Shown: positions 1-64,000 of the stretch, piece by piece
Position numbering within the stretch: position 1 is the stretch's first letter
How the letters are laid out: every line of letters begins with the position of its first letter
NCBI RefSeq assembly: GCF_030848575.1
Contig: NZ_JAVDDX010000002.1
Coordinates: 1,364,001-1,428,000 of the forward strand
Origin: Haloarcula sp. H-GB4
GTDB lineage: Archaea; Halobacteriota; Halobacteria; Halobacteriales; Haloarculaceae
Direction: 5' to 3'
DNA length: 64,000 bases
Notes under the pieces: generated by a model
The model's database searches: none
What the model was told of the DNA's origin: nothing
The model's input: only the letters and a program-made list of their open reading frames with translations
Position numbers and translations under genes: made by a program

Positions 1-2
1 TA

Positions 3-47
3 GTCGACTGGCGCGAGGACGAGGCTGATGAAGAGGCCGACGCCTAG
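3..47 (+). CDS. C-terminal tail of an acidic protein (partial)
   Basis: An open frame entering from the left edge ends at TAG 45-47. Only the last 14 residues (VDWREDEADEEADA) are visible; such an acidic tail is usual for haloarchaeal proteins. The gene converges on the next gene and overlaps its end by four bases. The family cannot be identified from this fragment. Confidence 0.6.
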   Translation, partial: VDWREDEADEEADA

Positions 48-253
48 AACTGCTGGCGTTCGAGCCAGAGACCGGCAGCGGTCATGAACACGACGAACAG
101 CCCGATCGCGCCGATGAGTGCGTAGCCGCCCGTTGCCTCTACGGTTGACCCACTTAGATACATCTGTGAGGCCGTAACAGTTGCGCCGACGAACAGCACG
201 ACGGCGACCGCCGAGATGACGATTTGCAGGAGCGTCTCCCGCTCGATATCCAT
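44..253 (-). CDS. Small two-helix membrane protein
   Basis: A 69-residue protein beginning MDIERETLLQ, with two hydrophobic segments (about residues 10-30 and 44-62) and a short charged C-terminus. The frame stays open upstream of this ATG, but that extension is Arg/Gly-rich, unlike a haloarchaeal protein, so the start at 253 is preferred. It lies divergent from the SWIM-domain gene. It looks like one of the many conserved small membrane proteins of haloarchaea; the function is unknown. Confidence 0.7.
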   Translation of the reverse strand: MDIERETLLQIVISAVAVVLFVGATVTASQMYLSGSTVEATGGYALIGAIGLFVVFMTAAGLWLERQQF

Positions 254-382
254 GCTCTGCGATTTCACAGGGCCGGCAAAAAGGGTATCGAAGCGGCGGA
301 GCCCACTGTCCGAGCCATTTAGGCCCGTGTAGCACCTACGTTTCAACTGGACACATTGGAAAATACAGCCGTGTCCGCACCT

Positions 383-1030
383 ATGACGCTCATCGAGCCA
401 GCAGCCGACCGGCAGAGTACCGCACTTGCACCGGACCTCCGTTCCCTCCCGGACCGGGCCGCCCGTGCTTGGACCGAGCGCATGGCCGTCCATCCGCGAG
501 CGGACAGCACGTACGCCGTGACGACGGAGAGCGACAGCACGTACCTCGTCGACATCGCACAGCACGCCTGTTCCTGTCCGGACAACCGCATTCGCGGCGA
601 GCACTGCAAACACCTCCGGCGCGTCGCTATCGAAATCACTGCACGACAGGTCGCACCGCCCGGTAAGCAACGGGCGGTCTGTGACGCCTGTGGGACCGTT
701 ACCTTCGTCGCCGTCGACGCGAGAACGCCCCATCTCTGTGGCAACTGCCGACTGGAAATCGGCGACATCGTGCGAGACCGCGAGACGGACGACAGCCTCG
801 TCGTTACGGCCGTCACCGACACGCCAGCCGACGACTGGACCATCAAGGCGACCGACGAGACGGTCGCCGACTACGACACCAACGACGGCTACCCGCCTGA
901 CGACCTCGTTGTGCTAGCGACGTATCTTTCTGATGCCGTCAGCGCGACCGAGCCGCGAGAATACGCCTTTCCGCTGTCACGACTCCGCCGCGCCGACGAC
1001 GCCGAACTCGTTGGCGGTGGGACACAGTAA
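383..1030 (+). CDS. SWIM zinc-finger domain protein
   Basis: A 215-residue acidic protein. A SWIM zinc finger lies near residues 60-80 (CSCPD, then GEHCKH, i.e. CxCxnCxH). A second zinc-ribbon-like pair (CDAC and CGNC) follows about 40 residues later. The C-terminal part (IGDIVRDRETDDSLVVTAV) looks like a small beta domain. SWIM domains bind nucleic acid or protein in other families; the role here is unknown. The ATG at 383 is preferred, but in-frame TTG 356 and GTG 371 are possible. Confidence 0.8.
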   Translation: MTLIEPAADRQSTALAPDLRSLPDRAARAWTERMAVHPRADSTYAVTTESDSTYLVDIAQHACSCPDNRIRGEHCKHLRRVAIEITARQVAPPGKQRAVCDACGTVTFVAVDARTPHLCGNCRLEIGDIVRDRETDDSLVVTAVTDTPADDWTIKATDETVADYDTNDGYPPDDLVVLATYLSDAVSATEPREYAFPLSRLRRADDAELVGGGTQ

Positions 1031-1048
1031 TCGAACGCCTGTAAAGCA

Positions 1049-1567
1049 CTATTCAAGCATCGCTGCGGCTTCCTCTTTGTCGAGGTCGCCGCGCTCGAAG
1101 GCCGACAGCACATCTAGCACGCTCTGGTCGGGGCCGTCGTCGCCTACCTCGTCAAGCGTGACCTTCTCGGAGTTGCCCACGAACTCATCGAAGTCAGTCC
1201 CGTCAGAGAGAGCTTTTTCCTTTTTGACGCGGTAGTTGCCGCCGTCGGTGGTGTAGAGATCAGCCGGATGGAAGAAGTACCACTCCTCGCGGTCGAACCT
1301 GACGCCGATACGCGGCTTCGCGCCGAAGTTCCGGGCGAAAAACAGCAGCGCCTCGACCTCTTCACCAGTGAGATAGATGGGGTCGCCAGCACTGGACTTC
1401 GCCTCGATAGCGTAGAACGTTTCCCCGTCGCCTGAGAGCACGTCCGGCAGTTCCCGCTCGGTCGCGCTGCCGCTCGCCGGCGCGCGCATCACTGCAAAGC
1501 CCGCCTCGTCGAGTGCGTTGACCAGTTCGCGCTCGCGGCGGTCACCCTTCGCGTTCGAGTTTGCCAT
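1049..1567 (-). CDS. hjc: Holliday junction resolvase Hjc
   Basis: A 172-residue archaeal resolvase that cuts four-way DNA junctions during recombination and fork repair. The PD-(D/E)xK nuclease residues are visible: E12 in RRERELV, D42 in LPDVL, and E55/K57 in AIEAKSS. The roughly 50-residue C-terminal acidic extension, absent from crenarchaeal Hjc, ends in an Asp/Glu-rich helix. The gene stands alone between two intergenic regions and converges with the SWIM-domain gene. Confidence 0.92.
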
Positions 1568-1681
1568 TATCAGGTCGTGGAGGGATGGGGGTAAAACCGT
1601 TCAGATACAGCCAGACCGTTCATCCCGTTCAGAGAGGCGCACCTCGATTTGACCTATCGCGGGGCATATACGGGCTAACAC

Positions 1682-1700
1682 CATTCCACGTCATGGAATG
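1682..1700. repeat. Inverted repeat upstream of the DUF4382 lipoprotein gene
   Basis: Perfect 7-bp arms CATTCCA (1682-1688) and TGGAATG (1694-1700) with a 5-nt spacer. It lies about 60 nt before the lipoprotein start and 115 nt before the divergent hjc start, so it could be an operator. No regulator is implied by the neighbours. Confidence 0.4.
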
Positions 1701-1759
1701 ACTACGTACGCAACAGCAGCGACAGTATTGTCGGCAACCAACCACACGGGGTGGAGCCA

Positions 1760-2719
1760 ATGAGACGGCGACGATTCATCGCGACAGGCGCTGGCGTCAG
1801 CGTCGGTCTCCTCGCCGGCTGTTCCGGGTCGAGCACCTCCGGCGAATCCGATGGGACTAGCGGTGATGAAACCAGTGACGGCGGCTCTACTGACGCGGAT
1901 GCGATGACGGACGACGGCAGTACCGTCGGGACGTTCCGGTTGCTCATCAGCGACCAGCCCGCGGCTATCGGTGACTTCGACTCGCTCAACGTATCGTTCT
2001 CGGAGGCTCGCATCTTCCACGCGAAAGACAGCGAAGAGACGGACGAAAGCGACGACGCGACCGAAACCGGACCGACGGAAACAGCCACATCCGAAGCGAC
2101 CGACACAAAGACGGCCGAGGCGACTGAAACCGAGACAACGGACGATGACGACACTGAGGGTGAGGACGAAGACACCGGTGAGGAAGAGAACGAGGAAGCT
2201 GACGGCGGCGACAGCAGCTTCGAGGTTCGTGACCTTGACGGCGCAACCGTTGACCTCACCGAAGTCGTCGGGGACAAAGCCATCGGCGTCCTCGACGGTG
2301 AACTCGAAGCGGGCCGCTACAGCAAGATCGAACTGTACGCTGAATCCGTTGACGGGGTCGTCAACGGCGAATCGGTCGATGTAAAGATTCCGAGCGAGAA
2401 GCTCCAGCTCACCAAGCCGTTCGAAGTCGTTGCTGGCGAATCGGTCGACTTCGTCTTCGACATCAATGTCGTCAAGAAGGGCAACGGCGGCTACAACCTC
2501 CTGCCGGTCATCTCGGAAAGCGGGGTCGCCGGCAAGGACGTTGCTGTTGAGGAGGTCGGCAGCGACAGTACGGAAGACGAGGCTGACGAGACGGAGACGG
2601 ACGGCGATAATACCGGCGACGAAGAGGCCGAGGTCGAGACAACAGCAATCGATGAAACTGAGCGCGACTCGACGCCGGAGTCGAACCAGCGCGGCAACGA
2701 AACGACAGCCGCCGAGTAG
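1760..2719 (+). CDS. Tat-exported lipoprotein with DUF4382 domain
   Basis: A 319-residue protein with a twin-arginine signal (MRRRRFIATGAG) and a lipobox (LLAGC), so it is probably exported folded by Tat and lipid-anchored outside the membrane. DUF4382-like sequence starts at LLISDQPAAIGDF and resumes at VDLTEVVGDKAIGVLDGEL, running to NLLPVISES. In between sits an insertion of about 60 Thr/Glu/Asp residues, and a similar tail closes the protein. GTG 1751 is an alternative start, but the Tat motif fits ATG 1760. The ligand is unknown. Confidence 0.85.
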   Translation: MRRRRFIATGAGVSVGLLAGCSGSSTSGESDGTSGDETSDGGSTDADAMTDDGSTVGTFRLLISDQPAAIGDFDSLNVSFSEARIFHAKDSEETDESDDATETGPTETATSEATDTKTAEATETETTDDDDTEGEDEDTGEEENEEADGGDSSFEVRDLDGATVDLTEVVGDKAIGVLDGELEAGRYSKIELYAESVDGVVNGESVDVKIPSEKLQLTKPFEVVAGESVDFVFDINVVKKGNGGYNLLPVISESGVAGKDVAVEEVGSDSTEDEADETETDGDNTGDEEAEVETTAIDETERDSTPESNQRGNETTAAE

Positions 2720-2732
2720 CGCTCAGGGACGC

Positions 2733-3344
2733 TTAGTCTTCGATTCGTGACTCCAGTTCCTGAATGACCTCATCGGTCGTGCCGCCATCGCCGCGAACCG
2801 CCTGCGTGTAGCGCCTGTATTCCTTGGGGGATACCTCCACAGTCTTCGTTTCGCCTTTGTGCGAAATCTCAAGTTTCACTGTGCCGTGTGGATTGTTCCG
2901 GCGCCGGAAGCTCGCCATCGCCGTGAAGACGAACCAGAACGCCACGCACGTCCCGATGAAGTACGCCATCGTCGTCTCAAAGGCCAGTGTCTGCTCGCCG
3001 ACCGTCCAGTTGTAGGGATACGCGACCTGAAACAGTCCGATTCCGACCAGACAGAGAATCGCGCCGACGGCGACACCGCTCTGCTCCCGGCGGCTTGAAG
3101 GGAGCACGGCGACGACGCTCAGAAACATCGCGGGGATGCCGAGGCCGCCCAGTGTCCCGCCGAGCTTTTCGGCGGCGTGGGGTTCAGTTGCGCCGACCAC
3201 TGCCGACAGCGGAGTTGTCACAAGAAGTATCGCCACAACCACTGCCAGCGCGCCGACACCCCCCAGGGTCGCACCGGCAACGACGCGGCGAGGGTTGCGG
3301 CCCTCCCAACGCCGGTTGCTGTACGCGTCCCTGAGGTCCTCCAT
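2733..3344 (-). CDS. Four-helix membrane protein with cytoplasmic C-terminal domain
   Basis: A 203-residue protein starting MEDLRDAYSNRRWEG, with four hydrophobic segments (roughly residues 22-45, 62-80, 88-105, 118-140). A soluble tail follows with KLEISHKGETKTVEVSPKEYRRY and a final acidic helix. ATG 3344 is preferred to an upstream in-frame codon because the extra residues lack conserved character. No family with a known function is recognised; the pattern is typical of haloarchaeal conserved membrane proteins. Confidence 0.75.
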   Translation of the reverse strand: MEDLRDAYSNRRWEGRNPRRVVAGATLGGVGALAVVVAILLVTTPLSAVVGATEPHAAEKLGGTLGGLGIPAMFLSVVAVLPSSRREQSGVAVGAILCLVGIGLFQVAYPYNWTVGEQTLAFETTMAYFIGTCVAFWFVFTAMASFRRRNNPHGTVKLEISHKGETKTVEVSPKEYRRYTQAVRGDGGTTDEVIQELESRIED

Positions 3345-3380
3345 ACCGGCCCGTTGGTACCCGACCCACAAAACGCTACG

Positions 3381-4277
3381 TCAGACGCGCGTTCGACGCT
3401 GTACGGCGCCCAATGCGTCGCCGCCAGCAGCTATCAACGTACCGAGATGGTCGCTGTCGACGAGTTCGAGCGAGGCGTCTGGAAGCCGTTGGGCAAGGGC
3501 GTTCCCCGTTGACGGGGCAACGTTGGCATCGCTTTGCCCCTGAAACACGCTGACCGGCACTGAAATATCTTCGAGGGCAAATGGCCATGGCTGTGAGAGG
3601 AGTCGCTGCTCGCGGATAATCCCGCTTGGACCGCGTGCCATCGACGTGAGCATATCCGCACGGACGATCCGAGCCACCTTGTCAGCTGCCAGGTCGTCTG
3701 TTTCCGGTGTCTCATCAGCAACTAACCCCACGGCGTAGGACGGGTCCCTGCGGACAGCAAACCATCGCTGCAGCCGGAAGAGTCGCCCGAGCGCCCATGG
3801 AGCGTGCTGGGACAGTGCCCCCACGAACTGCTGTACACGCCCTGTCGCGCCGACTGACGGCGGGCCGCTGCTGCCTAAGAGTGCAACGCGCTCTATGTCT
3901 GGCAGTCGGTGACAGGCCAGCGCGAACGGGCCACCGCCGGAGAAACCGACGGCACCAGCCGTGTCGACATCAAGATGGGACAGGAGGTGCGCGGCGTCGT
4001 CTGGCCAGTCCTTGAGCGTGACAGAAGCGTCTTCCGAGTTTCCAATGCCCGGTCGGTCCGGAGCGATGAGGTTGATGCCGCGTTCGCGAGCCGGCGCGGC
4101 GAGTAGCCGTGCGGCGACGTGTGATCCGGGAGTACCGTGACAGAAGAGGACCGGATAGCCGTCGGCGTCGCCGTAGGTGGCGTAGGCCAGCTGCCGACCG
4201 TCTGGGAGCGAGAGTGTCTCCGTTTCGGAATCGTCCGGCAGCCAGTCAGTGGCCGGAATTGGCGGCGCGGAGGGCAT
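3381..4277 (-). CDS. Alpha/beta hydrolase
   Basis: A 298-residue alpha/beta-hydrolase-fold enzyme. The oxyanion strand reads VLFCHGTPGS, the nucleophile elbow GFSGGG, the acid lies in VFQGQSDANV and the His in DSDHLGTL. A cap region sits between about residues 150 and 215. It belongs to the broad family of intracellular esterases and haloperoxidase-like proteins; the substrate cannot be deduced. It lies 6 nt after the PCNA gene on the same strand, so it may be cotranscribed. Confidence 0.85.
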   Translation of the reverse strand: MPSAPPIPATDWLPDDSETETLSLPDGRQLAYATYGDADGYPVLFCHGTPGSHVAARLLAAPARERGINLIAPDRPGIGNSEDASVTLKDWPDDAAHLLSHLDVDTAGAVGFSGGGPFALACHRLPDIERVALLGSSGPPSVGATGRVQQFVGALSQHAPWALGRLFRLQRWFAVRRDPSYAVGLVADETPETDDLAADKVARIVRADMLTSMARGPSGIIREQRLLSQPWPFALEDISVPVSVFQGQSDANVAPSTGNALAQRLPDASLELVDSDHLGTLIAAGGDALGAVQRRTRV

Positions 4278-4283
4278 CCGTCG

Positions 4284-5027
4284 TTATTCGCTCTGGATGC
4301 GCGGCGCGAGCATGTACGTGACCCGGCCCTGCCCTTCAGCGAAGCTGAAGTGCATCTTAACGGGGAACTCCTCGCCGAGTTCCATCTCGACCTCGGCGTC
4401 TTTCGGAATGGCCTTGTTCATGTTCTTCAGGTAATCCAGCGAGAACAGCGAGTGAGCATCCCCGGGGGTGAGGTCGATGAGGTCGTCGCGGGTGAGTTCG
4501 AGGTGGACGTCGTCGGTGTCGCCCTCGGCGTCGACGTAGAACAGTTCATCGGTGGCGTCGACGCCCAGTGCGATGTGGTCGCTGACCATGTCTGCGGCGG
4601 TCACCGACCGGTCGATGTCCTTCCCTTCGATGACGATGTTTGCCGAGAGGTCCAGATCCGGGAGGTCGGGCTCCTGACGGATGGAGTCGGGGTCGATAAG
4701 GGCGAGGGTGTATTCCAGACCGTCGATAGAGATGTGGAGCTTCCGCGTCTCTTCGTCCAGATCGAGGTGGACGAGCTGGCCGGCGTCGGCCATGCCGGCG
4801 ATGTCTTCGAGGCGGGAGAGATTGACGCCGATGAGCCCACCGTCAGTCTCGTAGGACTCGAACGCCGCCGCGTCGAGCCGCAGGTCGACCATTCCAACGT
4901 TTGCCGGGTCGACTGCCCGAATTTCCAGCCCGTCTTCTTCGAGGTGGATCTTGCACTCGTCCACCAGCACGCTCACAGAGTCGAGAGTCGCCTGGAGCGT
5001 GTCTGCGCTCACGATGGCGTTGAACAT
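4284..5027 (-). CDS. pcn: DNA polymerase sliding clamp (PCNA)
   Basis: A 247-residue sliding clamp that tethers polymerases, ligase, FEN1 and other PIP-box proteins to DNA. The family N-terminus ([19 protein letters not shown]), the interdomain region and the C-terminal signature ([10 protein letters not shown]) are clear. An in-frame ATG lies 42 nt upstream, but the TATA-like element at about 5053-5060 puts a leaderless start at 5027, which also matches the family N-terminus. Surface residues are very acidic, as in other haloarchaeal PCNAs. Confidence 0.95.
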
Positions 5028-5052
5028 CTTGAACCGGACTATGCCCCCATCC

Positions 5053-5060
5053 ATTAAAAA
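5053..5060 (-). promoter_or_regulatory. TATA element of pcn
   Basis: On the minus strand the sequence reads GGGACTTTTTAATGG, an A/T core about 28 nt before the ATG at 5027. The spacing fits a leaderless transcript. Confidence 0.5.
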
Positions 5061-5186
5061 GTCCCTCATTGAAACCGCGTGCGCGCGAGCGACCGCGGGT
5101 GGGCGTTTACGAAAACCGATGACTGTCTATCGAGTGACCGATCAGAACACGAAGCAGCAGCGCAGAGCGTTACTCCGGCGACGCGG

Positions 5187-6272
5187 TCAGGCCTCTGGTT
5201 CGAACACGTCGGGGTTTGCTGGCCCTTCGCGATTGATGATGGCCATCGTGCCCTTACGGGCGACCCGAGAGAGTGCGTGGTCGACCAGTTTGATCGGGCC
5301 GGGCACTTCGGCGTGGAGCGTCGTGATGGCACAAGACCCGGGCTTGACCGGTGTGGTCTGGACGTACTTGTTCGGCGGCCCGGCGATAGCGCCCTGCTGC
5401 CAGACCTCGTCCCAGACGGACCCGATGGGGTGGAAACTGGAGTCGAGGTTCGGCCCGCCGGTCACGAAGTACACGCGAGCGGTGTCGCCGACCGACATAC
5501 TCGGCGAGCCGTATCGGTCCGGCGTGATGGCGTACTTCTCGCCGTTCATCAGGACGTACGTCGGCTCTTCGGCTGCCATCGCCTCCATGTCGAAGTCGTG
5601 GTGCCCTTTCTCGCCGGTGTCACCGGTAGTGTACAGCTCGTGCTGGCCGAAGTAGAACTCGTGGTCCACTTCGGGGAGCCCCTCCTTCGGCTCAACGAGT
5701 ATCATCCCGAACATCCCCGAGGAGATGTGCATATCGAGATTCGGGACGGCGCAGTGGTAGATGAACGCGCCGGGGTAGGTGGCCTTGAACCGGAACGTCT
5801 TGGTCTGGCCCGGCGTGACCATCGACGCCTCAGCACCGCCCCCTGGGCCGCGGACGGCGTGGAGGTCGATGTTGTGGGGCATCGAGTTCCCCTCCTCGTT
5901 CGTGATGGTGAGTTCGACGGTGTCGCCCCGACGGACTCGAATCATCGGACCTGGGATCTGGTCACCGAACGTCATGTACGTGTAGGTGACGCCCGGCTCG
6001 ACCTCTGCGACCTGTTCTTTGGTGGTCATCTCGACCGACACGGTCTTTGGCTCCGACCGGTCGATAGGGTCTGGGATTGCGGTCGGGTCAGCGGCAATAC
6101 GGTCGACGTCGGTCTGTTGTGCGGCGTTCATAGCTGGCTCCTGAGGGGTCGTCTCCGCTTCGGTCGCTTGCTCTTTTGCGCCTGGTGCGCTGGCACAGCC
6201 CGCAAGTGCGGCCGTGCCGACGCCCAAGGCTTCTAACACCCGCCTCCGCGTCGTCGTCGGAATGGTTGACAT
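5187..6272 (-). CDS. nirK: Copper-containing nitrite reductase NirK
   Basis: A 361-residue enzyme reducing nitrite to nitric oxide in denitrification. It has a Tat signal with lipobox-like end (TRRRVLEALGVGTAALAGC), so it acts outside the membrane, possibly lipid-anchored. Cu ligands are recognisable: MPHNIDLH, YHCAVPNLDMH with SSGM (type 1 Cys/His/Met and type 2 His), and SSFHPIG (type 2 His from the neighbouring subunit). Two cupredoxin domains are present. No other denitrification gene is nearby. The TATA box and inverted repeats upstream suggest control by oxygen or nitrogen oxides. Confidence 0.95.
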   Translation of the reverse strand: MSTIPTTTRRRVLEALGVGTAALAGCASAPGAKEQATEAETTPQEPAMNAAQQTDVDRIAADPTAIPDPIDRSEPKTVSVEMTTKEQVAEVEPGVTYTYMTFGDQIPGPMIRVRRGDTVELTITNEEGNSMPHNIDLHAVRGPGGGAEASMVTPGQTKTFRFKATYPGAFIYHCAVPNLDMHISSGMFGMILVEPKEGLPEVDHEFYFGQHELYTTGDTGEKGHHDFDMEAMAAEEPTYVLMNGEKYAITPDRYGSPSMSVGDTARVYFVTGGPNLDSSFHPIGSVWDEVWQQGAIAGPPNKYVQTTPVKPGSCAITTLHAEVPGPIKLVDHALSRVARKGTMAIINREGPANPDVFEPEA

Positions 6273-6310
6273 TGGGAGGTCACTTCCTACAGATGGGACT
6301 CAGCGCGCAA

Positions 6311-6322
6311 CCTGTATATATG
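6311..6322 (-). promoter_or_regulatory. TATA element of nirK
   Basis: On the minus strand CCCATATATACAGG lies about 40-48 nt before the nirK ATG at 6272, implying a transcript with a leader of roughly 15-20 nt. Confidence 0.55.
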
Positions 6323-6350
6323 GGGACGGCGAATCTCAGCCGCTGAGACG

Positions 6351-6386
6351 CGTTCTTGTGCGGTAAGAACGACACTGAACGTGTTC
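6351..6386. promoter_or_regulatory. Inverted repeats upstream of the nirK TATA box
   Basis: CGTTCTT (6351-6357) and AAGAACG (6365-6371) are perfect 7-bp arms with a 7-nt spacer. GAAC (6377-6380) and GTTC (6383-6386) form a second pair. They begin about 30 nt upstream of the TATA box, a good place for an activator of denitrification genes. Which regulator binds is not shown by the sequence. Confidence 0.45.
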
Positions 6387-6581
6387 GGGTTGGTGGTAAT
6401 ATACCTATGAAAACTGAACGCTATCCCGGTTTCCTCGGAACAACCGACTGGTAACTGTCGCGCAGCAGTTCGACCGGAAACTCTGAGTCGGCATCCATTT
6501 GAGCGCTGACCGCCTCCGTGGTACTATGACTACGCGTTCGCCATCTTTCGGCGGTCGAGACGCACGTGGTGTGTGGTAATC

Positions 6582-7373
6582 ATGTCGGGCAAAGACGACT
6601 ACTACAACAGGGCGAAGCAGGAGGGGTATCGTGCGCGGTCAGCCTACAAGCTCCAGCAGCTAGACGACACAGCCGGCCTCCTCGGTGAGGGACGGACCGT
6701 CGTAGACCTCGGTGCGGCACCCGGCGGCTGGATGCAGGTCGCGGCCGAGCGCATCGGTGACCGCGGGACGCTCGTCGGTGTCGATCGCCAGACAATCGAT
6801 GACCTAGAAGATCCCGAGCCGACCGTCGAGTACGTCCGCGGCGACATGACCGAAGATAGCACGAAAGACGAGATCCGAGAAATCGTCGGTGAAAGCAACG
6901 GCAGCGCTGGTCCGGTCGACGTTGTCATCTCTGACATGGCCCCGAACATGACCGGCCAGTATGACCTCGACCACGCCCGGTCGGTCCACTTGGTCCGGCA
7001 GGCCTTCGAGGTCGCGACGGACCTGCTCGACGCTGGCGGGGACTTCTGTGCGAAGGTGTTCGACGGACAGGACCTCGACGACCTCATCGCCGATATCGAA
7101 CCGGAGTTCGAGTACGTCCGCGAGGTCCGTCCCGACGCCTCGCGGGACTCCTCCTCGGAGCTGTATCTGGTGGCGAAACACCGCCTGACTGGGCCGGTCC
7201 GCGAGGGCGATGTTGTCGAAGTCACTATCGAGGATATCGGCGAGGAGGGCGACGGTATCGCAAAGATCGAGAACTTCACCGTGTTCGTCAGCGGCGTCGA
7301 AGACGGCCAAACAGTCGAGGTCCGAATCGATGACGTGAAACCGCGGTACGCGTTCGCTGAGCCGGTCGAGTAA
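6582..7373 (+). CDS. rlmE: 23S rRNA 2'-O-methyltransferase (RlmE/FtsJ) with TRAM domain
   Basis: A 263-residue SAM-dependent methyltransferase of the FtsJ/RrmJ family, which methylates the ribose of a U in the 23S A-loop. It shows the SAM motif VVDLGAAPGGW and the K-D-K-E tetrad region: SAYKL, ISDMAPN, CAKVFDG, SSELYLVA. Residues from about 205 form a TRAM RNA-binding domain (VREGDVVEVTIEDIGEEGDG), a common archaeal C-terminal fusion. ATG 6582 is preferred to GTG 6573. Confidence 0.92.
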   Translation: MSGKDDYYNRAKQEGYRARSAYKLQQLDDTAGLLGEGRTVVDLGAAPGGWMQVAAERIGDRGTLVGVDRQTIDDLEDPEPTVEYVRGDMTEDSTKDEIREIVGESNGSAGPVDVVISDMAPNMTGQYDLDHARSVHLVRQAFEVATDLLDAGGDFCAKVFDGQDLDDLIADIEPEFEYVREVRPDASRDSSSELYLVAKHRLTGPVREGDVVEVTIEDIGEEGDGIAKIENFTVFVSGVEDGQTVEVRIDDVKPRYAFAEPVE

Positions 7374-7391
7374 GCCGCTTCCAGTCGTTTT

Positions 7392-8090
7392 TCAATCGGC
7401 GCTTGCTGGAGTCGAGACGACGTTGTTTCGCCGGGCAAAGCCGACGACGGCGTAGACGAACGGCGTGTCGAGAACGGCGATAGCGAGTTTTAGGAGGTAC
7501 TGGCCGACGATGAGCGCCAGCGCCTCGGCCGGCGGGACCCCCTGAAACAGGACGAAGCCGACGCCGATGAAGATGACCGTGTCGATGAGCTGGCTGGTGG
7601 CTGTCGAGCCGATGTTCCGGAGCCAGAGCTTTTTGCCGTCCGTTCGGTCCCTGAGCCAGTGGAAGACAAACACGTCCCAGTTTTGACTTATCACGTAGGC
7701 CGACAGGCTGGCAACGACGATGGCCGTGCTCGCCCCGAGCACATTCTGGAAGGCCGCGAGATCGACCGGCTGGGCCGCCTGTGGGAGTCCGGGGGCGAGA
7801 ATCGTGCTCCAGACCAGCGCCAGCAGGACGAAGTTCATCGCGAAGCCGACGTTGACGACGACGGTCGCGGCCCGGCGGCCGTACAGTTCGGCGTAGCAGT
7901 CGGAGGCAAAGAACGTCAGCGCGTACGCTAGCGCTGCCCCGGGCAGGACAAGTGTCGACCCGGCAAGCGGGAGTGAGAACGGCAGCGAGAACGCAAGCAG
8001 CTTCGAGGCGGTCACCTGTGAGGTAACCAGCGCTGTCACGAACAGCGCGACGAGGCCGACGCGCACCGCCTCCGACCGCTCACTGGTCAT
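7392..8090 (-). CDS. Queuosine/archaeosine precursor transporter, VUT (YhhQ) family
   Basis: A 232-residue integral membrane protein with about six helices. The family signatures include FASDCYAELYG, DVFVFHWLRDRTDGKKLW and LRNIGSTATSQLIDT. Bacterial YhhQ imports preQ0/preQ1; in haloarchaea the likely substrate is a precursor for archaeosine in tRNA (inference from the family). The start at 8090 overlaps the end of the RHH gene by 11 nt, so the two are translationally coupled. In-frame ATG 8114 is possible but lies inside that gene. Confidence 0.88.
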   Translation of the reverse strand: MTSERSEAVRVGLVALFVTALVTSQVTASKLLAFSLPFSLPLAGSTLVLPGAALAYALTFFASDCYAELYGRRAATVVVNVGFAMNFVLLALVWSTILAPGLPQAAQPVDLAAFQNVLGASTAIVVASLSAYVISQNWDVFVFHWLRDRTDGKKLWLRNIGSTATSQLIDTVIFIGVGFVLFQGVPPAEALALIVGQYLLKLAIAVLDTPFVYAVVGFARRNNVVSTPASAD

Positions 8091-8256
8091 CGTCGAGTCG
8101 TCCTTGGCGCTCATCGATGTCGTCAAGCACGTCGAGCGTTTTTCGGACTGAGGCGCGGATAGCCTCGCTTCGATTGACGAACTTCCCGTCTTCGCCGACG
8201 TGCTTGTCGATGTCATTCAGCAACTCCGCCGGAACTTCGACGCTTATCTTGGGCAT
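8080..8256 (-). CDS. Ribbon-helix-helix (CopG/NikR-type) DNA-binding protein
   Basis: A 58-residue gene. The protein starts MPKISVEVPAELLNDIDKHV (the ribbon and first helix) and continues KFVNRSEAIRASVRKTL (turn and second helix), the classic RHH layout. The tail is acidic. It overlaps the transporter start by 11 nt. The ATG lies inside a TTGGGCATAT box that is repeated 22 nt upstream, suggesting autoregulation of the two-gene operon. Confidence 0.88.
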   Translation of the reverse strand: MPKISVEVPAELLNDIDKHVGEDGKFVNRSEAIRASVRKTLDVLDDIDERQGRLDDDQ

Positions 8257-8280
8257 ATCTGGAGAATATATTGGGCATAT
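8249..8280 (-). promoter_or_regulatory. Repeated operator-like box at the RHH-transporter operon start
   Basis: The 10-bp sequence TTGGGCATAT occurs at 8249-8258 and again at 8271-8280, exactly 22 nt apart (two helical turns). The nearer copy covers the start codon of the RHH gene. The A/T-rich stretch between them (GAATATA, 8264-8270) may be part of the promoter. This is the layout expected for a dimer-of-dimers RHH repressor site. Confidence 0.5.
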
Positions 8281-8422
8281 GCTTAGCCACTGTGGTTCGT
8301 TGGCCAGGCGTGTCGACTCACAGGTAGTTTCTGGGCATCACGAGAGCTACTGCACTCGCAACAGGACGGATGGAGAAACAGCTCGGATTTCCGGTTAGGG
8401 GGAGGGAGAGCCTCGCGGGGCT

Positions 8423-8436
8423 GTTATCGAGATAAC
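8423..8436. repeat. Short inverted repeat in intergenic DNA
   Basis: GTTATC-GA-GATAAC, a near-perfect palindrome in the 274-nt region between the RHH gene and the TatCt gene end. It may be a terminator or protein site; nothing else was recognised in this region. Confidence 0.3.
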
Positions 8437-8530
8437 GGGCCGTTACGAGTATCCCTGAGCGTTCCACGACTGCGACGGCGGTGCGATCATCGTCGAATAA
8501 CGGTTCGCGACTCGTCGCCGAGCACAGCTA

Positions 8531-10726
8531 TCAGTCAGCTGGTTCGCTTCGGCGGTTCGTCGTCCGCCGGCCGCCCAGCGTGTACACCCAGAGGATACCG
8601 AGCCCGAGCATATACGCCAGCGCCGTGGGAATGCCGACGATGAACATCGTGAAAATGCCACTTGGCGAGAGAATCGCCGAGAGGGCGACGATGGCGATGA
8701 CGACCTCCCGCCAGCGCTCGTACATCAGGCGGAACGGGATGATGCCGCCCTTATGGAAGAGGAACATCGTCACCGGAATCTCCGCCAGCAGGCCGATCCC
8801 AATGGTGAGGAAGAACACGAGCCAGCCGAAGTTGCTCACCCGGTAGGCGATGACCATGTTCGAGTTCAGCTGGTCGTAGGCGATCCAGGAGATGGTCATC
8901 GGGGCCACGTAGAGGAACCCGAGCAGGCTTCCGCCGATGAGTGCGGCGAACAGCGTTCCGCCCCAGACGCCGAGGATGTTACGGTTCCCAATGACCAGTC
9001 CCCGCTCGCGCATCGCCGGCCACGCGAAGTACAGCACCACGGGGATGATGGAGACGGCTCCGAGTATCGTCGAGAACTTGACGATGAACACGAGGTGCTC
9101 CACGGGGTGGAGCGTGACGATGCTCACGTCGGCGGCCATCTCCGGCGGGAGCCGGCTGACGAACGTCCGCTGTATCGACCCGATGCCGCCCTGATAGAGG
9201 AACAGGAACGCAGCGGCGAGCACCGCCCCGAAGATTCCCAGAATCACGAACGCCCGGGACGCCAGCGCACTGAGAATGAACTGGATGTCGTAGTAGTAGC
9301 CGCCGATCTCGTCTTCGGTTGTCTCGTCCTCGGTGAAGGCATCGACCATACCGGCGGTCGTCGAGGTGAACACACCTGTCTCCTCCTCGTCCGCTTCGGC
9401 GGCCCCGTCAGCACCGCCGCTCTCACCCTCCGACTCTGTGTCGTCCTCGTGAGCCATGTCCCAGCGGTCGAGGACGGCCTGAGCTTTCTCCTTGTTGTCG
9501 TCCGCAAGAGCGCGGTCGGCGTGGGCGAGCGCCTCGTCCTCGGTCATCTCCTCGAACACTTCGGGGGGCGCGACCTCGACGGCCGAGGCGTTGAGTTCGC
9601 CAATGTCGATGGCCGTCGGGTCACCGACCTGACCGGGACCGGCTTTCTCTGACAGTGCGGTCAGAACGTGGTAGTACAGGACGACGACAGCACCGATGAC
9701 ACCGAATACGGCGGCGATGAGCAGCGCTGTGCTTTCGACCGGGAGCCCGAACAGCGCCGGCGGCTGGATATCGCCGGTGAGCCGGTCGGACGGGAACACC
9801 TCGGCGAACTGCTGGATGTACTGGAACGCCGGCGTCGCTAGGACGTAGTACACCACGCCGCCGCCCAGCACTGCACCGCCGAGAATCGTGTTCCAGTGTC
9901 CGCGGGCGACGCTCCACGTGCTCACCAGATCACCGGAGCGCCTGACCAGCATCGCGAGCTTCGCCAGCGCGAGGCTGATCCCGTAGAGGCCACACAGCGG
10001 TGCGGCCCACATAATCTGGGTGAAGGGGTCCGGCGGCGAGAACAGCGCCCCGAAGGCGAAAATCCCCATCACCGCGTAGCGCCACTTGTCCCGGAACGTC
10101 TCATAGGGGACGATTTCAGTGTAGGAAAGCACCGTCATCACGAGCGGCAACTGGGCGGCGAGCCCGAAGGAGACGGCCAGCAGGAAGACGAACTGGAACC
10201 ACTTGACGATGGAGTACTGCGGCGTGAAGCCGGCCTTGAACGCGTCCCCGGCGAGGAAGTTGAACATCAGGGGGAAGAACAGTTCGTACGCGTAGGCGAC
10301 ACCGCCGAAAAACAGGCCCAGACTTATGCTGACGAACAGCGCGCCCTTCCAGGTCGGGATGTGTTCGGCCGGCCACCAGCCGCGCTGTCGGAGCCCATCG
10401 CGGCCGAAGTAGATCAGCAGCGGCAGCGACATGAGAATCCCGATGACGGCTCCGATTTTCACCTGCAGGAGGATGACGTCGAACGGTGTGACCGCGACGA
10501 TGCTCGTGGCCTCCTGGGTGGTGAGGTCCATCTGCGAGTACAGGAGATCAGCACGCAGCGTGTCCCAGACGCCGTACTGCAGTCCCATGATCGTGCCGAT
10601 CATCCCGATGACGAAGACGATGAACACCTTCTGGAGGTGCACCTGTGCCGAGCGGAGCATCGCACCGAGCGTCGCACGCCCGCTCTGGACCGTCTGGACG
10701 GTGTCCTCGTCGATAGCACTCGCCAT
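8531..10726 (-). CDS. tatC2: Twin-arginine translocase subunit TatCt (double TatC)
   Basis: A 731-residue protein in which two TatC domains are fused in one chain, the arrangement known as TatCt in haloarchaea. Each half has about six membrane helices. The first begins after MASAIDEDTVQTVQSG; an acidic linker (about residues 430-510, with GESGGADGAAEADEEE) leads to the second. It works with TatA to export folded proteins such as the Tat substrates NirK and the DUF4382 lipoprotein in this window. ATG 10726 fits the family; upstream in-frame codons give a basic, non-family extension. Confidence 0.92.
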   Translation of the reverse strand: MASAIDEDTVQTVQSGRATLGAMLRSAQVHLQKVFIVFVIGMIGTIMGLQYGVWDTLRADLLYSQMDLTTQEATSIVAVTPFDVILLQVKIGAVIGILMSLPLLIYFGRDGLRQRGWWPAEHIPTWKGALFVSISLGLFFGGVAYAYELFFPLMFNFLAGDAFKAGFTPQYSIVKWFQFVFLLAVSFGLAAQLPLVMTVLSYTEIVPYETFRDKWRYAVMGIFAFGALFSPPDPFTQIMWAAPLCGLYGISLALAKLAMLVRRSGDLVSTWSVARGHWNTILGGAVLGGGVVYYVLATPAFQYIQQFAEVFPSDRLTGDIQPPALFGLPVESTALLIAAVFGVIGAVVVLYYHVLTALSEKAGPGQVGDPTAIDIGELNASAVEVAPPEVFEEMTEDEALAHADRALADDNKEKAQAVLDRWDMAHEDDTESEGESGGADGAAEADEEETGVFTSTTAGMVDAFTEDETTEDEIGGYYYDIQFILSALASRAFVILGIFGAVLAAAFLFLYQGGIGSIQRTFVSRLPPEMAADVSIVTLHPVEHLVFIVKFSTILGAVSIIPVVLYFAWPAMRERGLVIGNRNILGVWGGTLFAALIGGSLLGFLYVAPMTISWIAYDQLNSNMVIAYRVSNFGWLVFFLTIGIGLLAEIPVTMFLFHKGGIIPFRLMYERWREVVIAIVALSAILSPSGIFTMFIVGIPTALAYMLGLGILWVYTLGGRRTTNRRSEPAD

Positions 10727-10830
10727 CTTCTCTGTGCCTAGCCCAGTGGGCGTTATCAATTTATTCATCCCGGTGACAGCCACTGCTCGAAAAGAAAGTT
10801 TACAACACCCACCGTCTAAGCCCGGGACAG

Positions 10831-12450
10831 ATGGAGGACGGTGATGCGGACGACGAGCAACGCAGGCCCGAAGAGCCGCCGCTACCGTCTGACGACGAGT
10901 CCGACGATTCGTCACCCCCTACTGACCCCGTTGCCGAGGCCGATGCCAACCGGGAGGCGGACGAGGTGACCAGCCCCGGTCCCGCACCGGCCGGCGGTGA
11001 CGAGGACACTGTTGGCTCGCATGCCGCGCCGACAGAAGCCGAATCCAGCGACGGGCTGTTCGACCGGGACGCGTCAGATATCTCCGCTGCTGTCCCGGCT
11101 GACGTTCCGACTGACTGGGGCAAGCCGACGCCGTCACCGGCCGGTGCCGGTGGTGCTGCGCCGACAACCGGCGGCGGGAATGCACCGAGCTACGACCCCG
11201 ACGACGATATCGTCGACGAGGGCGCACCCGACGACGAGGAGATGCCCTTGGCCGACCACGTCGAGGAGATGGCGATGCGGCTGTTCGTCGTCGTCGGCGT
11301 GATGGCCGTCGTCGCCGTTATCGCCTTGCCGTACTCCGATGAACTCATCAACTTCCTGTGGTACTCGTTCCTCGACGGCCCGGCCGAGGCCTGCGGACAG
11401 GTCGCGACGAACGTCGACGGCAGTGCTGTCGCGGGCGCTGACTGCCCGAACGTGTACAACCCGCTCGCGCTCATTCTGGCGCGTCTCAAGGTGTCTTCGC
11501 TAGTCGGCTTTATCGTCGCCTTGCCGGTGTTCGTCTACCAGACGTACCTGTTCATGCGACCGGGGCTGTACCCCCGCGAGCGCCGCTACTATCTGGCTGC
11601 GGTTCCGACAAGCCTCGTTCTCGCAGCTGTCGGCGTTGGCTTCGCGTATTTCGCCGTGCTGCGGGCGATGTTCGATTACTTCATTACTTACTCCGACCGC
11701 GCAGCCGACCTGGCCTTTGGCCTGAGCGAGACGTTCAACCTCATCATCCTGATGCTGGGGCTGTTCGCGCTCATCTTCCAGATCCCGCTGTTCGTGATGC
11801 TCGCAGTGATGATGGGCGTGACGACCCGCCAGTGGCTGCAGGACCGGCGGCTGTACTTCTGGGGTGGCTTCGCCGCTGTGGCATTCCTGTTCAGCCCGGA
11901 CCCGACTGGGATGGCCCCGCTCATGGTCGCCGTGACGATGATCGGGCTGTTCGAGGGGACCCTGCTGCTCCTTCGTTGGACCGGCAGTACGTCGCCGGTC
12001 CCGACAGCGGACGACCTCGCCGCGCGCCGCCCGGTTGCGTGGTTGACCGCCGGTATTGCCGGCTACGTCCTCAGCCCCGCACCGGTCCCGACGGGCTACT
12101 ATGAGCAACTGCCAGCCACAGTTACTGAGACGCTCGCAGCCGTCGGCCTCGGGAACGCCACGCCAATGCTTGTCGGCGGTGGGATGATCGTCCTGTTCGA
12201 GGCGCTGGCCTACGTGAACAAGAACTACTACGGCTCGGTCAAACTCTGGCGCGGGTTCCGGGCCGCCCGCCTGCCGGTGTGGGCCGTCGCCATCGTCGTC
12301 GGCTACCTCGGCAGCCCCGACCCGACGCTGTTCCGCCTCATCAACCAGTTCAGCCTCCCGAGAAACGCCGCAATCGCCGTCGCCGCCGGCCTCGTCATCC
12401 TCTATGAGGGGACCATCGCCGTCGCGCGCTGGCGAAACCGGGGTGAATAA
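10831..12450 (+). CDS. tatC1: Twin-arginine translocase subunit TatCo
   Basis: A 539-residue single-TatC protein. About 135 acidic, Pro/Gly-rich residues precede the canonical start of the domain (MPLADHVEEMAMRLFVVVG). TatC signatures include VFVYQTYLFMRPGLYPRERR and FSPDPTGMAP. Extra hydrophobic segments follow after about residue 400, making it longer than bacterial TatC (about 250 residues). It is encoded divergently from TatCt over a 104-nt gap that must hold both promoters. It acts as the signal-peptide receptor in the cytoplasmic membrane. Confidence 0.92.
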   Translation: MEDGDADDEQRRPEEPPLPSDDESDDSSPPTDPVAEADANREADEVTSPGPAPAGGDEDTVGSHAAPTEAESSDGLFDRDASDISAAVPADVPTDWGKPTPSPAGAGGAAPTTGGGNAPSYDPDDDIVDEGAPDDEEMPLADHVEEMAMRLFVVVGVMAVVAVIALPYSDELINFLWYSFLDGPAEACGQVATNVDGSAVAGADCPNVYNPLALILARLKVSSLVGFIVALPVFVYQTYLFMRPGLYPRERRYYLAAVPTSLVLAAVGVGFAYFAVLRAMFDYFITYSDRAADLAFGLSETFNLIILMLGLFALIFQIPLFVMLAVMMGVTTRQWLQDRRLYFWGGFAAVAFLFSPDPTGMAPLMVAVTMIGLFEGTLLLLRWTGSTSPVPTADDLAARRPVAWLTAGIAGYVLSPAPVPTGYYEQLPATVTETLAAVGLGNATPMLVGGGMIVLFEALAYVNKNYYGSVKLWRGFRAARLPVWAVAIVVGYLGSPDPTLFRLINQFSLPRNAAIAVAAGLVILYEGTIAVARWRNRGE

Positions 12451-12451
12451 G

Positions 12452-13081
12452 ATGGGAACCCTACTTGTCGCCCGGCACGGCGAGACGACGTGGAATCGAG
12501 ACGGACGCATCCAGGGCTGGGCCCCGAGTCGGCTGACCGACCAGGGACAGAAGCAGGCCACGGCGCTCGGAACATGGCTCGATGAGCGCTACGGCGTCGA
12601 CCGTGTCTTCGCGTCGGACCTCCGGCGGACCCGTGAAACGGCCGCCGCAGCCAACGACGGCTACGGTGGTCTGCCCGACCCTGAGTTCGATACTGACTGG
12701 CGTGAGCGGGGCTTTGGGACCATGCAGGGCCTGTACGCGGAGGAACTGCTTGATGAGTTCCCCGACCACGACCGGGACGCGAGCGTCATCTCACTCGACG
12801 CAGCCCCGGAAGGCGGCGAGGGCATCCCGACCTTCCGCGGACGGGTCGAGTCGGCTTGGGACCGGGCAATCGCGACCACCGACGCCGGTGAGACGACGCT
12901 TGTGGTCACCCACGGCGGCGTCATCAAGGTCTTGCTGGCAAAACTCACCGATGTTGACCCGGATGCGGCGCTGGCCAAAAGCTCACAGCCGAACTGCGCA
13001 GCCAACGAAATTCGATTAGACGAGGACGGTCCTGCACTGGTCAACGAGGAGATGACTGGCTGGCGAACGTTGCTAGACTGA
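12452..13081 (+). CDS. Histidine phosphatase (phosphoglycerate-mutase-like)
   Basis: A 209-residue histidine phosphatase with the RHGE motif (LLVARHGETTWN), catalytic His 9, and the second His in VVTHGGVIK. It starts 1 nt after the TatCo stop codon, so it is likely cotranscribed. Possible substrates include phosphosugars or cobalamin intermediates such as alpha-ribazole phosphate; the sequence does not decide. Confidence 0.85.
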   Translation: MGTLLVARHGETTWNRDGRIQGWAPSRLTDQGQKQATALGTWLDERYGVDRVFASDLRRTRETAAAANDGYGGLPDPEFDTDWRERGFGTMQGLYAEELLDEFPDHDRDASVISLDAAPEGGEGIPTFRGRVESAWDRAIATTDAGETTLVVTHGGVIKVLLAKLTDVDPDAALAKSSQPNCAANEIRLDEDGPALVNEEMTGWRTLLD

Positions 13082-13188
13082 GTGCTTACTGTTGCTTGAT
13101 GCGATACGATCTAAAAACCGCCCTGTACTCTCGTCGGTGAATCTTGAACTACGAGCGATTGCGAGTAGTCGCCGCGCTGTGGTGCTGG

Positions 13189-13461
13189 CTATCTGACGAA
13201 CATGAAATAGACACTGATGACAAGGAGTACGAGTGTTAACGTCCCGACGGCGCTCTCCACGCCCGGGGATACCGTAACGAACCGACCCGGAACGAGCTTC
13301 GAGAGTACGTACGAGAGGCTGAGAAGCAACGGTGCGACACGTTCTAACTTGGATTCGGCGTCCGTGTTTTCGGTCGATTGCGCGAAAACTACCGGAATGG
13401 CAAACAACGAGAAGATGCCGAGTACGAGAAGCGCCGAATCAAGAAATAGGTCAACAAGCAT
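13189..13461 (-). CDS. Small three-helix membrane protein
   Basis: A 90-residue protein with hydrophobic segments at about residues 5-28, 43-58 and 69-88 (ending VISVYFMFVR). The surrounding DNA is less G+C-rich than the rest of the window, and no neighbour shares its direction. A TATATA stretch touches the start codon, too close to serve as its own promoter, so the true start may differ. Function unknown. Confidence 0.55.
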   Translation of the reverse strand: MLVDLFLDSALLVLGIFSLFAIPVVFAQSTENTDAESKLERVAPLLLSLSYVLSKLVPGRFVTVSPGVESAVGTLTLVLLVISVYFMFVR

Positions 13462-13683
13462 ATATAACGTGGTATTCCTGCCGTGTTTCGAGGCTGGCCG
13501 CGCATATCACTGAACTCAGCCCGACCGCGGTCCACTGTGGTCTGTATTTCCTCCGACTGTACCGCTACACTTGTACTTTATCTCATACTTTCAATGACAA
13601 CGAAAGCGCTACTTTGCGCGTCTGATCGCCCAACGTAGAAGCGATGGCTGACGTGACGCACTGGTTTGAGAAGGGTTACGCCG

Positions 13684-14565
13684 TCAATCGACGGACGGAT
13701 AGTCGGCGTCGAAAACGTTGCTAACCACGTCCTCGGCCTCTTCTTCGGCTGGTTCTTCTGTTTCCGGGCTCACACTGCCGGTTTCGTACCCGTGGAGGTC
13801 GAGCGTGACGTGGTCGAAGCCGCAGTCTTCGATGTGGTCGCGAGCAGTGCGGACGAAGTCTGGGTCGAGTGCGGTTTCGAGTTCTTCCTCGCCGACCTCA
13901 ATCCGGGCGAGGCCGTCGTGGTCGCGCACGCGGAACTGCTCGAAGCCCCACGTCCGCAGGAGGCGCTCGGCCTTCTCGACGCGGGAGAGTCGTTCCTCCG
14001 TGACTTCGAGGCCGGTTGGAATCCGCGAGGAGAGACAGGCCATCGAGGGCTTGTCGGCGACCGAAAGGTCGTACTCGCGGGCGATCTCACGGACCTCGGA
14101 TTTCTCGATGTTATGTTCCAGTAGCGGTGAGTAGGCGTCCAGTTCCTCGACGGCGCGCAGGCCGGGACGGTGACCCTCGCCCACGTCGGAGGCGTTTGTC
14201 CCATCACACACCACGTCGATGCCGAGTTCACGGGCGCGGTCGTACATCGCGCCCAGCCGCATCGACCGGCAGTGGTAACACCGCATGTCGTCGTTCTGCA
14301 TGAACTCCTCGCTGTCGAGTTCGGAGAACTCAACGATCTCGTGACGGATGCCGATTTCCTCGGCGACGCGGGTCGCGTCCGTAAGCTCGGCTGCGGGGAG
14401 CGTCTCAGATTTGGCGGTACAGGCGATGGCGTCGTCGCCGAGGGCGTCGTGCGCCAGTGCGGCGACGACACTCGAATCGACCCCACCGGAGAAGGCGATC
14501 AGCACGCCGTCTCGCGACTTGAGGTCTTCGCGGGCGGCCGCTAGCTTCTCCGAAACAGCAGACAT
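13684..14565 (-). CDS. larE: ATP-dependent sacrificial sulfur transferase LarE-like
   Basis: A 293-residue PP-loop ATPase with SGGVDSS near residue 25 and LarE landmarks: RCYHCRSMRLG, CDGTNASD, and KPSMACLSSRIPTG. The Cys in ACLSSR corresponds to the sacrificial Cys of LarE, which donates its sulfur to the pincer cofactor and becomes dehydroalanine. LarB and LarC are not nearby. The acidic C-terminal tail is haloarchaeal. ATG 14565 (MSAVSEKLAAA) is chosen because upstream residues are Arg-rich. Confidence 0.85.
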   Translation of the reverse strand: MSAVSEKLAAAREDLKSRDGVLIAFSGGVDSSVVAALAHDALGDDAIACTAKSETLPAAELTDATRVAEEIGIRHEIVEFSELDSEEFMQNDDMRCYHCRSMRLGAMYDRARELGIDVVCDGTNASDVGEGHRPGLRAVEELDAYSPLLEHNIEKSEVREIAREYDLSVADKPSMACLSSRIPTGLEVTEERLSRVEKAERLLRTWGFEQFRVRDHDGLARIEVGEEELETALDPDFVRTARDHIEDCGFDHVTLDLHGYETGSVSPETEEPAEEEAEDVVSNVFDADYPSVD

Positions 14566-14626
14566 GGAATTTCTTTCTCGGTGGAGCGCAAAAACGCCTT
14601 CGCGTTCGGTGTTTGACTGACCGGGC

Positions 14627-14648
14627 CGGAGCGGTATTGACCGCTCCG
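14627..14648. repeat. Inverted repeat in the larE/mutS-like divergent promoter region
   Basis: CGGAGCGGT (14627-14635) and ACCGCTCCG (14640-14648), 9-bp perfect arms with a 4-nt loop, centred between the two divergent genes. It could be an operator or a hairpin. Confidence 0.4.
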
Positions 14649-14706
14649 CTGCCGCCGGAACCGCTGGCAACGGGTTTTTTCTCGCTGGCGTCGAATGGGC
14701 GGGCAG

Positions 14707-16785
14707 ATGGAGCTCGAATCGGTTCCGGGCGTCGGGGCGAAGACAGCCGCGGCGCTCCGGGAACTAGACGACCCGGAGGCAGCACTCCGGGACGGCGACG
14801 TCGCGTCGCTTGCACGCGCACCGGGTATCAGCGAGGGCCGGGCAGCCCGTATCGCTCGCGGCGCGATCCGGGCCGAACACGACGACCCTGGTGGGTTCAC
14901 CGCGACGAAACGCGCCCGAGAGATCCACGAGGACGCACTGGCCCTGCTGACCGACCGGACGGTAACCGACTACGCCGCGAAGCGACTGGAGACGATCTAT
15001 CCCAGCGGCATCCGTAGCCGTATCGAAGAAGTCCGCTCGTTCGCCGAGTCGGCGATGGCCCGCGAGCCCGACCCGGCAGTTCTCGACGCCCTCTCGGCCG
15101 TCGAGCCGCTGGCCGAACCCGGTGACGTGCGGGTGCGGGACCGCTGTCTGGCGACCCGCGACGCCGAGCGCTACGCCGACGCACAGGCCGCGATTCCGGA
15201 GGTCAGCGTTGAGGTCGTCGACGACGCCCGTCAGCTGGCCGAACTCGCCCGCTCGTACTCGACGGTCGTCGCGCTGGATGAGGCCTTCGCCGGCGTCGAC
15301 ATCGAGGGCGACGTACGGGTGGAGCCGAACGCGCTCGAAGAGCCCGAATCCGTCGTTCCGGAACGCGTACTCACCTTCTTCGCCCGCAACCGCGACCGGA
15401 TACGGGCCGCCGCCGAGGTCCACTGCGTCGCCGACCTCGACGCGCCGTGTGACCTAGAGACGCTCCTGTCGGCGCTCGACCAGCTCGATGAAGACGGCAG
15501 TGTCAGCGGCGACGAGGAACTCGACCGGCTCGCCACTGCTGTCGACGACCTCGACGCGGCGGTGTCGACGGCTGAGAGTGTCGCCAACGACCACCTCCGG
15601 GAGGCTATCGAGGAACAGGACGTGACTATCGAGGGGACGGACCTGCTATCGCTGGTCGAACGCGGGGCGGGCGTCGACTCGCTGCTCCAGCGGGAACTGG
15701 CCGACGAGTACGCCGCGGCTGTCGAGAAGGCCCGCGACCACCTCGTCGACGCGCTGGCGCTCCGGGACATGGAGGCGACAGCGCGCCGAGCCTTCCCTGA
15801 CGAGCCCGCCTACCCCGTCGAACACAGTGAAGACGTCGTTGCCCGTCTCCGAGAGGAACTGACCGCCGCGCGCGACCAGCGGGCGACCCGCCGGAAGCGA
15901 GAGTTGGCCGACGACCTCGCCGAGATGCGCGACGACGCCGCCGCGCTAGTCGATGCCGCGCTGGAACTCGACGTGGAGCTGGCGATCGCCCGTTTTGCCG
16001 ACGATTTTGACTGCACGATGCCTGAGCTAACCGAGTCCGAGGGCGTCGCCATCAAGGGCGGGCGCTCTCCACTGCTGGATGTTCCCTTTGAAAACGTCGA
16101 GCCTGTCGACTACACTGTCGAGGGCGTGACGGTCCTCTCCGGGGTCAACAGCGGTGGCAAGACGTCGACGCTGGACCTCGTGGCGCTGGTGACGACCCTA
16201 GCCCACATGGGCCTGCCCGTCCCGGCGGAGTCGGCCCGAATCGGTCGGATTTCCGAACTCCACTACCACGCCAAGACCCAGGGGACGCTGGACGCCGGTG
16301 CGTTCGAAGCTACGTTGCGGGAGTTCGGTGACCTCGTTGCGGACGTGGACCATCGGTCGCCGGCGGCAGCGGATGGGGACGGGACAGAGGCTGACAGCGA
16401 TGCAACAACAGACAGCGACGATCCGGCGGCTGGGACCGACGACCGCCCAGTGATGGTGCTGGTCGACGAACTCGAATCGATCACCGAGCCCGGCGCCAGC
16501 GCGAAGATTATGGCCGGCATCCTCGAAGCGCTGGGTGAACGGCAGGCGACGGCTATCTTCGTATCACACCTCGCACGCGACATCCGCGCGGCCGCCGAAA
16601 CCGACATCAGTATCGACGGAATCGAGGCGAAAGGGCTGGAAGACGGCAAGCTGCGCGTTGAGCGCTCCCCGGTCAAGGGGAAGCTCGCCCGCTCGACGCC
16701 GGAACTCATCGTCGAGAAGCTCGCCGACGACGGGACCGACGATGCCGATGGATTCTACAGTGATTTGCTCGGAAAGTTCGAGTAG
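14707..16785 (+). CDS. MutS-family DNA mismatch-repair-like ATPase with N-terminal helix-hairpin-helix
   Basis: A 692-residue protein. An HhH motif opens it (SVPGVGAKTAAALREL), followed by a long helical core like the MutS lever/clamp, then the MutS ATPase: Walker A GVNSGGKTST near residue 485, Walker B VMVLVDELESI, and FVSHLARDIR. An acidic insertion (DGDGTEADSDATTD) sits before Walker B. It lacks the mismatch-binding N-terminal domain and a C-terminal Smr nuclease, so it resembles archaeal MutS2/MutS5-type proteins. ATG 14695 is an alternative start. Confidence 0.85.
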   Translation: MELESVPGVGAKTAAALRELDDPEAALRDGDVASLARAPGISEGRAARIARGAIRAEHDDPGGFTATKRAREIHEDALALLTDRTVTDYAAKRLETIYPSGIRSRIEEVRSFAESAMAREPDPAVLDALSAVEPLAEPGDVRVRDRCLATRDAERYADAQAAIPEVSVEVVDDARQLAELARSYSTVVALDEAFAGVDIEGDVRVEPNALEEPESVVPERVLTFFARNRDRIRAAAEVHCVADLDAPCDLETLLSALDQLDEDGSVSGDEELDRLATAVDDLDAAVSTAESVANDHLREAIEEQDVTIEGTDLLSLVERGAGVDSLLQRELADEYAAAVEKARDHLVDALALRDMEATARRAFPDEPAYPVEHSEDVVARLREELTAARDQRATRRKRELADDLAEMRDDAAALVDAALELDVELAIARFADDFDCTMPELTESEGVAIKGGRSPLLDVPFENVEPVDYTVEGVTVLSGVNSGGKTSTLDLVALVTTLAHMGLPVPAESARIGRISELHYHAKTQGTLDAGAFEATLREFGDLVADVDHRSPAAADGDGTEADSDATTDSDDPAAGTDDRPVMVLVDELESITEPGASAKIMAGILEALGERQATAIFVSHLARDIRAAAETDISIDGIEAKGLEDGKLRVERSPVKGKLARSTPELIVEKLADDGTDDADGFYSDLLGKFE

Positions 16786-16868
16786 TGACCGCCTGAGACG
16801 CACTGACCTGTCACTGTGGGTGAAGCTGTGGCAAATGGTTAAGTGGGCCGCGAAGCTCGGTGAAAGTG

Positions 16869-17996
16869 ATGAGCGACGACCCCGAGGACCGGATGCTCGG
16901 CTGGGACGAGTCCGTCTTTCGGGACGAACACGTCTTTGAAATCGACTGGCTCCCGGAGACGTTCAAACACCGGGACACCCAGATGGAGACGCTGAAGTAC
17001 GCGCTTCGGCCGGCCGTCCGGGGGTCGCGCCCGCTCAACGTCATCGCCCGCGGGCCGCCCGGTACAGGGAAGACGACTGCTGCCCAGATCCTGTTCGACG
17101 AACTCACCGCCCAGACAGACGTGAAAACCGTCCGGGTGAACTGCCAGATGGACTCGACGCGCTATGCCGTCTTTTCGCGGCTGTTCGCCGAGATCTTCGA
17201 CTATGAACCGCCCTCCTCGGGCATCTCTTTCAAGAAGCTGTTTTCCCAGATTACCGATAAACTAGTCGAGGAAGACGAGGTGCTCGTCGTCGCCCTCGAC
17301 GACGTGAACTACCTGTTCTACGAGAGCGAGGCCAGCGACACGCTGTACTCGCTGCTGCGCGCCCACGAGGCCCACTCCGGCGCGAAAATCGGTGTCATCT
17401 GCGTCTCCTCGGACCTCGAACTCGATGTCATCGACGCCCTCGATACACGCGTCCAGTCCGTGTTCCGCCCGGAGGAGGTGTATTTCAACCCGTACGGACA
17501 GGCCGAAATCGCAGATATCCTGGGCGAGCGTGCCGACCGGGGATTCAACGAAAGTGTCGTCGGCCCCACAGTGCTTGATCGTGTCGCCGAACTGACCGAG
17601 GAGCAGGGCGGTGATCTCCGGGTCGGCATCGACCTGCTGCGCCGGGCCGGCATGAACGCCGAGATGCGCGCCTCCCGCTCCGTCGAAACCGAGGACGTCG
17701 AGGAAGCCTACGACAAGTCAAAATACGTCCACCTCTCCCGCCGGCTGCGGGAGCTGTCGGACTCGGAAACCGCGCTCGTGGAGGTCATCGCGGCCCACGA
17801 CGGCCAGCAGGCCGGCGACATCTACGACGCCTTCTCAGAGCAGACAGACTTGGGCTACACTCGGTACTCTGAGATCATCAACAAGCTCGACCAGCTCGAC
17901 ATCATCGATGCCGACTACACAAACGTCGAAGGTCGAGGCCGCTCACGGGAACTGACGCTCAACTACGACGCCGACGCGGTGCTGGAACGGCTGTAG
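16869..17996 (+). CDS. ORC1/Cdc6-type replication initiator
   Basis: A 375-residue AAA+ initiator. Walker A GPPGTGKTT near residue 64, Walker B VVALDDVNYL, sensor/arginine region TRVQSVFRPEEV, and a C-terminal winged helix (DIYDAFSEQTDLGYTRYSEIINKLDQLDII). Haloarchaea encode many such proteins and only some sit at an origin. The 83-nt upstream gap is too short for a typical origin with repeated boxes and none was seen. ATG 16869 is preferred to GTG 16860. Confidence 0.93.
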   Translation: MSDDPEDRMLGWDESVFRDEHVFEIDWLPETFKHRDTQMETLKYALRPAVRGSRPLNVIARGPPGTGKTTAAQILFDELTAQTDVKTVRVNCQMDSTRYAVFSRLFAEIFDYEPPSSGISFKKLFSQITDKLVEEDEVLVVALDDVNYLFYESEASDTLYSLLRAHEAHSGAKIGVICVSSDLELDVIDALDTRVQSVFRPEEVYFNPYGQAEIADILGERADRGFNESVVGPTVLDRVAELTEEQGGDLRVGIDLLRRAGMNAEMRASRSVETEDVEEAYDKSKYVHLSRRLRELSDSETALVEVIAAHDGQQAGDIYDAFSEQTDLGYTRYSEIINKLDQLDIIDADYTNVEGRGRSRELTLNYDADAVLERL

Positions 17997-18044
17997 CACA
18001 ACGTAGTCAATCGTATTCTGCCGAACCACCGAAATAAAGCCGGC

Positions 18045-18830
18045 TTACTCCATCTTCTCAAACGTCGTCTCGGCCCACTGGACGGCGTAGTCAGCGCCGT
18101 ACTCCAGATAGGCGTCGGTGTCGAGTGCGGCAAACGGCGCGGGGAGGTCGAGTCCGTGCTTGATGCCGCTGCAGGCAAGTTCGGCGGCCGCGGCGAACTC
18201 CGTCTGGCCCTGTGCGATCTCGCTGGGGAGATCTTCGAGGCGGGGTTGCAGGCGCTCGCCGGCGTCATCCCACGCCGCGTAAAGATCCGGATAGTCATCA
18301 GCCCAGTCGGCGAACTCCGCCCGGGTCTGGAGCCCGAGATACGCCGTATACACCGCTGCTGAAAGCTGGTATCGGGCGTTCGCATCGAGATGGTTCTCTG
18401 TGGCAGCCACGAACTCCGGGTACTGCTCGCCGAAAAAGCCCAGAAAATGCTCGGGTTCGTTGAGACTGACCTCGACGAGCGCCTCGGCGACGAGAAACGA
18501 GACGAAGTCGTCCGGTGAGGTCTCCAGCCGCGGCTTGACGAACACGCAGGGCGGGACCGTCTGGCGCGTCCAGGCGACGCCGCCGTCGCCGGGCATTCCG
18601 ATGGTGAGGTCGTTCCCGATGTACTCCTGTAGCACCTCTGGCGCTGTGGTCGGGAGCCACGCACCGTCGTAGGAAATCTGGTCGAGGCTGTCGGTCACCA
18701 GCAGGAGTTCCTCGGCGACTGCGGGGTCCAGCGTCTCGAAGTCACGGTCGCAGTTCAGTACGAGCGCCTTCGGGGCGTAGGCGTCACGTACGGCCGGCAG
18801 CTCGCCGGCCAGTGAGCGCTCGGTGAACAT
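18045..18830 (-). CDS. Conserved haloarchaeal acidic protein, unknown function
   Basis: A 261-residue, mostly soluble acidic protein (MFTERSLAGELPAVRDAY...) without recognised catalytic motifs. The middle part (DDFVSFLVAEALVEVSLNEPEHFLGFFGEQY) and the tail are helical. The upstream 31-residue gene ends in TAG directly followed by this ATG (TAGATG), so the two are coupled. It converges on the orc gene with a 48-nt gap. Confidence 0.75.
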   Translation of the reverse strand: MFTERSLAGELPAVRDAYAPKALVLNCDRDFETLDPAVAEELLLVTDSLDQISYDGAWLPTTAPEVLQEYIGNDLTIGMPGDGGVAWTRQTVPPCVFVKPRLETSPDDFVSFLVAEALVEVSLNEPEHFLGFFGEQYPEFVAATENHLDANARYQLSAAVYTAYLGLQTRAEFADWADDYPDLYAAWDDAGERLQPRLEDLPSEIAQGQTEFAAAAELACSGIKHGLDLPAPFAALDTDAYLEYGADYAVQWAETTFEKME

Positions 18831-18926
18831 CTACGCCGAGAACAGGACGAGGTTGATGATGATGCCGACCGACAGTAGTGCCGACACGCCGATTGTTCCG
18901 AGGACAATTTTTGTGGCCTTGCTCAT
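18831..18926 (-). CDS. 31-residue single-helix membrane peptide
   Basis: A tiny gene encoding MSKATKIVLGTIGVSALLSV plus a hydrophobic end, ...IINLVLFSA: one membrane helix with a basic N-terminus. Its stop codon abuts the start of the 261-residue gene. A TATA-like GTTTTAATG (minus strand, about 18949-18957) lies about 26 nt upstream, supporting a leaderless start. Confidence 0.65.
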   Translation of the reverse strand: MSKATKIVLGTIGVSALLSVGIIINLVLFSA

Positions 18927-18997
18927 GCCAATGAGTATCTCGGGCCGGACATTAAAACTTGAGAAACGATTTTCGGGATCCGAAGCGAGTATCGAGT

Positions 18998-19384
18998 ATG
19001 CGTCGCGAACGCACTTCGACGGGGACTGCCTGGGAACAGCAGGTTGGCTACTCGCGGGCGATACGCACTGGCGATACTGTCCGTGTCGCCGGCACCATCG
19101 CCACGGACGACGAAGGCGAGGTCGTCGCGCCGGGTGACCCATACGAACAGACGAAACATGCCTTCGGAATCGTCTCGGATGCACTGACAGCCCTTGATGC
19201 CGCTATCGACGACGTGGTCCAGACTCGGATGTACGTCACCGACATCGACAATCAGGAACGGGTCGGCGAGGCCCACAGCGAGTTCTTCGGCGACGTTCGT
19301 CCTGTAGCGACGATGGTTGAAGTGAGCGGGCTGGCAACGCCCGAGGCCGTCGTCGAAGTCGAAGCCGTCGCGCAGGGCGAGTGA
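18998..19384 (+). CDS. Rid family (RidA/YjgF-like) protein
   Basis: A 128-residue protein with the chorismate-mutase-like Rid fold: AGTIATDDEGEVV, then DVVQTRMYVTDI and a C-terminal VVEVEAVA. Canonical RidA hydrolyses reactive enamines/imines using an Arg in a P-A-R-S-C context; here the equivalent stretch reads PVATMVEV, so that Arg appears absent. It is therefore probably a non-deaminase Rid subfamily member. ATG 18998 is preferred to an upstream codon that would cross the shared divergent promoter. Confidence 0.85.
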   Translation: MRRERTSTGTAWEQQVGYSRAIRTGDTVRVAGTIATDDEGEVVAPGDPYEQTKHAFGIVSDALTALDAAIDDVVQTRMYVTDIDNQERVGEAHSEFFGDVRPVATMVEVSGLATPEAVVEVEAVAQGE

Positions 19385-19418
19385 CGCCGTCGAGACGGGT
19401 CGGAGACGACCAGTGGTG

Positions 19419-20888
19419 TCAGTCGTCAGTCGCACCAACGCTCGCCTGTCTGGCAACGTCGCGCCATCCACCGGACCAGAACCGGCCCGCGTTGACCGCA
19501 GCTTTCAGGTAGAAGTCGCCAACGAGTGCAGCGAAGATTGCCGGCAGTCCAATCCCGAGTCCCGGTGAGACGGCGATATTGAGGACCGGAACGGTTACCA
19601 CGAACGACGACGGCAGGGCGAGGGCAGCCACTGGGAGGCGGTAGCAGTAGCCACCCAGAAACGTCCCGTATAGCGGCCAGCGTGTGTCGCCGGCACCCCG
19701 CAGGCTGCCCCGCATCGTCCGGGAGATGGAGAAGCCGGCGACGAGCAGGCCGAACACCCGGACGAACGCCGCCGCCAGGTCGGGGTAGGCGGTCCCGAAC
19801 AGGGCGACGATGGGTCGGGCAAACACCACAAGCAGGGCCGCCACGACGAGCTGGAGAGCAAGCGCGACGCGAAGCGTCTGCCAGCCGTAGGCGGTCGCCT
19901 CTCCTTCGTCCCCAGCACCCAGCGACTGCCCGACCAGCGTCGACGCGGCAGTCGCGTACCCCCACGCCGGCATTAGCGCGAGCAGCATGACCCGGCGGCC
20001 GATGGCATAGGCCGCGAGTGTCGGCGTCCCCAGCACACCGAGAATGAACAGGAACGGGAAGCGGGCGAACGTCTGCAGTAGCCGCATTCCGGACAGCGGG
20101 AGGGCGACACGGACGATTTCGCGCATGAGGTCGGCGCTGAACTGCGTCCCGCCGGGCCGGAGCGTGACGACGTAGCGCCCGGACAGCAACAGTCCGAGGA
20201 AAATCACTGCCGCGAGCGTGTTCGCGATGGCTGTCCCCCACGCCGCACCGGCGATGCCGAATTCGGGGAACGGACCGACGCCGAAGATGAGGATGGCGTT
20301 GAGTGCGACGTTCGTCGGCAGCGTAAGCAGGCGGACGTACATCGGCGTTCGGGTGTCGGCGCTGCCCGCCAGCGCCCGGGCGGCGACCATGCTCCAGAAC
20401 CGTGGGGCCAGCGACAACATCACGATGGCGAGATACGTCGCGCCGAGGCGGATGGTCGCCGGGTCGTCGGTGAGAACCCCAACGAGTAGTTCCGGATAGC
20501 GCCAGCAGAGTACCGACAGCGGCAGGGAGACGAGCAACGCGATCCACAGCGACTGTTTGACCGCGAGGTTTGCACGCTCCGGCTGATCGGCCCCCTGCAG
20601 CCGCGAGACGACGCTTATTGTCCCAGAGGAGACTGCCAGTGAGAGCCCAAACCCGACGAAGTAGTACTGGAAGCCGAGTTCGAGGCCAGCGATGGCCGCG
20701 TCACCGAGCGCCAGACCGACCATCAGGAAGTCGGCGAGACGCAAGAGGATGCGGAGGCCGCCCGTGACCATCACCGGCGCGGCGAGGTCGGTCGCGGTCG
20801 TCGCCTTCTCTTGATCGACGAGGCCTGCACTGGCCAGCAATGCGGGGAACGCAGTCAGCAAGCGGCGGAGGGGACCACCAGTCGACAT
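19419..20888 (-). CDS. MATE family efflux transporter
   Basis: A 489-residue membrane protein with about 12 helices in two homologous halves. Typical MATE segments include ILLRLADFLMVGLALGDAAI, GVLTDDPATIRLGATYL and the loop FRGSLRGAGDT-like stretch MRGSLRGAGDTRWP. MATE proteins export cations, drugs or metabolites in exchange for Na+ or H+; Na+ coupling is likely in a halophile (inference). Start ATG 20888 fits the family; it diverges from the MaoC-like gene. Confidence 0.88.
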   Translation of the reverse strand: MSTGGPLRRLLTAFPALLASAGLVDQEKATTATDLAAPVMVTGGLRILLRLADFLMVGLALGDAAIAGLELGFQYYFVGFGLSLAVSSGTISVVSRLQGADQPERANLAVKQSLWIALLVSLPLSVLCWRYPELLVGVLTDDPATIRLGATYLAIVMLSLAPRFWSMVAARALAGSADTRTPMYVRLLTLPTNVALNAILIFGVGPFPEFGIAGAAWGTAIANTLAAVIFLGLLLSGRYVVTLRPGGTQFSADLMREIVRVALPLSGMRLLQTFARFPFLFILGVLGTPTLAAYAIGRRVMLLALMPAWGYATAASTLVGQSLGAGDEGEATAYGWQTLRVALALQLVVAALLVVFARPIVALFGTAYPDLAAAFVRVFGLLVAGFSISRTMRGSLRGAGDTRWPLYGTFLGGYCYRLPVAALALPSSFVVTVPVLNIAVSPGLGIGLPAIFAALVGDFYLKAAVNAGRFWSGGWRDVARQASVGATDD

Positions 20889-20972
20889 CGCTCTGACTTG
20901 GGGAGCCCAGCCCCCTGTGGGTTTCGGGACGGGGCCGTGGCTTTTTGCCACAAAGCGCCGACAGCCAAGCAT

Positions 20973-21419
20973 ATGCCTCCCGTCGAAGTCGGCGAGACGT
21001 TCACCGAGACGCGGACGTTCCGGCCCGAAGATGTCGACCAGTTCGCCGCGCTCTCCGGAGACGACCAGCCCCGCCACACGGAGCCTGATGGAGACGGCCG
21101 GCGGATGGTCCAGGGGTTGCTCACCGCGTCACTGTTGACCAGCATCGGCGGTGATCTGGAAGTGCTTGCCTCGCGGATGGACCTGCAGTTCCAGCGCCCG
21201 GTGTACACCGGCGAGACGCTGGTCTGTGAACTAACGGTCGTGGACGTTGATCTGGATGTCGAGGGCGGCGTCGCTCTCGTGGGTGATGTGGCTGTCCGGC
21301 GCATCAATTGCGGCGTTGACTCCGGTCAGGCCGACACAGCCGCGGCGAAGCAGGCTGACGGCGACACCGCTGGAACCGTCGTGCTTGAAGCGACTGTCGA
21401 AGGAATAATCAGGGAATGA
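20973..21419 (+). CDS. MaoC-like hotdog-fold hydratase
   Basis: A 148-residue hotdog protein. The hydratase-2 motif D-x4-AALSGDDQPRH (near residues 18-32) carries the Asp and His that add water to enoyl-CoA, and RMVQGLLTASLL forms the central helix. The C-terminal region DSGQADTAAAKQADGD is a low-complexity insertion. It is likely an (R)-enoyl-CoA hydratase or related acyl-CoA enzyme. Its 3' end overlaps the convergent ferredoxin gene by 11 nt. A second MaoC-like protein, PhaJ, lies in the PHA cluster. Confidence 0.83.
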   Translation: MPPVEVGETFTETRTFRPEDVDQFAALSGDDQPRHTEPDGDGRRMVQGLLTASLLTSIGGDLEVLASRMDLQFQRPVYTGETLVCELTVVDVDLDVEGGVALVGDVAVRRINCGVDSGQADTAAAKQADGDTAGTVVLEATVEGIIRE

Positions 21420-21654
21420 GCTGTTCGCCGTCGTCGTCGTAGAGTGTGATGGCGTCGACTGGACAGGACCGGGCGGCAAACTTCGCGTCCAGTTCGGCGT
21501 CATCTGGGACCTCCCGAACGAACACGTCCGCTTCCTGTTCCTCACTGTCCGCCAGCACCGCTTTGCCGGCGTCCTCGTCGCGCTCGAAGGCGTCCCACTC
21601 CGCGACACACTGGAACATCCCGATACAGGTGTCGTAGTCGTACTCGACTCGCAT
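21409..21654 (-). CDS. Single-cluster ferredoxin, probably [3Fe-4S]
   Basis: An 81-residue ferredoxin. Cluster ligands: CIGMFQC (residues 10-16) and SCPVDAI near residue 63. The middle Cys of the usual CxxCxxC is Met here, so only three Cys ligands are available and a [3Fe-4S] cluster is expected. It presumably carries electrons for an unidentified partner; related ferredoxins in other organisms serve P450s or reductases. Confidence 0.88.
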   Translation of the reverse strand: MRVEYDYDTCIGMFQCVAEWDAFERDEDAGKAVLADSEEQEADVFVREVPDDAELDAKFAARSCPVDAITLYDDDGEQLIP

Positions 21655-21769
21655 ACCTCGTGTTGGCCGCTCGCGGGCAAAGGCGTTCCCCTCGGGACTC
21701 GATGCGCTAGTGGACCGACACGGTTGCAGTGCGACAGTTTAAATCGGGGCAGGACCCAAGCGGGGTGTA

Positions 21770-24172
21770 ATGGACGTTGCGGACCTGCCGGGCGTGCCCG
21801 AGTGGCTCCCGGACCACCTGCGCGACGACGGCATCGAGGAGCTGTACCCGCCACAGGCCGAGGCCGTCGAGGCCGGGGTCACCGAGGGGGAGAATCTGGT
21901 TGCGTCGATTCCGACGGCGAGCGGGAAGACCCTCATCGCCGAGCTAGCGATGCTCTCCTCGGTTGCCCGCGGCGGGAAAGCGCTGTACATCGTTCCACTG
22001 CGAGCGCTGGCCAGCGAGAAGCAGGCTGACTTCGAGGAGTTTGAGCAGTACGGCCTCGACATCGGCGTCTCGACGGGGAACTACGAATCCGAGGGCGGAT
22101 GGCTCGCGGACAAGGACATCGTCGTCGCCACCAGCGAGAAAGTGGACTCGCTGGTCCGGAACGACGCGCCCTGGATCGAGGACCTCACCTGCGTCGTCAC
22201 TGACGAGGTCCACCTCGTCGATGACGGCGAACGGGGGCCGACACTGGAGGTGACGCTGGCCAAGCTCCGCCGGCTCAATCCTAACTTACAGACCGTCGCG
22301 CTGTCGGCAACTATCGGCAACGCCGAGGCGCTGGCGACGTGGCTCGACGCGGGGCTCGTCGACTCTGACTGGCGGCCAATCGACCTCCAGAAGGGAGTCC
22401 ACTACGGGCAGGCACTGCACCTCGAAGACGGGAGCCAACAACGCCTCTCGGTGCAGAACAACGAGAAGCAGACCGCGGCTATCGTCCGCGATACGCTGGA
22501 AGACGACGGGTCGACGCTGGTGTTCGTCAACTCCCGGCGCAACGCCGAGGCGGCGGCGGGCCGGCTGGCGAACACTGTCCGGCCCCACCTCAGTGCCGAG
22601 GAGCGGGACCAGTTGGCTGATATCGCCGAGGAGATCCGGGACGTGAGCGACACGGAAACAAGCGACGACCTCGCGGACGCCGTTGCGGACGGGGCGGCGT
22701 TCCACCACGCCGGCCTCTCACGGGGCCACCGCGAACTCGTCGAGGAGGCTTTCCGGGACCGGCTGGTGAAGGTCGTCTGTGCGACGCCGACGCTCGCGGC
22801 CGGGGTCAACACGCCCTCCCGGCGCGTCGTCGTCCGCGACTGGCGGCGGTACGACGGCTCGGCCGGCGGGATGGCCCCGCTGTCGGTGCTTGAAGTGCAC
22901 CAGATGATGGGCCGGGCTGGCCGCCCGGGGCTCGACCCCTACGGCGAGGCGGTACTCATCGCCTCTAGCCACGACGAAGTGGACGAACTGTTCGAACGCT
23001 ACGTCTGGGCCGATCCGGAACCGGTCCGGTCGAAACTCGCGGCCGAACCGGCCCTGCGGACTCACATCCTCGCGACCGTCGCCTCTGGCTTTGCGCGCTC
23101 GCGTGAGGGACTGCTTGAGTTCCTCGAACAGACGCTGTACGCCAGCCAGACCGACGACAGCGGCCAACTCGAACGCGTCGTCGATGACGTACTCACGTAC
23201 CTCCAGCGCAATGACTTCTTAGAAATCGAAGCTGGCGAACTCGACGCTACCTCGCTGGGCCACACCGTCTCGCGGCTCTATCTGGACCCGATGAGCGCCG
23301 CCGAAATCGTCGACGGCCTGCGGGACTGGGAACGGGGTGCCAGCGATAGTACCTCGGCCAGCGGGTCGCCGGCCGAGACGCCCGCGGAGCCGCCGGCTGA
23401 CAGCGGCTTCACAACCGCCAGCGAACTCGCTGAGGACGCTGACGAGAGCGACGACGCTGACAGGGACCCGGACGACATCTCCGCACTGGGCCTGTACCAT
23501 CTCGTCTCGCGGACGCCGGATATGTACCAGCTCTATCTCCGCTCGGGCGACCGTGAGGAGTACGAAATGGAACTGTTCGAGCGCGAGGAAGAACTGCTTG
23601 GACCTACGCCGTCGGAGTTCGAGGAGGGCCGCTTCGAGGACTGGCTCTCGGCGCTAAAGACCGCTCGTCTGCTCGAAGACTGGGCCACGGAGGTCGACGA
23701 GGCGACCATCACGGAGCGGTACGGCGTCGGCCCAGGTGACATCCGCGGGAAGGTCGAGACGGCCCAGTGGCTGCTTGGGGCCGCCGAATCGCTGGCCAGT
23801 GAGGTCGATCTGAACGCCGCGCGGGCCATCAGTGAGGCCCGCATTCGCGTCGAACACGGCGTCCGAGAGGAACTGGTCGACTTGGCCGGCGTCCGCGGCG
23901 TCGGCCGCAAACGCGCACGACGGCTGTTCCAGGCCAGCATCACCGACCGCGCACAGCTCCGAGATGCGGACAAGGCTGTCGTGCTGGCGGCGCTCCGAGG
24001 CCGCCGGAAGACGGCCGAGAACGTGCTGGAGAACGCCGGCCACCGGGACCCGTCGATGGAGGGCGTCGAGCCCGCGCCCGACGTGTCTGTTGACCTTGAC
24101 GGCGGTGCAGATGGCGACACGAACGCCGAATCGACAGCCAATGATGATCAGTCCAGTCTGGGTGATTTCTGA
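21770..24172 (+). CDS. hel308: Hel308-type superfamily 2 DNA helicase
   Basis: An 800-residue 3'-5' helicase that acts at stalled forks. Motif [11 protein letters not shown], motif II DEVH, motif III LSATIGN, motif [10 protein letters not shown], then winged-helix and ratchet domains and a C-terminal HhH ([16 protein letters not shown]). An acidic insertion (about residues 525-565) splits the ratchet region. The last seven residues, QSSLGDF, match a PCNA-interacting (PIP) peptide. A TATA-like AGTTTAAAT lies about 30 nt upstream. It overlaps cgi121 by one base. Confidence 0.95.
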
Positions 24173-24699
24173 TGCGGGTCGTCGAAGGCACTGCCGAAAT
24201 CGACGACGTGGGCACGTTCGTGGAGACGCTTAGTGAAATTGGCGACAGCCACGGCGTCACGGTGCAGGCGTTCGACGCCCGCTACGTCGTAGACCGCGCC
24301 CATCTCGAACTGGCCGTCGAACTCGCGACCCGGGCTCACGACCGCGGCGACGCTATCGCCGAGGATTTCGGTGTTGAAATCCTGCTGTACGCGGCCGGCC
24401 GCCGCCAGATCAACCGCGCGCTGACGATGGGTGTCAGCGAGGGGGCCTGTCCCGTCGTCGCGGTCGTTGTCGACCACGAACGGACGGATACTCACGTCGG
24501 AAAAAGCGAACAGAACGGTATCGAGGCAGCCGAAGACGACGTTCGTGAGGCGCTTACGGCTGCAGCCACCCTGGGCGAGTACGACGCGGACCGCGTCCGG
24601 TCGTTCTTCGATGTGACGGACACTGAACTCGCCGCGACGGCCGGCGACCTTCCCGACGCCGTTCGGGAGCGTGTGGCGTTGCTCCCGGTCGAGAAGTAA
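24172..24699 (+). CDS. cgi121: KEOPS complex subunit Cgi121
   Basis: A 175-residue protein of the Cgi121/TPRKB family, the KEOPS subunit that binds tRNA 3' ends for N6-threonylcarbamoyladenosine synthesis. Family features include VQAFDARYVVDRAHLELAVE, LLYAAGRRQINRAL, and VSEGACPVVAV. The start overlaps the hel308 stop (TGATG), so the two are translationally coupled. Confidence 0.9.
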   Translation: MRVVEGTAEIDDVGTFVETLSEIGDSHGVTVQAFDARYVVDRAHLELAVELATRAHDRGDAIAEDFGVEILLYAAGRRQINRALTMGVSEGACPVVAVVVDHERTDTHVGKSEQNGIEAAEDDVREALTAAATLGEYDADRVRSFFDVTDTELAATAGDLPDAVRERVALLPVEK

Positions 24700-24737
24700 C
24701 AGCAGTATTTTTGACGACGGCTGTGTTAGTTGCACAC

Positions 24738-25025
24738 ATGGATCCACAGCGGACGGCACGGCAGCGGGCCAGTGAGCGCGCCCGCCGGGTTGCGGCGACG
24801 GTCGACTGCACCACCGGTGTGGCCGCGTACCCGGTCCGCGTGGAGGAACTGGCAGACGAATACGGCAGCGCCGCCCCACCCGCAGAGGATCTTTCGGCCG
24901 CAATCGAGCGCAGTACCGACGGCGAGTTCGACTCGCCGACGGAAGTCCGGGCGGCCATCCAGCAGGTGACACCACAGGACAGCGCCCGCACAGAGGCGAC
25001 GTTCGACGAGCGCGAGCAGTCGTGA
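24738..25025 (+). CDS. Small acidic haloarchaeal protein (YPV-xx-EEL type)
   Basis: A 95-residue protein with YPVRVEELADEYG, then DLSAAIERS and EFDSPTEVRAAI. The same order of motifs is seen in the protein at 58393-58680, so the two look like distant members of one haloarchaeal family. Function unknown. Start ATG 24738 (MDPQRTARQRASE). Its stop overlaps the next start in GTGA, so it is coupled to the Old Yellow Enzyme homologue. Confidence 0.72.
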   Translation: MDPQRTARQRASERARRVAATVDCTTGVAAYPVRVEELADEYGSAAPPAEDLSAAIERSTDGEFDSPTEVRAAIQQVTPQDSARTEATFDEREQS

Positions 25026-26326
25026 CCGCGCTGGAGACGCCGCTGCAGATCGGTGGCATCGAGGTTCCCAACCGACTGTATCGTGCACCGGTACTGGAGT
25101 GTGCGGGCAACGGCGCGGCCGCCGTCGACACGCTTATCGACGAACTCGAACCGACGGCAGCCTCCGGTGTCGGCCTCCTCTTCCAGGGGGCGAGTATCGT
25201 CACCGACCGTGGCGGTTGTGCCGCGCCGAACATGACGCGGGTTCACGACCCGGCCTTCGTCGAGCGCCTTGAACGGCTCACCGGGACGATTCACGACCAC
25301 GGCGGTCGCATTTTCTTGCAACTGGCCCACGGCGGCCTCCGGAGCATGGCAACGTGGCACGTCGAATACCGCGAGACCCATCCGGACCAGCGCCAGCTCG
25401 CTGTCAGCCGCCCGCCTTGGCAACTCCGGGCGCTTGACCGGCTTGGCCTGATTTCGCTCCAGCCGGATGTGCTCTCGACGAACGAGGTATGGGAACTGGC
25501 CGAGCAGTTCGGGCGCTGTGCCGGCTACGCCGTTGACGCGGGCTACGATGGTATCCACCTCTCGGCGGCGAACATGAGCCTGATCCAGCAGTTCCTCTCG
25601 CCGTTCTACAACCGCCGGAGCGACGAGTTCCGGGACGGCGTTCGGTTCCTCGAAGCAATCCACAACGCCGTTCGGGAACACGCCGGCAATGTGCCACTGG
25701 TCACGAAAGTTCCAGCCGAGACCGCTGCGCCGAGTTTCGTTCGAAGGCACCTAATTCGGAGAGATGGCGTAGCCATTGCGACTCGAGCGGCGGCCATCGG
25801 CTATGACGGGCTTGTTCCAGTCGAAGTGTCCCCGTTCTGGGACATGAGCATCGTCCGCGGCGCGTTCCCGGATCGGGCCTGGGACGCCAGCGATCTACAG
25901 GACGACTACGCAGCGGTCTTCGGTGGCCGACTACGAGCGCGTGCCGTTCAGTTGCTTAACCGCCTGCAGGCCCGCCGTTTCAGCCACGACCCGGGCTGGA
26001 ACGCCGACTTCTGTCGGGCGGTCCGTGAGCGCGTGAATGTACCAGTATTGCTCGAAGGTGGGCTCCGAACACGTGCCGACTGTGACCGGTATCTCGGAGC
26101 AACTGGAGCGACCCCCGCCGCAGACGCGGTCGGGATGGCCCGCCCGTTCTACGCCGAACCGCGACTCGGCGCGCGCCTGCTCGACGGCGCGGACGCGCTG
26201 TGTGAGAGTTGTAACAACTGTACCATCCCGCAGGTCACCGGCGAACCAGGTCGCTGTCGAACGCCAGCTATTGTCCGCGAACAGGCCCGACTCCGGCAGG
26301 ATGGTGCGTACGAGCGGCCCGAGTAA
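25022..26326 (+). CDS. Old Yellow Enzyme family oxidoreductase with Fe-S site
   Basis: A 434-residue FMN-dependent TIM-barrel protein: IGGIEVPNRLYRAP at the start, FLQLAHGGLRS, GYDGIHLSAANMSLIQQFLSP, and phosphate-binding LEGGLRTRADCDRYL. Near the C-terminus CESCNNC plus a later Cys (GRC) match the [4Fe-4S] ligands of 2,4-dienoyl-CoA reductase-type enzymes, but the FAD/NAD(P)H domain of those enzymes is absent. The electron donor is thus unclear. It starts with GTG, overlapping the previous stop. Confidence 0.85.
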   Translation: MTALETPLQIGGIEVPNRLYRAPVLECAGNGAAAVDTLIDELEPTAASGVGLLFQGASIVTDRGGCAAPNMTRVHDPAFVERLERLTGTIHDHGGRIFLQLAHGGLRSMATWHVEYRETHPDQRQLAVSRPPWQLRALDRLGLISLQPDVLSTNEVWELAEQFGRCAGYAVDAGYDGIHLSAANMSLIQQFLSPFYNRRSDEFRDGVRFLEAIHNAVREHAGNVPLVTKVPAETAAPSFVRRHLIRRDGVAIATRAAAIGYDGLVPVEVSPFWDMSIVRGAFPDRAWDASDLQDDYAAVFGGRLRARAVQLLNRLQARRFSHDPGWNADFCRAVRERVNVPVLLEGGLRTRADCDRYLGATGATPAADAVGMARPFYAEPRLGARLLDGADALCESCNNCTIPQVTGEPGRCRTPAIVREQARLRQDGAYERPE

Positions 26327-26395
26327 CCCATTTTGGTACTGCTGCTGTCATAACTGGGCCGATACAAAGGCTCATACGCGCTCGGTCCCGAACGA

Positions 26396-27244
26396 ATGCC
26401 GATGACTACAGGGATTTCGTCCGAACACGTCGAACTGTCCGTCGACGGCGAGGACGTTGACATTCACTACCGGACCGGTGGCGAGGGGCCGCCGATGGTG
26501 TTTCTCCACGGTATCGGGCTGGACGCTGCGACCGTCTCGTGGCGACACGCGCTGCCCGCACTTGTGCCGGAGCGAACGGTGTATGCGCTCGACTTGCCGG
26601 GCCACGGCGACAGTGACAAGCCCGACCGAACGTACACGACCGACTACTATCTTGAGACGCTGTCCGAGTTTCTCGATGCGCTCGCCATCGAGGAACCCGC
26701 ACTGGCTGGCCTCTCGATGGGCGGCGCAGTCGCGCTCGGCCACGCGCTCGATGGCGGCCCCGTCGAGCGACTGGTGTTGGTCGACAGCTATGGGCTGGGT
26801 GCCGATGCCTACTGGCGAACGGCGGCCAGTAGCGTCCTACAGACGCCGATCCTCGGTAACATGCTCTGGCAGGGCGTAGGGTCGTCCCAATCAGCTATCC
26901 GGAACAGTCTCCGCAGTATGGGTCCCGGCGAGCCGCCCCAGCAACTGGTCGAGGATGTTGACAGCGCTGTCGACCGACAGACCGTCCGGGCGATGCGGCG
27001 CTGGCAGCGTAGCGAGTTCCGGTGGTCTGGCTTCCGGACTGACTACTCCGACCGGTTAGCAGAAATAGACGTGCCGACGATGCTGATTCATGGGGCTGTT
27101 GACCCACTGCTCCCCCGTCGATGGTCCGAGCAGGCTGCTGGGACGGTCACTGACAGCACGCTGAAAATCTTCGAGAACTGCGGGCACTGTCCGCCGCGGG
27201 AACACCCCGACCGTTTCAACCGGGCCGTTCGAGCGTTCTGCTGA
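26396..27244 (+). CDS. Alpha/beta hydrolase
   Basis: A 282-residue alpha/beta hydrolase: MVFLHGIGLDAAT (oxyanion), DLPGHGDSDKP, nucleophile elbow GLSMGG, acid in IHGAVDPLLP and His in NCGHCPPREHP. It resembles small-molecule esterases and C-C hydrolases; the substrate is unknown. It starts at ATG 26396 or 26402 (MTTGIS), and abuts the convergent phaJ gene without a gap. Confidence 0.85.
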   Translation: MPMTTGISSEHVELSVDGEDVDIHYRTGGEGPPMVFLHGIGLDAATVSWRHALPALVPERTVYALDLPGHGDSDKPDRTYTTDYYLETLSEFLDALAIEEPALAGLSMGGAVALGHALDGGPVERLVLVDSYGLGADAYWRTAASSVLQTPILGNMLWQGVGSSQSAIRNSLRSMGPGEPPQQLVEDVDSAVDRQTVRAMRRWQRSEFRWSGFRTDYSDRLAEIDVPTMLIHGAVDPLLPRRWSEQAAGTVTDSTLKIFENCGHCPPREHPDRFNRAVRAFC

Positions 27245-27850
27245 CTACTCTGGCAGGTCGTCGATGAGGACGACCGCTTCGCCGTCAATGACGACTTCGT
27301 CGTCTACGAGGACGCGCGTGGTCAGGCGATACTGCTCGTCGCCAAGGTCCTCGACGATCTCACACTCGGCGGTGAGGCGGTCGCCGATACGGACTGGGTT
27401 GTGGAACTCCAGATCCTGTGAGAGATAGATCGTCAGCCCCGGCAGGCGTGCCAGCGCTGCGCTGATGAGGCTTCCGACGAGCGTCCCGTGGGCGATACGG
27501 CCGCGGAAGCGCGTCTGCTCCGCGAACTCGTCGTCCAAGTGAAGCGGGTTCGTGTCGCCGCTCGCGGCGGCGAACTGTTGCACGTCGTTTTCCGAGATTG
27601 TCTTCGTGAAATCGACGCGGTCGCCGACACCGAGGCGGCCCGGGTGGTTTTCGGAGATCGAGACGTGCCATTCTGGAAGGTCTTCGTCCGGTTCGATACG
27701 GTCTGCGGGCGTTACGCCATTCTCATCTTCCTGCTGGACGCCGAACGCGGCGAATGCTGCCCGGTTAGCTGCAACGACGCTGTTGAACATATGTGACGAT
27801 GTTTCAGTCCATGTGTCTAACAGCGGGTTTCGTGGCGATTCAGAACTCAT
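27245..27850 (-). CDS. phaJ: (R)-specific enoyl-CoA hydratase PhaJ
   Basis: A 201-residue protein. About 55 N-terminal residues look phasin-like (WTETSSHMFNSVVAANRAAF) and precede a MaoC-type hotdog domain with the hydratase-2 motif ISENDVQQFAAASGDTNPLH and GRIAHGTLVGSLISAAL. It converts enoyl-CoA from beta-oxidation to (R)-3-hydroxyacyl-CoA for PHA synthesis. It diverges from phaR. A TATA-like stretch on the minus strand (AAGGTTTAATACTTCG, about 27875-27887) supports the ATG at 27850. Confidence 0.88.
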   Translation of the reverse strand: MSSESPRNPLLDTWTETSSHMFNSVVAANRAAFAAFGVQQEDENGVTPADRIEPDEDLPEWHVSISENHPGRLGVGDRVDFTKTISENDVQQFAAASGDTNPLHLDDEFAEQTRFRGRIAHGTLVGSLISAALARLPGLTIYLSQDLEFHNPVRIGDRLTAECEIVEDLGDEQYRLTTRVLVDDEVVIDGEAVVLIDDLPE

Positions 27851-28022
27851 CTGTTCTGGTAATTTATTGGTCGAAGTATTAAACCTTGGTGTTGGTTTCG
27901 TCTCAGCTGTCGGTAAACGCCGTCTAACGGGCGTCAGACGCGAATTTGGGGTTACAGTTATCGATGCTACAGGGCGTAGCACGCCCCTCGACGGCCCTGA
28001 ACCCCTAACACCATTCTCTGCC

Positions 28023-28063
28023 ATTCAATGGTATTCAATGGTTTTCTGCGGAAGGTTTATATT
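28023..28063 (+). promoter_or_regulatory. phaR promoter with tandem repeat
   Basis: ATTCAATGGT is repeated head to tail at 28023-28032 and 28033-28042. The first copy sits in the odd palindrome CCATTCAATGG (28021-28031). A TATA-like TTTATATT follows at 28056-28063, about 28 nt before the phaR start. The repeats are a likely operator, perhaps for PhaR itself, whose homologue autoregulates in other haloarchaea. Confidence 0.55.
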
Positions 28064-28090
28064 GTTGAGGAGAGTACATGTAGATGACCG

Positions 28091-28387
28091 ATGGCCGACG
28101 AGGATGATGGCCTGATGTGGCCTCCGATGTTCAAGGGGATGCAACAGGCGAGCGAGAATGCGATGGAACAGCAACAGCAGCTGATGAAACAGATGTTCGC
28201 CAATGGTGGCATGCCGAGCTTCGATATGAATCAGCTCGGTGCCATGAGCCAGATGGCGACGTTCAAGACCCGCGTGCAAAGCGGGGGTCGGATCAGCATC
28301 CCCGATGCGGAGCGAGAAGCGCTGGGCATCGACGAAGGCGATATCGTTCAAGCCGTCGTCCTCCCGGTCACTAACAACAGCGAGTAA
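28091..28387 (+). CDS. phaR: PHA regulator PhaR, AbrB-like
   Basis: A 98-residue protein with a Met/Gln-rich amphipathic N-terminus (MKGMQQ- and QQQQLMKQM-type stretches) that may bind PHA granules. The C-terminal AbrB/SpoVT swapped-hairpin domain reads KTRVQSGGRISIPDAEREAL and GIDEGDIVQAVVLPV. In Haloferax mediterranei the homologue binds its own promoter and controls phasin expression. It opens the phaR-phaP-phaE-phaC operon, 7 nt from phaP. Confidence 0.85.
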   Translation: MADEDDGLMWPPMFKGMQQASENAMEQQQQLMKQMFANGGMPSFDMNQLGAMSQMATFKTRVQSGGRISIPDAEREALGIDEGDIVQAVVLPVTNNSE

Positions 28388-28394
28388 TCCAACA

Positions 28395-28952
28395 ATGGTA
28401 GACTACACAACCCCCGTCACGACAGCGTTCGAGATGCAGCGTGCAACGATTGAGCAGAGCCAGAAGGCGCTCGAACAGAGCGTTTCCTTCCAGCAAAACG
28501 TCAACAACGCGGTCATCGACAGCCTCGACACACAGGAGTCGGCACAGCGCCGCGGTGTCGAGCTCCAGCAGACCGCGTTCCACAGCTATCTCGACGCGAT
28601 GGCGTCGACGATGCCCGGCATGACCGAAACTGTCGAGCAGATCCGTGAGACCGTCGACGAGCAGTTCGATTTCCTGCTCGAGAACCACGCCGAGGTCTTC
28701 GACAACATGGAAACCGAGCTTGAAGAGGGCGCCGACACCTACGACGAGATGACCGACGAGTACGTTACCGCCGTCAACGATCAGGTCGACATGCTCGTCG
28801 AGGCCCACGAGGAACTCGAAGCGCAGTCCGTCGAGGCCGCCGAGCAGTTCGGCGAGCAGCTCGAAGAAGTGCAGGAGCAGGTCGAGGAGATTCAGGAGCA
28901 GGTCGAGGAAGTGCAGGCCGAAGCCGCCGACGCTGTCGACGTCGAAGCGTAA
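28395..28952 (+). CDS. phaP: Phasin PhaP
   Basis: A 185-residue, almost wholly helical protein (VDYTTPVTTAFEMQRATIEQ near the start). The C-terminal third is a regular coiled coil of repeated EQVEEIQEQVEEVQ units. It fits haloarchaeal PhaP, which coats PHA granules. No Cys, no membrane segment. Its place between phaR and phaE supports the assignment. A short T-run follows the stop, but phaE begins only 45 nt later. Confidence 0.85.
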   Translation: MVDYTTPVTTAFEMQRATIEQSQKALEQSVSFQQNVNNAVIDSLDTQESAQRRGVELQQTAFHSYLDAMASTMPGMTETVEQIRETVDEQFDFLLENHAEVFDNMETELEEGADTYDEMTDEYVTAVNDQVDMLVEAHEELEAQSVEAAEQFGEQLEEVQEQVEEIQEQVEEVQAEAADAVDVEA

Positions 28953-28997
28953 AAACGACAGTCGGTTTTTTTGTGCGCCCGCCGCCGAGGTACTATT

Positions 28998-29543
28998 ATG
29001 AGTAACACAAACGACATTCAGGAGGAATGGACGGAGATGGTTGAGGAGATGAACAACGCGGTCGCTGACTCGATGGAGCAGAACATGAAGGCCCAGGCGG
29101 CTTTCGTGGAATCGTGGGCCGATGCGGTCGAGGATACGATCCCGGAGCAAGAGGACCTTGCCGACGGGATGGATGGCTACAACCGCGCCTACGAGGAGTG
29201 GATGGACGCCGCCGAGCAGATGGTCGAGCGTTCGACCGACGCCGCTCGAGGTGAGGACGTCGACCCGGCCGAGTTCCGTGATATCTGGCTGCAGTCCGCC
29301 AACGAGGCGTTCAAGCACGTCATGGGCACCTCGGCCTTTGCGGCCGCCAACGGCCAGCTCGTCGAGTCGATGATGGAGATGCAACAGGAAGCGGACGACC
29401 TGAGTCAGGACGCTCTGGAACAGATGGGCTTCCCGACACGCGACGACGTTGATGAGGTCGCCGAGCGGCTCGTCGAACTCGAACGCCGCCAGCACGCGGT
29501 CGAACAGAAGCTCGACCGCGTCCTCGAACACCTTGAAGAGTAA
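28998..29543 (+). CDS. phaE: PHA synthase subunit PhaE
   Basis: A 181-residue acidic helical protein ([20 protein letters not shown]...) ending in a coiled coil ([20 protein letters not shown]). It is the non-catalytic partner of class III PHA synthase and is shorter than bacterial PhaE, as in other haloarchaea. It precedes phaC by 2 nt. ATG 28998 is chosen because the upstream frame begins with a basic extension. Confidence 0.9.
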
Positions 29544-29545
29544 TC

Positions 29546-30979
29546 ATGTCCAGCAATCCCTTCAATCCGTTCGAGGCCGCGCTCAACTGGCAGCGAAAGA
29601 CGCTGGAGAATATGACCGACGCCGCCGAGACCAGCCAGATCGCTGACGAACGACTGGAGCTGATGGAGTCCGTCGAAGTCGGCCAGACGCCCAGCAACGT
29701 CGTCTACGAGGAGAACAAGCTCGAACTCCTCCACTACGACGCCGAAGCCGCCGGCATCGAGGTGCCGGACGAGGAGAAGGAGGACGTGCCGATACTCATC
29801 GTCTACGCGCTCATCAACCGGCCGTACATCCTCGACCTGCAGGAAGAGCGGTCGGTCGTCCGACGCCTGCTTGAGGCGGGCCACGACGTGTATCTCATCG
29901 ACTGGAACGAGCCGTCACGGCTCGACCAGCACCTCACCCTCGATGACTACGTCAATCGCTATATGGACAACTGCGTCGACGTGGTCCGCGACCGCTCCGG
30001 GCAGGACGCGATCAACATCCTCGGCTACTGTATGGGCGGGACGATGTCGGTGATGTACACCGCGCTCCACAAGGAGAAAGTTAACACGCTGGGCCTGATG
30101 GCTGCTGGGCTGTGCTTCGACCACACTGGCGGCGTCCTCGAAGAGTGGGGGTCCGAGGAGTACTATTCCCCGCAGGATGTCGTCGACACGTTCGGCAACG
30201 TCCCCTCGGATATGCTCGACATCGGTTTCGCGCTGATGGACCCGGTTGAGAACTACGTCACGAAGTACATCCGGTTCGCGGAGAACATGGAGAACGAAGG
30301 CTTTGTCGAGAACTTCGGCCGGATGGAGCAGTGGCTTGGCGACGGTATTGACGTCGCCGGCGAAGCCTACGTTCAGTTCCTCGAGGACGTGTATCAGGAC
30401 AACAAACTCTACCGGAACGAACTGGAACTCGACGGTAAGCACGTCGACCTGGACAACATCGACATGCCCGTCCTCCAGCTCATGGGAGAGTACGACCACC
30501 TCATCCCGCCGGAGGCCTCCAAGCCGTTCAACGACGTTATCGCCAGCGACGACACGCGAACCATCGAGTTCTCGACGGGCCACATCGGCCTCTCGGTTTC
30601 GTCGTCGACGCACGCCGACCTCTGGCCCGAGGTCGCCGAGTGGTACTCCGAGCGTAGCAAAGGGAGCGAAGAAGTCGACATTGAGGTCGAATCCCCCGAG
30701 GCGGCTGCAGACGACGCGGTGGACCAGTCGGAACTCACCGACATCGACGTTGACGCGACTGATGATGTCGGTGCCGACGCTACCGAGGATGAAGACGACG
30801 CGACCGACGGACCTGCCGATGTCGATAGCGTCTCCGGTATCGGCCCGACATACGCCGACCGTCTGCACGACGCCGGCATCCACAGCGTTGCGGACCTGGC
30901 TGAATACGATCCGGCCGAACTGGCCGATATCGCTGAGACCACCGAGTCCCGCGCGCAGGACTGGCTCGACCAGCTGTAA
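29546..30979 (+). CDS. phaC: Class III PHA synthase PhaC with C-terminal helix-hairpin-helix
   Basis: A 477-residue synthase polymerising (R)-3-hydroxyacyl-CoA on the granule surface. The lipase-like box GYCMGG holds the catalytic Cys; the Asp lies in [11 protein letters not shown] and the His in STGHIGLSV. After an acidic linker of about 60 residues comes an HhH-like domain ([33 protein letters not shown]), an extension typical of haloarchaeal PhaC and absent from bacterial enzymes. Last gene of the PHA operon. Confidence 0.93.
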
Positions 30980-31018
30980 TCCGGCGCCGTTTTTCTGTTT
31001 CCCGCTGTACGATTAGCC

Positions 31019-31477
31019 ATGCGCGTTTCGGTCATCGGCGGCTCGACAGTCACCGACGAACAGTACCAGCAGGCACGCGAGGCCGGGCGCCGACTCGGTG
31101 AGCATGGCCACGATGTCGTCTGTGGCGGCCTCACTGGTGTGATGGAGGCGGTCTGCCGAGGTGCGAGTGAGGCCGGCGGCCACACTATCGGTATCCTCCC
31201 AGGCGAGCGCCGGGCCGCCGCAAACGACTACGTCGAGACTGCTATTGCGACCGGGATGGGCAATGCCCGGAACGTCCTCGTCGTGATGAACGGCGCGGCC
31301 GTCATCGCTATCGACGGCGGCACCGGGACGCTCTCGGAACTCGGCCACGCCCTCGACATAGACCGGCCGGTCGCCGGACTTGGAACACACCGCCTCGACA
31401 GCCCAGTCGGCGACGCTATCGAACACGTTGATACTCCCGCCGAGGCCGTCGAACACGTCGAGTCTGCCGTGCAGTAG
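31019..31477 (+). CDS. TIGR00725/LOG-like nucleotide-binding protein
   Basis: A 152-residue Rossmann-type protein: VSVIGGSTV at the start, VVCGGLTGVMEAV, GILPGERR and the GGTGTLSELGHAL motif shared by LOG phosphoribohydrolases and the TIGR00725 family. The family resembles nucleotide-cleaving LOG enzymes, but activity in archaea is not established. It follows phaC by 39 nt in the same direction and may be cotranscribed. Confidence 0.8.
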   Translation: MRVSVIGGSTVTDEQYQQAREAGRRLGEHGHDVVCGGLTGVMEAVCRGASEAGGHTIGILPGERRAAANDYVETAIATGMGNARNVLVVMNGAAVIAIDGGTGTLSELGHALDIDRPVAGLGTHRLDSPVGDAIEHVDTPAEAVEHVESAVQ

Positions 31478-31485
31478 CCGCCGTT

Positions 31486-31710
31486 TCAGTCGAGTATCCG
31501 TCTCAGCACCGCCGCAACAACGAGGTTCCCCACGCCGAGCAGCCTGACCCGGCGACGAGACCCCTCTTGTGGCGTAAACTCCACCGACAGTACCCAGCGA
31601 TAGCCCAGCCGCGCCAGCGACAGTAACAGCCCCGGAACGAGTAGATGGAGCATGCCAGCCAGCGCTGTTCCGGTCCACAGTAGCCGCCGTTCGGGCCGTG
31701 TCAGGTCCAT
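31486..31710 (-). CDS. Small membrane protein
   Basis: A 74-residue protein (MDLTRPERRLLWTGTALAGM...) with a hydrophobic segment at about residues 13-38 and a weaker one near the C-terminus (GVGNLVVAAVLRRI). It is unusually Arg-rich for a halophile, as membrane proteins can be. It converges with the LOG-like gene over 8 nt. Function unknown. Confidence 0.55.
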   Translation of the reverse strand: MDLTRPERRLLWTGTALAGMLHLLVPGLLLSLARLGYRWVLSVEFTPQEGSRRRVRLLGVGNLVVAAVLRRILD

Positions 31711-32093
31711 ACTGTGACAAGGTGCCGCGTCGGTTTGACCGTGGTGCCTGCTTGCGATATGTCTGCTTCATACTCGGGCTAGCCGTTTGGATTGAGGCCA
31801 CTACTCAAACAGCGTCGACACTAACCCAGGTTGACGATAGAAAATATAGAACCGCGGTGATTGTCGCTTGAATCGACGAGTAGGGCAAGCATCCGGCGCG
31901 CTTCGCGCGCCGGTTGAATCGCAGCGAGTGACTACCGCGCCGCGAAGCAGCGCGACAGGGCCCGGGTTTCGTATGTATGGCTTGCCTCGCGGGTCACTTC
32001 GTCGTCGGGCGGCGGTGCCGCCCGACTGCCTGCGGGACCTTCGGTCCCGCTCTGTTCCCCGCTCGGCTTACCGAGGTTTCTCCGAAACCTCGC
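31711..32093. other. 383-nt region without a gene, with a run of stem-loops
   Basis: No frame here has haloarchaeal protein character. The part next to the thermosome gene holds five GC-rich inverted repeats (listed separately). The part nearer 31711 shows nothing clear apart from an A/T-rich stretch (GAAAATATAG, about 31840). Confidence 0.6.
31893..32092 (-). repeat. Array of five stem-loops downstream of the thermosome gene
   Basis: Arms and loops: CGAGGTTTC/GAAACCTCG (32072-32080, 32084-32092); GCGGGACC/GGTCCCGC (32032-32039, 32043-32050); GTCGGGCGGC/GCCGCCCGAC (32004-32013, 32017-32026); CGCGCCGC/GCAGCGCG with one G-U pair in RNA (31936-31943, 31947-31954); CCGGCGCG/CGCGCCGG (31893-31900, 31906-31913). 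The first starts one base after the thermosome stop. They could form a structured 3' UTR, a compound terminator or a decayed repeat element. Confidence 0.7.
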
Positions 32094-33791
32094 TTACATC
32101 ATGCCGCCCATACCGCCGCCCATGCCGCCCATGCCGCCGCCCATTCCGCCGGGCGCGCCGCCTGGGCCGCCAGGTCCGCCTTCGTCCTCGTCGTCGTCGC
32201 CCTGGCCACCCTTGAGGTCGCCAGCAGCGATGACGTCATCGATGCGGAGGATCATGACGGCTGCTTCGGTTGCGCTTTCGACGGCCTGGGTCTTGACACG
32301 GAGGGGCTCGACGACGCCGTCCTCTTCCATGTCGACGACCTCACCGGTGTAGGCGTCAAGCCCGGAGGTGACTGCGCCACCGTCGTGCTTGCTGCGGAGG
32401 TCGACCAGCGAGTCGATCGGGTCGAGACCAGCGTTCTCTGCGAGGGTGCGCGGGATGACGTCGATGGCGTCGGCGAAGGCTTCGACGGCGAGCTGTTCGC
32501 GCCCACCGACGGAGTCGGCGTGGTCGCGCAGGCCGAGTGCGAGCTGCGTCTCAGGGGCACCGCCGCCGGGCAGGACCTTGCCGTCCTCCAGCGTGGCGGC
32601 GACGACGCCGAGCGAGTCCTCGATGGCACGCTCGACTTCGTCGACGACGTGTTCGGTGCCGCCGCGGAGAATCATCGTGACAGCGCGGGCGTCCTCGACG
32701 TCCTCGACGAAGATACGCTCGTCGCCAGCGATGTCCTTCTGGGCAACGGAGCCGGCGAAGCCGAGGTCGTCGGCTTCGATGTCGTCGATGTTCGAGATGA
32801 TGCGCGCGCCGGTCGAGCGCGAGAGCGCCTCGATGTCGGACTTCTTGGCGCGGCGAACAGCGAGAATACCTTCCTGCGCGAGGTAGTGCTGAGCCATGTC
32901 GTCGATGCCCTTCTGGCAGAAGACGACATCAGCACCGGCTTCGGCGAGCTTGTCGACCATCTCCTTGAGCTGCTCCTCTTCCTGGTCGAGGAACTGCTGG
33001 AGCTGGTCGGGGTCGGTGACGTTGACCTCGGTGTCGAGCTCCGTTTCCGGAACCTCGATGGCCGTGTCGAGCAGGGCCACGTCGGCGTCCTCAACGGCGA
33101 ACGGCATGTTGTCGTGGACGCGTTCCTTGTCGACGATGACGCCTTCGACGAGTTCGGACTCGTCGGTTGCGCCGCCAACGACGGTTTCGATCTGGATGTT
33201 GTCAGTGTCAACGCTGCCGTCGTCGTCGACGACGGACTGTGCGGCGCGGACGACGAGTTCGGCGAGGACGTCCTTGGAGGACTCCGCGCCCTTGCCGGTC
33301 ATCGCGGTCGCGGCGACCTTTTCGAGGGTCTCCGTGTCGTCAGCGTCGACGTCGATGGCGTTGTCTTCGAGGATTTCCTTGGCCTTCTCGGCGGCCTGGC
33401 GGTACCCCTGGGCCAGGATGCTGGCGTGGATGTCTTGGTCGAGGAGTTCCTCGGCCTTCGAGAGGAGTTCGCCGGCCATGACGACCGCCGTGGTCGTACC
33501 GTCGCCCACTTCGTCTTCCTGGGTCTGGGCGACCTCGACGATCATGTTGGCGGCGGGGTGCTCGATGTCCATCTCATCAAGGATGGTGACGCCGTCGTTC
33601 GTGACGACGACCGAGCCTGAGTTGTCGACGAGCATCTTGTCCATGCCCTTCGGACCCAGAGTCGTCCGAACGGCCTCGGCGACGGCCGTCCCGGCCGTGA
33701 TGTTCATCGACTGCGCGTCCTTTCCGGATGTCCGCTGGGACTCCTCGGAAAGTACAATCATGGGCTGGTTGCCCATCTGCTGTTGAGCCAT
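32094..33791 (-). CDS. thsA: Thermosome subunit (group II chaperonin)
   Basis: A 565-residue ATP-dependent chaperonin that folds cytosolic proteins in double-ring complexes. Signatures: [39 protein letters not shown], and LPGGGAPE. The C-terminus carries the Gly/Met-rich tail ([14 protein letters not shown]) that lines the cavity. ATG 33791 is preferred to TTG 33797. A TATA box at 33818-33825 lies about 27 nt upstream. Haloarchaea usually carry two or three such subunits; which one this is was not resolved. Confidence 0.95.
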
Positions 33792-33817
33792 AGTCAAACG
33801 ATGATTGAATGTGATTC

Positions 33818-33825
33818 TATATAAA
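33818..33825 (-). promoter_or_regulatory. TATA element of the thermosome gene
   Basis: The plus strand reads CTATATAAAAG; on the minus strand this is a strong TTTATATA core 27-34 nt before the ATG at 33791, as in heat-inducible haloarchaeal chaperonin promoters. A small hairpin CACAC/GTGTG (33864-33868, 33875-33879) further upstream may terminate the preceding ATPase gene. Confidence 0.6.
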
Positions 33826-33922
33826 AGCTACGGTGGCGGGCGGTGTATCGCCCTATTGCACGCCACACTCGACGGTGTGATACCGTATAACGTGGGTGGT
33901 TTATATACCCGTTTAGTGCCGC

Positions 33923-34978
33923 TTAGCGGCCCATTCCGAACCGACGGTGGCGTAGTTCCGGCGTAATCTGGATGCGGGAGATGTCCTGTCCGGTCCGGTA
34001 CCAGACGAACGCCGCCCTTGTGAATAGTTCACGACACTCGATACGGACTTCCCGGGGATTGCCATCGGTCCGCTCGTGGATATCTTCGATTGCGGCCCGG
34101 ATAAAAAGGTCCGGGGCCTGTCCCTCGTAGGGTTCGTCCCGGAAGTACGCCAGCGAGCGGGCGGCGTACTCGGCCACGTCGTCCGGCGAGAACGGGTCGA
34201 TACCCTCATAATACCGTAGTCGGGAGTCGAGCGTTCCCCGGATTTCTGCCACCCGCCGTTTCCCCTCCGGTGTCCCGGTGAGGAACAGCCGAACGCCGGC
34301 GTCCCCGGCCACCTGCAGCGGCGACAGCAGGTCCGCCTCAAGCACTTCGATCTCATCGACGACCAGCAAGAGCGTCTTGCCGTCCTCGCGCACGCGGCGA
34401 ACGATTTCGTGGACAGCGTCTTTCGCTTCGGCGGTCGCCCACGGAATCCCATCACGGACCTGCGAGTAATTGCGCTGGTCGATGGAGTAGCCCGCAGCGT
34501 AGGCGGCGGTCAGCACCGTCTGATAGAGTTTCCGCGGCGTCGTCTCGCGGGGATTGTCCAGATGCGTGATGACAAAACCCTCGTGTTTCGAGAGGTCACG
34601 CAGGACAATTTCACGGAAGGCCGTCTTTCCGGTGCCGTAGGGGCTCACCAGTCCGATGTGCTGGTCCTGCAGGAGCCAAGACGTGACTTGATTCAGCATC
34701 TCGGTGTCGTGGCGGACGTACAGCGGTTCAGGCATATGGTCCAGCCCGGCTTCCTCAGTAAACGGGAGGTCCGTCACGGTGTCGGCCGTCCCGCCCAGCG
34801 CCTCACCGAAGGCCAGCAGCCGTTGTTCGACCTCCTGTAGCTGGTCCAGTAACACGCCAGCGGCGGCGCTCTCGGAACGTTCTTCCTCCTCGGACCGGAG
34901 CGATTCGAGTCGGTCCATTACCTCCGAGACCGACTGTCCCGCGCCGCTAGAACCCGGTTGCTCTGTGTCGTCCACCAC
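33923..34978 (-). CDS. AAA+ ATPase (ORC/ExeA-like)
   Basis: A 351-residue protein. An acidic coiled-coil N-terminus (VMDRLESLRSEEEERSES, LLDQLQEVEQRLLAFGE) precedes an AAA+ domain with Walker A VSPYGTGKTAF near residue 112, Walker B LLLVVDEIEVLEA, sensor 1 RLFLTGTPEG, and a lid with ERTDGNPREVRIE. It resembles ORC/Cdc6-like and ExeA/TniB-type ATPases but has no winged helix. The role is unknown; candidates are DNA transactions or a stress complex. A TATA-like GTAACATATAACGC (minus, about 35012-35025) precedes it. Confidence 0.8.
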   Translation of the reverse strand: MVDDTEQPGSSGAGQSVSEVMDRLESLRSEEEERSESAAAGVLLDQLQEVEQRLLAFGEALGGTADTVTDLPFTEEAGLDHMPEPLYVRHDTEMLNQVTSWLLQDQHIGLVSPYGTGKTAFREIVLRDLSKHEGFVITHLDNPRETTPRKLYQTVLTAAYAAGYSIDQRNYSQVRDGIPWATAEAKDAVHEIVRRVREDGKTLLLVVDEIEVLEADLLSPLQVAGDAGVRLFLTGTPEGKRRVAEIRGTLDSRLRYYEGIDPFSPDDVAEYAARSLAYFRDEPYEGQAPDLFIRAAIEDIHERTDGNPREVRIECRELFTRAAFVWYRTGQDISRIQITPELRHRRFGMGR

Positions 34979-35064
34979 GGCTATCTCTCTCAGCCTTACC
35001 CGTCCGGCGCGTTATATGTTACGCCCCGGATTTCGAGGAAGATAACGTGACCTGGCCGTCCTGC

Positions 35065-36039
35065 TTAGAACGGCAGTGGAAACGGAACCGAGCCGTAGGC
35101 GTACCCTTCCATGCTGCCGTCCGGTCGAGCACGGAACACGATAGTCGGCGAGTATCCCACGTCTGGCTGTTCGCCGTAGACTCGCCGCCAGTCGTCATCC
35201 GGGAAAGAACTGCAGTCGACCACGAGGACCGCACCGGGGTGGGCCGCTAGCTGGTCGCGTGTCTTCGCGTCGCCGGACGCCTTCACCGCACCGACGGCAG
35301 TGTCGACCTGCCGCCGGGATGGCGGCCGAGGGCGAGTGACCTCGACGAGCGTGTCTTCGACCCGGAAATCGACGGAGTGGCCGGAGTCCAGTTCGACCTC
35401 GGGCCTGATGTCGTTGCCCGCATCGACGAGCAGTTTGGCGACGTTGAACTCGCCCATCGTCGCTCGCATCCGCGAAAGATCAAACCCCTCGCTAGTCCCG
35501 AGTTTGCTCGCCATCGTGTAGCGGTAGTCGTCAAGCGCCCCGGTCGCGAGGAAGTCGTCGTAGAACGTCAGTCCATCCTCACGGTCGGCGTCGGGGAAGC
35601 CGCCGGCGTGGTCCCGAAAGAACGTCCGTGTCGACTCCCGGCCGTCCTTGGAGAGAAACACGGGCAGGAAAAAGTGCGCCAGCGTCTCGTACTCAGTGAG
35701 CCAGGGGTCCTCCACCTCTAGCTGGGCGAATAGTTCGCGCTGGACCCACTCGCTAATCTCGTCGGGCACCTCGTCGAACGTGTACTTCTCCGTCCGCCAC
35801 AGCGTCTCCGGTGTCTCCGTATTTCCGACCCAGTACGCCCGCTGGCCGTTCCAGCAAAACAGCGCCAGATCGCCGTTGTCCATCTCCAGTCGGCGGGCGG
35901 CCCAGCCCTCCGGCGGGGCGAACCACGGTCCGTTCATCGTCGCACCGAAGGTGTTCTGTAACGGTGTCAGCAGGTCCGTCCGGACTCGCTTTTCACTCCA
36001 TCGCTCGTTCGACTGTCGCAGACGTAAGGGACCAGCCAC
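35065..36039 (-). CDS. Haloarchaeal conserved protein with nuclease-like motif (DUF5784-like)
   Basis: A 324-residue protein recalled as DUF5784 (from memory, not searched). The N-terminus VAGPLRLRQSNERWSEKRVR is family-like, so the GTG at 36039 is chosen over ATG 35937. A C-terminal stretch VELDSGHSVDFRV...LVEVTRP has the E/D-beta-D-x-E-beta layout of a PD-(D/E)xK fold, with T or R where Lys is usual, so it may be a degenerate or variant nuclease fold. It lies upstream of the AAA+ gene on the same strand (86-nt gap). Confidence 0.75.
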   Translation of the reverse strand: MAGPLRLRQSNERWSEKRVRTDLLTPLQNTFGATMNGPWFAPPEGWAARRLEMDNGDLALFCWNGQRAYWVGNTETPETLWRTEKYTFDEVPDEISEWVQRELFAQLEVEDPWLTEYETLAHFFLPVFLSKDGRESTRTFFRDHAGGFPDADREDGLTFYDDFLATGALDDYRYTMASKLGTSEGFDLSRMRATMGEFNVAKLLVDAGNDIRPEVELDSGHSVDFRVEDTLVEVTRPRPPSRRQVDTAVGAVKASGDAKTRDQLAAHPGAVLVVDCSSFPDDDWRRVYGEQPDVGYSPTIVFRARPDGSMEGYAYGSVPFPLPF

Positions 36040-36193
36040 AGGGTCGTGTAGATGGTCAGTGGTCTTGGGCGTTCCGCCCTGTCGAAGCACCCTCTTTTGG
36101 ACCGTTCGACTGCTCTGTTGCCCGTGTGGTACGGTTTCTGTGACCACCGTTACATTGATAGTCACTACCAGCCAAGTTTCACCGTGGTAACCT

Positions 36194-36367
36194 ATGTCGA
36201 TGGGAGCGTACGACGACGACGAACACGAACGCCGTGAGCGCAAGAACAGCGAGGTCGAACTGGCGGAAGACGATGACCGGAGTACATACCACGGGAGCGT
36301 CGACTACGACGGTGACGAGTCGACAGAAGAGTTGCTCGACCAGTTCAAGCAGATTAACTCCGACTGA
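36194..36367 (+). CDS. 57-residue acidic protein (DUF5786-like)
   Basis: A gene starting MSMGAYDDDEHERRERKNSE, with TYHGSVDYDG in the middle and an amphipathic end STEELLDQFKQINSD. It matches a small protein family I recall in most haloarchaea as DUF5786 (memory, not searched). It diverges from the DUF5784-like gene (154-nt gap) and its last 14 bases overlap the end of the convergent membrane-protein gene. Function unknown. Confidence 0.8.
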   Translation: MSMGAYDDDEHERRERKNSEVELAEDDDRSTYHGSVDYDGDESTEELLDQFKQINSD

Positions 36368-37088
36368 CTGCGGCCGTTCTCGACCGGTAGCGCAATAGCC
36401 CGACAGAGACGGCCGTCACCGCTGTGACGGCTAACACATGGCCGATTAGTGCCGCGAGCAGCACCGGCTGGTCGAGCACGAACGGCACGAGTACGAGCTG
36501 GAGGACGCCAAAGCCCCAGATCTCTAGGTCGGCCCGTATGAACACCCGTGCTGTCTCGGGGTCGAACCGGTAGCGAGCCGACCGCCACAGACCCGTGACG
36601 CTGGCCCACCACCCCGTCCCGATGCGGTAACTCACATCCCAGAGAATGAGCAGTGTCAGGTACACGACCAGTACCGGGGGCTCCGACCCGAACAGTCGGC
36701 CCAGTAACGGCATCGAACTGACCTGCGGGTCGAACACAAACAGATGGGTAAGCAGTGCGATGTACGCGAGGACGGACAACACGACTTCGACGTTCGAGGC
36801 GAACAGCAGCGCACGGTAGGTCGGTGGCACGTCGATACGCCGGATGAGTGTACTGATTCGCAGCATCTCTGCGCTTCCGATGGTCGCGACGAACACGACG
36901 ACCGTGCCGGCGATTGCGGCGCTCCAGACCTCGTAGTACCACGACAGGGCGATGATGGCAACCTCGAAAATGAGGAGCTGAATCGCCATCGCCGCCCACG
37001 TTGGGAGCCGGATCCCTGGCAGTGCGCCGATGATACTCTCGTACACCCACGTCTCGCCGTACTCGGGGCGGGCGCTGTCGCCGCTCAT
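36354..37088 (-). CDS. Polytopic membrane protein
   Basis: A 244-residue protein with about six hydrophobic segments (IQLLIFEVAIIALSW, AGTVVVFVATIG, VVLSVLAYIALLTHLFVF, VLVVYLTLLILWDVSYR, and two near the C-terminus). No catalytic motif is recognised. It overlaps the upstream NAD-binding gene in an ATGA, so the two are translationally coupled, and overlaps the small convergent gene by 14 nt. Function unknown. Confidence 0.78.
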   Translation of the reverse strand: MSGDSARPEYGETWVYESIIGALPGIRLPTWAAMAIQLLIFEVAIIALSWYYEVWSAAIAGTVVVFVATIGSAEMLRISTLIRRIDVPPTYRALLFASNVEVVLSVLAYIALLTHLFVFDPQVSSMPLLGRLFGSEPPVLVVYLTLLILWDVSYRIGTGWWASVTGLWRSARYRFDPETARVFIRADLEIWGFGVLQLVLVPFVLDQPVLLAALIGHVLAVTAVTAVSVGLLRYRSRTAAVSRS

Positions 37089-38023
37089 CTGCCGGCACCA
37101 CCCGTGGCTGCGGCCGCCTGTGTCGCTTCGCGGCTCCGCGGTTCGCTGAGGGCCAGCCTGACCGCGTCTGCGAACGATGTCGGGTCAACGGCGAACTGTG
37201 CCTGCGCAGCCTCGGTGTCTGCGACCACCGGCGTCTTCAGCCCGTGGATGAGCGGGCGGGCGACGCTCGATGGCACATCGGTCATGAGCGCGACCCAGTA
37301 CGCCGACAGCTTCGGCGTCAACACCGGTATCGGCACGATCGTCGGCTCACCGGTCCCCATGAGTCGCCCCGTCTGCTTCAGGATCTCAGCGTATGTCAGT
37401 ACCTCCGGCCCGCCGATCTCGTAGGTTTCGCCGGCTGTTTCCGGCTTATCGAGCACGTCGATCAGGTACGCGATGACGTCATCGATAGCGATCGGATGAC
37501 AGTCTGTCCGCACCCAGCGTGGTGTCAGCATCACGGGCAGTCGCGTCGTTAGCTCGCGTATCATTCGAAAGCTTGCCGAGCCCGCGCCGATGATGATGGC
37601 CGCCCGGAACGTCGTCAGGTCGTACCCGCCGTCCCGGAGAATGAACTCGACCTCGCGGCGTGACCGGAGGTGCTCGGACAGCGTCTCGTCGTCCTCGCCG
37701 AGGCCGCCGAGGTAGACGACCCGGTCGACACTGGCCTCGTCAGCCGCCCGACGGAAGTTCCGCGCTGCCCGCCGGTCCCGCTCGGCGTAGTCGCTCCCGG
37801 CACGCATCGAATGGACCAGATAGTACGCGACATCGACCCCAGAGAGGGCGGCGTCGAAACTGCCCGCGTCGAGCAGGTCGCCCGTCGCCACGTCGACGCC
37901 GTCTGGTGGGTCGTACTCGCTCGGGTCGCGAACGAGCGCGCGGACGCTGTGGCCGGCCCCGAGGAGCGCCGGGACGAGATGGCCCCCGACGAACCCTGTC
38001 GCACCGGTCACGAGCACATGCAT
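37085..38023 (-). CDS. NAD(P)-binding atypical short-chain dehydrogenase
   Basis: A 312-residue Rossmann protein: LVTGATGFVGGHLVPALL at the N-terminus, VDVAYYLVHSM, and FRAAIIIGAGSASFRMI. The catalytic YxxxK is not obvious, as in the NmrA-like/complex I assembly-like atypical SDRs. A membrane-protein partner is coupled downstream by ATGA overlap. Possible roles include quinone or lipid modification; not resolved. Confidence 0.83.
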   Translation of the reverse strand: MHVLVTGATGFVGGHLVPALLGAGHSVRALVRDPSEYDPPDGVDVATGDLLDAGSFDAALSGVDVAYYLVHSMRAGSDYAERDRRAARNFRRAADEASVDRVVYLGGLGEDDETLSEHLRSRREVEFILRDGGYDLTTFRAAIIIGAGSASFRMIRELTTRLPVMLTPRWVRTDCHPIAIDDVIAYLIDVLDKPETAGETYEIGGPEVLTYAEILKQTGRLMGTGEPTIVPIPVLTPKLSAYWVALMTDVPSSVARPLIHGLKTPVVADTEAAQAQFAVDPTSFADAVRLALSEPRSREATQAAAATGGAGR

Positions 38024-38077
38024 ACCCTTCCTGCAGGACGGGACGGGGTTAAAACCGTGGTCTGTTCGTGTCGCCTC

Positions 38078-39064
38078 TCAGGACTGTCGAACGAGCGGCT
38101 CGTACCAGTCACGGTTGTCATGGTACCAGTCGATGAACTTCGCGACCCCCTCCCGAATAGTGTGGTCCGGGTCGTAGCCGAGAAGTTCCTCGGCGCGATC
38201 GGTCGCGGCGTGGGTGTGTTCGGCGTCGGCGTCGTGGCGTTCCTCGTAGACTAGATCGAGGTCCGGGTCGATCTGGTCGCGGATCTCCGTCGCGAGCGTC
38301 TTGATCTCGATGTTGTCAGTCGACCCGATGTTGACCGCCTTGCCGTCCGCGGCGTCCTCGTGGAGCAACGTCATGTTCGCGTCGATGACGTCCTCGATAT
38401 AGGTGAAATCTCGCGTTTGCGTGCCATCACCGTAGATAACCGGCGGCTCGCCGTTGTGACACCGGGAGACGAAATTCGAGATTGCCATGTTCGGGCGCAT
38501 CCGCGGGCCGTACACGGTGAAATAGCGGAGGGCGACGGCGGGGAGGTCGTACACTTCGCTGTAGGCACAGGCGTAGCGCTCGGCGGCGAGCTTCGACGCA
38601 CCGTAGGGTGAGACGGGGGTCGTGGGGTGTTGCTCGTCGTATGGCAGGTACTGCGGGACGCCGTAGACGGAGGAGGAAGAGGCCATCACGAACCGCTCGA
38701 TACCTTCGTCGCGGCAGGCGTCGAGGAGGTTCAGCGTGCCGTCGACGTTGACCTCGTCGTACTTTCGTGGGTTCTTGACGCTCGGTCGGACGCCAGCCTG
38801 GGCGGCCTGATGATAGACGTAGTCGGCGTCGGCGACGAGGTCCGTCACCAGCTCTGCGTCACGCACGTCGCCCTCGATGAACTCGTAGCTCCCGTCACTG
38901 TTCCGGGCGGCGTCCCGCCCCGCTTCGACGTTATGCTGCTTGATATCCAGATCGTAGAACGGGTCGCGGTTGTCGAGCACGACGACATCGTGGCTGTCGG
39001 CGGCGAACCGCTGTGCCAGGTGACCGCCGATAAACCCGGCACCCCCTGTGACCAATATTTGCAT
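38078..39064 (-). CDS. Nucleotide-sugar epimerase (extended SDR)
   Basis: A 328-residue extended SDR. NAD-binding GGAGFIGGHL, YHQAAQAGVRPSV, Ser in MASSSSVYG, catalytic YGASK, and FTVYGPRMRPNMAI match the UDP-glucose/UDP-glucuronate 4-epimerase group. It probably supplies sugars for glycoprotein or polysaccharide synthesis. No glycosyltransferase is nearby. The exact substrate cannot be read from the sequence. Confidence 0.88.
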   Translation of the reverse strand: MQILVTGGAGFIGGHLAQRFAADSHDVVVLDNRDPFYDLDIKQHNVEAGRDAARNSDGSYEFIEGDVRDAELVTDLVADADYVYHQAAQAGVRPSVKNPRKYDEVNVDGTLNLLDACRDEGIERFVMASSSSVYGVPQYLPYDEQHPTTPVSPYGASKLAAERYACAYSEVYDLPAVALRYFTVYGPRMRPNMAISNFVSRCHNGEPPVIYGDGTQTRDFTYIEDVIDANMTLLHEDAADGKAVNIGSTDNIEIKTLATEIRDQIDPDLDLVYEERHDADAEHTHAATDRAEELLGYDPDHTIREGVAKFIDWYHDNRDWYEPLVRQS

Positions 39065-39173
39065 TATCTGAATGGTGCCCGTCGGGCGACAAAAGTATGC
39101 CGAGAGTTAATGACGCTGAACTGTTCGAAGGGGCCAGCTACCTTGAAGTGTATACAGTGCATAAACGTCGGAA

Positions 39174-39377
39174 ATGGCTTCCAGAGCCTGCGATGGGTGT
39201 GATACGAACGTTTCGATAGCTGGCGGCATTGCCAACATCTGGTCGCAGGAGTCCAGACCGACTGAGGGCATCGTCCTCGAACTCGGAGACGACACGGAGC
39301 ATTTCCTCTGCTATGACTGTATCGACCGGCTACCCGACGATCAGGAAGTGACTGCGGCGGATGTGGCCGCCCTCTAA
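39174..39377 (+). CDS. Small zinc-finger protein
   Basis: A 67-residue acidic protein with two CxxC pairs, CDGC (residues 6-9) and CYDC (about 46-49), forming a likely single zinc knuckle. The TATA-like GTGTATACAG (39149-39158) about 22 nt upstream supports a leaderless start at 39174. It ends 6 nt before the convergent CPBP gene. Function unknown. Confidence 0.75.
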   Translation: MASRACDGCDTNVSIAGGIANIWSQESRPTEGIVLELGDDTEHFLCYDCIDRLPDDQEVTAADVAAL

Positions 39378-39382
39378 CGTCA

Positions 39383-40366
39383 TCACGTCTCCCGTTCGGG
39401 TCTTGGCGTCCACTGTGTCACGCGCTCGTCGATTCTGAGATGGCCGTCGCGCCAGCGAACGTATGCCAATATCAGAAGCCCTCCGATGACAGCAAAGACA
39501 GTGAAGACGACCCCTTCCTCGCCGACCCATCGAGGTGGACCGACGATTTCGACGGCGAGCAGTTCGGGGGTTTGTTGTGAGTGGCCGAGACCGAACACCG
39601 CGCTCTGGGTGAAGTTGTACCAGACGTGAAAGCCGATCGGGAGCGCGAGGTCGCCGGTGAGTACGTACGCACCGCTCAAGACGAGTCCGGCCAGTAGGTA
39701 GTAGCCGTACTGGCTCGGGTGATCGATCTTCCCGCCGTGCAGGAAGGCAAAGACGAGCGCACTCAGGAGCACCGCGAGCCCGACCGCCGCCCACCGCGGA
39801 ACCAGTTCATCTGCCCCCTCGGCGAGGTTCTTCAGCATCGCACCGCGGAAGACGACTTCCTCCCACGCTGCTGCGAGAGCAATGTAGCCGAAGACGACGC
39901 CCATCGCCGGGAGGAACGGGAGGTCGCCGGCTCCCTCCGCGACCCCGACGACCGTGGCCCAGCCCGCACCAACAGCGACGGCAAGCGCACCGGCGTTGAT
40001 GACGGTTGCTATCGCGCCGCCGACGGCGAATGACTGCCACCAGCGGCGGTCGAGTGACAGCCCGTACTTGCCGACGGAGCGGCGGTCGAGGAGACGAGCA
40101 CTGACGAACACAGTGGCGACGAGAATCGCCCCGATCCCGGCCGCTTCGATCGGTTCTCGGATCGGATGTGTGAACCGTGATCGAACGACAGACTGTAGCG
40201 CCGCGAGGACCAGAAACGACAACACCGCCGGAAGCACTGCGCGCAGCGGCGCTCTGACCCTCCTGTCTGCACTGTTCCAGACCGGCCAGCGGAGTCCCGA
40301 GGCGGCCCGCTCGACCACGCTCGCGGTCGCTTGGCTGTCTCTTTGCTCCGGTGAATTCGGTGACAT
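39383..40366 (-). CDS. CPBP-family intramembrane metalloprotease
   Basis: A 327-residue membrane protein with about eight helices and the Abi/CPBP motifs: EEVVFRGAML, FAFLHGG, and HVWYNF. These provide the Glu and His residues for the metal site of Rce1-like proteases. A paralogue lies at 54287-55300. Possible roles include CAAX-like processing or bacteriocin immunity-type functions; no substrate is indicated. Confidence 0.87.
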   Translation of the reverse strand: MSPNSPEQRDSQATASVVERAASGLRWPVWNSADRRVRAPLRAVLPAVLSFLVLAALQSVVRSRFTHPIREPIEAAGIGAILVATVFVSARLLDRRSVGKYGLSLDRRWWQSFAVGGAIATVINAGALAVAVGAGWATVVGVAEGAGDLPFLPAMGVVFGYIALAAAWEEVVFRGAMLKNLAEGADELVPRWAAVGLAVLLSALVFAFLHGGKIDHPSQYGYYLLAGLVLSGAYVLTGDLALPIGFHVWYNFTQSAVFGLGHSQQTPELLAVEIVGPPRWVGEEGVVFTVFAVIGGLLILAYVRWRDGHLRIDERVTQWTPRPERET

Positions 40367-40433
40367 AGATGGACTGCCGGCCGGAGCAGACGTATCACCG
40401 CGGGCACCGCTTCCGGGTTGGAAGCCGGTGAGA

Positions 40434-40441
40434 CTTTTTAT
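40434..40441 (+). promoter_or_regulatory. TATA element of the regulator/membrane-protein operon
   Basis: GAGACTTTTTATTG places an A/T core about 25-32 nt before ATG 40466, consistent with a leaderless transcript of the three-gene operon. Confidence 0.5.
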
Positions 40442-40465
40442 TGTACTCCGCTCGCTGGAGCGACT

Positions 40466-40810
40466 ATGGACGCGGTCGGCGACGACGAACTGCTCGCGCT
40501 ACTCGAAGACGAGTACGCGCGGGCCATCATCGCTGAACTCACTACTGGACCGATGTCTGTCTCTGAACTCTGTACGGCCTGCGAGATGTCTGATCCGACG
40601 GCGTACCGCCGCCTCGACCGACTGGAGGCCGCCGACCTCGTCGCCGAACGGCAGGCCGTCGACCCTGATGGCCACCACTACAAGCGCTACGTCGCGACCG
40701 TCGAGGACGTGACGGTCACGTTCGCCGACGGGACGTACGACATCGCTGTCACGCGGTCCTCGCAGGACCCGGCGGACCGATTCACCGACCTGTTTGAGGG
40801 GCTGTCCTGA
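40466..40810 (+). CDS. Winged-helix (ArsR-like) transcriptional regulator
   Basis: A 114-residue regulator. The HTH reads YARAIIAELTTGPMSVSELCTACEMSDPTAYRRLDRLEAADLV in outline (segments SVSELCTACEMS and TAYRRLDRL), followed by a wing with HHYKRYVATVEDVTVTF. No metal-binding Cys cluster beyond the two in the HTH. It is followed after one base by two three-helix membrane proteins, likely its targets or signal partners. Confidence 0.85.
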   Translation: MDAVGDDELLALLEDEYARAIIAELTTGPMSVSELCTACEMSDPTAYRRLDRLEAADLVAERQAVDPDGHHYKRYVATVEDVTVTFADGTYDIAVTRSSQDPADRFTDLFEGLS

Positions 40811-40811
40811 G

Positions 40812-41141
40812 ATGCTCGCGACACTACTACAGATACGCACGGGCTGGACCGATCCGGGCATCGCGCTGGCCGTTATCGCGCTCTCGCTCGTCACAGTTGC
40901 ACTTTCGGCCGCCATCGCCGTCGTCTTGATCCGTGGCTACCGCCGCGGCCCCGGCCGGACCGGCATGCTGACCCTCGCTGTCGGGCTTCTCCTACTCACG
41001 ACTGTCCCGGAAACCCTCCGTATCGTGCTCCCCACGGCCACTGCCGTCGGTACCGTCGGGCGCTCGCTCCTCGTGAGTGCCTGCGAACTGTCCGGACTCG
41101 GAACGATTCTCTGGACCGTTTACGGCGGTGAGTCGTCGTGA
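40812..41141 (+). CDS. Three-helix membrane protein A
   Basis: A 109-residue protein with hydrophobic segments at about residues 14-40, 50-65 and 76-98; the first cytoplasmic loop is RGYRRGPGRTGM. Start ATG 40812 follows the regulator stop by one base. The next gene starts with GTG inside its stop (GTGA). It shares the loop R-G-Y-R-R with the next protein, so the two are homologous. Function unknown. Confidence 0.75.
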   Translation: MLATLLQIRTGWTDPGIALAVIALSLVTVALSAAIAVVLIRGYRRGPGRTGMLTLAVGLLLLTTVPETLRIVLPTATAVGTVGRSLLVSACELSGLGTILWTVYGGESS

Positions 41142-41431
41142 CGGTGGTCCTCGACTTGCTCGCGCCGGATCTCGTCGCGGAACTCTCGCGGGCCCTGACA
41201 GCCGCCGTCGGACTGTTCGTCGCATCGCTGGCCTATCGCGGCTACCGGCGCAACGACGCGTCGAAGATGCGATGGCTCGCCGTTGGTATCGCGTCGCTGA
41301 CTGCCGGCGTTTACGCCGCCGTCACCGTCGCTGACTGGGCGGGTGCCGGAGAAGGGGTCGTGTTACTCGTCAGGGGGCTCGTGACCGTTGCAGGGCTCTG
41401 TGCCGTGCTGTACGCGCTGCTTGTCGAGTGA
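41138..41431 (+). CDS. Three-helix membrane protein B
   Basis: A 97-residue protein beginning with GTG and overlapping the previous gene by four bases. Three hydrophobic segments, with the loop YRGYRRNDASKMRW after the first helix. It is a paralogue of protein A. Together with the regulator they form an operon of one HTH protein and two small membrane proteins, seen repeatedly in haloarchaea by my recollection. Confidence 0.75.
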   Translation: MTVVLDLLAPDLVAELSRALTAAVGLFVASLAYRGYRRNDASKMRWLAVGIASLTAGVYAAVTVADWAGAGEGVVLLVRGLVTVAGLCAVLYALLVE

Positions 41432-41484
41432 GTGTCGATAAGAACAAGTGTCAGATACGGTCGCTGATCGACCGGAAATCTGCC

Positions 41485-41679
41485 TTAGTTGCGGACGACG
41501 TTCGTCGCGCGGGGGCCCTTGTCGGCCTGTTCAATGTCGAATTCGATTTCCTCGCCTTCTTCGAGGTCAGGGCCGCCAACGTCTTCCATGTGGAAGAAAA
41601 CGTCATCGTCCGCGTCCTCAGTCGAGATGAAACCGTAACCGCCTGTGTCGTTGAAGAAATCAACCTTACCGTTTGCCAT
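41485..41679 (-). CDS. cspA: Cold-shock protein (CspA family)
   Basis: A 64-residue OB-fold protein: MANGKVDFFNDTGGYGFIST with RNP-1-like GYGFI and RNP-2-like VFFHMEDV. Very acidic for a cold-shock protein (EEGEEIEFDIEQ), as in halophiles. It binds single-stranded nucleic acid. ATG 41679 gives the family start. A TATA-like CTTATACATATA (minus, 41700-41711) lies about 22-32 nt upstream. Confidence 0.92.
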   Translation of the reverse strand: MANGKVDFFNDTGGYGFISTEDADDDVFFHMEDVGGPDLEEGEEIEFDIEQADKGPRATNVVRN

Positions 41680-41839
41680 TGCAAATATACGTACAGGGGG
41701 TATATGTATAAGCATTCCGAGAGTAGAAGTACCACGACCGTGTGCCTGTGAACACGACTCATGCCGTCGTCACGGATAGCTGCTGACGCACATCCGGCGA
41801 CAAGAAAGGTTTACGCCGCCTCGTCCGTTGCTTTCTCGC

Positions 41840-43567
41840 GTGTACCCCGCACGGATTACCGACGAGTTCCCCGCCCCATCCTACCGGGGCAACCAGAAGC
41901 AGGCTCTGGCTGATATCCGTGCGGCCTTTGAGCGCGGCAAGGACGTTGTCCTCGTTCGCGCACCGACCGGTAGCGGCAAATCGTTGCTCGCTCGGGCCAT
42001 CGCCGGGTGTGCCCGGACTGCCGGCGATGCCGCCGTCGAGCAGGTCATCGACGCCTACTACACCACGCCACAGGTCTCGCAACTTGACGATGTGGCTGAG
42101 GACGCCCTGCTGGAAGACCTCTGTGTCATCCGCGGGAAGAACAACTACGACTGCATTCTTCCCGGTGAGACTGACACACCGGTGAATCAGGCCCCGTGCG
42201 TGCGCGAACGAAAGTTTGACTGTCAGGTCAAGCACCGCTGTCCGTACTTTTCCGACCGTGCCATCGCTTCGAACCGGCGCATCGCCGCGATGACGCTCGC
42301 CTATTTCATGCAGACCGCCGGCAGCGACGTGTTCGGCAAGCGCGACGTGGTCGTCATCGACGAGGCCCATGGTCTGGGCGAGTGGGCAGAGATGTACGCC
42401 ACTATCGACCTTTCGCCGCAGTCTATCCCGATGTGGAACGATATCGACGTACCGGACATCGACGGCCTAGACGAGGCCATCGCTTTCACGGAGCGCGTCG
42501 AACACCTTGCCGAGCGCCGCGTGAAGGAACTACGGCAGAAGGCGGAACTCACCGGTGAGGAAGTCGCCGAGCGAGACTCGTTGAACACGCTCCGGCAGGA
42601 CCTCGGGTGGTTCCGCGAGGACTACACCGACACCGAGAGCGCGACCACGTGGGTCGTCGACCAGGCCGACGGCGAGCACGCACCGGTGACGATCAAGCCG
42701 ATGAACCCGGAGCGATACCTCAAACACACCGTCTGGGACCGTGGCAATCGCTTTGCCCTGTTGTCGGCGACCATTCTCAACAAGGAAGCGTTCTGTGCTA
42801 ACGTCGGTCTCGACCCGGATAACGTCGCACTCGTGGAAGTCGGCCACACCTTCCCCGTCGAGAACCGCCCGTTGTACAACGTCGCTCAGGGGAAGATGAC
42901 CTACGAGCACCGCGACGACACGCTGCCGGACATCGTTCGCACTATCGTGCGTATCATGGCCCGGCACACGGACGAGAAGGGACTGATTCACTGCCACTCG
43001 TATGCTATTCAGGAGCAACTGAAGACCCTCCTTGACGACTTCGGAGTCGGCGCTCGCGTCCGCACCCACGACAAGGAGGGTCGAGACGGAGCGCTGTCCG
43101 CCTGGAAGCGCAGCGACAACCCCGACGTGTTCCTTTCGGTGAAAATGGAAGAGGCCCTCGACCTTGAAGGCGACCTCTGTCGCTGGCAGGTGCTGTGCAA
43201 GGCCCCATATCCGAACACTCGCGATTCTCGTGTCGCCCGACGGCTCGAAGACGACCAGTGGGGCTGGTACTACCGGACGGCACTGCGGACGGTCATTCAG
43301 GCCTGTGGCCGCGTCGTCCGCGCGCCCGACGACTACGGTGCGACATACCTCGCGGACTCGTCGCTGCTTGATCTGTTTGAGCGCGCCGACCACGATATGC
43401 CCGACTGGTTCCGCGCACAGGTCGATCGCCTCTCACAGCCCGACCTGCCGCGGTTCGCGCCGGACCAGGCGCTCTCGGCGCTCAGTTCGGACACGAAACG
43501 CCGGCACGACCGCTCGCGCTCGCGGTCCGGGGATGGTAACCACCCGCTCTCGGACGTGTGGGACTAA
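41840..43567 (+). CDS. XPD/Rad3-like DNA helicase with Fe-S cysteines
   Basis: A 575-residue SF2 helicase. Motif I VRAPTGSGKS near residue 41, motif II VVVIDEAHGL, and motif VI region TVIQACGRVVRAPDD. Four Cys between motifs I and II (NNYDC, QAPC, KFDC, KHRC) fit the XPD-type [4Fe-4S] site. XPD-like helicases unwind 5'-3' in repair. GTG 41840 (VYPARITDEFPAPSYRGN) is preferred to TTG 41828. Confidence 0.88.
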   Translation: MYPARITDEFPAPSYRGNQKQALADIRAAFERGKDVVLVRAPTGSGKSLLARAIAGCARTAGDAAVEQVIDAYYTTPQVSQLDDVAEDALLEDLCVIRGKNNYDCILPGETDTPVNQAPCVRERKFDCQVKHRCPYFSDRAIASNRRIAAMTLAYFMQTAGSDVFGKRDVVVIDEAHGLGEWAEMYATIDLSPQSIPMWNDIDVPDIDGLDEAIAFTERVEHLAERRVKELRQKAELTGEEVAERDSLNTLRQDLGWFREDYTDTESATTWVVDQADGEHAPVTIKPMNPERYLKHTVWDRGNRFALLSATILNKEAFCANVGLDPDNVALVEVGHTFPVENRPLYNVAQGKMTYEHRDDTLPDIVRTIVRIMARHTDEKGLIHCHSYAIQEQLKTLLDDFGVGARVRTHDKEGRDGALSAWKRSDNPDVFLSVKMEEALDLEGDLCRWQVLCKAPYPNTRDSRVARRLEDDQWGWYYRTALRTVIQACGRVVRAPDDYGATYLADSSLLDLFERADHDMPDWFRAQVDRLSQPDLPRFAPDQALSALSSDTKRRHDRSRSRSGDGNHPLSDVWD

Positions 43568-43680
43568 CGGCCACGCCGCCGACGCCCAGTAGACACGACC
43601 GATGTCTATCACGTGTTCGCTGGCGGAACTGTTCATCGTGCTCGGTGTGACCCTCGAATCCGGATGTTTCGACTAAACAT

Positions 43681-43692
43681 AATTTTTTAATG
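43681..43692 (+). promoter_or_regulatory. TATA element of the S9 peptidase gene
   Basis: AAACATAATTTTTTAATG: the A/T core lies 22-33 nt upstream of ATG 43714 and argues against the in-frame ATG at 43690, which falls inside it. Confidence 0.5.
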
Positions 43693-43713
43693 ACATCCAC
43701 TAGACCAAACGGC

Positions 43714-45840
43714 ATGGACGAACTCCCCGCGGATGCGGTCTACGACTTTCGGCGTCCCACGGACGTCGCGGTCTCTCCGGACGGCGAGTACGTTGCCATC
43801 GTCGTCTCCGAGGCCGCCCCTGAAGAGGACGAATTCCGCCAGTCTGTCTTCGTCCTGCCTACCGACGGCAGTCGCGACCCACATCGGTTGAGCCGGGCCT
43901 CAGGTGCCTGGAACATCGAATGGTCGCCTGACGGGTCACAACTGGGTGTGGTGATGGTTCGTGACGACGACCTGGCACTCCGCGTCGGTCGCGATAACGA
44001 TGGCGAGACTGACGAACCGGACACTGAGACGGACGACGAGACGGCCGAGGCGACCGACCCTGACGCCGACGATGGGCCCAAACCGCAGGTCTGGGTGTAC
44101 GACCTCGAACTGGGTGGCGACGCGCGACAGGTGACCAAACGAGAACACGGCGTTCGTGACTTCGACTGGGGGCCGGCGGGCGAACGGCTCGTCGTTTCGG
44201 CGCGCGACCCGACGGACGAGGAACAGGCGTACCTCGAACAGCGCCAGGAAAACGGCCCGATAGAAACCGAACGCCTCCAGCACAAGTTCGACGGCGAGGG
44301 CTGGCTCGATACGGTGACGACCTACCTGTTCGTCGTCGATGTCGACACACGCCAAGAGCACCGTCTCGACGACGCCCACGGCGGCGGGATATTCGAATCG
44401 ATGTTCGGTCTCCAGCCCGCCTGGCACCCGACGGACGACCGAGTCGCCTTCTGTGCGTACCACGGCGAGAACGGCGACGATACGAACGTCTATGATGTTC
44501 ACATCGTCGACATCGAGAGTGATGAGGTCGAACAGGTGACTTCGGGGGAGTACTCGGCGGTCGAACCGACCTGGAGCCCCGATGGCGAGCGCCTCGCGTT
44601 TGGTGCACAAAACCCCGAGAACCCGTACGTACCCGGTGACGTCTGCGTGGCCGAGGCCCCGGACGACTACCGCGTCGTCACCGCGGGCCTTGACCGAACG
44701 ATTAGCCGGCCTGGCGCACCGACGTGGGTAGACGATACGACACTGCTTGCGAGTATCGGTGACGAAGGGCGGACCAGATTCGTTCGCCTCGACGCGACGG
44801 GCGGCCACGAACGCGTCTTCGACCGACAGAGAAACGACGAAGCACACCGCCAGTTCGACGTCGGTGGCGGAACGGTCGCGGCAGTTCGAAGTCATTCTTC
44901 GGAGGGGACGGATGTCTACGCGATGCCCGTCGACGGACTCGACGTCGATGATGACGGGCCAGACCCGCGGCGGCAACTCACCGCACTCAACGATGGCGTC
45001 CTTGCGGAGTATGCGCACCCGGAGACGACCCGGCTCACCGTTGAAAGCGATGACGGGACCGAGGTCGAATGTATCGCCCACTACCCCCCGGAGTTCGATC
45101 CGCTCGACCCGGATCCCCGGCCGACGCTGTTGTGGATCCACGGTGGCCCGATGGCCTACGACGAGCCGGGTTTCGATCTCCGTACGAGCTTCTGGACGAC
45201 GCGCGGGTATCTCGTCTTGCACGTCAACTACCGGGGCTCGACCTCGTACGGGCGGTCGTTCTGTGAATCGTTACGGGGAGCTTGGAACGGCGTCGAGGTC
45301 GAGGACCTGCTCGCAGGCGTCGACGAAGTGGTTGAGCGCGGTTGGGCGGACCCCGACCGACTCTTCGCTGGTGGGTTCTCCCAGGGCGCTGTCAACACTG
45401 CATATCTCGTTACCCGCACTGACCGATTCGCCGCAGGTCTCGCCGAACACGGCATCTACGATATACGTTCGGCGTTCGGTACCGACGACACTCACAAGTG
45501 GTTCGAACACGATTACGGCCTCCCTTGGGAGAACCCGGATGCGTACGAGGCAGCTTCCTCGATTACTGATGTCGGCGACATCGAGACCCCACTGCTCCTC
45601 ACCGCCGGTGAGGAGGACTGGCGCTGTCCGCCAACCCAGTCCGAGCAACTGTACCGTTCGCTCAAGAAACGTGGCGTCGACTCGAAGCTCGTCGTCTACC
45701 CCGACGAACACCACAGCGTCAGTGACCCGGACCGGGCGATACACCGCCTCGAAACGCTTGATGAATGGGTTGCCCGATTCGACCCCGGTCGGGAGGCAGG
45801 CGACGTTGCGACCGAAGATTCGGCTGGCGACGCTCGGTGA
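43714..45840 (+). CDS. S9-family prolyl oligopeptidase-like peptidase
   Basis: A 708-residue peptidase. The N-terminal half is a beta-propeller with repeated WSPDG/SPDG motifs (VAVSPDGEYVAI, WSPDGSQLGV, WSPDGERLAF). The C-terminal hydrolase has LLWIHGGPMAYD, the nucleophile GGFSQGA, Asp in AGEEDWRCPP and His in PDEHHSVSD. It probably cleaves short peptides, similar to acylaminoacyl peptidases. No signal peptide, so it is cytoplasmic. Confidence 0.92.
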   Translation: MDELPADAVYDFRRPTDVAVSPDGEYVAIVVSEAAPEEDEFRQSVFVLPTDGSRDPHRLSRASGAWNIEWSPDGSQLGVVMVRDDDLALRVGRDNDGETDEPDTETDDETAEATDPDADDGPKPQVWVYDLELGGDARQVTKREHGVRDFDWGPAGERLVVSARDPTDEEQAYLEQRQENGPIETERLQHKFDGEGWLDTVTTYLFVVDVDTRQEHRLDDAHGGGIFESMFGLQPAWHPTDDRVAFCAYHGENGDDTNVYDVHIVDIESDEVEQVTSGEYSAVEPTWSPDGERLAFGAQNPENPYVPGDVCVAEAPDDYRVVTAGLDRTISRPGAPTWVDDTTLLASIGDEGRTRFVRLDATGGHERVFDRQRNDEAHRQFDVGGGTVAAVRSHSSEGTDVYAMPVDGLDVDDDGPDPRRQLTALNDGVLAEYAHPETTRLTVESDDGTEVECIAHYPPEFDPLDPDPRPTLLWIHGGPMAYDEPGFDLRTSFWTTRGYLVLHVNYRGSTSYGRSFCESLRGAWNGVEVEDLLAGVDEVVERGWADPDRLFAGGFSQGAVNTAYLVTRTDRFAAGLAEHGIYDIRSAFGTDDTHKWFEHDYGLPWENPDAYEAASSITDVGDIETPLLLTAGEEDWRCPPTQSEQLYRSLKKRGVDSKLVVYPDEHHSVSDPDRAIHRLETLDEWVARFDPGREAGDVATEDSAGDAR

Positions 45841-45897
45841 CCACCGACCCGGGCTTTCGTCCCGTCCGTCGGACACAGCCGCTGTCAGACCCTTGGA

Positions 45898-45987
45898 TTA
45901 GAAGAAGGCGAAGGCTAACCCGTAAACCACCGACGACCCGACCATCAGGCCGACGAGAATGATGCTAATAATCTGCTGTCTGTCCAT
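45898..45987 (-). CDS. 29-residue single-helix membrane peptide
   Basis: A tiny gene encoding MDRQQIISIILVGLMVGSSV plus VYGLAFAFF: one hydrophobic helix. The perfect palindrome at 46006-46019 contains TAATTA about 25 nt upstream, where the TATA box of a leaderless transcript would lie. Similar tiny proteins are widespread in haloarchaea by recollection. Function unknown. Confidence 0.65.
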   Translation of the reverse strand: MDRQQIISIILVGLMVGSSVVYGLAFAFF

Positions 45988-46005
45988 GCTCTCCTCTTGA
46001 GCACT

Positions 46006-46019
46006 CGCCTAATTAGGCG
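46006..46019 (-). promoter_or_regulatory. Palindromic promoter element of the 29-residue gene
   Basis: CGCCTAATTAGGCG is a perfect 14-bp palindrome centred 25 nt before the start codon. It may be both TATA box and operator. Confidence 0.45.
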
Positions 46020-46082
46020 TTACGACCATCTGTTCGGGGCTGTTACTCGTCCGCTGATCTGGATTGCTTGCGTAAAGACGCC

Positions 46083-47222
46083 CTACTGCACCCGAGCATC
46101 CACGACGACGTGGGCGACACCCTCGCTGTACTCCTTGACGCGCCGAGTGTCTAGCACTTCGACATCCCGATCGGCTTCGGCGGCGGCTGCTTCCAGCCGT
46201 TCTATCGGTCGGTCGAACACGAGCGCGTCTGGTGTTGCTTCGTGCATGTGGAGGACGCCGCCGGGCGCGAGTGCGTCGAGCGCGCTGTCGAGGTACTCGT
46301 GTGAAGCGTCGGGCGGAGCCCGACTGTCCTCCGCGCGCGGCGCGGAGGCCTCGTAGTAGCCCATCACTACTCGGTCGGCGCGACCCTCGCTGGCAAAGCC
46401 CGGTACGACTTCTCGACAATCGGCCCGGTAGGGGTGTACGCGCTCGTCCACGTCGTTCAGCATGACGTTCTCGACCAGGAAGCGAAACGCCGTGGGATTG
46501 CGCTCGACGGCGGTGACGTGTGCGCCGGCGCGGGCCATCGGGAGGGTGAAGTAACCGATGCCGGCGAACATGTCCAGTACGCGCTCGCCGCCCTCGCTCG
46601 CGGCTTCACCGCTCGCCCGTTCCGAGGGCCTGGTCCCCCGCTCCTCGCTGACGATTTCGCCCATCCGCGCCCGCTCGGCCTTGTTGCCGGGCGAGAACAT
46701 CACCTCCGAGAGGTCCATCGCGTAGCGCGTGCCGTGTTCGGTGTGGACCGTCTCGGTGTCGCCGTCACCGGCGATGACCTCAACACTGGGTTCGCGGTGC
46801 TCGCCGGAGATGCCGTGGCGGGCCAGCACCGTCTCGGCCTCGCCGTGGAGCGCCAGCAGGGCATCGCCGACCTCCGCCGGTCGGGGGCTGTCGCCGATGT
46901 CGACCAGCACGACGGAGCCAAGGACGGCCCAGGAACTCGGGGCGGCATCGATTTCCGCGTCGGTCCAGCCGCGCTCCCGGAGGTGGTCATCGAGCGTTCG
47001 GAGACGGCGCTTGCCGACCTGCCGGACGACCTCCCGGAACTGCGTTTCCTGTGGCGGGGCAGTCACCGGGACGGCGACGCTGTCCGCGGTCCACTCGGTG
47101 ATGCTTCTGGTGTCGTCGTAGAGGCCCTCGGCCTGCAGGGATTCGATAGCGACCTGCGAGCGGGGTTTGGCGACGACGACGGCTAGCTGCTGGTCGTCCG
47201 CTGTCTCCGTGTCCTCACTCAT
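46083..47222 (-). CDS. Trm5/Taw2-family tRNA G37/wyosine enzyme
   Basis: A 379-residue class I SAM-binding protein. SAM motif VLDMFAGIGYFTLPMARAGA, acidic end VTAVERNPTAF, and the motif IV position DRVVMGYYEAS. Trm5 methyltransferases have an N-L/P-P type motif there; its absence favours Taw2, the aminocarboxypropyl transferase of wyosine synthesis, but this is not certain. An acidic/polar insertion (RGTRPSERASGEAASEGG) precedes the SAM motif. It overlaps the Nmd3 gene by 8 nt. Confidence 0.8.
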   Translation of the reverse strand: MSEDTETADDQQLAVVVAKPRSQVAIESLQAEGLYDDTRSITEWTADSVAVPVTAPPQETQFREVVRQVGKRRLRTLDDHLRERGWTDAEIDAAPSSWAVLGSVVLVDIGDSPRPAEVGDALLALHGEAETVLARHGISGEHREPSVEVIAGDGDTETVHTEHGTRYAMDLSEVMFSPGNKAERARMGEIVSEERGTRPSERASGEAASEGGERVLDMFAGIGYFTLPMARAGAHVTAVERNPTAFRFLVENVMLNDVDERVHPYRADCREVVPGFASEGRADRVVMGYYEASAPRAEDSRAPPDASHEYLDSALDALAPGGVLHMHEATPDALVFDRPIERLEAAAAEADRDVEVLDTRRVKEYSEGVAHVVVDARVQ

Positions 47223-48354
47223 CGGTATCCGCGTCGGTATCGGGAAGAACGTGCAACCCCGCGTGACTCTTCAGTACCGGCACCTCGTCGGCGTCGGTGT
47301 CGAGGTAGTCCGGGCGCGGGACGGTCTTGCTCTCGAAGGTTTCTGGGTCGAGCACCTGGACGGCATTGGCGTCCTCGACGGCGACGAGAGTCGTCGTCTG
47401 GGCGTCCTCGCGGAACCCCAGCCGCCGGGCGTCGGGGGTCTCGCCGTCCTCGAAACTGGCTTCGTAGTCCTCGCCGGTCGCCAGACGGACACCCTTGAGG
47501 TTCCCCTGGACCGAGCGGACCAGCACTGGCCCGTCGCCGTCCTCCGGGTCGATTACCTCGCCCTGTCGATAGCGGGGCAGGCGGACGGCGTAGGTCATCC
47601 GGTACAGCTCCTGACCGTCCTCGTCCTCGGAGATGAGACGCCGCGAATCGGAGTACGAGCCGCCGAGCTGGGCGGTGATGCGCTTGGCGATGCCCAGCCC
47701 CATCTGGTTCGTCGAGATTTTCATGTCCAGCCCGTCGTCGACGGACTTGGTCTCGGTAATGAATGCGTTGCGGTCGCCCGTTTCCTCACGGGCGGCGATG
47801 TACTCCTCTGCGATCTCCTCGGCGCGCTCTCGCTCGTCGTCGGTCGGATCGCGGCTGTCGGCCCGCACCTGCACGATACTGGCGAAGGAACCGCCGGCGA
47901 TTTTCCCACAGCGCTTGCACGTCTGCCGGGAGATACGAACAGGGACGGTGACCTCCTCAGTGACCGGTGTCCCGCGGATGACACCGGAGAACTCCGCGTG
48001 CATCCGGATGTTGTTCTTGTCGAGTTGCTCGGGAGCGACCTGCCAGGCAACCGACTGGGCGTCGACGTGGATCCCGAGCGCCTCGCTGACCTGTTCGACG
48101 GCGATATCGGTGTAGTCCTCGGCGCCGATGTCGACCCAGCGGTTCCCCTTGTGGACCGCGCCACACCGCGAACAGACTCGCACCTGGATGGTGTCGGGGG
48201 CGTCCACCAGGTCGAACTCCTCGAAGTAGCAGGCGTCACAGAGGACGTGCTCGGAGTTGCGCTGACCGCCGGCACCCGCAAGCTCCGGGCGCTCGTCAGT
48301 GCCCTCCGGTATCTCGTCACCGCAGCGTGGACAGAACTCTCCCGACCGGCTCAT
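47215..48354 (-). CDS. nmd3: Archaeal NMD3 ribosome biogenesis protein
   Basis: A 379-residue protein with zinc-binding Cys pairs of the NMD3 N-terminus: CPRCGDEIP, CDACYF, CSRCGAVH and CKRCGKIAGG. The central IVQVRADSR and KISTNQMGLGIAKRI segments match the family. In eukaryotes Nmd3 binds the large ribosomal subunit; the archaeal form probably acts in 50S maturation. The 3' end overlaps the Taw2/Trm5-like gene, so both form a translation-linked operon. Confidence 0.92.
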   Translation of the reverse strand: MSRSGEFCPRCGDEIPEGTDERPELAGAGGQRNSEHVLCDACYFEEFDLVDAPDTIQVRVCSRCGAVHKGNRWVDIGAEDYTDIAVEQVSEALGIHVDAQSVAWQVAPEQLDKNNIRMHAEFSGVIRGTPVTEEVTVPVRISRQTCKRCGKIAGGSFASIVQVRADSRDPTDDERERAEEIAEEYIAAREETGDRNAFITETKSVDDGLDMKISTNQMGLGIAKRITAQLGGSYSDSRRLISEDEDGQELYRMTYAVRLPRYRQGEVIDPEDGDGPVLVRSVQGNLKGVRLATGEDYEASFEDGETPDARRLGFREDAQTTTLVAVEDANAVQVLDPETFESKTVPRPDYLDTDADEVPVLKSHAGLHVLPDTDADTDE

Positions 48355-48437
48355 TACCGGTCCTACTGTACTGAACCGTTTAAGCCGTGTGTTCCGCCAC
48401 CGCGACTACTCTGCCGACGGGCCAGTACGACCTCCGA

Positions 48438-49331
48438 TTACTCACCTGTGAGTGTCGGTGCTGCAATGTCGGCGTCGGCGGCCTCGCGCCAACTGTGTTC
48501 GGGCTCCCAGTCCAACAGCCCCTGTGCTTTCGCCGTCGAGAGCGCTGACTGGTCGCCGTCCAGCTTACACTCCGCGGGAAGGTCACCCCACTGCTCTTCC
48601 ACGAGGTCAGCCGTCGGCCGGCCGACGTAGTTCTCGGCGGCGGCGACATTGAACGCTTCGTGCCCACCGATGTCGGTATCGAGCGCTGCCGCGACGGCTG
48701 TCGCCACGTCGCGCACGTCGACATACGACCAGCAGTTACCCGCGCCGTCGGCGAGGTCGCCCGTGGCCACGTCCCGACAGTTGTACTCACCGGGGTACTG
48801 AATCCACGACGGTCGTATCGAGGCTACATCGACGCCGTCACGCCGGACGACCATCTTCGCCACCTCTTCGCCGGCGACCTTCGACGTGCCGTACGGGTCC
48901 TCCGGCGCAGTCGGATGGGATTCGTCCATCGGGAGATACGCCGGCAGCGGCGTCTCCTCGGCGAAGGATAGTCCGTAGGCGCTCTCGGAGGACGCCCAGA
49001 CGACGTCTGCGCCGGCACGACCTGCGGCGTCGATGACGTTGTACGTCGCCGAAATGTTGGTGTCGAACACTCGCGTGCCCGCGTGGCGCTCCGGTGCTGG
49101 CAACGCAGCCCAGTGGACGACGGCGTCCGGGTCAATCTCGCTGAAGAGGTCCCGGACCTCCACTCCTTCAGTCACGTCGACGGCTTTGAAGTCCATGTGT
49201 TCCCGGGTGGGTACCTCCCAGCCGGGATGGTCCAGATCCACGCAGACGACGTTGTACTCGCCGGCGAGGTGGTCACAGATCCAGCGCCCGGACCGCCCGC
49301 GCCCGCCAGTGACGACAACTGTGTCGGTCAT
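48438..49331 (-). CDS. NAD-dependent epimerase/dehydratase family protein
   Basis: A 297-residue extended SDR: VVVTGGRGRSGRWICDHLA, DAVVHWAALPAPERHAG, WASSESAYG, and catalytic YGTSKVAGEE. The glycine motif is unusual (GGRGRSG). It is probably a sugar or uronate dehydrogenase/epimerase (related proteins oxidise uronic acids); the substrate is not resolved. ATG 49331 matches the family start. It diverges from htpX. Confidence 0.83.
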   Translation of the reverse strand: MTDTVVVTGGRGRSGRWICDHLAGEYNVVCVDLDHPGWEVPTREHMDFKAVDVTEGVEVRDLFSEIDPDAVVHWAALPAPERHAGTRVFDTNISATYNVIDAAGRAGADVVWASSESAYGLSFAEETPLPAYLPMDESHPTAPEDPYGTSKVAGEEVAKMVVRRDGVDVASIRPSWIQYPGEYNCRDVATGDLADGAGNCWSYVDVRDVATAVAAALDTDIGGHEAFNVAAAENYVGRPTADLVEEQWGDLPAECKLDGDQSALSTAKAQGLLDWEPEHSWREAADADIAAPTLTGE

Positions 49332-49458
49332 GCATCCGATTGTTGCCCGGAGAGTAAATGCGTGTGGACCGTTGGCCCGCTGACGGTCCACTGGCCCCTG
49401 CCGTGTGGCACTTTCCCACGATAGCGAGGTTTTAGAGTGTCGACCGTCTATCAAGGGT

Positions 49459-50337
49459 ATGGAGTGGCAAACAGACTGGGGGCTCCGTGGCCGGATGGCC
49501 CTGACGATGTTCCTGCTGTTCGCGCTGTACATCGTCTTCCTTGGAGCGCTCACGCTGTATTTCAGCAATCTCGCACTCATCGTGGTCGTCATGGGACTGT
49601 TCCTCGGTGCGCAGTTCTTCTTCAGCGACAAACTCGCCCTGTATTCGATGGGAGCCCGGACGGTCGAACCGGAGGAGTACCCGGAACTCCACCGGACCGT
49701 CGACCGCCTCGCCCAGCAGGCCGACCTCCCGAAGCCGAAGGTCGCTGTCGCCGACTCGCGGGTGCCCAACGCCTTCGCCACTGGCCGGTCGAAAGACAGT
49801 TCGGCCGTCTGTGTGACGACGGGCATCATGAACACGCTAGACCAAGACGAACTAGAGGGCGTCATTGCGCACGAACTGGCCCACATCAAGAACCGCGACG
49901 TGATGGTGATGACTATCGCGTCGTTCCTCTCGACGATCGCCTTCCTCATCGTCCGGTGGGGCTGGCTGTTCAGCGGCGGCCGCGAACGCGGCGGCCAGCA
50001 GGTGCCTGTCATCGTCGCCATCCTCATCTCGCTGGTCGTCTGGGTCGTCTCCTTCCTCCTGATCCGGACGCTCAGCCGCTATCGCGAGTACGCCGCCGAC
50101 CGCGGCGGCGCAATGATTACCGGCAAGCCCGCCGCCCTCGCGAACGCGCTGATGAAAATCGACGGCCGGATGGACAAGGTACCCAAGGATGACATGCGCG
50201 ACCAGGCGGAGATGAACGCCTTCTTCATCATCCCGATCAACGTCGGGTGGATCGGCCGACTGTTCAGCACTCACCCCACGACGGAGAAGCGCATCGACCG
50301 CCTGCAGGACCTCGAACGCGAACTCGAAAGCCGATAG
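49459..50337 (+). CDS. htpX: HtpX-type membrane zinc metalloprotease
   Basis: A 292-residue M48 protease with the zinc motif HELAH (IAHELAHIKNRD), downstream Glu in YREYAADRGG, two N-terminal and two central membrane segments. HtpX cleaves damaged membrane proteins on the cytoplasmic side. ATG 49459 (MEWQTDWG) is chosen as the family start. It precedes PspAB and RadA in the same direction. Confidence 0.93.
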   Translation: MEWQTDWGLRGRMALTMFLLFALYIVFLGALTLYFSNLALIVVVMGLFLGAQFFFSDKLALYSMGARTVEPEEYPELHRTVDRLAQQADLPKPKVAVADSRVPNAFATGRSKDSSAVCVTTGIMNTLDQDELEGVIAHELAHIKNRDVMVMTIASFLSTIAFLIVRWGWLFSGGRERGGQQVPVIVAILISLVVWVVSFLLIRTLSRYREYAADRGGAMITGKPAALANALMKIDGRMDKVPKDDMRDQAEMNAFFIIPINVGWIGRLFSTHPTTEKRIDRLQDLERELESR

Positions 50338-50402
50338 TCTCGGCTGATTTTCTGGCTGTCGTCTACGAAGTCGTGTACCGTCTCGTGGTAGCTACTGTAC
50401 AG

Positions 50403-50428
50403 AGCCAGACAGCCGGGGCTTTCTGGCT
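50403..50428 (+). terminator. Possible htpX terminator hairpin
   Basis: AGCCAGA (50403-50409) and TCTGGCT (50422-50428), 7-bp arms with a 12-nt loop in the 172-nt gap between htpX and pspAB. The sequence TTTCTGGCTG also occurs earlier in the gap (50348-50357). Confidence 0.3.
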
Positions 50429-50509
50429 GCTCGAATACGCGTCACCGAACACAAACACCCACAGTCGAGACGCAAACCACCTTGGTCCCTGGCCCATAGA
50501 GACTGTTAT

Positions 50510-51127
50510 ATGGGACTGCTCGACGGACTCAAAAGCGTTCTTGGGGTGAAAGCCGAGGCCGACGCGACGCGGGACGCCGACCCGGACGACCTGTTCGGGA
50601 TGAGTACCGCCTACATCACGATGGAGGCCGATCTGGGGTACGAACCGACTGGCGAGGCGGCGCTGTGTTTCGCCGATGTCGACAGTACGGACTTTCAGGA
50701 TGCCATCGACGAGGTCGAATCCATTCTCGACGCCGGAATGGTCGAGACGGGCACACGGGCGACCTTCGAGACTGACGACCATGGCTACCAGTGGGTCGTA
50801 CTCCACGACAACGACTTCGAGGACCTGCTCACGTCGATCCACTTCGCGGCGGACACGCTCGTCGAGCGCCGCTATGGCTCGCGCCTGCTCGCGGCGCTGT
50901 TCGCGTTCGAGCACACGCGCGACGATCAGACCGTCTACTGGGTGTATTCCTTCCGACGGGGCGCGTTCTACCCGTTCGCACCGGACCCCCACGACAGCCA
51001 CGAGCGCAACACGTCCGCGGAGTTCAAACTGGACAGTAACCTCACCGACGAGATCACCATTGAGGACGACAAGGAATACTGGTATCCGCTGTGGCCGGAC
51101 CGCCCCGGCTACCACCCCTGGGAGTGA
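50510..51127 (+). CDS. pspAB: PspA-associated protein PspAB
   Basis: A 205-residue soluble acidic protein: MGLLDGLKSVLGVKAEAD, FGMSTAYITMEADLGYEP, VVLHDNDFEDLLTSIHFA, YWVYSFRRGAFYPFAP and the end YHPWE. It matches the PspAB family, which occurs next to htpX in archaea and actinobacteria and is linked to membrane stress with PspA/HtpX (family knowledge). No catalytic motif. It is one base from the next gene. Confidence 0.88.
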   Translation: MGLLDGLKSVLGVKAEADATRDADPDDLFGMSTAYITMEADLGYEPTGEAALCFADVDSTDFQDAIDEVESILDAGMVETGTRATFETDDHGYQWVVLHDNDFEDLLTSIHFAADTLVERRYGSRLLAALFAFEHTRDDQTVYWVYSFRRGAFYPFAPDPHDSHERNTSAEFKLDSNLTDEITIEDDKEYWYPLWPDRPGYHPWE

Positions 51128-51128
51128 C

Positions 51129-51587
51129 ATGACAGACGGCGGCGTCGCTATCGGTGACCACGTCCGGCCGACCGAGGCCGGCCGCGACAGCCACGTTCCC
51201 GCCGGTGTCTACCGCGTCGTTGGTACGGACGGTGACGCTGTGACGCTGCTGCTGGTCGGCGACGCGGCCGGCCGTCGGGTCCACACTGGTGAGGTGGTGA
51301 CTGTCGCTCTCGAATCCCTCGCCGCGTTCGAGCCCGCTGAGAACCCGGACGCAAGTCGCTCATTTGCCACACGCATTCTCTCACAGCTTGCCGGCCTCCG
51401 GTGGTCGCTGCGGCTGCTTTGGCGCTCAATCCGCTCCAGGCCGATTCCTGGTACGACTGCGATTACGCTCCTCCTTGTCGGCGCGTTCGGCGAAGGGATA
51501 GTACCGGTGTCCGAGACGGTGCTGACTGGGCTCTTTCTGCTGGGGACGCTGTTGCTCGCCTATCTTGGTCGAGTGGGTCCGGCCTGA
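51129..51587 (+). CDS. Beta-barrel domain plus two-helix membrane protein
   Basis: A 152-residue protein. The first ~70 residues (VAIGDHVRPTEAG, GVYRVVGTDGDAVTLLLV) look like a small beta barrel. After an acidic linker come two hydrophobic helices (TTAITLLLVGAFGEGIVPV and TGLFLLGTLLLAYLG). The pattern recalls NfeD-like soluble domains, but in reverse order; family not recognised. It starts 1 nt after pspAB and is probably cotranscribed. Confidence 0.72.
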   Translation: MTDGGVAIGDHVRPTEAGRDSHVPAGVYRVVGTDGDAVTLLLVGDAAGRRVHTGEVVTVALESLAAFEPAENPDASRSFATRILSQLAGLRWSLRLLWRSIRSRPIPGTTAITLLLVGAFGEGIVPVSETVLTGLFLLGTLLLAYLGRVGPA

Positions 51588-51697
51588 GTCCGTTTCCACT
51601 GCACTCCGACTCTCTTTCCCATCTAAAACTCCCGATTCTGTCCTGAACTGTACCGCTGCCGTCCCTCACTTTCACTTTCACTCTGGTGTTAACGAGG

Positions 51698-51705
51698 CTT
51701 TATAC
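51698..51705 (+). promoter_or_regulatory. TATA element of radA
   Basis: GGCTTTATACCCC gives a TATA core 24-31 nt before ATG 51729. Just upstream, TCACTTTCACTTTCACT (51666-51682) is a tandem hexamer, a possible regulator site. Confidence 0.5.
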
Positions 51706-51728
51706 CCCCGGACGCACAAGGCATGTCC

Positions 51729-52778
51729 ATGTCCGCAAGTGAGGACCTCGAAGAGCTGCCGGGTGTCGGTCCGGCGACAGCAGAGAAACTCGAAGACAAC
51801 GGCTACGACTCCTACCAGGGGATTGCGGTCGCCTCCCCCGGCGAACTGTCAAATACGGCCGACATCGGCGAGTCGTCGGCGGCAGACATCATTCAGGCTG
51901 CCCGCGAAGCGGCTGACATCGGCGGTTTCGAAACCGGGTCGACGGTGCTCGAACGCCGTGAACAGATCGGGAAGCTCTCTTGGGGCGTCGACGAGGTCGA
52001 CGAGCTGCTCGGCGGCGGCGTCGAAACCCAGTCCATCACCGAAGTGTACGGTGAGTTCGGAGCCGGGAAGTCCCAGGTAACGCACCAGCTCGCGGTCAAC
52101 GTCCAGCTCCCGGCCGAACACGGCGGGCTGGAGGGCAGCGCTATCTTCGTCGACTCCGAGGACACGTTCCGACCTGAGCGTATCGAACAGATGGTCAAGG
52201 GCCTTACTGACGAGGTACTGTCGGATACGATGGTCCTCCACGGCATCGTCGAAGAGGAGGCCGACGCAGACCCCACTGACGAGGACCTGCTCGATGACCT
52301 CGTCGCCTCTGTGTTGGAGAAGATCCACGTCGCGAAGGCGTTCAACTCCAACCACCAGATCCTTCTGGCCGAGAAAGCACAGGAAATCGCCAGCGAGAGC
52401 CAGGAAGAGGAGTTCCCCGTTCGCCTACTCGCCGTCGACTCGCTGACCGCTCACTTCCGCGCTGAGTACGTCGGCCGTGGTGAACTCGCCGACCGTCAGC
52501 AGAAGCTCAACAAGCACCTCCATGACCTGATGCGCGTCGGCGACCTCAACAACACCGCCGTCGTCGTCACGAACCAGGTCGCCTCTAACCCCGACTCCTT
52601 CTTCGGTGACCCGACTCAGCCCATCGGTGGCAACATCCTCGGCCACACCTCCACGTTCCGGATGTACCTCCGGAAGTCCAAGGGGAACAAGCGTATCGTC
52701 AAGCTCGTCGACGCGCCGAACCTCCCGGACGGCGAGGGTGTCATGCGTGTCGAAGAAGACGGCCTGCTGAACGAGTAA
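51729..52778 (+). CDS. radA: DNA repair and recombination protein RadA
   Basis: A 349-residue recombinase forming filaments on ssDNA for homologous recombination. N-terminal HhH ([20 protein letters not shown]), Walker [10 protein letters not shown], Walker [11 protein letters not shown], and DNA-binding loops around [11 protein letters not shown] and [12 protein letters not shown] 51723 is in frame two codons earlier; the TATA position favours 51729. Confidence 0.97.
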
Positions 52779-53209
52779 CCGGACCTAGCAGTAGCGGCCA
52801 TCGTTGACCCACGATTGCAGACCATTTTTGCGGCAGTCTCTGACACCTGCTACAGCCGTCACCCGGACTGGTATGTGGACTGCTCCCGCGCCTCGAACCC
52901 CTTTGTTTCATCTCGAACCGACTCCCGTCTGGCGTCTTGCGGCCGTCAGACGCACCGTGGTGAATGTGAAGCTCCAACACCCAAACCGCAAGACTGCGGT
53001 ACATCTCCTGTTGAAACAGAGGGGTGCCATCTGAGAAACGACAGACGGCTGTCTGGTTGCCGGTGTTCTTTGGGGGTAAACTGTCGACTGGAGATTTCAG
53101 TGGCCAACCGTCGTTGTTTGGACGGTGCGAAAATCAAGTGAGCGGCGGTAGAATTAGTCGCTCGCCTGGTCTGTCGTGGCCTGTGCGTCAGCGCTCCAAC
53201 GCCTCGCTG
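52779..53209. other. 431-nt convergent intergenic region, possible structured RNA
   Basis: No frame has acidic, halophile-like coding character. GTCTTGCGG (52934-52942) and CCGCAAGAC (52986-52994) form a 9-bp stem enclosing an inner GTGGTG/CAACAC stem (52957-52962, 52975-52980). The long gap between two converging genes is unusual in this compact window. Confidence 0.4.
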
Positions 53210-54262
53210 TCAGTCTCCGGCAGACTTCATACCGGTCTCTTCGAGGTCCGCACCGCCGACCGACGAGCGCAGGGCGTCCATCCCGTCGTCACGGTCGATA
53301 CCGAAGTTGTCCCGGTACAGTTCCTGCACGCGGTCGTACTCCTCGTCGCTGAGCGGCGGCGTGTCGGGCGCACCGGCCCATTCGTCGATGTCGCCGTTCG
53401 TCCGGAACGTCGGGGTGACCGACGCCACTTCGTCGTTGTAGAGGAGCCACTGGATGGCGGCCTGGCCCATCGTCCGTGCTCCATCACGTTCGAGGAACCG
53501 GATTTCTTCGACCTTCTCCCAGCCGGTCTCGTACCACTCGCTCGGCCGGTGCGAGCGGTGGTCGCCCTTGCCGAGTTCCGTCTCGGGGGTCACCTGCTCG
53601 TTCAGTAGGCCCGAGGAGTGCGGGACGCGGGCGAGAACCGACGTATCGGCGTTTTGCTCGCGGATGGTGTCGATGAAGTGCTGGCCGGGGGTCTGCTCGA
53701 AGAGGTTAAAGACGGTCTGGAGCGCATCGAACTCGTTTGCGACCGCGGCGTCGCCCTCAGCGAGCCAGCCGATAGAGGGGCCGAGCGCCCAGCCGATGGC
53801 CTCGACTTTGCCTTCCTCGCGGAGTTCGTCCAGCGCTTCCAGCACGTCCTCGTCGACCTCGTCGACATTGGCGTTGTGGAGCATCAGGAGTTCGACGTGG
53901 TCCATGCCAAGGCGGTCGAGCGAGCGGTCAACGGCAGTGTGTACCCACTCGGGCGTGACCTTCTTCGGGAGTTCGCCGTGGCCGGCCTGTGGGTTGTTGT
54001 AGAAGTCGTAGCCGATTTTTGTCGAGACAGTGACTTCGTCACGGTGTTCTGCCAGCGCCTCGCCGATGATCTCTTCGCTGTCGCCGTGTCCGTATACGTC
54101 GCCGGTATCGAAGAACGTCACGTCCTCGTCGAGCGCGTGCTGGACCATGTCGATAGCATCGTCGCGAGTGCGGTCGCCCCACCAGTCCGTACCGACGACC
54201 CAGGCACCGAATCCGACTTCTGAGACCTCGACGCCGGAGTTTCCGAGTGTCGCGTATTCCAT
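53210..54262 (-). CDS. Aldo/keto reductase (AKR)
   Basis: A 350-residue AKR with a TIM barrel: YATLGNSGVEVSEVGFGAW, catalytic Asp/Tyr in TFFDTGDVYGHGDSEE, Lys in VSTKIGYDF, and the His in LMLHNANVD replacing the usual context. The C-terminal NADPH pocket includes RTMGQAAIQWLL. Substrate unknown. ATG 54262 fits the family. It is 24 nt after the CPBP gene on the same strand. Confidence 0.87.
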   Translation of the reverse strand: MEYATLGNSGVEVSEVGFGAWVVGTDWWGDRTRDDAIDMVQHALDEDVTFFDTGDVYGHGDSEEIIGEALAEHRDEVTVSTKIGYDFYNNPQAGHGELPKKVTPEWVHTAVDRSLDRLGMDHVELLMLHNANVDEVDEDVLEALDELREEGKVEAIGWALGPSIGWLAEGDAAVANEFDALQTVFNLFEQTPGQHFIDTIREQNADTSVLARVPHSSGLLNEQVTPETELGKGDHRSHRPSEWYETGWEKVEEIRFLERDGARTMGQAAIQWLLYNDEVASVTPTFRTNGDIDEWAGAPDTPPLSDEEYDRVQELYRDNFGIDRDDGMDALRSSVGGADLEETGMKSAGD

Positions 54263-54286
54263 ACCCGTTTTAGCGGCGCTGTCCAC

Positions 54287-55300
54287 TTAGCCGTCTTGGT
54301 TTGCGGTGTCGGACCGTGTCCGAATCCGGAGCTGTGGGGTTGCAATGTCGTCGAGCAATTTGACCGCGCCGTACTCGCGGCGGACCCACCAGTACAGTCC
54401 GGCCCCGCCGACGGCGAGCAGTGGCAGGGCGACAAGGCCCCCTTCGGGACCGAACCCGCCGCCGGTCACCACAGTGGGACCAGTTGCATCGGTCGAAAGG
54501 AGGGTGACGCCCATCCGGAGGCCGCTGACGGGGAAGCCAAGCAGTGCGAGCGTGTAGTTCCAGGCGACGTGGAAGCCGCTGGCGACCCCGAGTCGACCGG
54601 TCAGGACGTAACACGCACCGAGCAGGAGGCCGTAGAGGGTGATGTTGGCCACACTGAGCAGCGACGCGCTGGGGTTCGTCCAGTGGAGGACGCCGAACAG
54701 TGCACCCGTCAGTGCTGTTGCGACGATAACTGCGCGCCGCTTCCCGATCCAGCCAGCGAGCCCTTCAGCCGCGTTCGTCAGGAGATACCCACGGACGAGC
54801 ACTTCCTCAGTAGTCGCCTGCACGAGGAAGAACGCCCCCAAGAGGAGGACGGCGACCGGCGGCCCGAACGCGGTCAGCGGGAGCGGCCCGCTGTCGACGG
54901 TTGCGAGGACGACACTGACTTCGACGAACCCGACAGCCAGTTCAGCGAGCAGGACGAGCGTGGGAAGCCCCACCCCGAGCGCGAGGCCGAAGGCCGCGTC
55001 GCGCCACCACTGACGGTCGAATCCTAGCCCGTAATCCGGGAGCGTTCGCCGGTCGAGTAGATAGCCGATCCCGACGGCGATGGCGGTTCCGGAAGCAAAG
55101 AGTGTAATCTGGCGTACGACTGCGACCATCGGTGTCTCGCGTACTACCGACGATACCACTGCGATCATCCCCGAAAAGAGGACGAGGCCGAACCCGGCGA
55201 GAAAAACCCACAGCGTGACCCGCCACGGCGCTCGCAGCCGGCGCTCGGCGGGATTGACGATGTAGCGCCGTATCTCCATGATGAAGTCCGACCTGACCAT
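54287..55300 (-). CDS. CPBP-family intramembrane metalloprotease (second copy)
   Basis: A 337-residue membrane protein with about eight helices and CPBP motifs: TTEEVLVRGYLL, GVLHWTNPSAS and GFHVAWNYT. It resembles the protein at 39383-40366 but replaces HGG with HWT. ATG 55279 (MEIRRYIVNP) is a possible alternative start. It forms an operon with the downstream aldo/keto reductase. Confidence 0.85.
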   Translation of the reverse strand: MVRSDFIMEIRRYIVNPAERRLRAPWRVTLWVFLAGFGLVLFSGMIAVVSSVVRETPMVAVVRQITLFASGTAIAVGIGYLLDRRTLPDYGLGFDRQWWRDAAFGLALGVGLPTLVLLAELAVGFVEVSVVLATVDSGPLPLTAFGPPVAVLLLGAFFLVQATTEEVLVRGYLLTNAAEGLAGWIGKRRAVIVATALTGALFGVLHWTNPSASLLSVANITLYGLLLGACYVLTGRLGVASGFHVAWNYTLALLGFPVSGLRMGVTLLSTDATGPTVVTGGGFGPEGGLVALPLLAVGGAGLYWWVRREYGAVKLLDDIATPQLRIRTRSDTANQDG

Positions 55301-55431
55301 GTCGTCGTCTGGAACGGCGGCGTCTTAACTGTGGCTTGCTCGTTGTGACACTCGGTGTCGTGACACGGGTGTTACTGGGTGGGTTTCACGTAACGGAAAC
55401 CCCTATCTGCCCGCGAAGCCACGTACTCGAC

Positions 55432-56337
55432 ATGACGAAGCGTCACGTGTCGCTGCCACCGCTCGCCGAAGAGGGGCTCAGGGCGTTCATCGACGAGGTC
55501 GATGAACGCCTCTCCGGTGACGAGGACACCTGCGATGTTGTCACTGACGTGCTTGTCGACCTCCACGGCGACCGGGAGGCCTACGAGCGCTGGCAGGACG
55601 GCGCGGATATCTCCCCGGCCGAGCGGGTCCGGCTCCAGGGCTATGACCCCTGCAACACGACCCTCGAAAGCGAGTACTACGCCGAGAAAGACGAGGAGCG
55701 GTTCAAACGCTCGAAACACCTCCAGTGGCTCTGGCGGCAGTTCGACGCGACGCCGATGGCGGACAACGTCGAGTTCGCGCTCCGGTTCCGTCGGATGCTC
55801 GCCGACCATCTCTTCGAGTCCTGTGGCGAGGGCTGTCGCTTCTTCAAGGGCATCTCTTTTACCTACGGCCACAACATCGAGGTCGGCGACAACGTCGTCG
55901 TCCACGACGACGTCCATCTGGACGACCGCGGGAAACTCACAATCGGCGACCGCGTCTCTATCTCTGACGATACCCACGTCTACAGCCACGACCACGACGC
56001 CGTCGACCAGACCCACGTCGACAACTACCACACCATCATCGAAGACGATGTACGCCTGACCTACGACTCGATGGTCCGGGCCGGTGTGAAGGTCGGCGAA
56101 AACGCCATACTTGCGGCGAAGTCCATCGCCGGCACGGATATCCCCGCCCATCACATCGCTGCCGGCACACCGGCGAAGTCGCTGACGGTCAAGGACGGCT
56201 GGGAGTCCGTCGCGGAGCCGATTGAGGGGGCGAACGTTGACCGCCGCACCGAGCGGCAACTGCCGGCTGACTTGCCCGATACTCTGGAGCAGTTTGATGA
56301 GTTCCAGCGCGACCTCTCGCCGCCGGACCACGAGTAA
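55432..56337 (+). CDS. Left-handed beta-helix acyltransferase
   Basis: A 301-residue protein with an N-terminal helical region similar to maltose O-acetyltransferase (ERLSGDEDTCDVVTDVLVDL). Hexapeptide repeats run from EVGDNVVVHDDVHLDDRGKL through IGDRVSISDDTHVYSHDHDA to AGVKVGENAILAAKSI and HHIAAGTPAK, with the catalytic His in the SHDHD region. It likely acetylates a sugar or other small acceptor. It opens a run of four same-strand genes. Confidence 0.87.
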   Translation: MTKRHVSLPPLAEEGLRAFIDEVDERLSGDEDTCDVVTDVLVDLHGDREAYERWQDGADISPAERVRLQGYDPCNTTLESEYYAEKDEERFKRSKHLQWLWRQFDATPMADNVEFALRFRRMLADHLFESCGEGCRFFKGISFTYGHNIEVGDNVVVHDDVHLDDRGKLTIGDRVSISDDTHVYSHDHDAVDQTHVDNYHTIIEDDVRLTYDSMVRAGVKVGENAILAAKSIAGTDIPAHHIAAGTPAKSLTVKDGWESVAEPIEGANVDRRTERQLPADLPDTLEQFDEFQRDLSPPDHE

Positions 56338-56403
56338 ACACCGACAGCACGTCTCACCTCTCTGCAACCGAAGTCCTTTCTCGCGAACCGACCAACAACG
56401 GCT

Positions 56404-57111
56404 ATGCGAAGCGTCGCTATCAACGTCGGAGCAAACACGAACGAGCCCGGCTTTCGCGGCCCGCTGTTTCCCGACGGCTCTTTCGAGTACATCCCGATTC
56501 CCGAACCGAAACCGACCAGCGAGCCCGTGCCGACCTACGGCGACCTTGACCTGCGGACCGACGTGTCCGCGGTGGCCGACCAGCCGGTTCACTTCGACCC
56601 AGAGTTCCCGGAAGCCGGCGGTGAACACTACACGTACGGTGACGAACACGGCGTGAAAGCGGGACCGCTCTCGGACCTGTCCGCCGGTGACTACCTGTTC
56701 TTCTACGCGACGCTGTCGATGGCCGACGAGTGCCCAGCCTGGGCGTCGCCGGAGTGGGGTGCCCACGTCATCGGTCATTTCCAGCTTGCCCGCGACGCGG
56801 TTTCGGGTGAGGAGTACCGCGATCTTCCATCCGCGGAGCAGGCCCAGTTTGCCTCGAACGCCCACGTGAAACGCGACCCCTTCGACGCTCGCGTTCTCAT
56901 TCGCGGCAACGCTGAGGAGTCACGACTGTACGACACAGTCGTCCCGCTGTCGGCACCGAGCGGTGGCACCGACGCGAACAAACTGGTCACCGAACTGTCG
57001 TCCGACTCGGGGAAGGGGCCGTGGTGGCGACGGCCGATGCGGTTCGACGAGGCCGGTACGGAGCGACTGCTTGAATTGACCGATAGCCACCCCAGTGCTA
57101 TCGAACGCTGA
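56404..57111 (+). CDS. Nmad3-like protein (nucleotide-modification-associated)
   Basis: A 235-residue protein. The opening SVAINVGANTNEPGFRGPLF followed by PDGSFEYIPIPEP resembles the start of Nmad3 (Nucleotide modification associated domain 3), including the FPDGSFEYIPIP segment and the later GDYLFFYATLSM and HVIGHFQLA. Nmad proteins were predicted from phage and restriction loci to modify nucleotides. Here no modification enzyme is adjacent. The assignment is from remembered motifs, not a search. Confidence 0.62.
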   Translation: MRSVAINVGANTNEPGFRGPLFPDGSFEYIPIPEPKPTSEPVPTYGDLDLRTDVSAVADQPVHFDPEFPEAGGEHYTYGDEHGVKAGPLSDLSAGDYLFFYATLSMADECPAWASPEWGAHVIGHFQLARDAVSGEEYRDLPSAEQAQFASNAHVKRDPFDARVLIRGNAEESRLYDTVVPLSAPSGGTDANKLVTELSSDSGKGPWWRRPMRFDEAGTERLLELTDSHPSAIER

Positions 57112-57128
57112 CGCAGCCGAATAAGTTA

Positions 57129-57138
57129 TCACCGGTGA
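57129..57138 (+). promoter_or_regulatory. Palindrome upstream of the KaiC-like gene
   Basis: TCACCGGTGA, a perfect 10-bp palindrome 20 nt before the KaiC-like start, flanked by A/T-rich bases (GTTAT and AAATA). It may be a regulator site at the promoter. Confidence 0.4.
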
Positions 57139-57157
57139 AAATAGAATGTGAAAGCAT

Positions 57158-57871
57158 ATGTCCAGACGGACTCAGATAGCTGATATGCGTCTCTCTAGTG
57201 GGGTCCCCGGATTCGACGAACTCATTGAGGGGGGGTTACTCCCGAATCGTCTTTACGTGGTCAGTGGCCCGCCGGGCAGCGGGAAGACAACCTTCTGTTC
57301 ACAGTTTATTACACAGGGCGTCAAGGACGGCGAAACGTGCCTGTACGTGACGATGCACGAGACCAAGACGGAGTTGATGCAGGACATGGCCGGCTACGAC
57401 TTCGGCTTCGACCGGGCCATGCAGTCTGATGCCATCCAGTTCCTTAACCTCGTCACCGAGAGCGGGAAGCGAACTATCACACAGTTTGGCAGCGAGGGCG
57501 GCCTGACGAACCGACTCGTTGCCTACATTAGACAGAACGACATCCAGCGGGTCGTCATTGACTCGACGATGCTGTTACAGCACTTCATGGCCGATGTCGA
57601 AGACGAGATTACGGGCTTTCTTTCTGCGCTGAAACAGACCGACGCGACGACACTGCTCATTTCCGAGATGACCGATCCGTCATCCTACAGCGACGAGCAC
57701 TACCTCGCCCACGGCGTCGTCTTCTTCCATAACTTCCTCGAAAACGGGAGCATGACCCGCGGCGTTCAGGTCATCAAGATGCGGGGCACCGCTATCGACT
57801 GTGACATCCGCGAAATCTCCTTTTCTGATGCTGGACTGCAGGTTCACACTGACCGGAAAGTGGAGACATGA
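57158..57871 (+). CDS. Single-domain KaiC/RAD55-like ATPase
   Basis: A 237-residue RecA-fold ATPase: SSGVPGFDELIEGGLLPNRL at the start, Walker A GPPGSGKTT, Walker B QRVVIDSTMLL, and GVQVIKMRGTAID near the end. Such archaeal KaiC-like proteins are often linked to signalling, motility or gas vesicles; this one has one domain and no receiver partner nearby. It overlaps the next start in ATGA, so the next protein is probably its partner. Confidence 0.87.
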   Translation: MSRRTQIADMRLSSGVPGFDELIEGGLLPNRLYVVSGPPGSGKTTFCSQFITQGVKDGETCLYVTMHETKTELMQDMAGYDFGFDRAMQSDAIQFLNLVTESGKRTITQFGSEGGLTNRLVAYIRQNDIQRVVIDSTMLLQHFMADVEDEITGFLSALKQTDATTLLISEMTDPSSYSDEHYLAHGVVFFHNFLENGSMTRGVQVIKMRGTAIDCDIREISFSDAGLQVHTDRKVET

Positions 57872-58278
57872 GTCGCTACGAGCGTGAGTTCGGCACCGAT
57901 TGGGACACTCTCGACAAAGACAAGGCTACCGACCGGGCCTACGCCATCGGTGTCGCTGAGCGTCTCGGGGAGTACAATCGCGAGGAACTCGAAGCCATCT
58001 ACGCCGAGATGAACTCGGCGTATCACAAGAGCATGGTCGAACTCGCGTACGACGAGGGGCGTAATGAAGCAAAGGAAGCGGCGGAGACGACCAACGCCGA
58101 CCGGGACGCCCTCTGGGCCGACCTGATCAACGGCGAGAAGACGTACCTCGACGAAGCAGACGTGCCGACTGGCGGCCGTGACGGCCTGCCGTCAGCGCTC
58201 GATTCCTCGGAGCTGCTGGACAGGCAGTCAGTCGACAGCACCGACGCTGTCGACAGGCCGGACTTCCTCGACAGGTAG
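57868..58278 (+). CDS. Acidic protein coupled to the KaiC-like ATPase
   Basis: A 136-residue acidic, mostly helical protein (SRYEREFGTDWDTLDKDKAT, GVAERLGEYNREELEAIYAE). The tail repeats LLDRQ, VDRP and FLDR, each around a Leu/Val-Asp-Arg core. No known domain recognised. It shares a 4-base ATGA overlap with the ATPase gene, implying joint function. Confidence 0.75.
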   Translation: MSRYEREFGTDWDTLDKDKATDRAYAIGVAERLGEYNREELEAIYAEMNSAYHKSMVELAYDEGRNEAKEAAETTNADRDALWADLINGEKTYLDEADVPTGGRDGLPSALDSSELLDRQSVDSTDAVDRPDFLDR

Positions 58279-58392
58279 TCACTCTAAGTGTGCACTCACC
58301 GACAGCGGTAGCGCTGTTGCTCGCCTGTGTAAAAAACGATGGAGACGGGAAATCCGTCCAGAGCTGGGGTGACTGCAGGCCGTTTCGGGCCG

Positions 58393-58680
58393 TTAGAAGG
58401 AGACTTGGTCCGGCCCGTCTTCGCCCATGCAGATCGGGTCGCGGTCGGAGTAGCCCTTCCGGCCGATGGCCTTGCTCGACACACCCGAGAACGCCGCGAA
58501 TTCGGCGTCTTCCGCGCTTTCGAAGGTTTCCGGGGCCGACCGGCTGAGTGCGTCGCCCAGCCGTTCGGTGCCGTTTGGCAGTTCGAGTTCCATGTCGCCG
58601 TCACCCTCGATGATTTCCTCGGCGGAAACCGGGTAGTCGTACGATTGGAAGGCGTCCGTTGCGTTGCTTAGCATTCGCAT
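58393..58680 (-). CDS. Small acidic haloarchaeal protein (YPV-xx-EEI type, DUF5789-like)
   Basis: A 95-residue protein: FQSYDYPVSAEEIIEGDGD, LELPNGTERLGDALS, TFESAEDAEFAAFSGVS. It resembles a family I recall as DUF5789 (memory only). ATG 58674 is an alternative start. A TATA-like GGTTTATTAGG (minus, about 58702-58712) lies about 25-30 nt upstream. Function unknown. Confidence 0.75.
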   Translation of the reverse strand: MRMLSNATDAFQSYDYPVSAEEIIEGDGDMELELPNGTERLGDALSRSAPETFESAEDAEFAAFSGVSSKAIGRKGYSDRDPICMGEDGPDQVSF

Positions 58681-58826
58681 GTCTATCGAAAGTTCATGGT
58701 TCCTAATAAACCTTCACTATAGATAATCATAATATCCCTTAATGCGTATAAGGAACCCACGTTTCGTGTGCACACCACTCGTGATTTGACCAGAAGCGGC
58801 TTCCTGCTGGGAATTGTGGGAGTGGT

Positions 58827-59603
58827 ATGGTCGTCGCTGACTTGCACGTACATACTACTCGCTCTGACGGGACACTCACGCTCGATGCGGTCCCGGCCGC
58901 CGCGAGACAAGCGGGCGTCGAGGTCGTCGCCGTCACGGACCACGACCGACTCCAGCCTGCACTCGACGGGCCTGTCACCCAGCAGGACGGTGTGACGCTT
59001 CTCCACGGCATCGAACTCCGTGTCGAAACCGAAACACAGCGACTGGACCTGCTGGGCTACGGCGTCGAGCCAACCGATGAACTCCGGGCCGAATGTGCAC
59101 GCATCCAGCGGAACCGCCGCGAGCGCGGCGCGCGAATCATCGAGTGCGTCGAAGACCACTTGAGCGTCTCGCTGCCCGTCAAACCGCGCGATGGCCTCGG
59201 TCGGCCACACATCGCCCGCGGGATCGCCGAGGTGTCGGACCACACCTTCCAGTCCGCGTTCGACGAACTCATCGGCGACGACTGCCCCTGTTACGTCCCG
59301 CGGGCGGTCCCGTCATTCGAGCGCGGCTGTGCTGTCCTCTCAGACGCGTGCGGGCTTGTCGGTCTCGCACATCCGTTCAGATATCCTGATACGGCGGTCG
59401 CACTGTCGAAGTGTGCGTCGCTCGATGCCGTCGAACGGTGGTATCCCTATGGCCGGGCGGTCGACGACAGCCTCGTCGATGCGGCTATCGAGCGACACAA
59501 CCTCGTCCCGACGGGCGGCAGCGATGCCCACGGCGAGACGCTGGGTGACACTGGTCTGAACGCGGCCGCGTGGGACCGAGTCGAAACGGCACTCAACGTC
59601 TGA
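58827..59603 (+). CDS. PHP-domain phosphoesterase
   Basis: A 258-residue protein with the PHP metal-binding motifs ADLHVHTTRSDG, VTDHDRL, LLHGIELRVE, GLAHPFRYP and GGSDAHGET. PHP enzymes hydrolyse phosphoesters such as 3',5'-nucleoside bisphosphates (RNase AM/TrpH group); the exact substrate is open. Its upstream region has no clear TATA box. Confidence 0.88.
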   Translation: MVVADLHVHTTRSDGTLTLDAVPAAARQAGVEVVAVTDHDRLQPALDGPVTQQDGVTLLHGIELRVETETQRLDLLGYGVEPTDELRAECARIQRNRRERGARIIECVEDHLSVSLPVKPRDGLGRPHIARGIAEVSDHTFQSAFDELIGDDCPCYVPRAVPSFERGCAVLSDACGLVGLAHPFRYPDTAVALSKCASLDAVERWYPYGRAVDDSLVDAAIERHNLVPTGGSDAHGETLGDTGLNAAAWDRVETALNV

Positions 59604-59657
59604 CAATCGGCAGACGGAACCCGAGGGTTCAATGTCGTTCGGGTATATAATTCAAGT

Positions 59658-59822
59658 ATGCAGTGTCACTACTGCGACCGTGAAGCCGACATCGCCGTTG
59701 AGAACGACGGTGTCAAGGTCGGTGTCTGCAAGACACACTTCCGTGAACAGATGGCGGAACTGGAAGACGCTGACTGGCTTGAAGACCTCGACGAAGAACT
59801 CGATATCGACCGACGCGAGTGA
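59658..59822 (+). CDS. 54-residue zinc-knuckle protein (DUF6757-like)
   Basis: A small gene: MQCHYCDREADIAVENDGVK, then VGVCKTHFREQMAEL and an acidic end. C3, C6, C24 and H27 make a CxxC...CxxH zinc site. I recall this as a haloarchaeal family (DUF6757, memory only). The TATATAA at 59644-59650 lies too close to be its promoter by the usual 25-nt spacing, so either the start or the promoter needs care. Confidence 0.75.
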   Translation: MQCHYCDREADIAVENDGVKVGVCKTHFREQMAELEDADWLEDLDEELDIDRRE

Positions 59823-59922
59823 TCGACGCTCCGTTTCTCTGCTTTTGCTGTGGCGTCTCCCGCGTGTCACCGCTGTGACCCCCTGACTAACCGTTAAGGA
59901 CTGCCCGCCGTACATGGCAACT

Positions 59923-60390
59923 ATGGAGAAAGTCAGCCTTGACGCCGTCGAATCGCGAATGGGGCCGGCGTCGGTCAAACGGGCGCTCGCTGGCCCACTC
60001 GACACCGACGATATCGCGTTGAACTACTACGAACTGGCATCTGGCGAGTCCTTCGGCTTCGGCTATCACCGCCATCCGGACCAAGAGGAAGTGTTCCTCG
60101 TTCAGTCGGGGACAGCGACGTTCGAGACAGAGGACGGCGACGTGCATGTCAGTGCTGGCGAGGCAATCCGCTTCGCTCCCGGCGAGTGGCAACGCGGTCA
60201 CAACGAGGGTGACGAGCGCGTCGTTGCGCTCGCGCTCGGTGCACCACAGGAAATGGGAGACACGGATATGCTCCGGCACTGCGAGGACTGTGGCGGTCGC
60301 ACGCACAACTATGTCGAGATGACGGACGACCGTGACGCGCTTGTGACACGCTGCGAGGAATGTGACGCCGAGACCGGTCGGTTCACCTGA
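59923..60390 (+). CDS. Cupin protein with C-terminal zinc ribbon
   Basis: A 155-residue protein. The cupin barrel has metal motifs GYHRHPDQEEVFLVQSG and RFAPGEWQRGHNEG. A zinc ribbon follows (CEDCGGRTH, CEECDAE). Cupins bind metals for dioxygenase, isomerase or sensor roles; unknown here. ATG 59914 is possible three codons upstream. It is separated by 24 nt from the convergent amidotransferase gene. Confidence 0.83.
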   Translation: MEKVSLDAVESRMGPASVKRALAGPLDTDDIALNYYELASGESFGFGYHRHPDQEEVFLVQSGTATFETEDGDVHVSAGEAIRFAPGEWQRGHNEGDERVVALALGAPQEMGDTDMLRHCEDCGGRTHNYVEMTDDRDALVTRCEECDAETGRFT

Positions 60391-60414
60391 TCGTCAACAG
60401 TTCTCTTGGTGTGG

Positions 60415-61131
60415 TTAGTCGTCGGCAGCGGTGGTCGCACCGGACCCGTCACCCGCGTGACGCGCGGCGAACTCGGTGAAGTTGTCGAACAGCCGCTTGG
60501 CCTCGCAAGCGGCGCGATAGTTCTCTTCTGTAACGCCGTCAAGCACCGCTCCGATGCGCTCGTCGGCGAGCTGGTCGTCCTTGCCCTTCGTCACTGTCTC
60601 GGCCGTCTCGGGGTCGTACTCCGGATGGAACTGCACCGAAAAGACGTTCTCTTTCCGGAACCCGTGGACGCCGTAGTCGTTCTCGGCGAACGTGGTTGCG
60701 CCCGGTGGCACCTCGGCGACGCGGTCCGAGTGCGTCGTGAAGACGGTGAAGGACTCGTCGACGCCAGCGAGCAGTTCGTTCTCGCCGTCGTGCTCGACCG
60801 TCCGGTAGCCGATCTCGTACTCGTCCATCGATTCGACAGTGCCGCCGAGTGCGTGTGCGAGCAACTGGTGGCCGAAACAGACGCCCAGGAACGCGATATC
60901 TCGGTCAATCGCGTCCGCGACCCAGGATTCGAGGTCTCGAATCCAGGGCTCGTCCCAGTAGACGGACGCGCGACTGCCCGTGACCAGACAGCCGTCGAAC
61001 GCGAAGGTATCGGGCAGTTCGCGCTCGGTCACGTCGTATTCCACGAGGTCGGCGTCGAGTTCCCGCCGGAAGTTCCGGCGATTGTCGTCGCCGTCGTGGG
61101 CCGCGTTCAGCAGGGCGATTCGTGGCCTCAT
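60415..61131 (-). CDS. Class I glutamine amidotransferase
   Basis: A 238-residue triad amidotransferase. The nucleophile Cys lies in LGVCFGHQLLA and the His/Glu in VQFHPEYDP. It resembles GuaA-type stand-alone GATases (SRASVYWDEPWI). It may hydrolyse gamma-glutamyl compounds or supply ammonia to an unseen partner. ATG 61131 is the family start; a TATA-like TTTTTACGAT (minus) lies near 61151-61160. Confidence 0.87.
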   Translation of the reverse strand: MRPRIALLNAAHDGDDNRRNFRRELDADLVEYDVTERELPDTFAFDGCLVTGSRASVYWDEPWIRDLESWVADAIDRDIAFLGVCFGHQLLAHALGGTVESMDEYEIGYRTVEHDGENELLAGVDESFTVFTTHSDRVAEVPPGATTFAENDYGVHGFRKENVFSVQFHPEYDPETAETVTKGKDDQLADERIGAVLDGVTEENYRAACEAKRLFDNFTEFAARHAGDGSGATTAADD

Positions 61132-61300
61132 TACCAGTATGCAGCGGCTCAAATCGTAAAAACATGCGTACCGACGGCAGTGGTTGCCGCTCACAGTGAC
61201 GGGGACACCGGCGTCGAAGCAGGCGCGGGTACAGCGGCTATCGGGAACGACGAAACTCTCAGAACGGTCTCGCTACGGGTCGTCGACTGCGATATGTGCG

Positions 61301-61438
61301 TTACGTCTGGTCCGCTTCCGGGTTGTTCGTCCGCCGATAGGAGCCCACCATCTTCCACAGCGTGTCGTTGAAGTCGTCGTTGTTGGCTTCGCTCTCGATC
61401 TGCCGGTACAGGTTTTCCGAGACTTCGATGCGGGGCAT
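61301..61438 (-). CDS. 45-residue antitoxin-like small protein
   Basis: A small gene: MPRIEVSENLYRQIESEANN, DDFNDTLWKMVGSYRR and an acidic end. The start resembles short RHH/VapB-type proteins, but no toxin gene is adjacent. A TATA-like ATTTATTTA (minus, about 61464-61472) lies about 30 nt upstream, supporting a leaderless start. Confidence 0.72.
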   Translation of the reverse strand: MPRIEVSENLYRQIESEANNDDFNDTLWKMVGSYRRTNNPEADQT

Positions 61439-61512
61439 CGAGTGTGTATAGAGAGCGGGAGTAAATAAATCTCCGCTGACACGGAATCGAGTAAAAGCTT
61501 CAACGACCCGCT

Positions 61513-61698
61513 CTAGGGGCCGTATAACCATTTGGCACCGAAGAAGACGAACCAGGCCATCCAGATGCAGAAGACGACTAGCCACGTCCCGTACTGGACT
61601 GTCGGGTCCGGAACCAGAACGTACGCCACGACAAGCAAAACCGCGATGCTCGCCGCGGCCGTGGCGTCCCAGCGGTCCAGTGCGGGCGGGTCGACCAT
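61513..61698 (-). CDS. Small two-helix membrane protein
   Basis: A 61-residue protein with hydrophobic stretches AASIAVLLVVAYVLVP and GTWLVVFCIWMAWFVFFGA, ending KWLYGP. It lies 6 nt after the aldo/keto reductase gene on the same strand and is probably cotranscribed. Function unknown. Confidence 0.68.
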   Translation of the reverse strand: MVDPPALDRWDATAAASIAVLLVVAYVLVPDPTVQYGTWLVVFCIWMAWFVFFGAKWLYGP

Positions 61699-61704
61699 TA
61701 GGGA

Positions 61705-62571
61705 CTACTGCGAGATGCCGTAGGTGTCGTTGTCCCAGTCGTTGATGCCGGTGTCGTAGACCGCCTGTTCGCGCTCGATGGCGTCAATGCGCTTGCGGTC
61801 GGCGGTGCCGAGGTCCCAGTCGAACAACGCGAGGTTCTGGCGGACGTGTTCGGGCGAGGAGGACTTCGGCAGGACCACGACGTCGTTCTCGACCGCCCAC
61901 TTCAGGATGATCTGGGCCGGCGACCTGTCGTATTTCTCTGCCAGATCCTGAATGACGTCGTCAGCAAACACCTCCGTTCGACATAGCGGCGCGGCCGCCT
62001 CGACGACGGTGTCGGTGTCGCGGCAGAACTCGACGACCTGGTCCTGTGTGTTCCATGGGTGGTACTCGATCTGGTTGACGGCGATGGGCACGTCGGCGAC
62101 GTGCTGGGCGGCCCCGAGCTGGTACGCGCTGAAGTTCGAGACGCCGACGTTGCGGACTTTCCCCTGATCGTGGAGCGTCGCCATCGCGTTCATCGTCTCG
62201 CGGATGGAGGTCGCGGGGTTGGGCCAGTGGACGAGATACAGATCGAGGTAGTCAGTCCCGAGACGGTCGAGCGACGCCTTACAGGCCTCGATGACCGACT
62301 CGTAGTCGAGGTGTTTCGGCAGTACCTTGGAGGTGAGGAACACGTCCTCGCGGTCGTAGTCGGCGAGGGCCTCGCCGATTTCGCTCTCGTTCTTGTAGCC
62401 CTCTGCGGTGTCGACGTGGGCGTAGCCCGCGTCGAGTCCGGCCCGAACGGATTCCTGAACCGTGTCGCCGTCGATGTCCCACGTCCCGACGCCGACCATC
62501 GGCAGTTCGTCGCCACTCGGGAGTGTCGCTGTTGGGGGTGTCACAGTACGTGTCTCACTCGCGGCAGTCAA
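61705..62571 (-). CDS. Aldo/keto reductase (2,5-diketogluconate reductase-like)
   Basis: A 288-residue AKR with the complete tetrad: Asp and Tyr in AHVDTAEGYKNE, Lys in FLTSKVLP, His in LYLVHWPNP. The cofactor region LPKSSSPEHVRQNL is typical for NADPH. It probably reduces sugar-derived or other carbonyls. Its neighbour upstream is a Gfo/Idh/MocA enzyme (45-nt gap), suggesting joint sugar metabolism. Confidence 0.88.
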   Translation of the reverse strand: MTAASETRTVTPPTATLPSGDELPMVGVGTWDIDGDTVQESVRAGLDAGYAHVDTAEGYKNESEIGEALADYDREDVFLTSKVLPKHLDYESVIEACKASLDRLGTDYLDLYLVHWPNPATSIRETMNAMATLHDQGKVRNVGVSNFSAYQLGAAQHVADVPIAVNQIEYHPWNTQDQVVEFCRDTDTVVEAAAPLCRTEVFADDVIQDLAEKYDRSPAQIILKWAVENDVVVLPKSSSPEHVRQNLALFDWDLGTADRKRIDAIEREQAVYDTGINDWDNDTYGISQ

Positions 62572-62616
62572 AACCGTTTCGCGCTCGCCGCGGTACGGTA
62601 CACACCCGGTCGTCTC

Positions 62617-63600
62617 TCACTCGGGGCTGGCGATGTCGACCGGTTCGCCGGTGTCTGCGCTTCTGGCCAGCGCGTCCATGGCGCGCATATTCCCCAGTGT
62701 CTCGGCCTGGTCGATGGGCGGCGTCTCGCCGTTTTCGATAGCGTCCGCGAATGCCTCAACCTGCAACTGGTAGTGGTCGACTGGTTCGAACGTCTCTGTG
62801 ACCTCGCGGCCATCGACGCTGTAGGTCAGCGAGACGGATTGGTCGTGGGCCGGGCCGAAGCAGTTCGGCGCTTCGAGCCAGCCGTTGTCGGTCTCGACCC
62901 GGTAGTACTCCCGTCTCGGCCCGTCGAACCCACAGGAAATAGAGGCGACCCGCCCATCGTTGTACGAGAGGACGCCGCTGAGGTTCGTGTCAACGCCACT
63001 GTCCCGCGAGTCCCGGGCATGAGCAAACGCCCGGTCCGGTTCGCCGAGGAACCCTCTGGCCGCGCTGACGGCGTAACAGCCCACGTCCATCAGGCTCCCA
63101 CCGGCCAGCTCCGGATCCAGACGGATGTCGTCGGGATCGGAGAGCGGAAACTTGAACGACGCATCGACGGTGTGTATCTCGCCCAGTTCGTTTTCGACGA
63201 TGTCTCTGGCCCGCTGGGTCCGCGGGTGGAACTGATACATGAACGCTTCCATTAGCGTGATGCCCTGTTCGGCACAGTAGTCGAAGAGGTCCACTGCCCC
63301 GGCCGTGTCGACGGTCAGCGGCTTCTCACAGAGCACGTCAAGCCCGTGGTCGGCGGCCCGCTGGCTCCACTCGGCATGGAGCGCGTTCGGAAGCGGGTTG
63401 TACACCGCGTCGATGTCCGCCTCGGCGAACATCGTCTCGTAGTCGCCGAAGGCACTGGCGATACCCAGCGTTTCGGCCACCTCGCTGGCACGATCTCGGC
63501 TTCTGGAGCTGATTGCCGCGACCGTGTGGTCCGACCTCTGGATGCCCGGAATCACGTCTTTGCGCGCGATTTTTGCCGTTGAAATGACCCCAAAGCGCAT
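62617..63600 (-). CDS. Gfo/Idh/MocA family oxidoreductase
   Basis: A 327-residue NAD(P)-dependent dehydrogenase: RFGVISTAKIARKD at the start, VYNPLPNALHAEW, catalytic Lys in CEKPLTVD, and EAFMYQFHPRTQ as in dihydrodiol/xylose dehydrogenase-like members. ATG 63600 is chosen. It lies in a same-strand group with the truncated upstream gene (30-nt gap) and two downstream genes. Confidence 0.88.
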   Translation of the reverse strand: MRFGVISTAKIARKDVIPGIQRSDHTVAAISSRSRDRASEVAETLGIASAFGDYETMFAEADIDAVYNPLPNALHAEWSQRAADHGLDVLCEKPLTVDTAGAVDLFDYCAEQGITLMEAFMYQFHPRTQRARDIVENELGEIHTVDASFKFPLSDPDDIRLDPELAGGSLMDVGCYAVSAARGFLGEPDRAFAHARDSRDSGVDTNLSGVLSYNDGRVASISCGFDGPRREYYRVETDNGWLEAPNCFGPAHDQSVSLTYSVDGREVTETFEPVDHYQLQVEAFADAIENGETPPIDQAETLGNMRAMDALARSADTGEPVDIASPE

Positions 63601-63630
63601 ACCGATACCCGGCTCCCCGCTGATAAACAA

Positions 63631-64000
63631 TTACCGACCTTTCGGCTCCGACTCGACGCTGACTCCCTGTTCAGATACGGCGGCCAGTTCGTCCGCTGGC
63701 GGCTCGCATCTGTCGGGCACGAGTTCGGCGGCAACCTCGCGTGCGCGTTCGAAGTGGGCCGTTGCACTGTCACACGCGGCTCCGGAAGTGTCTCGATTTG
63801 ACTCGTCGCTGCCCTCACGTCGCTTCTGTCGCCCCGCTTCACGGTGTGTCTCGACCAGTTCGACAGCGATGTCTGCGAGCGCCTGCCGGAGCGACGCCCG
63901 GTCGCCGTCGAAGCGGCGGTCACGGCCCCAGTCCAGTTCGTACGCCGTCCGGTAGCGGTCGAGGGCGTCTTCCCAGTGTGTGGCCCGCGCCGCCGGGTCT
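63631..64000 (-). CDS. C-terminal part of a helical acidic protein (partial)
   Basis: The gene runs off the right edge; only the last 122 residues are visible. They are helical (HWEDALDRYRTAYELDWGRD, ADIAVELVETHREAGRQ, AHFERAREVAAELVPD), with a pattern reminiscent of TPR-type repeats, and end VESEPKGR. The domain cannot be named from the fragment. Confidence 0.7.
   Translation of the reverse strand, partial: DPAARATHWEDALDRYRTAYELDWGRDRRFDGDRASLRQALADIAVELVETHREAGRQKRREGSDESNRDTSGAACDSATAHFERAREVAAELVPDRCEPPADELAAVSEQGVSVESEPKGR

Follow-up and report, generated by a model that had tools for sequence, protein, structure and literature searches.

A conserved palindromic operator joins a small ribbon–helix–helix gene, its transporter partner and the preQ0 synthesis genes of haloarchaea

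A ribbon–helix–helix (RHH) protein of only 58 residues is likely to be a specific regulator, most probably a repressor, of both preQ0 import and preQ0 synthesis in haloarchaea. Our comparisons of haloarchaeal genomes point to (i) a conserved operator; (ii) a regular phasing of its half-sites; (iii) its occurrence at two target sets, i.e. the RHH-transporter operon and the queD-queE-queC genes; (iv) its absence at tgtA and folE2/mptA; and (v) two cases in which the RHH gene lies beside queD. We infer the RHH protein as the binder, repression as its mode of action and preQ0 as the signal, the last from the identity of the targets. As judged from sequence, the regulatory link is conserved, is larger than the one proposed by an earlier sequence-only reading of the same DNA and involves a different operator sequence.

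The stretch that was analysed (hereafter the window) is 64 kb long and comes from the genome of a haloarchaeon (4.19 Mb, 15 contigs; hereafter the source genome). Two of its genes are central here:

7392–8090, minus strand: VUT/YhhQ-type queuosine (preQ0) precursor transporter gene, 232 aa, matching PF02592 and TIGR00697
8080–8256, minus strand: RHH gene, 58 aa, supported as an open reading frame (ORF) and by a PF01402 match; proposed regulator of preQ0 supply

The RHH protein scores 21.4 bits against PF01402 (RHH_1; Pfam cut-off 20.5) and thus belongs to that family. The transporter matches PF02592 with an E-value of 4.9e-50, and its 150 bits against TIGR00697 ('queuosine precursor transporter'; cut-off 50.95) place it in that equivalog group; transport of preQ0/preQ1 by VUT is predicted from this family name and from E. 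coli YhhQ (PMC5372724). With the VUT start taken at 8090, the two genes share 11 nt; many orthologous loci have this start and this overlap. A longer open frame reaches up to 8216. The overlapping gene pair described by the sequence-only reading is thus upheld by the ORFs and all three family models. The pair is flanked by a TatC-type gene and an FtsJ-TRAM methyltransferase gene. On the TatC side, a 794-aa ORF with two TatC-matching stretches (8531–10915, minus strand) lies opposite a 539-aa ORF (10831–12450, plus strand) that looks TatC-like by eye, which we take to be the haloarchaeal TatCt/TatC arrangement.

Among named genomes, the closest RHH matches are in Haloarcula species. RHH orthologues (identity 65–100%) are present in 134 of 146 family genomes and in all 96 family genomes with at least 90% completeness and at most 5% contamination; an alignment of 26 RHH sequences has 29 invariant columns. 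In 99 of 110 loci RHH is followed by VUT in the same orientation; the 110 loci are not independent because two locus sets share species. The RHH-transporter operon is conserved across haloarchaea.

From these 110 loci we kept 69 non-redundant RHH promoters, with 100 nt or more of upstream sequence and a mutual similarity of no more than 70%. The dyad TATTC-N6-GAATA occurs in seven of them, against a maximum of two in 30 shuffles. Expectation maximization (EM) was started from a single half-site word and left free of any symmetry constraint; it recovered the inverted second half by itself (aATATTCttnngaGAATACC, in ∼66% of the 69 promoters; symmetric version gATATTCtcnngaGAATATc). The conserved element near the RHH start is an 11-bp phased palindromic operator, roughly GATATTC-N6-GAATATC. 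In an approximate leave-one-out scan (one re-estimation step, loci of 3–6 kb), 55 of 69 loci have their overall best match inside the RHH promoter, and 59 have one of their top three there. Half-sites are repeated at about one helical turn: among 33 promoters with a second match, the spacing is 11 bp in 29, 22 bp in three and 14 bp in one, although the 11-bp value follows partly from the geometry of the palindrome itself and is not fully independent. In the window the operator comprises:

8251–8270, minus strand, TATATTCTCCAGATATGCCC: operator core, a degenerate palindrome that takes in the RHH start codon; its matrix score of 12.5 ranks second in the window
8262–8269, minus strand, ATATTCTC: central half-site, conserved in other genomes
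8262–8281: a further register of the operator, one 11-bp step upstream (−25); score 9.4

The highest operator-like score of the window (17.1, at 2816–2835) lies inside an ORF (2733–3371, minus strand) and was set aside as coding or chance. Most close relatives share the register at −14, and three loci (L014, L099 and L102) have it at −36. Across genomes the operator sits at −14, −25 or −36 relative to the start, with TATA-like stretches just upstream or overlapping; its position relative to the start argues for repression. In some lineages the operator is located 58–110 nt upstream, ahead of a short upstream reading frame. A short ATG frame of 16–31 codons directly follows the operator in 14 of 18 loci inspected (L022, L024, L087, L049, L051, L027, L029, L045, L033, L039, L075, L079, L081 and L083) and either stops at most 7 nt before the RHH start or overlaps it. 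It is similar in sequence among L022, L024 and L087, and may represent an upstream ORF of the leaderless kind, with translational coupling.

A pattern scan of the source genome allowing two mismatches gave 298 forward and 77 reversed-control hits among the matches listed, which is uninformative, and a sequence-only covariance model of the operator found none at E ≤ 10 among the 150 of 354 candidates scored. An Rfam search of positions 6000–11000 of the window gave no match up to E 1, and hence no match to a preQ1 riboswitch model.

One and the same operator marks the RHH-transporter operon and the genes for preQ0 synthesis. We fetched QueC loci with no reference to the motif and then scanned them with the matrix derived from RHH promoters; many have a match ∼1.25 kb from queC, with scores up to 20.6. 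In the source genome this match (score 10.1) coincides with the start codon of queD, the first gene of queD-queE-queC; QueC is above its Pfam cut-off there, and QueD and QueE are below their NCBIfam cut-offs. Both source-genome sites are weak (12.5 at RHH and 10.1 at queD). Since ∼131 positions with a score of at least 10 are expected per 4.2-Mb genome, the single queD site of the source genome proves nothing, and it is conservation that carries the argument.

Conservation was assessed in a panel of 52 genomes, one per genus, which were picked after the exact-operator results described below and thus not blindly. queD occurs at 38 places in 35 of these genomes, and 37 promoters were read (a partial match in G315 was left out). 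With the matrix from RHH promoters only, 36 of 37 queD promoters score at least 8, 34 at least 10 and 30 at least 12, compared with 2.9%, 2.1% and 1.2% of 3219 control windows (160 nt long, against 200 nt for the queD windows). EM on the 37 queD promoters alone, with 60 common 6-mers as seeds, converged in its eight best runs on the same half-sites in the same 11-bp register (GATAATACC-cn-GGTATG; GAGAATACC).

The exact pattern RRTATTCN6GAATAYY is present in 82 of 392 genomes of the order, at no fewer than 75 distinct sites. Of the 70 that we examined, 28 are at queD, 15 at RHH and 27 elsewhere, so that 43 have a queD or RHH start within 100 bp; with starts set by alignment, site centres are 9–67 bp before queD and 15–99 bp before RHH. 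A recurrent target gene was not seen among the 27 remaining sites, except for one intergenic place in L169 and L170. These two loci come from related genomes (G071 and G073), share the same intergenic exact match and fall outside the proposed regulon. The reversed pattern occurred zero times among the matches listed; this control is not composition-matched (CTTA-type words may be rarer), so we rely on the location of the sites rather than on the zero.

For negative controls we used 32 of the 35 panel genomes that have queD, with 30 loci each for tgtA and folE2/mptA. Only one of 30 tgtA promoters scores at least 8 and none at least 10, and none of 30 folE2/mptA promoters scores at least 8; in three folE2/mptA loci a match scoring more than 12 lies elsewhere than at the gene start (L359, 12.3; L365, 14.9; L376, 15.6). 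As far as tested, the marked set is the preQ0-making and transporter operons, and neither the enzyme that inserts preQ0 into tRNA nor the shared first step. The earlier proposal that the module controls uptake thus gains its tie to preQ0 but proves too narrow, because the operator is nearly universal at queD, which extends the mark to synthesis.

In L175 and in genome G176 (L380), RHH and queD lie next to each other in divergent orientation. L380 (G176:C1:1292000-1310000) and L381 (G003:C1:222000-238000) are islands, each with genes of the queD and queC types and a pair of TGT-type genes; in L380, the one that was searched, there are also genes for DUF6884 and HATPase proteins and a weak DpdH-like match, and similar ORFs occur in L381. 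The queD operator scores 17.0 in L380 and 16.0 in L381, and the only RHH match of G176 is the one inside its island.

Three observations make the RHH protein the candidate binder: the operator is on its own operon, RHH and queD are divergent neighbours in the two cases above, and 11-bp phasing suits RHH dimers. In operators of the Arc/CopG type, RHH dimers sit side by side and give phased half-sites. We take K2, S4 and E6 (numbered as in the RHH alignment) to be the DNA-facing strand residues, a role known from other RHH proteins, and all three are invariant or at least 90% conserved in the RHH alignment. RHH/CopG proteins have a β-α-α fold and pair into an intertwined dimer that binds DNA. 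A model of the monomer alone has helices at residues 9–18 and 28–49 (mean pLDDT 74.5, pTM 0.39); a Foldseek search with it gave no match at E ≤ 0.001.

The distribution of RHH genes bears on who binds. RHH is present in 50 of 52 panel genomes, so its co-occurrence with the operator barely discriminates and another factor could bind. VUT is not downstream of RHH in 16 of the 46 panel genomes scored (RHH places in G269, G299, G323 and G382 were left out). RHH promoters score at least 8 in 26 of 30 VUT-linked genomes but in none of 16 unlinked ones (Fisher p = 5e-9, kinship ignored; G176 counts as having no site because its shared operator lies just outside the scanned stretch). The element is therefore tied to the transporter or the pathway more closely than to the regulator, and the word 'autoregulated' in the sequence-only reading calls for caution, since autoregulation is not general.

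Exceptions run in several directions. The operator is missing at the threshold of 8 in four of 30 panel RHH-VUT loci, and among the 110 loci no site above 7 was found in VUT-linked L032, L036, L038, L042, L063, L074 and L088. Conversely, L024/L113 (one genome) and L087 have the operator and no VUT downstream. A VUT match is absent from the genomes of L025 (Halomicrobium katesii), L041 (Halovenus carboxidivorans), L056 (Halorientalis marina), L024 (a MAG) and G061, and VUT lies elsewhere in the genomes of L054, L072 and L087. Solo transporters, i.e. those not beside RHH, score at least 8 in four of 16 cases. The best solo score (18.4) belongs to L285, in a genome (G186) with no queD match. The VUT start regions of L119 and L120 have no site, and L118 has only one of 11.6, ∼150 bp away.

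One alternative is that the operator is real and marks a preQ0 regulon, but that another transcription factor binds it and the RHH protein merely shares the VUT operon in some other role. This would suit the unlinked RHH genes, 14 of 16 of which stay near tatC- and/or rlmE-type genes in the panel with neither VUT downstream nor an operator, and the retention of RHH in 15 of 17 panel genomes with no queD match. We nevertheless regard it as unlikely, because RHH stands divergently beside queD in two lineages and the 11-bp phasing fits RHH dimers. Also, the two panel genomes with no RHH match (G156 and G207) lack a queD match as well, although RHH absence in two of 17 genomes without queD against none of 35 with it is a weak contrast.

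Close to the view of the sequence-only reading is an operator for simple RHH autoregulation, in which the transporter is only carried along and synthesis has no part. It would accord with the RHH-VUT operon in 99 of 110 loci and with the presence of the site in 26 of the 30 panel genomes where VUT follows RHH. However, the operator is steadier at queD (36 of 37) than at RHH (26 of 46 panel promoters overall) and is lacking at all 16 RHH promoters where VUT is not downstream; together with the exact sites, scores and EM result at queD, this makes it very improbable.

The element singled out by the sequence-only reading was a duplicated 10-mer, TTGGGCATAT, with these two copies:

8249–8258: near box, a diverged right half-site over the start codon, also coding M-P-K; exact in 40 of 110 loci
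8271–8280: far box, a third half-site in 11-bp phase; exact in one of 110 loci (source genome)

These are the only exact copies in the window; they lie 22 nt apart, the near one over the RHH start codon (8254–8256), just as described. The shuffle expectation for the pair is 0.03 and two copies were reached in none of 100 shuffles. At up to two mismatches there are 16 occurrences against 13.6 expected, so only the exact pair is unusual. A weaker third copy between the boxes gives three 14-nt units in 11-nt steps (8245, 8256 and 8267). Comparison of the 110 loci does not sustain the exact box as a conserved operator: the near copy recurs because ATG-CCC-AAG coding spells the box sequence, the exact far copy is confined among them to the source genome, and we rejected the exact 10-mer on this ground. 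The exact box thus falls to the refuting condition that the sequence-only reading itself had set, lack of conservation in orthologues. An operator-like element does stand at the RHH start, as had been proposed, but its conserved sequence is another, palindromic one, and the two boxes are the outer, diverged half-sites that flank it. That the pair is a local chance duplication with no function would explain its occurrence in a single locus, but we hold this to be highly improbable, because the pair is in 11-bp phase with the conserved central half-site and the far half-site recurs at one mismatch in three other loci and at two in seven (11 of 110 within two mismatches when the source genome is included; some are the same species twice). 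Least credible of all is that the motif is a generic feature of haloarchaeal promoters or starts (a TATA box, a proximal element or the context of the ATG). The start codon is indeed covered by many of the sites, and TATA-like stretches rich in A and T lie just upstream or overlap them, but tgtA and folE2/mptA promoters of the same panel are at background and only one of 447,889 positions outside RHH promoters reaches 14 (loci L009–L088).

The proposed regulator of preQ0 supply can be compared with several known systems. MetJ, Arc and CopG are RHH repressors whose dimers bind adjacent half-sites cooperatively, and MetJ represses the synthesis and uptake genes of one metabolite. Here the metabolite is another one and the protein has 58 residues with no evident ligand-binding domain added; homology is considered at the level of the RHH family only. 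NikR has a C-terminal nickel-binding domain. The best sequence match with a solved structure is the RHH part of a NikR-type protein (2bj1; E 0.0041, 36 of 138 residues), but 58 residues leave no room for such a domain, and the RHH protein is below all NikR-type cut-offs (at best 22.3 bits against 111; otherwise 21.5/105, 20.8/83, 17.2/175.45 and 17/119).

CdrS, according to PMC8406309 and PMC7439475, is a haloarchaeal RHH regulator encoded with ftsZ2, is treated there alongside CdrL and has a ChIP-derived motif described as notably symmetric. Like the protein studied here, it is a short haloarchaeal RHH regulator encoded just upstream of a partner gene. The partner is ftsZ2 rather than VUT, the CdrS sites named there include ftsZ1, dacZ, proteasome and metabolic genes, and our protein reaches only 34.3 bits against the CdrS equivalog NF058555 (cut-off 100). 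CdrS is set apart by this score, by its partner and by its listed sites; its motif is given as a figure in PMC8406309 and stands outside the comparison.

On the transporter side, VUT and E. coli YhhQ have the Pfam family PF02592 in common, but VUT is far below the PRK11212 (YhhQ) cut-off (40.6 bits against 252). According to PMC5372724, YhhQ takes part in the transport of preQ0, yhhQ is described as belonging to the PurR regulon, which is a further difference, and preQ1 riboswitches control yhhQ in several bacteria and sometimes the transporter genes qrtT/queT. The haloarchaeal case resembles these riboswitches in having transporter genes of the yhhQ type as proposed targets and differs in its means, which are RNA there and, here, a candidate protein with a DNA operator.

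If the RHH protein is the repressor, its dimers would bind side by side on the 11-bp phased operator near the start of transcription and translation (promoters look leaderless in many genomes). The bound protein would block transcription of its own operon, including the preQ0 transporter gene, and that of queD-queE-queC, probably when preQ0 or a product of preQ0 is plentiful. A bolder version, which we put forward only tentatively and consider rather doubtful, makes the RHH dimer itself the preQ0 sensor: preQ0, bound as a corepressor to the dimer or at the dimer–dimer interface, would shut down queDEC and VUT together, as a counterpart of the riboswitches, and the module would have been carried with que genes into islands of the DNA-modification type (e.g. 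in G176).

A dual supply of preQ0 is in keeping with the literature. Homologues of yhhQ occur in archaea, where a preQ0 salvage pathway is called likely (PMC5372724); in H. volcanii, deletions of queE and queC leave cells with no archaeosine in defined medium, and salvage of preQ0 from rich medium is offered as a possibility (PMC3017900). Among the papers listed in the literature searched, at the level of titles and the beginnings of abstracts and mostly outside subscription journals, a regulator of archaeal preQ0 or queuosine supply was not found. If the proposal is true, the regulator, operator and core regulon of haloarchaeal preQ0 supply would be named in one step. Bacteria would then monitor one metabolite family through RNA, and archaea through a very small protein, which would raise the question of how a protein of 58 residues senses preQ0.
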